From a virus, in the IMG/VR virus record IMGVR_UViG_3300049255_000599, positions 1 to 25,440 of that record: a stretch of DNA of 25,440 nucleotides. The stretch is one strand, 5' to 3'. Below, in pieces: positions 1 through 25,440 of this stretch. A model generated the notes under the pieces. That model made no database searches and was not told the DNA's origin. It saw nothing but the letters and a program-made list of their open reading frames with translations. Numbering within the stretch: the stretch's first letter is position 1; the number at the start of each line of letters is the position of its first letter. A program made the position numbers and the translations under genes.

Positions 1-528
1 TCACCTCGCCATGCGACCGCCTAAGCCGTGAACCGGATGATAGCCTGGAGCGATATCTCGCCGGAAATGACGGCCGTCGTCGCGGATGAAGGGGTGTCCG
101 ATCCCGACGGAATAGTAGAAGAATCCGTCCGGTCCCCAATAACCGTCATAGAATGGGCCGTAATAATCGTCGTAAAACCCGTCATATCCCCCGGGGCCGA
201 TCATCGCCGGCCCCGCCATCGCGACCTGCGGAGGACCGGGCGGAGCGACGTTCCGCAGGCATTCGAACACGACCGCCCGGCCATCCGGGCCGTCCGCGAA
301 CCGGACGGTCTGAGGCGCCGCCTGATATTGGGCGCAATAGGCAGCCGCGTTCTGATTGGCCTGAAGCAATTCCTGATCGTTGCGATACTGATAGGTAACG
401 GTCGGATTGCTCGCGTCCAGTAATACGGGAGCCGTGGGCCGAGCCACACAAGACGTTACGATCACACCCGCCAGCATCGCGACGGCATGCGCTCCGGCCT
501 TTCGGCATGATGAAGAATTGGCGATCAT
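1..528 (-). CDS. Tyr/Gly-rich putative lipoprotein, 175 aa
   Basis: The N-terminus has a basic n-region (Arg9, Lys10), a short hydrophobic stretch and a lipobox-like VTSC, which would place the lipidated cysteine at residue 27. The mature part is rich in Gln/Ala (residues 50-75), then Tyr, Gly and Asp (residues 113-145), and ends in a basic His/Arg tail. The start is supported by a GGGGAG ribosome-binding site about 9 bases upstream; the stop is the first codon of the window. It lies 136 bases downstream of the lysis hydrolase in the same direction. That position would fit a phage spanin-type lipoprotein, but the Tyr/Gly-rich composition resembles uncharacterised host envelope lipoproteins. 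I cannot tell whether the prophage end lies to its right. No enzymatic motif is seen. Confidence 0.7.
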   Translation of the reverse strand: MIANSSSCRKAGAHAVAMLAGVIVTSCVARPTAPVLLDASNPTVTYQYRNDQELLQANQNAAAYCAQYQAAPQTVRFADGPDGRAVVFECLRNVAPPGPPQVAMAGPAMIGPGGYDGFYDDYYGPFYDGYWGPDGFFYYSVGIGHPFIRDDGRHFRRDIAPGYHPVHGLGGRMAR

Positions 529-664
529 CGGGCATGCTCCCCAGGGGTTCCAGCGCTTTGATCTCGCGGCTATCGACGCGGGAAATTCATAGCGTCGAGA
601 GAACCCAAAATTTCACAGGCTGTTCCGCCCTTTCCATATCTCCGGCTGCGAGATCGGCCCCGTG

Positions 665-1111
665 TCAATCTATGTTCAGATTGTAAAAGGAATGCTTGCC
701 GATCGTGACCAAAGGGAGGCGAAGACGGCCCCAGGACAGAGGCCAGGGAAGCGACGCCTGCCTGTAGCTGGTGGCGCCGTAGGTGGGATCGTCAATCAGG
801 CCGCCCAGCGCCCGTACGGCGACGGCGCGGGCGAGGCTGAAGTCCGGATCGCCTTCGTCGACCGCGAGCAGCCCGGCGCGGTTTGGGTTGGCCGGGCTCC
901 AGCAGAGGAACTGCGCTTTGGCCCGGCAGACGCTGATCGCGTCCCGCCCCCACCAGTGTCTGCCGCCATGCTCCCCGCTGACCCGGATGCGGTTCAGCAC
1001 GACCGCGGCGACCGCGAGCATGCCGGCCTCGCCCTCGCCGCGCGCCTCGCCCCAAAGGGTGCGGGCAAGTATGTCGACAGGATCGGAGACATCGGGTGCG
1101 GCCGCGTTCAT
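665..1111 (-). CDS. SleB-like cell wall hydrolase (phage endolysin), 148 aa
   Basis: The N-terminal part carries LARTLWGEARGEGEAGM (about residues 15-31), the signature of the SleB/Hydrolase_2 cell-wall hydrolase family, with Glu22 as the likely catalytic acid. It continues with VAAVVLNR, a conserved helix of the family, and an FLCWSP segment near residues 68-73. There is no signal peptide, so a cytoplasmic endolysin released through a holin is the natural reading. The start was chosen because its ATG overlaps the TGA of the upstream holin-like gene as ATGA (1108-1111), typical of translational coupling. Longer in-frame extensions upstream would be antisense to other genes and lack phage-like sequence. 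It probably cuts peptidoglycan at the end of the lytic cycle. Confidence 0.85.
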   Translation of the reverse strand: MNAAAPDVSDPVDILARTLWGEARGEGEAGMLAVAAVVLNRIRVSGEHGGRHWWGRDAISVCRAKAQFLCWSPANPNRAGLLAVDEGDPDFSLARAVAVRALGGLIDDPTYGATSYRQASLPWPLSWGRLRLPLVTIGKHSFYNLNID

Positions 1112-1308
1112 GACGGACGCCCGCCGCGGAAGATCCGCCAGACGCCGACCAGCCCCATGACGGCGCCGCAGATGGAGGCGATGGCCGCGGCCACGATGTT
1201 CACGGTATAGAGAAACTGGGTCCAGAACGGCGTCGTCAGCAGAACGATGCCGCTTGCGGTCTGCATATAGGCGGCAAGCCCGCCGCCAGTCAGCGCTGGG
1301 TCGGACAT
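1108..1308 (-). CDS. Putative holin, 66 aa membrane protein
   Basis: This small protein has a weakly hydrophobic segment near residues 18-30 and a clear membrane helix near residues 31-59, and ends in a short basic tail (RIFRGGRPS). Size, a charged C-terminus and the four-base ATGA overlap with the endolysin gene are the usual features of a phage holin. A strong AAAGGAG ribosome-binding site sits about 6 bases before the ATG. The gene begins about 20 bases after a minus-strand intrinsic terminator, so lysis transcription may depend on read-through, antitermination or a separate promoter. It matches no holin family I can name. The functional call rests on membrane topology and location. Confidence 0.65.
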   Translation of the reverse strand: MSDPALTGGGLAAYMQTASGIVLLTTPFWTQFLYTVNIVAAAIASICGAVMGLVGVWRIFRGGRPS

Positions 1309-1330
1309 GGGGGCTCCTTTCAGGATGTGT

Positions 1331-1360
1331 GGAAAAGAAAAAGCCGCCCAAGGGCGGCTT
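1331..1360 (-). terminator. Intrinsic terminator before the lysis genes
   Basis: Read on the minus strand, a 9-bp GC-rich stem (AAGCCGCCC pairing with GGGCGGCTT, 1341-1360) is followed by a T-rich run (1333-1342). It lies between the end of the tail module (1405) and the holin start (1308), so it would end or reduce tail transcription before lysis. Confidence 0.8.
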
Positions 1361-1404
1361 GCGTGGACAAGACGAGCAGGATGCGGCCGAACCGCCCGGG
1401 CGGG

Positions 1405-1617
1405 TCAGGTCTCGATCAGGTTGAAATCGGGGTCGAACGCATATCCGCCGGCGCGAAAAGCCGGCAGCGCGGCGATCAAACGGCAGTCGAGCTCCGGATG
1501 GCCGGGCAAGGTCGGCCGCCTGCCGGCCCATTGGAACGAGACCACGCGGCGGCTGGCGCGGTCGAACACCGCGTAGCAGGCCGGCGCCGCAGGTTTTTCG
1601 TTCGTCGCGACAATCAT
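1405..1617 (-). CDS. Small conserved-looking phage protein, 70 aa
   Basis: I do not recognise the family. The protein is soluble, without signal peptide or membrane segment. It contains YAVFDRASRRVVSFQWAGRR near the N-terminus and ends FDPDFNLIET. Its ATG overlaps the TGA of the upstream host-specificity protein as ATGA (1614-1617), strong evidence that it is translated as the last gene of the tail module. A terminator follows about 45 bases after its stop. Position suggests a minor tail-tip or assembly role, but nothing in the sequence proves this. Confidence 0.7.
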   Translation of the reverse strand: MIVATNEKPAAPACYAVFDRASRRVVSFQWAGRRPTLPGHPELDCRLIAALPAFRAGGYAFDPDFNLIET

Positions 1618-4538
1618 CGGAAGAGCGCCTGGGCGCTGCAGCTGCCGCCGTCGAGATGGCCGTTGCTATCGGCGGCGTACTGGATCTCGAAACTGTGCGT
1701 GCCGGCCGCCATGTACTCGCCCCAGACGATCGTCGGGTCGACGGCGAAGCTGCCGCCGCCGATGGTCCGCATCGGGGAGCCATCGACCAGCAGCCGCAAG
1801 TACCATATTGGCGGAGTGCCGCCGCTGTAATTATGAACGAACCCCGCCACCACCTGCACATAGCCGCTGGCCGGCAGGTACACGTCGAACGGGCTGATCG
1901 CGGTCAGCCAGTTGCCGGAACCGGTGCCGTACAGGCTGCTCGACAGCGCGCCGACACCGGCGTTGGTGGAGGTGTTGACGCTGACCCCGGTGGTATCGAC
2001 CAGCAATGTCGTCGCCGAGGCCGGCCCCACCCAGTTGCCCAGGCCACCCGACGTATTCACCGAACGGACCCAGAAGAAATACCCGGTCCCGTTGGCGAGG
2101 CCGCCGGCGGTCCAGTTGGTCGCCTGCGCCACGCCGACGATTGCTGCGTCGGCGAAGGTCGAATCCGGCCCCTGGGCGATCTGGTAGAAAGCGATGTCAT
2201 TGGCGAGCCCGGCCGTCCAGGTGAGCGCGATGTGCTGGAAGCCCGGAGTTGCCGACAAACCGCCGGGATCGGCCGAGGCGACGCCTTTGCCGACCGTGGA
2301 AACGTCGAGCACGTCGGCATAGGCCGAGAAGGACGGGCCGCCCTGGTTGCGGATGGCGCGAACGCGCGCATCGAATGCCGAGCCGGTCGAGAGCGGAACG
2401 GGGATGACGCGGTAAGAGGTGGCGGCGGAGCCAACCGTGATGCTGGTCCAGATATTGAGGCCGGCCGGCGACCATTCGACGTCGTAGCTGTCGAACAGCG
2501 GGTCCGGGCTCGCGGTCCAGTCGAGCTGCATGTAGGGCTGGATCGTGCCGTCCTGCTGCTGCACGTAGCCCACGCTGATCGTCACGCCCGAGGGCGGCGC
2601 GACGTAGGCGCCGACGCCCGACGGGCTGTAGCTGTAGGCGGAGACCGAGCCGAGCTGCTCCTCGCCGCCGCCCCACAAATTGAAGCTGGTCAGCTTCAGG
2701 TAGATGGTCTTCCCGACATACAGAGATGGCAGGTCGATCTGCAGAATCGCCGAGTCGAGCCGGCAGAACTCAGAACCCGAGGCGTGCGCGCCGATGGTCG
2801 AGCCGTAGGCGCCGCGGCGCAGATAGGTCAGGTTATACTCGGACGCCGCCGTCAGGGTCGCGGCGCCGTATGAGATCAGTTCGCCGTCGACATAGCAGAG
2901 GGTCTGGTAGGCATCGGCGTCCGCATTGGTGCCGGACAACAGCGCGCCGTTGCTTTCGGTGAGGTCGACCGAGAGCGTGTCCGTGGCGTCAGGATCGCTG
3001 CCGCCCGGCAGGTCGGCGGTCAGCACGCCCTGGCGCGCCGGGCTGGTGATCCGGCCGACGCGCATGTAAGTCGCGTCGTCGGTCGAGAGCCAGACATCCG
3101 CGCCTGCCCAGTTCGCGCCGCCGGATGCGCCGATCCACACCTGCGGCACGCCGCCGGTCAGGCCGGGCGGCGGCTCGAAGATCAGCGGCGAATTCACGCT
3201 GCCGGGATCGGTGTTGTAATCGGCGATATAGGGAGAGCCGGTTGCGTAGGAATAGAGCGGCGCGCCGCCGGCGCCACCGAGATATTCCTCGGCCGTGACC
3301 TTGAGGTTGCCGGTGTCGTCTTCCTCGATCGAGACGATCCGGACCCACTGGTTGAAGAGCCCGAGATAGGAATCGGAGATCTCGACGATATCCATCGGGT
3401 CGAGCACGATGTATTTCCAGCCCAGCGTGAACGTATAGACGTTGCGGACGGATTGGCGCTGGACCGTGAGCGTTGCCGACATGGTGGCGGCGGCAAGGTT
3501 GCAGAAATAATGCGATTGCCGAGGCTGATCGGCGCGCAGGCCGTAGAGCTGAATCGCGGCCAGGTTCTGCGCCTCCACGACCTCGATATTGTAATAATTG
3601 CCGCGGGCGAGCCATTCCAGCTTCACCGAGTTCATCTGGTCCGACGGCCGGGCCCGCGTGCACTGGACCGGGTCACCGGAGCCGGTATCGAGGAAATCGT
3701 CATCGTCCAGGCTGAAGAGGCCAGCCGAGGGCGCGGTATAGGTCGCACCGTTGGCGGTGATCGTTTCGTCGCCGTAGGGTACGATGGTGAGGCTGGCGCC
3801 TGACCAGACGAACTCGCTGTTGCAATCCTGCACGATCTGGTTGAGCAGCGAGGCGGCATCCTGCTGCTGATCGAACAGCGGCGAGATCACCATCCCGGTG
3901 GCGCGGCAATAGGCCGAAAAGACGGACAGGTCGCCCAGATGGGCTGAAGGGAAGCCGACGCCGTAGCGGGCGTTGGTCAGAACGTCGGTGACGACATCCT
4001 TCGGATCGGCGTCCGGCAGGCCGGCGATGGCGTTGGGATAAAGGCCGGTGACTTCGTAGCTGAGGTTGGGCAATTGCGCCGAGCTGCCGAGATCATAAGC
4101 CGCGGCGTAGACATAGCCGGTTCCGGCATAGGCCAGATCCTGGCCGGGATGGTTGGTGGTGAGATAGCCCCAGGGCGCCTGGGTGAGCGCGCCGGAGGCG
4201 AAGGCGAGGTTGGACGACGACCAGGCCTTGGCTGTCTTCGATTCGTAGACGGTCTCGATACTGCCGATCGCGCCCTCGCCCAGCGCAAACAGGAACGACG
4301 CCTTGTAATCATAGCTGTCGGTGTTGTTGCCGCCCTTGCCGCCGTTTCCGCCGCCTTTGCCCGAACCGCTCGAGTTTGGCGGGATGGCCTTGAAATCGCC
4401 GTACCAGATAAGGTTGCCGACCATGCGGGTGCGGCCATACACGACCGGCACGACGGAACCGTAAACCGAGCTCTGGATCGAAACCCCCGACGCCACGGTG
4501 CGCGTGGAGGCCTGGGTGCTGCCTAACAGAAAGCCCAT
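1614..4538 (-). CDS. Tail tip host-specificity protein (lambda J / GTA gp15-like), 974 aa
   Basis: This large protein builds the central tail tip and receptor-contacting region. The N-terminus (SSVYGSVVPVVYGRTRMVGNLIWYGDF, residues 23-49) is the usual opening of phage tail-tip hub proteins, followed by a Gly/Lys/Ser linker (about 55-72) and a Phage-tail_3-type body to about residue 640. Two fibronectin type III-like domains follow, near 650-745 (LDWTASPDPLFDSYDVEWS) and 752-845 (IALTWTAGLANDIAFYQI). The last roughly 125 residues form a beta-rich C-terminal domain that may be the variable receptor contact. It starts right after the TAA of the NlpC/P60 gene (no gap) with an AAAGGGG site 6 bases upstream. 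Family knowledge: this gene follows NlpC/P60 in RcGTA-like clusters. I see no TIM-barrel domain of the GTA megatron type. Confidence 0.9.
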   Translation of the reverse strand: MGFLLGSTQASTRTVASGVSIQSSVYGSVVPVVYGRTRMVGNLIWYGDFKAIPPNSSGSGKGGGNGGKGGNNTDSYDYKASFLFALGEGAIGSIETVYESKTAKAWSSSNLAFASGALTQAPWGYLTTNHPGQDLAYAGTGYVYAAAYDLGSSAQLPNLSYEVTGLYPNAIAGLPDADPKDVVTDVLTNARYGVGFPSAHLGDLSVFSAYCRATGMVISPLFDQQQDAASLLNQIVQDCNSEFVWSGASLTIVPYGDETITANGATYTAPSAGLFSLDDDDFLDTGSGDPVQCTRARPSDQMNSVKLEWLARGNYYNIEVVEAQNLAAIQLYGLRADQPRQSHYFCNLAAATMSATLTVQRQSVRNVYTFTLGWKYIVLDPMDIVEISDSYLGLFNQWVRIVSIEEDDTGNLKVTAEEYLGGAGGAPLYSYATGSPYIADYNTDPGSVNSPLIFEPPPGLTGGVPQVWIGASGGANWAGADVWLSTDDATYMRVGRITSPARQGVLTADLPGGSDPDATDTLSVDLTESNGALLSGTNADADAYQTLCYVDGELISYGAATLTAASEYNLTYLRRGAYGSTIGAHASGSEFCRLDSAILQIDLPSLYVGKTIYLKLTSFNLWGGGEEQLGSVSAYSYSPSGVGAYVAPPSGVTISVGYVQQQDGTIQPYMQLDWTASPDPLFDSYDVEWSPAGLNIWTSITVGSAATSYRVIPVPLSTGSAFDARVRAIRNQGGPSFSAYADVLDVSTVGKGVASADPGGLSATPGFQHIALTWTAGLANDIAFYQIAQGPDSTFADAAIVGVAQATNWTAGGLANGTGYFFWVRSVNTSGGLGNWVGPASATTLLVDTTGVSVNTSTNAGVGALSSSLYGTGSGNWLTAISPFDVYLPASGYVQVVAGFVHNYSGGTPPIWYLRLLVDGSPMRTIGGGSFAVDPTIVWGEYMAAGTHSFEIQYAADSNGHLDGGSCSAQALFR

Positions 4539-4991
4539 TTATTGCCCCTTTCGTACAGCGGCGTCGCCCCACAGGGTGAAATAGCGGCGGGCGCGGTTCT
4601 TCAGGCGGCCGTCCTCGCCGTCATCGAGCGTGACGCCGACATGGACCATGGCATGGATGATGCGCGGCCAGTCGACCACGACCGCGCCGTGCGCGTAGCA
4701 GCGGCCCCAGCGATAGAGCACGAAATCGCCTGGTCCCGTCTGCGCCGAAACCTCATGCGCATGCGCCGCGACGTGCTCAAGATACCGTTCGGCGCCGCGG
4801 TGCAAATGCCAGTCCGGCGGGTAATGCTCGACCGTCAAAGGCGGAATCAGCCCGGCGGCGGCATAGATTTCCGCCGGCAGCATGGCGCAGTCGACGCCGA
4901 CGCCCCGGATGCGGCCCGCGTGATGGTAGGGCGTGCGAAGCCAGCGGTGAGCCTCGGCGATCACGGCGGCGCGCTCTTGACGTTCCGTCAT
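4539..4991 (-). CDS. NlpC/P60 peptidase tail protein (GTA gp14-like), 150 aa
   Basis: The protein opens with AHRWLRTPYHHAGRIRGVGVDCAML, in which Cys35 is the expected nucleophile of NlpC/P60 cysteine peptidases; the usual context VDCxGL is here VDCAML. The second catalytic residue is probably His101 in YAHGAVVV, with His113 as the third polar residue. Such proteins sit at the tail tip and cut host peptidoglycan peptides during DNA entry, and may also process the tail. The start has a GGAGG site 8 bases upstream, and the TAA stop directly abuts the ATG of the host-specificity gene. A strong intrinsic terminator lies just upstream, between this gene and DUF2163, so the two last tail genes may be expressed at a different level from the rest. 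Confidence 0.88.
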   Translation of the reverse strand: MTERQERAAVIAEAHRWLRTPYHHAGRIRGVGVDCAMLPAEIYAAAGLIPPLTVEHYPPDWHLHRGAERYLEHVAAHAHEVSAQTGPGDFVLYRWGRCYAHGAVVVDWPRIIHAMVHVGVTLDDGEDGRLKNRARRYFTLWGDAAVRKGQ

Positions 4992-5010
4992 GCCGTTCCC
5001 CTCCGCACAA

Positions 5011-5034
5011 CAAAAAACCCCGCAGAAGCGGGGT
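5011..5034 (-). terminator. Intrinsic terminator inside the tail-tip module
   Basis: On the minus strand a perfect 7-bp stem (ACCCCGC and GCGGGGT, loop of four bases) is followed by six T residues (5012-5017). It lies between DUF2163 (ends 5108) and the NlpC/P60 gene (starts 4991), inside what would otherwise be one operon. Confidence 0.85.
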
Positions 5035-5073
5035 AGGATGCATTTTCACTGACAATCCAATTTCAGCCCACGT

Positions 5074-5098
5074 TGAAACTCAGAGTTTCAGTGAAACT
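5074..5098. repeat. Three alternating 7-bp inverted copies (tgaaact/agtttca)
   Basis: tgaaact (5074-5080), agtttca (5084-5090) and tgaaact (5092-5098) allow two mutually exclusive perfect hairpins: the middle copy can pair with either neighbour. A related tttcact lies at 5043-5049. The cluster is between the DUF2163 stop and the terminator at 5011-5034. Confidence 0.6.
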
Positions 5099-5107
5099 GA
5101 ACCGCCC

Positions 5108-5968
5108 TCATACCGCCGTCTCCGGGACGGGGATGTAGGGGAAGCCTTCGAAGTTCTGCAGGTTGTCGAATTTGGCGCCGCAGGTGCTCTGGGTCTTGTC
5201 GCAGCCGGGATAGACCGTAGCGGTGTCGCCGCCGGCGGGAGGCGTTGGCACCGGCGTGGACGGCGCGAGATTGCCGGCGCCGTCATCGTTTTTCAGGCCG
5301 AAGGTTTTGCCCGCGAGCGCGCCCGAAGTGAAAACGATCATGCCCAGTGAGGCCCAGCCGGGGCCCTGGCTCAGGTTGGTGACGATGTTCCGCGTCGTCG
5401 ATCCCGAGCCGACGGACACGGACTGGGCATGAGAAGCCTTGTTTACGCCGCAGCCGGAATCGTACAGCGCGCGGGCGCAGCCGGGCTGGAACACTCGCCA
5501 CGGCCATTGCAGGTTGAGCAATTCCAGGTGCGTGTTCGCCTTGATCACGGCCTGGCTGCGGCCGAGATCAACCTCGACCACCCGGCCGGCGAAGATGGTG
5601 ACGAGACCGTTCGACGTGTCGCCGAAACTGGACATGAAGGCGCGATCCAGCTGGATTTCCGCGCCATCGAGGATGCCTTGGACCAGCGCCGGCAGGAACG
5701 ACTCGCCGTCGATCAGGTCACCGTTGCGGGCGGTGACAGTGATGTCCAGCTCATCGACCGCGACGCCGCGCTCGAACTTGATCTTGCTGCGCTCGAAATA
5801 AGGGCCGCTGGCGCTGAACACATTGCCGGTGGCGGCATCGGTGATGTCGATATCGGCCGAGGTGAAGCGGGCGACCGTGCCGTCCTGCAAGGTGAAGGTA
5901 TAGCAATCCGCCATCCAGAACTGGTTGGAGGCGAGGATAGCCTGCAGGCCGGAGGAAATGGTTTTCAT
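5108..5968 (-). CDS. DUF2163 tail protein (GTA gp13-like), 286 aa
   Basis: The N-terminus MKTISSGLQAILASNQFWMA and the two-cysteine segment GCARALYDSGCGVN (about residues 175-190) are typical of the DUF2163 family, a baseplate/hub component of RcGTA-like and many alphaproteobacterial siphophage tails. Near residue 45 the family usually shows a statement of polarised beta strands (DITDAATGNVFSASGPYFERS), also seen here. The C-terminus carries another Cys pair (PGCDKTQSTCGAKF) that may bind a metal by analogy with GTA hub proteins; that is inference. The reading frame is open upstream to 6220, but that part is low-complexity, basic and not family-like, so ATG 5968 is preferred. An AAAGG lies about 12 bases upstream, a weak site. 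The gene is separated from DUF2460 by the moron region. Confidence 0.88.
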   Translation of the reverse strand: MKTISSGLQAILASNQFWMADCYTFTLQDGTVARFTSADIDITDAATGNVFSASGPYFERSKIKFERGVAVDELDITVTARNGDLIDGESFLPALVQGILDGAEIQLDRAFMSSFGDTSNGLVTIFAGRVVEVDLGRSQAVIKANTHLELLNLQWPWRVFQPGCARALYDSGCGVNKASHAQSVSVGSGSTTRNIVTNLSQGPGWASLGMIVFTSGALAGKTFGLKNDDGAGNLAPSTPVPTPPAGGDTATVYPGCDKTQSTCGAKFDNLQNFEGFPYIPVPETAV

Positions 5969-6396
5969 GGGATGAAAGCCTTTGAATTGAACCGCCCGCG
6001 GCTGAATGGCCGCTTCAGCGTTTGCCGCCGCCTTTGGCGGCGCGCCCGCTCGCTGCGCTCGTTCAAGACGCCAAGGGACAGCCGAAGGATTGTTTTTTCT
6101 TGCGAACGCTCGATCATCTTTCAGGTAGCCGAGATGAGGGTCACACGCGACCTGTTTCCGAGCATCCTGTCCGTCATCGCGGCGCCGCGAGCGCCGCAAC
6201 GGCCTTCGGGCCATCGACATTTCCTGGACAAATTTATCGTTGCCTGGAATCCTGAGCGATGCTTAAGTTGCCGCTGCAGGCTTGAGATAGGTAAATCATC
6301 GAGTGAATCCCCGATAAATGCTGACGATGTGACGAGGGCAGGCCGGCTATCACAAAAATCTTCGGCAAGACAACAAAGACAGAGTAAGGGGCGGCT
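5969..6396. other. Non-coding stretch upstream of two divergent genes
   Basis: No gene is supported here. It holds a 6-bp-stem hairpin (gccgcc/ggcggc, 6024-6041), then a short cgctcgctgcgctcg quasi-palindrome (6047-6061). It must carry the promoter of the plus-strand moron that starts at 6397, but I could not identify convincing -35/-10 boxes. Composition moves from GC-rich on the left to AT-richer on the right, which marks the edge of the inserted segment. Confidence 0.5.
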
Positions 6397-6798
6397 ATGA
6401 AGCGTTTCATCGGCCTATTGGCAGCACTCTCAGCGCTCGAACTGTCGGTACCTGCAAAGTCAAACTGCACGACATCAGACATAGCAGGAGTATGGGGAGC
6501 CTACATAGGAAGTTATGCCTGCACGGTCACTTTCTATTCCAATGGACAGATATTGCCGGAATATTCTGGTTGCACATATCTGGAGAAAACAGCCGACATA
6601 TTTGGAAGTGTTGTTGTTGAAAACTCAGTATTGTGCCAGTTTACTGGAACATTGGTTACCGAGAGCCCAGTGGCGGGCGGAGCGACAGGGATTGTATTGC
6701 TCACGTTGTCACCTGATAAGTTAACTGCATCAGGAATATGGGGTGTTGAAAATATAAATGCACCCACAACCGCGGTTAGTCTCGTGAGAGTAAAATGA
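6397..6798 (+). CDS. Secreted moron protein of unknown function, 133 aa
   Basis: The gene points against all neighbours and is visibly lower in GC. The product starts MKRFIGLLAALSALELSVPA, a Sec signal peptide probably cut near residues 20-22. The mature part of about 110 residues is beta-rich by eye, with several cysteines (Cys24, then in YACTV, SGCTY and VLCQF) that could form disulfides in the periplasm. GVWGAYIG near the start and SGIWGVENIN near the end look like paired strands of a small beta-barrel of lipocalin-like type; this is only an impression. A taagggg ribosome-binding site precedes the ATG. Position between DUF2460 and DUF2163, reversed orientation and composition are those of a moron expressed from the lysogen. 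I recognise no family. Confidence 0.75.
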   Translation: MKRFIGLLAALSALELSVPAKSNCTTSDIAGVWGAYIGSYACTVTFYSNGQILPEYSGCTYLEKTADIFGSVVVENSVLCQFTGTLVTESPVAGGATGIVLLTLSPDKLTASGIWGVENINAPTTAVSLVRVK

Positions 6799-6903
6799 AG
6801 GTTTTAGATTTTGTCTCACTCAGGCTGACGTCGTCTTTTTTTTACTAACCGTTTCAAATAATGTAGAGAGGGTAGCTTATCGACCTTAAATCTTCTTGCC
6901 GAC

Positions 6904-7500
6904 TCACGGCCAGTTCTTGAGGCTGATCAGGTCGAGCTTCTTCTGTTCCCATATCCGGTTCAGGGTTTTCGAGAAATCATACTGGTCGGCGAGGAAACGG
7001 ACCGGCCAGAGATAGGCGAAGGAGGCGGTGATCACCGCCGCCGCCGCCGGGGCGGTGGCGAATTGGACGATGCCGGCGGGGAGCAAAGACCAAGAGGTCG
7101 TGAGTGCGCCGTTGACGTAGATGTCGATGAAGCCGGAAAGCGGAGAGAGCACCGGTTCGGTAAAGCCGCCGAAACTGCGCACGAACTGGAAATCGGTCTG
7201 CGTTCCGTTGCCGATGCCGAGCGGCTGGGCGGTGACTGCGTTATCGTCAGCGTCGTTGAACAGGAACGAGTCATAGGAGCCCTGGCGCGCGAGGAAGAAG
7301 CCGGCCAGGGTTCGGAACTCGTTGTTGGCGTCATCGCGCAGGAAGTTGAAGCTGAGCGTCCATTGCCAGCGCGGGTAGGTCCACAGCCCGACGCGGTTCT
7401 CGTTGCCTGAAACGGCAGTCTGCGCGAGCGTTTTCCACACCGGCGTGCGGACCACCGGATATTCAAGACCGGCGAGCGACGGAAAGATCTCGCTGCTCAT
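6904..7500 (-). CDS. DUF2460 tail protein (GTA gp12-like distal tail protein), 198 aa
   Basis: The sequence matches the DUF2460 family: an N-terminal FPSLAGLEYPVVRTPVWKT, the central WQWTLSFNFLRDD and FRTLAGFFLARQGSYDSFLF strand-turn (about residues 47-85), and the C-terminal IWEQKKLDLISLKNWP. The FF-ARQG-YDSFLF block is the most characteristic part. In RcGTA the homologue is the distal tail protein, a ring joining the tail tube to the hub. The start at 7500 has GGAG 7 bases upstream and lies 13 bases after the tape-measure stop. The open frame continues to 7746, but that part is antisense to the tape-measure gene and is not real. Downstream the usual neighbour, DUF2163, is displaced by about 930 bases of inserted DNA. 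Confidence 0.9.
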   Translation of the reverse strand: MSSEIFPSLAGLEYPVVRTPVWKTLAQTAVSGNENRVGLWTYPRWQWTLSFNFLRDDANNEFRTLAGFFLARQGSYDSFLFNDADDNAVTAQPLGIGNGTQTDFQFVRSFGGFTEPVLSPLSGFIDIYVNGALTTSWSLLPAGIVQFATAPAAAAVITASFAYLWPVRFLADQYDFSKTLNRIWEQKKLDLISLKNWP

Positions 7501-7513
7501 GTGCCTGCTCCGA

Positions 7514-8635
7514 TCATGTAAACGCGCCTTCCCGGTGCGCCTGGCGCAAAGCCGCAACCACCGCGCCTTTGAAGGCGCTGGGCTGAAGCCCGGCGGCGAA
7601 GGTGGCGCCGCTGAAATCCGCGTGGATGTTGGCGCCACCGCCGCCGGAACCGGCCAGGTTGCGGATGACGTCAGCATATTGCTGCGGCAGCACCATTTCG
7701 CGCTGATGCAGCTGGGTGAGCGGGTTGAGGCCGGAGGGAACGTCAAACCCGCCCGCAGCGGAAGGAATCAGGACTTCCTGGGCGATCACCAGCGCTGACG
7801 CGGCGGCGGCCGGAACCGCGGCAAGCGGCCCCAAGACCGGCGAGGCCCAGGCGAATACCGAGGCATAGACCCTGGCCGCGTTGGCGCCGATCTCATCGAG
7901 CGCTTTGGCGAAGCTGAAACCGGTGCTGGCCGTCGCCGCCGCGCTGTCCGACGCGGTGCGAGCCGCGTTGCCGACATTGGTGGCGCTGGTCATGGCCAGT
8001 TCGGAGGTGATCCAGCTGGTTACTCGTTTCAGCGCCGTGTCGGCGAAATCGGTGACGATCGACTGCCCGATATGGGCCAGCGCCTGGCGCAAATTCTCAT
8101 GACCCGTGATCACCTGATTGAGCGAGGATTGGAACGCGCTCTCGATCGGCGCGACGATCGCGTTCCAGGCTTGCTCGGAATCCTTCGCCGCCTGCAGGTC
8201 GAGCTGAAGCAGCTTGGCGTTGTGCTTTTCTTCAAGGGCGTCCGCCTTTTCCTGCATCTTCTCGCGTGCGTCCGCCTCGTCGGTCATGCATTGCAGCGTC
8301 GCGTCGAGCTCGGCGCGGAGCGCCGCATAACGGGCGTTCTCGACCCGGATTTCCTGCTGGATCGCGTCATCCGCCGAGATCTGATGCAAGGCCTTGAGCT
8401 GCTCGATCTGGGAGACCTGGGCGGCGAAACTGTCTTCGATCGCCTTGGTGCTGGTCGGCTCCTCGGCCAGCGTGTGGAGCGGCGCATAGGCGCTGAGCGC
8501 ACTGGCGCGGACGGCATCGAGCCCGGCCTGGATCGCGGCAAGCGACTGGCTGATCTGGTCGCCGGCCTCGTCCATACCGGACTTGAGCGAGTCGGTATCG
8601 ACCTTGAACCCGACATCGATCTGATTGTCGGCCAT
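7514..8635 (-). CDS. Tail tape measure protein, 373 aa
   Basis: The first part (to about residue 180) is a long helical, coiled-coil-like region rich in Gln, Glu and Ala. The middle (about 215-295) is Ala-rich and hydrophobic (SPVLGPLAAVPAAAASALVIAQEVLI), the membrane-active stretch common in tape measures. The end, AAGGFDVPSGLNPLTQLHQREMVLPQQYADVIRN, is the typical C-terminal motif of small alphaproteobacterial phage tape measures. It spans the tail lumen and sets tail length. At the usual 1.5 angstrom per residue, 373 residues predict a tail near 56 nm. A CGGAGG site sits 6 bases upstream of the ATG. Upstream lies the 8679-8885 inverted-repeat element, so its transcription may be partly uncoupled from the chaperone gene. 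Confidence 0.9.
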   Translation of the reverse strand: MADNQIDVGFKVDTDSLKSGMDEAGDQISQSLAAIQAGLDAVRASALSAYAPLHTLAEEPTSTKAIEDSFAAQVSQIEQLKALHQISADDAIQQEIRVENARYAALRAELDATLQCMTDEADAREKMQEKADALEEKHNAKLLQLDLQAAKDSEQAWNAIVAPIESAFQSSLNQVITGHENLRQALAHIGQSIVTDFADTALKRVTSWITSELAMTSATNVGNAARTASDSAAATASTGFSFAKALDEIGANAARVYASVFAWASPVLGPLAAVPAAAASALVIAQEVLIPSAAGGFDVPSGLNPLTQLHQREMVLPQQYADVIRNLAGSGGGGANIHADFSGATFAAGLQPSAFKGAVVAALRQAHREGAFT

Positions 8636-8678
8636 GGGCGCCTCCGGGGTGGGTAGCTGGGTTTCTGCGCAGTCGAAC

Positions 8679-8885
8679 CCCCTCGCCCGCTTGCGGGAGA
8701 GGGAGGGGCTCGTCGGGCTTTGACGACGGGAGGGTGAGCGCGGCTGTTCTCGCCGCTTCCGCGCAATGTTTTCAAGAGTGTAGTAGAATCAATATGATAA
8801 TCATATTGAGAGGCATGCGAGCCAACAGCCGCCCTCACCCTCCCGCTTCGCGGGCCCCTCCCTCTCCCACTTCGTGGGCGAGGGG
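8679..8885. repeat. REP/MITE-like inverted repeat with about 60-70 bp arms
   Basis: The left arm (8679-8748) and right arm (8824-8885) are imperfect inverted copies: both have cccctcgccc at the outer end and gcggctgtt at the inner end. Each arm contains its own smaller hairpins. The AT-rich centre (8749-8823) contains a perfect palindrome. The right arm approaches the stop of the tail chaperone extension (8925). A half-unit of the same family is at 22806-22830. Confidence 0.85.
8789..8809. promoter_or_regulatory. 21-bp AT-rich palindrome resembling a Fur box
   Basis: caatatgat-a-atcatattg (8790-8808) is a perfect palindrome, extended by one flanking t/a pair. The core TGATAATCA is identical to the core of the classical 19-bp Fur consensus, with 13 of 19 positions shared overall. 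It is in the centre of the inverted-repeat element, 154 bases upstream of the tape-measure start. Regulatory function is not shown. Confidence 0.35.
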
Positions 8886-8924
8886 ATCATGCCGCGGCGT
8901 CTCGCAATGACGATCCTCGCTTGG

Positions 8925-9185
8925 CTATTTCGGAGCGAAAATTCCGCCGGGGCGTGTTTCGGCGAGCAGGCTGCCGAGATCGGCCTTGCGCCGATCCTCG
9001 CCAGTAAAGCCAAAGGCGGCGCGGAGCAGCAGGTGCGCGGGCGGGCATTTACGCCAGTAGGCGGCGAGGTCCACATATTGGACCAGGGTCATCTCGTCGA
9101 TCTCGGCCCAGCTGTAGCCGCAGGAGGTCGCGATCAGACCGTAGATGTCGCCCCAGGCGAAATCCTCGCCGCGCCGGCTTCCCCC
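8925..9185 (-). CDS. Tail assembly chaperone extension (-1 frame, T domain)
   Basis: In the frame -1 relative to the chaperone gene, an 80-residue stretch from GAG 9167 to TAG 8925 reads EDFAWGDIYGLIATSCGYSW, then DEMTLVQYVDLAAYWRK and CPPAHLLLRAAFGF. This looks like the GT-type chaperone extension found in alphaproteobacterial siphophages (the YWRK-PP-HLL motif). No ATG, GTG or TTG occurs in this frame just upstream, so an independent start would have to be internal and would lose the conserved front. A -1 slip on a G5 run (9181-9185, CCG GGG GAA to GGG GGA) would join both frames into a product of about 183 residues. The shift site is a proposal; the coding quality of the second frame is direct. 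Confidence 0.75.
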   Translation of the reverse strand, partial: GGSRRGEDFAWGDIYGLIATSCGYSWAEIDEMTLVQYVDLAAYWRKCPPAHLLLRAAFGFTGEDRRKADLGSLLAETRPGGIFAPK

Positions 9186-9475
9186 GGCGAGGGCGCTCCG
9201 CTCGGTAGACGGGATTCGAGCCCGGAGAGCGCGGCGACCGCCGAAACGGCGGCCTGGAGCTCGGAGATCGTCGGCGACAGATCGTCGAAGGCCGCCCGGG
9301 TGAACTCCGGGTCGGCGGTCCGGATCGCGGCGGCGATGATCTCGCCCTGGGCGTCGATCTTGGCCTCGCTGTCGATGCCGAGGTTGAGGAACAGCGGCAG
9401 GATGCGCTTCAGGTCACGGAATTTGAGCGGCGCGACGGGGTATTCCCGGCCGGCGAGCGTTACTGTCTGGGGCAT
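9134..9475 (-). CDS. Tail assembly chaperone, frame 0 (G-type), 113 aa
   Basis: The product begins MPQTVTLAGREYPVAPLKFRDL and continues with KRILPLFLNLG, the standard start of small phage tail assembly chaperones that keep the tape measure soluble during tail formation. It lies at the expected place, between the major tail protein and the tape measure. An AAAGGA site is about 7 bases before the ATG. The last 20 residues (APSPGEAGAARISPGATSTV) lose family character just where the -1 frame begins to look coding, which supports programmed frameshifting to make a longer second form. It is separated from the major tail gene by the 9496-9630 repeat element. Confidence 0.88.
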   Translation of the reverse strand: MPQTVTLAGREYPVAPLKFRDLKRILPLFLNLGIDSEAKIDAQGEIIAAAIRTADPEFTRAAFDDLSPTISELQAAVSAVAALSGLESRLPSGAPSPGEAGAARISPGATSTV

Positions 9476-9495
9476 GACGATCCTTTGATATTTTT

Positions 9496-9630
9496 AGCCA
9501 CAGATTAACACAGATTACACAGATTACAGATTTCAACACGAAGCGCACGAAGATATAAATTATTGCGCTGCGCGCAGCTTTGAAGCCGTAATAATTCTTA
9601 CATCTGTGTCAATCTGCGTAATCTGTGGCT
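9496..9630. repeat. MITE-like inverted repeat (agccacagatta termini)
   Basis: The left end reads agccacagattaacacagat and the right end is its near inverse, finishing aatctgtggct (about 26-bp imperfect arms at 9496-9521 and 9605-9630). An inner inverted pair (aaattatt at 9555-9562, aataatt at 9591-9597) flanks a GC-rich gcgctgcgcgcagc. It fills the gap between the major tail protein and the tail chaperone and has no coding capacity. Confidence 0.8.
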
Positions 9631-9637
9631 CACGTCT

Positions 9638-10363
9638 TCACTCGCTGAGTGACAATGCGCCGATCGCGCCCGAGGCGTCGGCGGCGGCCTGGAAGTCGAA
9701 TTCGGGGATCATGAAATCCTCGTTCTTGAACGCGAGCGAGAGCTTCGGCGAGACCACCGCGTTGAGGCTCAGGGTCAGGGTTTTGCCCTGATACTGCTCG
9801 GACAGAACCAGCTTGAAGGTGGGTTGCGAGCCCATCAGCAGATTGTTGAGAGAGAGCGTGTTCCCGCTGGTGGTCGTATAGCTGTAGGTGAACAGCAGGT
9901 TGGCGCCGGCGTCGCCGGCGGCGAAGCTGTAGACACCGGCTGCCACTGTGTACTGCCCGGTTGTCGGCGAGCTGGCGACAGGGGTCAGCATCGCGCCGGT
10001 CGCCGCGTAGGCGACGCCAAGATCGGCTGTGAAGGTGGAATGGTTGGCGACCGTCACGGCGCCCGATGTAACTGTGCCGGGTTCGCTGAGCTGGGTCAGG
10101 GTGGCGCCGGAGGTTTCGGTCTGGCCGAAGAAGATGTTGTTGAAATTGGCCGCCGCGATCCGGGCGGCCTTGGCCTTGCCGGTGATCTTGAGCCCGCCGC
10201 GGGCCAGCGCCGCCGGCGCCTGGAACTGGCCGACGAGCTCCTTGATCGTGAAGCTGAGATCGAGCTGCACCTCCTGCAAGGTGCCGAACTGCGCCGGCGG
10301 AGCATTAGCGACATCCGTGCGCTCAGCGATCAGCGCGCCGATGCCGAAGGCATATTGGGTCAT
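9638..10363 (-). CDS. Major tail protein, 241 aa
   Basis: This is the tail-tube subunit. The N-terminus MTQYAFGIGALIAERTDVANAPPAQFGTL, the phrase LDLSFTIKELVGQFQAPAALARGG (residues 33-57, strand and helix of the tube fold), and the C-terminal FKNEDFMIPEFDFQAAADASG are typical of siphophage tube proteins of this lineage. The middle (about 95-165) is rich in Thr, Ser, Gly and Ala (PTTGQYTVAAGVYSFAAGDA), probably an exposed loop or added beta domain. An AGGAG site lies 9 bases upstream of the start. The gene follows DUF3168 by 38 bases and precedes the tail assembly chaperone, the order seen in HK97-like and GTA-like clusters. Confidence 0.92.
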   Translation of the reverse strand: MTQYAFGIGALIAERTDVANAPPAQFGTLQEVQLDLSFTIKELVGQFQAPAALARGGLKITGKAKAARIAAANFNNIFFGQTETSGATLTQLSEPGTVTSGAVTVANHSTFTADLGVAYAATGAMLTPVASSPTTGQYTVAAGVYSFAAGDAGANLLFTYSYTTTSGNTLSLNNLLMGSQPTFKLVLSEQYQGKTLTLSLNAVVSPKLSLAFKNEDFMIPEFDFQAAADASGAIGALSLSE

Positions 10364-10401
10364 GGGGTGAAACTCCTGGGTGGGAAGAAATCAAAAAGAA
10401 G

Positions 10402-10827
10402 TTACGGAACAAGCACATCGACCGGCACGACGGCGTAGGCGTATTCGCCGAGGAGGCCTTCGTCGGTTTCGATGCGGCCGTTGATCGTGACCCGCCTGGC
10501 GAGGCCGCCCAGGGTTTGGACCTGGGCGGGGTCTCCGGCGCCGAAGGCGCACTCGATCATGTCCAGCAGCGGGTTGAGCAAAGACGAGGTGGGAAAGGAG
10601 CGGTCGCCGGAGTGGACATAGAGGACGACCTCCAGATGCATGTTCCGCTTCAGTGGCTGCATCCCGGTCCACTCGACGGTCTCGCCTTTGTAGATCTGGA
10701 ACAGGGCCGGGAAATTGCCGGCGCCGACCTCCTGTGGCGGTTTGAGCCTTCGCGCGGCCAGCCGCACCTGGGACAGGCTCTTGACCAGCAGGGCGAACAG
10801 GGCGGCCTGGATGGCTTCGCGGTTCAT
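10402..10827 (-). CDS. DUF3168 tail terminator-like protein, 141 aa
   Basis: MNREAIQAALFALLVK, then PALFQIYKGETVEW, LEVVLYVHSGD and the C-terminal VTINGRIETDEGLLGEYAYAVVPVDVLV fit the DUF3168 family, thought to be the tail terminator or tail-completion ring that joins tail and head (lambda gpU-like). The length is usual for the family. Its ATG overlaps the TGA of the gp10-like gene as ATGA (10824-10827), so the two are translationally coupled. The major tail protein follows directly. Confidence 0.85.
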   Translation of the reverse strand: MNREAIQAALFALLVKSLSQVRLAARRLKPPQEVGAGNFPALFQIYKGETVEWTGMQPLKRNMHLEVVLYVHSGDRSFPTSSLLNPLLDMIECAFGAGDPAQVQTLGGLARRVTINGRIETDEGLLGEYAYAVVPVDVLVP

Positions 10828-11300
10828 GGGATGAGCGCCTTTGCCGTTGCGTCCGCCAGGATCGATGCGATGTCAGGCGCCAGCGCGGCCAACGCGGATC
10901 GGAGATAGGAGTGGGCCGGGTAATCGACCCGGCGACTATAGGCTTTCACCTGCGCTTCGACCGGTCGGATGGCGCGGCCGAACGCCTTCGTCTGCCGCCG
11001 GAGATGGGCGCGGACGGTCTCGGTGCCGGTGAAGCCGTATTCCTGGAAGGCGGCGTAAGGTGTGTCGGCGGTGACGGTGGCGAGGATGCCGGCGGAGAGA
11101 TCGACGCTGGCCCGGAGCGACCGCCGCAGAGCGCCGGTGCGGGCGTTGAGCACTTCGCCAGACAGATTATCCTGGGCGAGCGCGAGCAGGCGGTCGGCGA
11201 TGTCAGCGGAGGCTGCCGCGGACGCGGCTTCGGCCTTCGGCCCCAGCGAGCGCAACCAGTCGGCGACCGCGCCGGCGTTTTCGAGCGAGGCCGAGATCAT
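10824..11300 (-). CDS. HK97 gp10-like head-tail joining protein, 158 aa
   Basis: The central segment NARTGALRRSL (about residues 51-61), then PYAAFQEYGFTGTETV (about 80-95) and PAHSYLRSALAAL near the C-terminus are the landmark motifs of the HK97 gp10 family, a minor head-tail connector component. The N-terminal helix is Ala-rich. The start ATG 11300 overlaps the stop of the gp6-like gene as ATGA (11297-11300), and its own stop overlaps the DUF3168 start the same way. Thus gp6-like, gp10-like and DUF3168 form a tightly coupled three-gene unit. Confidence 0.9.
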   Translation of the reverse strand: MISASLENAGAVADWLRSLGPKAEAASAAASADIADRLLALAQDNLSGEVLNARTGALRRSLRASVDLSAGILATVTADTPYAAFQEYGFTGTETVRAHLRRQTKAFGRAIRPVEAQVKAYSRRVDYPAHSYLRSALAALAPDIASILADATAKALIP

Positions 11301-11857
11301 GCCAGGTTCGACCGCTGGTAGCGCGCGATCACGCTGGCGACGAACGGGCTGACGTCGCGCTGGACATAGGACGTGGTGGCGATGCCACCCATGCTTTCAG
11401 AGACCTTGCCGAGCCGGTCCTTGCCGCGATAACGCAGACCGACCAGCTCCATCACCGCCTCGGCCACGTCGGCCGGCGGAGTGGCGTAGCCGGCGGTGTA
11501 AGTAACCGCGACATTGGCCGAGCCGCGGCTGAACCAGTGGGCGTTGAGGCTGATGACACTGCCGTTCAGCACCCAGCCGGCCTGGCCGAAAGACGGCGCG
11601 GGCGGGATTGCGATCCCGTCGATCGTGAGCGACGCGAGTGCGATGACCGGGGCGTTGCGCAGGTGCAGGCGGCGGCTGCCCGCGCCGTCGTAAAGCTCGC
11701 TGTAAGTCTGCTGCAGGATCGGGCGGGCGCAGGCGGTGGTGAAAAAAGCGCTGGCGGCGGTGATGAGGCGCGCCAGCACGCCGTCGTCGTTCGATTGCAG
11801 GTCGCCGCCGAGATAGGCCTTGACGTCGGCGATGAGCACGAGGTCGCCTTGCGCCAT
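11297..11857 (-). CDS. gp6-like head-tail connector protein, 186 aa
   Basis: The protein starts with DLVLIADVKAYLGGDLQSNDDGVLARLITAASAFFTTACARPILQ (residues 5-49), the helical N-terminal signature of the phage gp6/YqbG-like head-tail connector family. It continues with beta strands around VIALASLTIDG and VAVTYTAGYATPPADVAEAVMELVGLRYRGKDR, and ends in a conserved SPFVASVIARYQR helix. It forms the adaptor ring under the portal. A strong AAGGAGG ribosome-binding site precedes the ATG. Just upstream lies an intrinsic terminator that separates it from the capsid gene, so capsid mRNA is probably more abundant than connector mRNA. Confidence 0.9.
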   Translation of the reverse strand: MAQGDLVLIADVKAYLGGDLQSNDDGVLARLITAASAFFTTACARPILQQTYSELYDGAGSRRLHLRNAPVIALASLTIDGIAIPPAPSFGQAGWVLNGSVISLNAHWFSRGSANVAVTYTAGYATPPADVAEAVMELVGLRYRGKDRLGKVSESMGGIATTSYVQRDVSPFVASVIARYQRSNLA

Positions 11858-11868
11858 ATGCGCCTCCT

Positions 11869-11902
11869 TGAAAAGAAGAAGGACCGGCGAGGCCGCCGGT
11901 CC
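11869..11902 (-). terminator. Intrinsic terminator after the major capsid gene
   Basis: On the minus strand a perfect 9-bp stem (GGACCGGCG and CGCCGGTCC, four-base loop, 11881-11902) is followed by TTCTTCTTTTC. It starts 10 bases after the capsid stop and ends about 12 bases before the connector ATG. It is probably leaky, since the next genes need read-through. Confidence 0.85.
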
Positions 11903-11911
11903 CTGGAGCGA

Positions 11912-13405
11912 TCAGCCGTTGGCGATGTTGGTGATCACGCCCATCGCGAAGGGGGCGTAGACGGCGAGCACTTCCTCGGCATAGACGCCGAACTCGTACG
12001 CGCGGGTCTTGAGCGGCCAGTCCATCCGGTAATAGTCGCGGCGGGTCTTTACTTCGGCGACATTGGGCACGTTGCTGGACTGGTATTGCGCCGGCAGGTT
12101 CTCGGCCCAGCCCAGGATCGTGCCCGGCGGGACGAACGGGTGAATCTTGACCGGGATCTTGAAGCCGCCGTCGAGCGCGAACGGATTGTAGTAATATTCG
12201 ACCACGCCGTTGGCGATGATGGCGAACGGATCCTGCCCGTCCGTCGTGAACCGCAGCAGCGGCGTCGAGCTGGCGTTCAGCACCCTGTCGGTGATGTTCC
12301 GCTGCTCCTGGCTGTTGACGTAAAGGACGGTGGGGCTGACCTGGTACAGGTCCCACATCTTCTCCAGCATCAGGTCGATCTCGTTCACCGATCCCCGGCC
12401 GGAGGAGGTGAGCGAGGTTCCGGTCCCGGCCGTGCCGGTGGCCAGGTAATTGACGTAGGCGCCGGAGCTGGCCTTGAGCGCCGAGGTCAGCAGCCCGTCA
12501 TAGGCGAGGCCGGGATTGGCCGAACTGTCCACCGTCACCGCAGACGCGGCCTGGTTCGTGGTCGCGAGCGGGGCGGAGAAGCTCGTGCTGTTGATCGTGG
12601 TGATCGCCTGCAGCTTCTCAGATCCCGCCGCGCCGGCATACCAGGCGTAGCCGACGGCGCCGGTGGTGGGCGTGACCGAGGCGAACAGGGTCTGCCCAGA
12701 GGCGACCGCCTGGGTGGCATTGGCCGACGGGGCGGAGGAGCCGCCGTTCAGGGTGAAGGTGCCGCCATCCGCGCCGGTGATGCTCTTGGCGGTGGCGACG
12801 CCCCCGGACAGGCTGGAATTGCGGAAGCCCTCATAGGTGAGCGCGACGACGATCACCGAATAGGTGGCGGCCGCGAGCGTGCCGCCGCTGCCGCTGGCGG
12901 ACAGCGTGGGCGTGGCGGGCGTGCCAAGCTGCAGCGAGCCGTTGCCGCCGATGAAGGCGTTTTCCTCCTTCAGCATCATTTTCTGCAGAAGCCGCATGGT
13001 CGCGGTGGCCTGCACGTCTTCGAAGCCCATCGCCGCGGAAACCGCCTCGAAGGTGACCGAATCCTCCTCGCCGATGGTGGCGAAAGAGGCCGAGCGGGTG
13101 GAGGTGTTGTAGCTCATGCGCCCGGAGCGCTGGCCCTCGGGGACCCACCCCATCGCGTCCCAGCCGGAGCCGATGATGGCGTTGACCTGCCGCCAGTTGG
13201 TGGCCGTGCCGGTGCCGCCGCCGACCCGCGGCAGCACGTTGCGGATCGGCGTCGCCGCCGGATAGAGATTCTTGGCCGAGGGCTGCAGGTCATACGCGAC
13301 CAGGCCGGTCGAGGTGGTGATCGCCTTGGCCATGGTCTCGGAGGCGCCGTTGCGCAGCGCGTCCTTGACCAGGGCCAGGGTTTCGGCAGTGGTGTTACCG
13401 TTCAT
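11912..13405 (-). CDS. HK97-fold major capsid protein with inserted beta-sandwich, 497 aa
   Basis: Capsid features are the N-terminal helix (TLALVKDALRNGASETMAKA), TPIRNVLPRVGGGTGTATNWRQV (about residues 52-74), the GRMSYNT strand and SVTFEAVSAAMGFEDVQATATMRLLQKMM (about 117-145), then the C-terminal RDYYRMDWPLKTRAYEFGVYAEEVL. Between about residues 160 and 280 there is an inserted domain of some 120 residues (TPTLSASGSGGTLAAATYSV... to ...AITTINSTSFSAP) with fibronectin/Ig-like strand pattern, which would decorate the capsid surface. ATG 13405 has GGAG about 10 bases upstream; the open frame reaches 13663, but that part reads through the 13563-13640 inverted repeat. There is no separate scaffold gene; the protease C-terminus may serve. 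Confidence 0.92.
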   Translation of the reverse strand: MNGNTTAETLALVKDALRNGASETMAKAITTSTGLVAYDLQPSAKNLYPAATPIRNVLPRVGGGTGTATNWRQVNAIIGSGWDAMGWVPEGQRSGRMSYNTSTRSASFATIGEEDSVTFEAVSAAMGFEDVQATATMRLLQKMMLKEENAFIGGNGSLQLGTPATPTLSASGSGGTLAAATYSVIVVALTYEGFRNSSLSGGVATAKSITGADGGTFTLNGGSSAPSANATQAVASGQTLFASVTPTTGAVGYAWYAGAAGSEKLQAITTINSTSFSAPLATTNQAASAVTVDSSANPGLAYDGLLTSALKASSGAYVNYLATGTAGTGTSLTSSGRGSVNEIDLMLEKMWDLYQVSPTVLYVNSQEQRNITDRVLNASSTPLLRFTTDGQDPFAIIANGVVEYYYNPFALDGGFKIPVKIHPFVPPGTILGWAENLPAQYQSSNVPNVAEVKTRRDYYRMDWPLKTRAYEFGVYAEEVLAVYAPFAMGVITNIANG

Positions 13406-13562
13406 GAATGAGGCTCCATCTTGAGGGACAGGGCGCCGTCCGGCGCTCCCTTCGCCTTGCCCAAGGGCGCGTTCGTGCATCCAGCCGGCGGGCTTCACCG
13501 GATGGAATTTCGGGTTTGGACTTGGCGACGGGTAGGAAAACGGCCGATCGACCTTAACGGCC

Positions 13563-13640
13563 GTCATTCCCGCGAAAGCGGGAACCCACGGGGCCGCTTG
13601 CTCTGGCAGAGGGATGGGTTCCCGCTTTCGCGGGAATGAC
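13563..13640. repeat. Perfect 26-bp inverted repeat element (gtcattcccgcg termini)
   Basis: Arms 13563-13588 and 13615-13640 are exact inverses (26 of 26), separated by 26 bases. Each arm is itself a hairpin (ttcccgc-gaaa-gcgggaa). The element lies between the prohead protease stop (13676) and the capsid start (13405). This cgtcattcccgcgaaagcggg type is widespread in alphaproteobacterial intergenic DNA (general knowledge). Confidence 0.9.
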
Positions 13641-13675
13641 AATGTGGGGGGCGGGAAGGACACCGTGAGAGTGAA

Positions 13676-14482
13676 TCACCCGTTCGCGAGCTTCTCGATC
13701 TGCTGCAATGTCAGCGGCCGTCTGAGCGCGCGCTTCGTGAGCTCGAGGGGGTCGCGGGTCGGGTGGTCGGCTTCGGTTGGGCCGATGCGGTCGGCGGATT
13801 TGGCGATCGGCGTGGCGCGGAGCGCGGCGCGGCGCTGGGCCGGCAGCTCGGTCAGCGCCTTGCGCAGCGCGTCGCGCTCGGCGATCAGGCCGGCGAGCTT
13901 GGCCTGGGTGTCGTCGGTACCGTTGGCATCGGCATCGTCATCCTGGTCCAGCGGGCAGCCGTCGCACGACGCGCCGAGCGAGACCGCCTGGTCGTGGATG
14001 GCCTGGATCAGCGCCAGGTCGGCGGCGGAGTTGCGGGCGCCGACCTTGCGGATCGGCCCGTCTTCCGCCTTGTACATGGTGAACACGGCCTCGGGGTTGG
14101 CCGGGCGGTCGACCAGGCTGATCTCGGACAGCTTGACGCCGGTGATCACGTGCTTCTGGGCCTGGTCGCGGGAGACGACCTGGCCGCCGATCGAGAAACC
14201 CTTGTAGACGCCGGACGTCACCTTCTCCCAGGCGACCGGGTCGACGATGCGCGCGGCGAGGTAGAGCCCGCGCTCGTCCAGGTCCGCCTCGGTGGCGATT
14301 CCGACGGCCGAGGGCTGGTGCATCTCGCGGATGTTGGCGAAACGCATGTAATCCGGCAGGGCCTTTTCCAGCGCCTCGCGCCGGACGATCTCACCCTGGC
14401 TGTCGAGCGCCTCGGTGGAGGCATAGCCGAACACCATGCGCTGGGATTCATCGATCCTGGTGATCTTGGCGAAGAGTTTCAT
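13676..14482 (-). CDS. Prohead protease (S78-like), probably fused to scaffold tail, 268 aa
   Basis: The N-terminal half has the HK97-type prohead protease pattern: MVFGYASTEALDSQGE, REMHQPSAVG with the likely catalytic His55, VYKGFSIGGQVVSR with Ser97, and LSEISLVDRPANPEAVF (about residues 118-134) with the likely Glu120. The C-terminal part from about 140 on is polar, with an acidic stretch (DQDDDADANGTDD, about 169-181) and a helix (LAGLIAERDALRKAL), suggesting a delta-like scaffolding domain fused to the protease. It matures the capsid. An AAAGGAA site is 6 bases upstream. The first bases of this gene and its ribosome-binding site recur at 15406-15437, outside the cargo island. Confidence 0.9.
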   Translation of the reverse strand: MKLFAKITRIDESQRMVFGYASTEALDSQGEIVRREALEKALPDYMRFANIREMHQPSAVGIATEADLDERGLYLAARIVDPVAWEKVTSGVYKGFSIGGQVVSRDQAQKHVITGVKLSEISLVDRPANPEAVFTMYKAEDGPIRKVGARNSAADLALIQAIHDQAVSLGASCDGCPLDQDDDADANGTDDTQAKLAGLIAERDALRKALTELPAQRRAALRATPIAKSADRIGPTEADHPTRDPLELTKRALRRPLTLQQIEKLANG

Positions 14483-14493
14483 GGGGATTCCTT
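14462..14493. repeat. 32-bp direct repeat, copy 1 (protease start)
   Basis: The copy covers the ribosome-binding site and first seven codons of the prohead protease gene. It matches 15406-15437 in 31 of 32 positions and is in the same orientation. The two copies bracket 912 bases of cargo (14494-15405). Confidence 0.9.
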
Positions 14494-14656
14494 TGTGGGT
14501 AGTGACGGTGTATTATGGCGACGTCGATTTCCTGCTGGACTCCGGGACGGACTAGGACGAGGCTTCGGCGGGGTGTTGAGGATGCTCTTCGACATCGAGG
14601 CGCGGCGGCTGGCCGTTTCCTCCCCGAAACAGGGGTCTTCGATTGATGTACCCATC

Positions 14657-15235
14657 ATGAGTGATGACCCTCAGAAAAGAGCGCGGGAACGCGCCGACGA
14701 ATTCCACATGGCGATGGGGTATTGCATAGCCGAGTGGGCAAATATCGAAGAGCAACTTTTTCGCCTTTGCGAGCTTTGCATAGGAAAACCCGCACAAGCG
14801 GCAATAATATACTACCGAACGCCGGGCTTGCGACCAAGATTAGATCTTGCTGCTGAGCTTATAAGATCAATTATACCAAGATTTAACAACGAAGATAACA
14901 ATAAAAATCATCCAGATTATAAAATCTGGAGCGACATACTTTCGGATATAATTAATAATATTTCCATAAGAAACAGAATAGCGCACTATCCTGTTGAAAC
15001 AAAATACCCAAACTTCTTTGATCTTGATCCTTTTAATCTTATAACCGGAGGGTTGGGCGGGACAAGACATTTCATCGTCGGACACAAAAAGGAAAATCTT
15101 CGTGAAAGATTCTCTGCTAAACCTCCACTGAGTCTATCAGATCTACATAACCACCTTGAAACAACTAAAAATATTGTCTCTAAGTTACAGCAGTTTTACG
15201 ACGCACTTTTAAAGCACGCTCAATCACCTGCCTAG
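14657..15235 (+). CDS. HEPN-like cargo protein of unknown function, 192 aa
   Basis: The gene is on the opposite strand to the whole late operon and is strikingly AT-rich. The N-terminal half is helical: FHMAMGYCIAEWANIEEQLFRLCE (residues 16-39), then PAQAAIIYYRTPGLRPRLDLAAELI. Near residue 105 it reads SIRNRIAHYPV, an R-x4-H motif (Arg105, His110) of the type that forms the catalytic site of HEPN RNases. The C-terminal part (about 115-192) ends in another helix. Two-helix-plus-RNxxAH proteins of this sort are common uncharacterised genes near mobile DNA. ATG 14657 is chosen at the composition change, although no clear ribosome-binding site precedes it; an in-frame ATG at 14582 is an alternative. 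A TATTAT box at 14511-14516 could be its -10. A role in defence or superinfection exclusion is inference. Confidence 0.75.
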   Translation: MSDDPQKRARERADEFHMAMGYCIAEWANIEEQLFRLCELCIGKPAQAAIIYYRTPGLRPRLDLAAELIRSIIPRFNNEDNNKNHPDYKIWSDILSDIINNISIRNRIAHYPVETKYPNFFDLDPFNLITGGLGGTRHFIVGHKKENLRERFSAKPPLSLSDLHNHLETTKNIVSKLQQFYDALLKHAQSPA

Positions 15236-15392
15236 CCCATATTTCTGCTATTCCCGGGGAAAGGTAGGGTATTTCGCAGTCCAACAGAGCATCTGCCCCA
15301 GCAGAAATCATTTCCGCGGTGATTTCAATTTCTTCCAGCGCCGACCTGTCTCCGACATCGCGGCTCAGATGGTTTCGGTCAGTCACGTCCAT
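15180..15392 (-). CDS. Small acidic phage-type protein, 70 aa
   Basis: The product contains LEEIEITAEMISAGADALLD (about residues 19-38) and ends EIWARQVIERALKVRRK. The pattern ITxEMIxAG...VxRAL is one I associate with small conserved proteins scattered in alphaproteobacterial phages, of unknown role. It converges with the HEPN-like gene and overlaps its last 56 bases tail to tail. Its ATG (15390-15392) lies inside a 15-codon open frame that begins at the duplicated protease start (ATG 15424-15426) and stops at TGA 15379-15381. It may thus be translated by coupling from a borrowed start; it also has AAGGG about 7 bases upstream. It could be an antitoxin-like partner, but no DNA-binding motif is visible. 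Confidence 0.6.
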   Translation of the reverse strand: MDVTDRNHLSRDVGDRSALEEIEITAEMISAGADALLDCEIPYLSPGIAEIWARQVIERALKVRRKTAVT

Positions 15393-15426
15393 AATTGGCC
15401 CTTGAGATCTTGGCGAAGAGTTTCAT
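15379..15426 (-). pseudogene. 15-codon leader made from a duplicated protease start
   Basis: The duplicated repeat copy gives ATG-AAA-CTC-TTC-GCC-AAG-ATC, identical to the first seven codons of the prohead protease, then diverges (SRANYGRD) and stops. It overlaps the start of the 70-residue gene in another frame. It is either an inert scar or a translational leader. Confidence 0.55.
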
Positions 15427-15437
15427 GGGGAGTCCTT
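15406..15437. repeat. 32-bp direct repeat, copy 2
   Basis: This is the second copy of the protease-start repeat (31 of 32 identity with 14462-14493), found between the 70-residue gene and the inverted-repeat element behind the portal gene. It marks the right edge of the cargo island. Confidence 0.9.
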
Positions 15438-15443
15438 CGATTT

Positions 15444-15530
15444 GTAGGATGGGTGGAGCAACAGCGATACCCATCGCGGAGGGTGCAAGTGGTTGGAATG
15501 ATGGGTATCGCTTCGCTCCACCCATCCTAC
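15444..15530. repeat. 31/32-bp inverted repeat element (gtaggatgggtgg termini)
   Basis: The left arm 15444-15475 and right arm 15500-15530 are inverse copies differing only near agcaacagc versus agcgaagc. The spacer is 24 bases. The right end lies over the portal stop codon: the TAG of the portal gene (15527-15529) is part of the terminal gtagg of the element. Confidence 0.85.
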
Positions 15531-16894
15531 GATTGAGTTTGAGTGCCGTTCACCACGCTGGCCAAAGTCACCGCGCCGGCGCCGGTGTAGATCAAGGGGG
15601 TGTCGCCGCCCTCGATCGGGTCTTCGCCGGCTTCGGCGCGGGCTTCGTTGATGGTCTTGAGGCCGGATTTGACCTTCAGGTCGGTGATCTGGGCCTGGCG
15701 CAGCAGGTCCGAGGCTTTTTCGTCGATCCATTCGAATTCGAGGTCCGGCCAGCCGAAATCCTCCTCGATCACCTGGTCGACCAGTCCCTTGATCCACAGC
15801 ATCACCGGGCCCAGGCCCTCGGAGAGCGCCATTTCCTGCGCGTTGTCGGCGGTGGCGCGGTTCATCGATTTGGTGAAGGGCGACGGCGAGGTGGAGAAGG
15901 CGTAGCAGACCACGCGCGCCAGCCACTCGTCGAAATCATCCTTGAGCGGCGGCTCCCGCATCGCCTGGTAGCGGAAATCGGCCGGGACGAAGCGGGCGTG
16001 CCGGCGCTCGGCGGTGTTGCCGGTCATCACCGTGTCCCAATAGCGCTGGAACTCGGCGATCTGGTCCATGCTCCAGTTCTGCGGCACGCTGATGATCGCC
16101 TCGGGCACGTTGCCTTCGGTGAAATATTGCAGCTGAGACAGCTGCCGGCGGAGCGCGATGTTGACCGTGGTGATCACCTGCTCCACCGGCGAGAAGCCGT
16201 AGATCTTGGCGGTGCGCGGGTTGCGCGGCAGATAGATCAGCTCGTCGCGCGTGAAATCGGCCTTCGGCACGCCGTGCAGCACCTGCTGATAGGCCGGGTC
16301 CGGCGCCGCCGGCATGCGGCCCTGCTCGTCGATCAGGAGCTTGATCGTGGCGCCGTCAACCGGCTCCAGCGCCTGCAAGGCGCCGCCCTCGCTCCGCGCC
16401 TTGTAGAGGGTCGGCGCATCGATGACGAACAGATCTTCGAGCAGCATGCGCAGCCAGGGGCCCCAGCGATGCACGCCGTCCGGCTTGCGGAAGAAGGATT
16501 CGATCCGGGTCACGCGCGGGTCCGCGGCCGGGTTCAGGCTGCGCGGGCCGGCCTGGATTTTCGGCCTGATGTTCCAGCGCAGGCGCTCGACTTGATCCTT
16601 GCGGGTTTCGATCACCAGGCGCAGCAGATCCCAGCTTTCGGCCAGGCCACGAAGCTGCGCGAAGGAAATGCCTTCCTCGCCGCGCGGCCAATACTGGATA
16701 TTGAGGCCGGAGGCGTAATCGAACCGCCTGGGCTCGGCGAAGGCCGGCGACGCCGGCGGCAAAGGCTGCAGCGGGCCGAACCAATCGCCCGGCGTGACGC
16801 CGCGGATCGCATAACGGACCCCGGCGACCACACGGCCGAGAAAGCTGGGCTGCACGGCCGGCATCAGCGGCGTGATGATTCCTTCAGGCGGCAT
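15527..16894 (-). CDS. Phage portal protein, 455 aa
   Basis: The protein matches HK97-type portal proteins: ISFAQLRGLAESWDLLRLVIETRKDQVERLRWNI (about residues 77-110), MLLEDLFVIDAPTLYK, then TRDELIYLPRNPRTAKIYGFSPVEQVI (about 220-250), IALRRQLSQLQYFTEGNVPEAII, and the C-terminal NRATADNAQE and IKGLVDQVIEEDFGWPDLEFEW segments. It forms the dodecameric ring for DNA packaging and ejection. ATG 16894 was chosen because it overlaps the upstream gene by only 11 bases; an ATG at 16864 is possible. The last codons and stop abut or enter the 15444-15530 inverted repeat, so the natural C-terminus may have been altered. Confidence 0.92.
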   Translation of the reverse strand: MPPEGIITPLMPAVQPSFLGRVVAGVRYAIRGVTPGDWFGPLQPLPPASPAFAEPRRFDYASGLNIQYWPRGEEGISFAQLRGLAESWDLLRLVIETRKDQVERLRWNIRPKIQAGPRSLNPAADPRVTRIESFFRKPDGVHRWGPWLRMLLEDLFVIDAPTLYKARSEGGALQALEPVDGATIKLLIDEQGRMPAAPDPAYQQVLHGVPKADFTRDELIYLPRNPRTAKIYGFSPVEQVITTVNIALRRQLSQLQYFTEGNVPEAIISVPQNWSMDQIAEFQRYWDTVMTGNTAERRHARFVPADFRYQAMREPPLKDDFDEWLARVVCYAFSTSPSPFTKSMNRATADNAQEMALSEGLGPVMLWIKGLVDQVIEEDFGWPDLEFEWIDEKASDLLRQAQITDLKVKSGLKTINEARAEAGEDPIEGGDTPLIYTGAGAVTLASVVNGTQTQS

Positions 16895-17342
16895 CGGGCA
16901 ACCCCACGGCGTTGAAGAAGGAATGGATCTGGATGCGCCGGCCATAGGCGGTGCCGCAGGCGAAGCCGATCAGGTAGCGCGCCGCCGGCGGTTGCCCCAC
17001 GGCCTGGGCGGCGACGGTGCCGACCAGGGTGGCGGGGCCATCCAGCGCGGCCGCGTAACCCGCGACCGGCGCATCGACCGGGAAGAACAGCACGGCGAGG
17101 CTGGCCGGATCGAGCGTGTCGCCGGCATCGAGCGCGGGGCCAAGATCGATCGCGAACACATCGTCCGCCGCGACCGAAAGTGCGGGGAAATCGCGCCCGG
17201 CATAGCCGGAGGGAAACACCGGCTGCAACGTGCGCCACTGGCTGAGCGTCAGGGTGGTGGCGATGAAGCCGCCCAGCCCCTCGAACAGGAAGGAGTCCGG
17301 GCCATTGCTGCCCAGCCCCAGCGTGATCGGCCATCCGGGCAT
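16884..17342 (-). CDS. Small structural (fibre-tail adaptor-like) protein, 152 aa
   Basis: The N-terminus LGLGSNGPDSFLFEGLGGFI is Gly-rich. The middle contains DTLDPASLAVLFFPVDAPVAGY (about residues 75-96), and the end AARYLIGFACGTAYGRRIQIHSFFNAV has the beta-strand pattern of small phage proteins that connect fibres to the particle (D-TLxxAxW..., then Y-I-F-V-T-GR). The likeness to fibre-tail adaptor proteins is only moderate. A GAGGGA site precedes the ATG; the gene follows the fibre-like gene by 10 bases and overlaps the portal start by 11 bases, so it is co-translated with both. The open frame runs to 17396, but the extra residues are Pro/Arg-rich and unlikely. Confidence 0.7.
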   Translation of the reverse strand: MPGWPITLGLGSNGPDSFLFEGLGGFIATTLTLSQWRTLQPVFPSGYAGRDFPALSVAADDVFAIDLGPALDAGDTLDPASLAVLFFPVDAPVAGYAAALDGPATLVGTVAAQAVGQPPAARYLIGFACGTAYGRRIQIHSFFNAVGLPDAA

Positions 17343-17352
17343 CGCCGATCCC

Positions 17353-18348
17353 TCAGGATGCGCGCCGGCGGGAGGCCGGCGCGGTGGCGCTGTCAAGCGT
17401 GAAGGTCATCGCCGGGGTGGTTCCGTCAAGCCTAGAGGCGGTGATCGTGGTTCCGCTCTGCGCCACGTTGCCGAGCAGCGCCATGATGCCGTAGAGCAGT
17501 TGCGCCATCGTGGCCGGCTGCCCGTTGGCGGCGTAGCTTTCCGTCAGCGCGCCGACGAGCGCGCCGAGCGCGGCTCCTGGCGTGCCGGCCCCGGTGTGAG
17601 CCGAGAGCGCCGCATCCAGGATGCCGTCAACGATCTCGGTGAGGGTCGGCCCGTCACCGCCGCCACCGGAACCGAGGCCGTCGCCGAAGCTGCCGGCGGT
17701 GGTGAAGGAGGCGGTGAGCGCGTTCCAGGTGAGGCTCGCCGGATCTTCGCCCGTGGCATAGCCGCCGACCGTGACGTTGCCGCCTGAGCTGACCGCGAGG
17801 CTGCCGAAATTCGCGGGAAAGGATTGCGTGAGGCTGTAGCCGGTCTTGTCAGAGTTGGTGCCGACCGTCACCCGCCCCGAGGCATCGGTGGCCAGCAGGT
17901 GCGACGGGTTGGTGAGAATGGAAGCGGCGAGCGCCGTGACCAGCGCCGTGCTCGAGGTGGTGGTGAGCGTGACGTCGCCGGAGCCATCCCCCAGCGGCAG
18001 CCCGCCCGAGGCGCCCGACGCGGCGTCGGGCAGCGCGGAAAGGCCGAGACGCGTGGAATCATAGGGGCTGAAGGCGACCACCTGGGCCGTGACGTCGGCC
18101 GGATCGCCGCCCGCGGCCGAGGCGTGCAGGATCAGCATGCCGTTGGTGGTTGCGTCCGCACCCGAGGGGGTGAGCTTGTACCAGCCGTTGGCGATCTCGG
18201 CCACGGCGCCCGACGGCGTTACCGGCGCGGCCCCGTTCTTGCTGATGGTGACCGCGGGCGATGCGCCGGTCAGGCCCGAGATGTGATCGGCCGACGACGT
18301 CATGAAAAAAATGATCGGCCGCGTGTCGCCGTTCAGGATCAGCTGCAT
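17353..18348 (-). CDS. Fibre or baseplate-associated protein, 331 aa
   Basis: The N-terminal domain (IIFFMTSSADHISGLTGASPAVTISKNGAAPVTPSGAVAEIANGWYKL, about residues 12-59) is the recurrent N-terminal module of phage receptor-binding and baseplate upper proteins, with VVAFSPYDSTRLGLSALP following. The rest is low-complexity, rich in Ser, Thr, Gly and Ala, with a poly-Gly hinge (GDGLGSGGGGDGP, about 221-233) and a helical segment (LTEIVDGILDAAL). It probably links the large SGNH fibre to the particle or forms a shorter fibre. Its ribosome-binding site, GAGG, overlaps the upstream fibre stop (TGAGG). The gap to the SGNH gene is 9 bases, so the two are coupled. Confidence 0.75.
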   Translation of the reverse strand: MQLILNGDTRPIIFFMTSSADHISGLTGASPAVTISKNGAAPVTPSGAVAEIANGWYKLTPSGADATTNGMLILHASAAGGDPADVTAQVVAFSPYDSTRLGLSALPDAASGASGGLPLGDGSGDVTLTTTSSTALVTALAASILTNPSHLLATDASGRVTVGTNSDKTGYSLTQSFPANFGSLAVSSGGNVTVGGYATGEDPASLTWNALTASFTTAGSFGDGLGSGGGGDGPTLTEIVDGILDAALSAHTGAGTPGAALGALVGALTESYAANGQPATMAQLLYGIMALLGNVAQSGTTITASRLDGTTPAMTFTLDSATAPASRRRAS

Positions 18349-18357
18349 GATGTGGCC

Positions 18358-20643
18358 TCAAGCGTTGACGGTGCGGGAGCGGGAATAACCGGCGGATGGG
18401 GCGGCGCCGGAGAGGGCGGCCTTGCAAAGGCCTGTGTAAGCCGCGCCCAGTCGAGCATGCCCAAAGACCAGCGGATGCACGCCGTCGTAAGTCCATTCGG
18501 TCGAGGCACCGAAGGTCAGCGTGAACACTCCGGAGGGGAACAACGATGTGGCGTCGACCACGTAGGTCTTGCTGTCGCCGCTGGCCGTAACAGCCGCCGC
18601 GAGTTGCGCCTCGTAGCTGGCTTGAGGCGGTACCACGATGAAGATCAGCGTTGCCGAGCCACAAGCGCTTCGCAGGCTGCCGATCATGGTCTGACAGTCC
18701 GCCTGGACGGTCGATCCGCTTACGCTGTTCCTGGCATCATTGCCGCCGTGATGGATGAAGACGTAATCGAAGCCTGAGAGGCTGCGCGACCGCCCGACCG
18801 AATACAGTTCGTAGGCAATCATGAACGGCGCGGCGTTGCTGCCGCCAGTGATCGTCCATCCCTGGCCGCCATAGGCGACCTGCGCGTACTCGGCGTTAAA
18901 CGCCTGGGCCATGATCGGAACCCAACTCTGCGTTGCATCGTCTGAACCGTCCGCGTTGACGTGCTCGCCGGCCGTCATCGAATCGCCGAAATGGATGGAC
19001 CGCTTAGTCCTCAAGGTCGGGGCAGAAACGGAACCGCCGTTATCGACCGTGATGCCGTTGATCCTGAGAACATTAGTCGGGCTGACCCCGCTCGATCCCC
19101 AGACGTCGGCATAGCCGTTGGTCTGAGACGTGGCCTTCAGATAGATTTCAAGCGAATAGATCGTCCCCGTCGACAGTGAAGACGAAATGACGAACGTTGT
19201 GGCGCTGGGCGAAAGCTGAGTATCGACGAAAGTCGCGCCGTTGATCGAATACCGGATCGTCGGCATATCGCCTGAGGGAAACGTGCTATTCGTGCTGTTG
19301 TCGATACCGAGCGACAGGTTGACCGTGCCGGTGACATTGAACTTGAGGTAGGCTCCCGGTGCCGAGGCCTGCATTGTGTCCGTGTCGACGCCGAACGTGC
19401 CGCCGGTCAGATGATCCCAGTTACCCTGAGACCAGAACAGATTGGCGTTGGTGACGTTGAATGTCGTCGACCCGCCTGAACCGGTCGTCGTCATTGTGAG
19501 CTGCGACGATGTCGCCGTATTGCTCGCCGAATCCGTGACGATATTGACGTAGTAATACGTCGTCGACGGCGACAGGCCAGTATCGTTCAGCGTTGTGCTG
19601 GTTGCGCCCGAAACGGCATTTCCGCCACCCGGGGTGAAGCCGCTCGTGGTCGAGCGATACCATTGATAGCTGTAGGGCGACGTGCCACCGCTCGCGCCTG
19701 AATCGATCACCGTTGCCGTCGTGGTGCCGACGCTGCCGATGCTCAGCGTGCCGTTGGCGAGCGACCCGCCGCCGCTGGTGGTAACCGAAAGCTGGGTCGA
19801 GTTCGCGGTCGCGCTGGCCGCGTCGGTCGCGATCAGGATGTAGTAGTAGGTCGTCGACGGGCTGAGGCCCGTGTCGTTCAGGGTCAGCGACGTGGCGCCG
19901 GAGACCAGGTTTCCGCCGCCTGGCGTGAACCCTGGCGTGGTCGACCGGTACCATTGGTAAGAGTAGGGCTGTGTGCCGCCGGTTGCGCCGGTGTTCGTGA
20001 CGGTCGCGGCCGTTCCGGTTATACTGGACGAAGATGATGTCCCAGCGGAAAGTATCGTGTCGCCCAGGCTGACATTGTTGATCGTCGCCGAAGTCGCGCC
20101 GTCGTTGTTATTATAGAACCCGAAATATCCAGCGGCGGTGATCGAGTTGTCGTTGATGGAGCCCGTCCATGCGCTGGGCTCGCTATTCATGAACTGCCAA
20201 ATCTTGAAATAGATCGTCGAGCCCCTGATGCGGGCGCGAACGCTGAACATCGCCCCGGCGCCGATGGTCCCGAGACCTGAGGTGGTGTAAGTGCCAAGGT
20301 TGGTCGAGGATCCGCTTACGATCTTGTAGAGCGCAAATCCGGCGAGCCCGTTGTCATTCGGGATGATGACATAGGCGTTCTGCAGCCCGGAATCGGCCCT
20401 CAGGTAAACGCCGGCGAAGAAATCCTCATAAACGACATCATATCTCACCTCCATGTCCGCAATCGCGGCATTGGCAGTGCAGACAATCTTGATGCCATCC
20501 GAGGCGTTCGAAGCCAGGGCATGGGTTGCGCCGGTCACCGGATTGGCGGCGGTGACGGCCCACGTGCCGCTAACGGCTGTCCAGTTCGCCGGCAGCGTGC
20601 CCACCGTCGTCGACGCGAAATTCTGCGTATAAAGGATCGTCAT
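18358..20643 (-). CDS. Tail fibre with C-terminal SGNH esterase, 761 aa
   Basis: Residues 1-205 look like a concanavalin/LamG-type beta-sandwich (LYTQNFASTTVGTLPANWTAVSG...). Residues about 208-292 and 296-392 are two near-identical fibronectin-like modules, each with YSYQWYRSTT, GFTPGGGN, TTLNDTGLSPSTTYYY. A further beta-domain (about 395-540) precedes an SGNH/GDSL hydrolase: HFGDSMTAGEH with nucleophile Ser555, AYGGQGW, HHGGNDA with Asn635, and DGVHP with Asp720 and His723. Thus all four SGNH blocks are present. By analogy with phage tail deacetylases, it should remove O-acetyl groups from host surface polysaccharide during adsorption. AAGG lies 8 bases upstream. It is next to an O-acyltransferase gene, which may act on the same glycan. 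Confidence 0.88.
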   Translation of the reverse strand: MTILYTQNFASTTVGTLPANWTAVSGTWAVTAANPVTGATHALASNASDGIKIVCTANAAIADMEVRYDVVYEDFFAGVYLRADSGLQNAYVIIPNDNGLAGFALYKIVSGSSTNLGTYTTSGLGTIGAGAMFSVRARIRGSTIYFKIWQFMNSEPSAWTGSINDNSITAAGYFGFYNNNDGATSATINNVSLGDTILSAGTSSSSSITGTAATVTNTGATGGTQPYSYQWYRSTTPGFTPGGGNLVSGATSLTLNDTGLSPSTTYYYILIATDAASATANSTQLSVTTSGGGSLANGTLSIGSVGTTTATVIDSGASGGTSPYSYQWYRSTTSGFTPGGGNAVSGATSTTLNDTGLSPSTTYYYVNIVTDSASNTATSSQLTMTTTGSGGSTTFNVTNANLFWSQGNWDHLTGGTFGVDTDTMQASAPGAYLKFNVTGTVNLSLGIDNSTNSTFPSGDMPTIRYSINGATFVDTQLSPSATTFVISSSLSTGTIYSLEIYLKATSQTNGYADVWGSSGVSPTNVLRINGITVDNGGSVSAPTLRTKRSIHFGDSMTAGEHVNADGSDDATQSWVPIMAQAFNAEYAQVAYGGQGWTITGGSNAAPFMIAYELYSVGRSRSLSGFDYVFIHHGGNDARNSVSGSTVQADCQTMIGSLRSACGSATLIFIVVPPQASYEAQLAAAVTASGDSKTYVVDATSLFPSGVFTLTFGASTEWTYDGVHPLVFGHARLGAAYTGLCKAALSGAAPSAGYSRSRTVNA

Positions 20644-20735
20644 TGCCTAACCTTCTCGACCGTGCAAGATCGGCCGGTGTTTAAGGATTTAGGGCGGCGG
20701 AAATGTTGGGAACATCAACATTGCGCTGATCATAG

Positions 20736-20885
20736 TTGGCCCGTGGGGCGCGCCGTCTTCTGGCGAACAAGGTTGTTCGTCGCTCAGTCGAAAAAGAGAA
20801 AAACGGAGAGCCGTTCCGCAGTCTACTGACTGAGGATCAATGGGCAGCTATAGACCTGAGAGAGTTCGAAGACCGGCAGTATTAA
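20736..20885 (+). CDS. Possible small charged peptide or gene remnant, 49 aa
   Basis: A plus-strand open frame from TTG 20736 to TAA 20883-20885 encodes a highly charged peptide that ends SLLTEDQWAAIDLREFEDRQ plus Tyr. It stops two bases before the convergent acyltransferase stop. There is no convincing ribosome-binding site and I do not recognise it. It may be the 3' end of a gene left behind when the appendage cassette was exchanged. The rest of the 20644-20887 gap shows nothing clear. Confidence 0.25.
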   Translation: MARGARRLLANKVVRRSVEKEKNGEPFRSLLTEDQWAAIDLREFEDRQY

Positions 20886-20887
20886 AT

Positions 20888-21943
20888 TCAGGCGACGACT
20901 GCGGGCTTACGGAACAATTGATCCGCCCATCTCTTTGATGCGTCTCGCGCCGGGCATTCTATCAAGCGATACGTGATCGCCGAAATCCCGATCGCCAGGA
21001 CGATCGAGGCTGCCGCAAAGGTGATCGCCTGCCAGACCGTTCCAATCGCCAGTCTCCGTACCACGAACTGCACAGCCCGCATGATTGGCAGATGCACCAG
21101 ATAGATCGAGAACGACCACTGGCCGAGCCTATAGAGCGGCCCGGAGGCCAAGATACGTGCCGCCAATCCCTCAGATGACGCCAGCGCCATGATCGCGAAA
21201 GGCATCAACCCGACAAGTGTCAGATCGCCGACATCGGCGATCAACGCCATGACAGCGAGCGCTGCGATGACTGCTGGCGCGTGACGGCCAAGCCTGACCG
21301 CCCGCCAGCGATATATCAACATCCCGGTTGAGAACTCGGCAAAGCAACGCACCGTCGGCGAAAGCGTGTTGGCAAGCGTGATATCAAGGCTCCAGTGGTG
21401 CCGAGCCGCAATCGCGATCAGTCCAAAAGCCGCAGCCGCCAAAGTCGCCAGCGGAAGCAAGATTCGCGAAGGCGCCAGCGTCAGCGCCACCACCAAGGGA
21501 AAGGCCAGATTGACCAGCATTTCCGAACTGATCGACCAAGCCGGTCCATTGATCGCATTGAAAAGCGCCGGCACGAAGGGCCAGCGATGTATCAGCGCCA
21601 TCTCTTCGGTGACCTGTATCGGTGAGTAGGGACTCCCGAACCACCACGCCACGCCGACGCAAATGAGCGTCACAACCCAATTAAGTGGCATCATTCTGCC
21701 CGCGCGCTTCGCGATGAAGCGCCAATAGGCATTCTGATCGTACCGGTTGACGAATATTTTTCCGTATGCGTCAGCGAGAACGAAACCACTGAGCAGAAAG
21801 AAGAAATCGACGCCGAGGTATCCACGCGAAAGGAACCCGATCGGGTCGTTGATCGGCCCAGGTGAGAGCACGTTCAGATGATAACCGAGCACCCAAAATG
21901 CGAACAGGCCTCGCAGCGCGGTGAGTGCCTTGATTTCTTTCAT
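20888..21943 (-). CDS. Acyltransferase family 3 membrane protein (OafA/Oac-like), 351 aa
   Basis: This is a multi-spanning inner-membrane O-acyltransferase. The start MKEIKALTALRGLFAFWVLGYHLNVL holds the family motif LRG-A...W-V..YH (His in helix 1), followed by GYLGVDFFFLLSGFVLA (residues about 41-57), the classic second motif, and FIAKRAGRMMPLNW with the RxxR-like block. About ten hydrophobic segments follow, ending in WSFSIYLVHLPI near residue 290 and a basic tail. Such enzymes in prophages (for example Oac of Shigella phages) acetylate O-antigen, changing serotype and blocking related phages. ATG 21943 gives a usual length; the frame also allows a TTG at 22012, but those residues do not look family-like. 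No strong ribosome-binding site is seen. Confidence 0.9.
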   Translation of the reverse strand: MKEIKALTALRGLFAFWVLGYHLNVLSPGPINDPIGFLSRGYLGVDFFFLLSGFVLADAYGKIFVNRYDQNAYWRFIAKRAGRMMPLNWVVTLICVGVAWWFGSPYSPIQVTEEMALIHRWPFVPALFNAINGPAWSISSEMLVNLAFPLVVALTLAPSRILLPLATLAAAAFGLIAIAARHHWSLDITLANTLSPTVRCFAEFSTGMLIYRWRAVRLGRHAPAVIAALAVMALIADVGDLTLVGLMPFAIMALASSEGLAARILASGPLYRLGQWSFSIYLVHLPIMRAVQFVVRRLAIGTVWQAITFAAASIVLAIGISAITYRLIECPARDASKRWADQLFRKPAVVA

Positions 21944-22024
21944 GCGTCGGGCGCCGGGTCCTGAAGGCGGGGTGCGGTTCAGGCTTGTCCCATTTTTCCC
22001 GGCGCACGACAATCATTCCGTGCG

Positions 22025-22741
22025 TCATTCCGTGAACTGGCATCCCAGGAGCTGGGCGGCGCGGGTGCGCCAGGCGGTGAGGGCGGCGTCGAACGGGATC
22101 ACGGCGGCGAGGGCGGCGTCGGCCGCAAGGCGGGCTTCGCGGGCGGGAAGTTTTTCCGGCGAGAGCCATGTGGCGAGCGCGCGGCGGGTCTCGGGGTGGA
22201 TGACAGGGAAGTCGGTCAGCAGCACCTGGTCCAACGCGGCCAGTTCCCGCCGGAGGCGTTCCATCTCGGCCCAGGCGCGCCAGTAATCGGCGGCGAGCCG
22301 GGCGCCGTCTTCGCGCAGCACCGCCGCCACTGCCGGACTGATCGCGGCGGCGGCATCGGCAGCACGGCTTGCGGCTTCGGCGGCCTGACCGGCAAGCCGG
22401 GCGAGCGCCGCCCGGGCCACACCGGCCGAAGCCTCCGCCCGGCCGAGCGCTGCCTCGGCATCGCGGCGCTCGGCAGGGTCACAGGCGGGCGGGTCGCCGA
22501 CGGGCGGGGAGCCTGACCCGGCAACGGCCCAGGCCTCCAGGGCTTCGGCGCCGGCGGCATCAAGCGCGGCGAGGCGTTGCCGGGCGGCCGGCTCGGCCGC
22601 GATCTCGGCTTCGAGCCGGCGGATCGGCCCGGCGAAGACGTCGCGGGCAGCGTTGGCCTCGGCCAGCGCCGCAACGACGCGGGCCAGCGCCGCGCGGGCG
22701 GGGGATTCGGCAGGTGCGGCAGCACGCTGAGGTTTGGACAT
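22025..22741 (-). CDS. Ala-rich coiled-coil phage protein, 238 aa
   Basis: The product is extremely rich in Ala, Glu and Arg with heptad-like helices (RAALARVVAALAEANAARDVF, residues about 16-36; then a long helix around 100-190). A less biased C-terminal part (VLLTDFPVIHPETRRALATWLSPEKLPAREA) ends WRTRAAQLLGCQFTE. The end (AFDAALTAWRTRAAQLLGCQF-like) suggests a real conserved tail. AAAGGAA lies 6 bases upstream of ATG 22741; the frame runs further upstream through the 22806-22830 repeat, which I reject. It follows TerL and precedes the acyltransferase. I recognise no family; helical fibre, chaperone or scaffold roles are all possible. Confidence 0.7.
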   Translation of the reverse strand: MSKPQRAAAPAESPARAALARVVAALAEANAARDVFAGPIRRLEAEIAAEPAARQRLAALDAAGAEALEAWAVAGSGSPPVGDPPACDPAERRDAEAALGRAEASAGVARAALARLAGQAAEAASRAADAAAAISPAVAAVLREDGARLAADYWRAWAEMERLRRELAALDQVLLTDFPVIHPETRRALATWLSPEKLPAREARLAADAALAAVIPFDAALTAWRTRAAQLLGCQFTE

Positions 22742-22805
22742 TGCGGATTCCTTTGTTGATATCGATCGGACAGCGACCGCAAGGGCGGTCACCCCAGGAC
22801 AGGCG

Positions 22806-22830
22806 CCCTCACCCACCTCGTGGGCGAGGG
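22806..22830. repeat. Half-unit of the 8679-8885 repeat family
   Basis: ccctcacccacctcgtgggcgaggg is a short hairpin whose minus-strand reading (ccctcgcccacgaggtggg) closely matches the outer arm of the 8824-8885 copy. A separate perfect hairpin (gaccgc-aagg-gcggtc) lies at 22775-22790. Both are in the TerL to coiled-coil gap. Confidence 0.6.
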
Positions 22831-22832
22831 AT

Positions 22833-24245
22833 TCAGGAGGCGGCGCGGGTGGCGTCGGCACGGTAATAGTCGAGCATTCCGGTGTGCTGCTCGGTCAGCA
22901 TCAGTTCGGCCACGGCCCAGACCAGCGCGTCCAGCCGGTCCGGCGAGGGGTCGAGGCCGCCGGCGACCCAGTTGCACATCTGATCCTCGAGCTCAGGGAA
23001 CGCGCCCACATGGCGGACCCTGGCCTGTTCATAGAGCGCGGCGACCGGTTCGGCGCGGAGGCGCTTGCCCTGGCGCGCCGTGACCCGCTTGCACGACACG
23101 TTCGGACGCACGGTGCGGAGCGTGAGCTCGATCAGGTCGCCGCCGTTGTTGCCCTCGCCGACGACCCGGTCCGCCTGGTGGCTGTCATAGAGGGCGATGG
23201 CGCGGCGGGCCCATTCGCCCGGCGTCATCCGGCCGGAGCCGTCGCGGAGCACATAGACCAGCCCGTCATAGCCGATTCCGGCGACGACGATGCCGGTTTC
23301 GTCCGACCCGGCGGAGGAAGTGACCGCAGGGTCGATCGCGACCACCACCCGCTTCAGCTCCGGCACGGGTTCGGCCGGAAGGCGCGCGGCCTCGATGCCG
23401 GCGCGGGTCCACAGCGCGCCTTCGGCCTGTTCGAGCAGCTCGGCATGGATCTCCTGCCGGCCGAGCCTGGTGCCTTCGTACCGGGCGACGATGGCCGAAT
23501 AGAAGCCCGGCGCGAGATTGCCGACATTGGCATAGGTGGACCCTTGCGTGAGCCGCGTGGTCGGCTGGGCGGCCAGGTTGCGGATCAGCGCAATCGGCTT
23601 GGGCGTGGTGGTGACGATGACGCGGGGGCGATCGCCGAGCCTGAGCCCCAGCATCATCATGTCCCAGGCCTGCTGCGGGTAACGCCAGGCCGCCAGCTCG
23701 TCGGCCCAGGCGAGATCATGCTGGGGGCCACGCAGCCGCTGCGGCTCCTCGGCGGAGAAGCACATCGCGACCGCGCCGTTCGGCCAGACCAGGCGGCGGC
23801 GCGAGGGCTGATACTCCGGCGGCTCGGGCGAGATGTTGAGCAGGCCGCTTTCGCCGCCGATCATCACGTCGCGCACATCCGCCGCGGTGGGTCCGATCAG
23901 CGCGATTCGGCTGGCGCGGTCGTGCTCGACCGCATCGCGGACGGCCTCGGCGCCGGCGCGGGTCTTGCCGAAGCCGCGGCCGGCGAGCAGCAGCCAGACA
24001 AGCCAATCCTTGTCAGCGGGCGGAAGCTGCTCATCGCGCGCCCGCAATCCGCGCCACCGATGGAAGAATTCCCTTTTGGCCTCAAGGTTGAAGAAGGCTT
24101 TGGCGACGAGCTTCGTCCGCTTTCTTACGGGCAGCGATGAGATCCAGCTCAGCGGTGATTCGCCGGTCAAGCTCCTGCTCTTCGTCATCTTGGTCTTGAG
24201 CTCGATCGGAAGGTTGAACGGGCGGTTGCTGTTGGATTCGGTCAC
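22833..24245 (-). CDS. Terminase large subunit (GTA gp2/HK97-type), 470 aa
   Basis: The ATPase half has the Walker A LLAGRGFGKTRAGAE (about residues 86-100, Lys94), Walker B HDLAWADE (Asp181-Glu182 region) and the coupling motif VTTTPKP (about 210-217). The nuclease half has VVVAIDPAVTSSAGSDETGI (Asp near 304), VGEGNNGGD (about 361-369) and SPDRLDALVWA near the end, the usual acidic residues of RNase H-like terminase nucleases. It powers DNA packaging and cuts the concatemer. The start is GTG 24245, chosen for a perfect GGAGG seven bases upstream; ATG 24188 is possible but has no such site. This start makes a 164-base out-of-frame overlap with the gene before it. Confidence 0.93.
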   Translation of the reverse strand: MTESNSNRPFNLPIELKTKMTKSRSLTGESPLSWISSLPVRKRTKLVAKAFFNLEAKREFFHRWRGLRARDEQLPPADKDWLVWLLLAGRGFGKTRAGAEAVRDAVEHDRASRIALIGPTAADVRDVMIGGESGLLNISPEPPEYQPSRRRLVWPNGAVAMCFSAEEPQRLRGPQHDLAWADELAAWRYPQQAWDMMMLGLRLGDRPRVIVTTTPKPIALIRNLAAQPTTRLTQGSTYANVGNLAPGFYSAIVARYEGTRLGRQEIHAELLEQAEGALWTRAGIEAARLPAEPVPELKRVVVAIDPAVTSSAGSDETGIVVAGIGYDGLVYVLRDGSGRMTPGEWARRAIALYDSHQADRVVGEGNNGGDLIELTLRTVRPNVSCKRVTARQGKRLRAEPVAALYEQARVRHVGAFPELEDQMCNWVAGGLDPSPDRLDALVWAVAELMLTEQHTGMLDYYRADATRAAS

Positions 24246-24660
24246 GCGCTGCGCCCTCCATCAGGATCAGTTTGATCATCATCTTCGTGATCAGGACCAG
24301 CCCGTCGATCACGCCCTCGTGGCCGGCGAGCAGCCGCGCATAGAGCGGCGACAGCGGCTCGATCGGCTTCTCGGGCTCGCTGGCCTGGCCTTTCGCCTGG
24401 CCTTCGGGCTGGATTTCGGCTTTGGCGGCGGATTGCTGGTCTTGTTCGGGCGGCATCATCTCTCCGAGATGCCGCGCGGCCCGCATCAACAGGCCGCGGA
24501 GCTCCTGAATCGCCCTTTTGTCTTCGGCCGTCAGCGGCTTGGCCGGGGCCTGCGGCCTGGCTTGCGTGGGCGTCTTGTCCGGACGGGACGGTTTGGACGG
24601 GTCGGTCGCGAAACGGCCATTGACCCGGTACCGCTCCCGCTTTTTGGGGAATGGCGTCAT
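24082..24660 (-). CDS. Putative small terminase-position protein, 192 aa
   Basis: The N-terminus MTPFPKKRERYRVNGRFATDP is basic, followed by a Pro/Gln/Ala-rich linker (about residues 21-43), a helical block (EDKRAIQELRGLLMRAARHLGEMM, about 46-70), a second Pro/Gln-rich linker, a further helix (SPLYARLLAGHEGVIDGLVLITKMMIKLILMEGA, about 104-137) and a charged C-terminal helix. Its place directly before TerL is that of TerS, but I see no helix-turn-helix and no known family, so the role is positional inference. GAGG lies 7 bases upstream of ATG 24660; the frame runs to 24735 but has no better site. Its last 164 bases also encode the TerL N-terminus. Confidence 0.65.
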   Translation of the reverse strand: MTPFPKKRERYRVNGRFATDPSKPSRPDKTPTQARPQAPAKPLTAEDKRAIQELRGLLMRAARHLGEMMPPEQDQQSAAKAEIQPEGQAKGQASEPEKPIEPLSPLYARLLAGHEGVIDGLVLITKMMIKLILMEGAARDRIQQQPPVQPSDRAQDQDDEEQELDRRITAELDLIAARKKADEARRQSLLQP

Positions 24661-24741
24661 GGAAGCCTCGGGATGTTGGGGAGGGTGGGTCGCGCTCAGG
24701 AGCCGGGGGGTCCGCCCCACCGCTCTGTCGACCATGCATTA

Positions 24742-24770
24742 CGTGTACCTGAAAGCTTTGCCGTTGTCAA
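24742..24770 (-). promoter_or_regulatory. Possible promoter for the packaging/late genes
   Basis: On the minus strand a perfect TTGACA (24765-24770) is followed after 17 bases by TACACG (24742-24747), a poor -10 (3 of 6). It lies in the 132-base gap between the repressor stop (24793) and the TerS-position start (24660). Late genes could start here or need an activator. Confidence 0.35.
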
Positions 24771-24792
24771 GCGGAAAAATGATTAATCCCAC

Positions 24793-25440
24793 TCATCGTG
24801 CATTATATTTCCCAACGATGGCCTGAAGCTCGGCCCATTCCGCGCGCGGCAGCTCGAATTCGTGCTCCGGATTGTACTGGCGCAGGCGCCAGTGGGTCTC
24901 GGTCCAGCCGACGAGGCGCTTGATCAGCACGTGGCGGGCGCCGTCCGGCTCCTGCCGGATCAGGATCACGTCGGAATCGCGGCGCGGCGGCAGCGACGGG
25001 TGAACGAGCGCGATGTCACCCTGCTCATAGGCCGGGATCATCGACTCGCCGACGACATAGACTCCGTAACCGGAGCGGACGGTCAGGAGGGGATCGGGCC
25101 GGCCGACCGACTGGATCGGGTCAGACGACACGACCAGCGCGCCTTCCGCCCCGCCCTGGGCCGCGCCATAGACCGGAAGATCGCGCGGGAGCTGGGCCTG
25201 GGCCTGCGGCCGGGACTCCGCCGGCGGCAGTGGCGCCTCGCCGCCGACCAGGCGCTCGACGCCGACGCCGAGCACGGCGGCCAGCGCCTGCAGGGTGGCG
25301 TAGCGCGGGCTGGCCACCCGCCCCTCCAATATGTCGCGCACCGCGGTGGGGCCGAGCGATGCGGCCAGCGCGAGGCTGCGGGGATTATACCCCGCCTCGC
25401 GCATCAGATGGGTGAGCCGCAAAGCCAGAGAGTCGCTCAT
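24793..25440 (-). CDS. CI-like phage repressor, XRE plus S24 peptidase, 215 aa
   Basis: Residues 1-66 form an XRE-type helix-turn-helix (RLTHLMREAGYNPRSLALAA, then GPTAVRDILEGRVASPRYATLQALAAVLGV). A Pro/Gln linker (68-86) leads to an S24/LexA-like domain: VVGESMIPAYEQGD with nucleophile Ser133, and HVLIKRLVGW with Lys174 as general base. It maintains lysogeny and would be lost by RecA-stimulated self-cleavage after DNA damage. The linker-proximal site reads PVYGAAQGGAEG, with no Ala-Gly or Cys-Gly bond of the classical type, so the cleavage point is unclear. The ATG is the last codon of the window and its promoter is outside. It is codirectional with, and directly before, the packaging genes. 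Confidence 0.9.
   Translation of the reverse strand: MSDSLALRLTHLMREAGYNPRSLALAASLGPTAVRDILEGRVASPRYATLQALAAVLGVGVERLVGGEAPLPPAESRPQAQAQLPRDLPVYGAAQGGAEGALVVSSDPIQSVGRPDPLLTVRSGYGVYVVGESMIPAYEQGDIALVHPSLPPRRDSDVILIRQEPDGARHVLIKRLVGWTETHWRLRQYNPEHEFELPRAEWAELQAIVGKYNAR

Follow-up and report, generated by a model that had tools for sequence, protein, structure and literature searches.

Passenger genes as such are known in some subgroups of the IS1595 family of transposons. In the literature searched, no description was found of a link between IS1595 elements and HEPN passengers, or between these elements and a HEPN-like gene with a convergent small gene. HEPN domains are recognized by an RX4-6H motif, a polar residue after the arginine, and a conserved acidic residue (PMC3710099). 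Tn3-family transposons carry RNase-type toxin-antitoxin passengers, one of which is a HEPN/MNT pair (PMC7157771). We describe here an island, between the portal and protease genes of a virus, that can be traced to an IS1595 element. The account that we regard as probable is that a transposon of this family was inserted in codon 9 of the protease gene, that the junction was later rejoined to an intact protease start, and that a trio of passenger genes with HEPN-type cargo was thereby stranded.

The window, i.e., the stretch of DNA analysed, is the whole virus record of 25,440 bases, and the features of the junction are summarized in Table 1. The original prediction was built on a 32-bp direct repeat (14462-14493 and 15406-15437), and the repeat holds up, with 31 of 32 positions identical and a best match of 20/32 in dinucleotide-preserving shuffles. 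It spans the protease ribosome-binding site and the codons for MKLFAKI, as was claimed, and the flanking genes are indeed those of the portal and the protease. The homology extends 5 nt past the boundary first drawn (ATC TCA AG versus ATC ACC AG), giving 34/37, and then ends; the two extended copies are termed copy A, next to the portal gene, and copy B. The low-GC plus-strand gene and the convergent small gene said to occupy the 912 nt between the repeat copies are both present, while a third ORF, the basic gene on the minus strand, had been missed. GC drops to ~39% across the plus-strand ORF, whose start may lie further upstream, at the in-frame ATG of 14582, and the small gene shares 56 nt with it, the 3' ends overlapping. 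The small and basic genes lie on the strand of the head operon, and the HEPN-like gene is antisense to the operon. The basic gene runs with its 3' end into copy B, and its stop codon is the TGA of the ATGA at the protease start.

We also note three features elsewhere in the window. A 26-bp perfect palindrome arm pair (GTCATTCCCGCGAAAGCGGGAACCCA) is situated between the protease and capsid genes (13563-13640), and a second low-GC opposite-strand ORF, encoding 133 aa with an apparent signal peptide, is found within the tail operon (6397-6798, plus strand). The terminase-to-portal interval (18358-22012, minus strand) contains an apparent acyltransferase (20888-22012) and a large SGNH-hydrolase-like protein (18358-20643), which are possible surface-modifying cargo.

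Table 1. Features of the portal-protease junction, in window coordinates
Feature	Position	Strand	Basis
Portal gene	15527-16945	-	PF04860 E=2e-17, phrog_2662 E=5e-77; C-terminus compared with relatives
Palindromic element (REP/MITE-like), 88 bp	15443-15530		Inverted arms 15444-15459/15515-15530; AATC at 15531-15534 and 15439-15442
Copy A: protease ribosome-binding site and codons 1-9, disrupted	15401-15437	-	34/37 versus copy B; continuous with portal end as in relatives
IS1595-type terminal inverted repeat, GGCCAATTATGGACGTGACTGACC	15377-15400	-	Top hit in window by two matrices
Small gene, 70 aa, EITPEMI family; convergent with and overlapping HEPN-like gene	15180-15392	-	Profile family at this position
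HEPN-like gene, 192 aa, RNRIAH motif R105-H110	14657-15235	+	Invariant R105/H110; AlphaFold2 model all-helical
Basic TPPKP-type passenger gene	14479-14658	-	Profile of four family members, E=0.0019, expected place
Copy B: intact protease ribosome-binding site and codons 1-9	14457-14493	-	Start of 268-aa protease ORF
Intact head-maturation protease gene	13676-14482	-	PF04586 E=8e-7; 72-78% identical to 26 relatives

The 88-bp palindrome between the portal gene and copy A, about which the original prediction was silent, supplies the present stop codon of the portal gene, TAG, and by comparison with the portal C-termini of relatives it is evidently this insertion that removed the last portal codons. 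When the palindrome and one AATC are removed in silico, the portal frame ends in ...TQTQSKDSP and a stop codon, with ATGA over copy A. The portal of an empty relative, L015, ends in ...STQSKGTP and a stop codon, and its junction reads CAATCGAAAGGAACCCCATGA. Since the removal restores the 4-base overlap of portal and protease as in L015, copy A is, judged by this alignment, the original protease start in its ancestral position. Copy A ceases to resemble the protease in codon 9, at the very base with which the IS1595 terminal repeat begins, which marks copy A as the disrupted original. The 32-bp repeat is a pair of a disrupted start and a replacement start, and not a target duplication. A long target duplication, one of two origins that had been suggested, is ruled out by the position of the terminal repeat in copy A and by the 8-bp duplications of IS1595 elements.

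With the protease as query, viral contigs yielded 80 loci and genomes 17. Alignment with island-free relatives reveals the single protease start that had been anticipated for them: in ten close relatives the portal stop and the protease start overlap by the 4 bases ATGA, and in three others the gap between the genes is 4 nt, giving empty sites in 13 close relatives. In the remaining close relatives the two genes are separated by 32 to 831 nt, and a second protease start is absent from all of these spacers. The basic, HEPN-like and small genes were not found as a trio in the related phage loci, which rules out vertically inherited cargo; together with the empty sites, this bears out the view that the island is foreign to the junction.

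Whole elements with the same genes were found outside the related phages. Searches with one sequence at a time failed to detect the HEPN-like or the small protein in phages and viral contigs, or the HEPN-like protein in plasmids, and profiles were needed. Genomes sampled from the class of one Rhodospirillales relative gave two matches, both in one genome; the first adjoins an IS1595 transposase, and in the second, the genes for both proteins converge close to a fragment of an IS1595 transposase. A profile search of 385 genomes (E up to 0.01) gave matches to the HEPN-like protein in 21; a few at the weak end are clearly other proteins, e.g., response regulators. Wider flanks of eleven loci show a transposase upstream of the HEPN-like gene and on the same strand, and the transposase of the related elements is of the PF12762/PF12760 type. 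A transposase profile search of viral contigs revealed a HEPN-like ORF in 34 of the best 80 loci; the 80 are those closest to transposases for which a link with HEPN-like genes had been established before, and the proportion is not a frequency for the IS1595 family as a whole.

Forty-five loci contain the transposase and the HEPN-like gene on one strand. In 22 of them, inverted repeats of 17-20/20 bracket both genes and are accompanied by exact 8/8 target duplications. The script selects the best pair near the genes and has some freedom in placing the ends; two lower-scoring pairs, which look like chance, were left out of the 22. As the inverted repeats share one consensus that was not imposed, chance is an unlikely explanation for the bracketed elements. 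Their internal order is transposase, basic TPPKP gene on the opposite strand, HEPN-like gene, and small gene on the opposite strand, the last overlapping the 3' end of the HEPN-like gene by 38-179 nt. The small-gene profile matches 27 of 86 convergent ORFs versus 1 of 3982 other ORFs; a convergent small gene is present in 27 of 56 HEPN-like loci, and in 13 of the 42 non-seed loci. The HEPN-like and small genes thus show the conserved two-gene linkage by which toxin-antitoxin systems are recognized. With the basic-gene profile, an ORF is detected at the 5' end of the HEPN-like gene in roughly 30 loci, in addition to the window.

The slot next to the basic TPPKP gene may hold other genes. By eye, HNH-type and GIY-YIG-type nuclease-like ORFs are located there in L177 (4634-5440) and L189 (3250-3804), respectively, with no Pfam hit, and other HEPN-like proteins, with weak DUF4145 and MtlR hits, occupy the slot in two further loci. 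In a phage (L107:2974-3189, L108:1642-1857), an EITPEMI-family small gene, for which no HEPN-like partner was detected, lies just upstream of a small-terminase-subunit-like gene.

A matrix made from the first terminal repeats scores 20.7 at the terminal repeat abutting copy A and at most 8.5 elsewhere in the window. A second matrix, made from the repeats of the bracketed elements, gives 17.4 at the same place, with 11.5 as the next best score in the window and 16.1 as the peak of 40 shuffles; no locus in 793 kb of related phage DNA reaches 17.4, the nearest being L073 with 17.2. The repeat falls at the weak end of the matrix range and has one extra C, and its place, immediately before the small gene, is that seen in whole elements. 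Neither matrix found a far-end terminal repeat near copy B, and none of the ORFs of the island encodes a transposase. The island is not an intact IS1595 element, having one terminal repeat only and neither a PF12762 transposase nor an 8-bp target duplication. It has the features of a remnant, namely a terminal repeat beside the small gene and the order basic (-), HEPN-like (+), small (-). The insertion cannot be proved from both ends because the second terminal repeat and the target duplication are gone.

The portal-protease junction is an insertion hotspot, in which relatives carry palindromes or opposite-strand genes. Palindromic REP/MITE-like repeats of several unrelated kinds occupy it in relatives (L010, L012/L013, L014/L017, L020/L021/L023, and L030). 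Opposite-strand ORFs are present in L005/L031 (455 nt), L008 (831 nt), and L011 (285 nt), and by eye these encode a signal-peptide protein, a protein with a PEP-CTERM-like ending, and a small ORF product, respectively. Other cargo between the same repeats, which had been suggested as a thing to look for, was not found, as none of the other insertions in relatives carries the repeat. Such a hotspot, with its palindromes and the opposite-strand genes of L005/L031 and L008, would suit a cassette that phages exchange by recombination at the start of the protease gene, or else a mobile element whose target duplication is 32 bp long; on either view the IS1595 link would be old and irrelevant. This reading is very improbable, however, because the split phage codon and the IS1595 terminal repeat are still directly adjacent, the trio occurs in no related phage and the repeat in none of the other insertions, and IS1595 elements make 8-bp duplications.

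In the IS1595 account, the ancestor would have had a compact junction in which the portal stop overlapped the protease start (ATGA). An IS1595-family transposon bearing a transposase and three passenger genes would then have entered codon 9 of the protease gene with its small-gene end toward the portal; a full-length element at this junction would be expected to have the 8-bp duplication ATCTCAAG beyond its second terminal repeat. The intact protease that starts from copy B, the missing transposase and second terminal repeat, and the basic gene that reads into copy B point to a second event, in which an intact junction became attached to the inside of the element. Illegitimate recombination is the most likely way in which copy B was joined. 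It would have connected the element, at its basic-gene end, to the intact portal-protease junction of a second copy of this phage genome or of a close one (a co-resident prophage, a co-infecting phage or a concatemer); we infer this donor, and likewise the order of the steps. The transposase and the far inverted repeat would have been lost and a complete protease gene regained, and the passenger trio would have been left stranded and immobilised as cargo. In a separate third step, the 88-bp palindrome would have entered the last portal codons.

The original prediction that the insertion regenerated the 5' end of the protease gene is correct in that an intact 5' end stands beside a broken one, but the intact start would have arrived with the later joining event and not with the insertion itself. 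Recombination between modules, the other suggested origin, comes closer than the long target duplication, though for the joining step only, the insertion itself being attributed to the IS1595 transposon. Except for the details of the second step, the history of the site is well supported. The identity ranks of portal and protease against relatives, which do not differ, give no sign of a donor of copy B. In scans of viral contigs for the exact junctions, from which the window's own record may be excluded, the joint was seen in no second record, so that it may be an assembly error.

Two starts could also arise within one genome, by a partial tandem duplication of the protease start, after which the transposon would have hit the spare copy harmlessly and later lost its transposase end by deletion. 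No second genome is needed for this, the copies are 34/37 identical, and the portal and protease rank the relatives alike by identity, with no discordance in what is a donor test of low power. This course of events is nevertheless unlikely. A duplicated protease start, with or without cargo, was absent from the loci of 96 relatives, where the best second copy in a frame of 12 nt upstream plus 25 nt of coding sequence is 23/37, against 33/37 in the window; a cargo-free duplication, which would also have spoken against recent insertion, was accordingly found in 0 of 96. In addition, likeness to the portal end upstream of copy B extends over at most about five codons (TKESP and the stop), so that the duplicated unit would have been very short.

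The cargo protein is most likely an RNase of the HEPN superfamily, as judged from its conserved residues and predicted structure. Two alignments, of 22 and of 26 diverse relatives, show no variation at R105 and H110; the arginine is mostly followed by N, and an acidic residue upstream of the motif, E31, is conserved at 90% or more. RNRIAH agrees with the HEPN pattern RX4-6H in which N, D or H follows R. The AlphaFold2 model built from 26 sequences is all helical (mean pLDDT 82, pTM 0.76), and the RX4H motif ends the helix 86-110. For the four-helix HEPN fold, in which the motif closes helix 3, a fold comparison is suggestive at most: the HEPN entries 7ae9, 2hsb, 8pe3, 6m6u, 3o10, and 4nqf were among the top rows with Z of 6.5-7.7, below the bar set for helical bundles, and Foldseek against the PDB gave nothing significant for the model, with no hit below E 0.6. 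Neither the HEPN-like nor the small protein scored above the curated cut-offs of Pfam, PHROGs, NCBIfam and PADLOC. Within the wider HEPN-like family, single members show weak hits to HEPN_RiboL-PSP and HEPN_Cthe2314, and the PDB sequence profile shows a weak hit to a CRISPR DxTHG-family protein (E=0.2). RNase activity is what we infer from the invariant RX4H and the AlphaFold2 model. For the small protein, AlphaFold2 predicts two helices (pTM 0.35).

A toxin or defence role of the HEPN-like protein is hypothetical. Our working guess, a tentative one, is that an RNase and its small partner form a system of the toxin-antitoxin or abortive-infection kind, or that the RNase regulates the transposon. 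It is a real possibility, if short of an even one, that the trio is decayed and functionless transposon debris in which the HEPN-like gene is silent: a promoter scan upstream of this gene gave no excess over shuffles, the transposase has been lost, and the trio is absent from all related phages. Against this, every reading frame is open and the RX4H motif is intact.

Beyond this locus, we consider it nearly an even matter whether many IS1595 transposons, in viral contigs and bacterial genomes, carry, as an integral module for addiction, defence or self-regulation, a conserved antisense-nested cassette of a divergent basic gene, a HEPN-type RNase gene and a convergent small gene, in which other nuclease-like genes may stand in for the central one, and which phages may capture without the transposase. 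The wider result is the linkage of the HEPN-like and small genes with IS1595 elements, whose possible role as a toxin-antitoxin, defence or transposition-control module is open to direct test. The island itself suggests a concrete route to immobile cargo, in which a late operon survives a transposon hit in an essential gene and keeps the cargo.

The island shares with the IS1595 family (PF12762/PF12760, ISXO2-like) the type of terminal repeat at one end and the passenger genes in the same order. In contrast to complete members, it is a truncated remnant that has lost the transposase, the second terminal repeat and the target duplication. Like the HEPN RNases (HepT/MntA, Csm6/Csx1, AbiV, and others), the cargo protein has the invariant RX4H, the polar residue after the arginine, the acidic residue, and an all-helical model in which the motif ends a long helix. 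Nevertheless, no known HEPN family recognizes it above cut-off, and its partner is a small convergent gene rather than a nucleotidyltransferase. With the toxin-antitoxin passengers of Tn3 transposons it has in common that a HEPN-type protein with a small partner is a recurrent passenger of a DDE transposon; here, however, the element is IS1595, the partner is convergent and overlapping and not in one operon, and toxicity is hypothetical. Like phage morons, the island places a low-GC opposite-strand gene within the head operon, at a junction where relatives carry others. It differs from them in that its origin can be traced to a transposon inserted in an essential gene.
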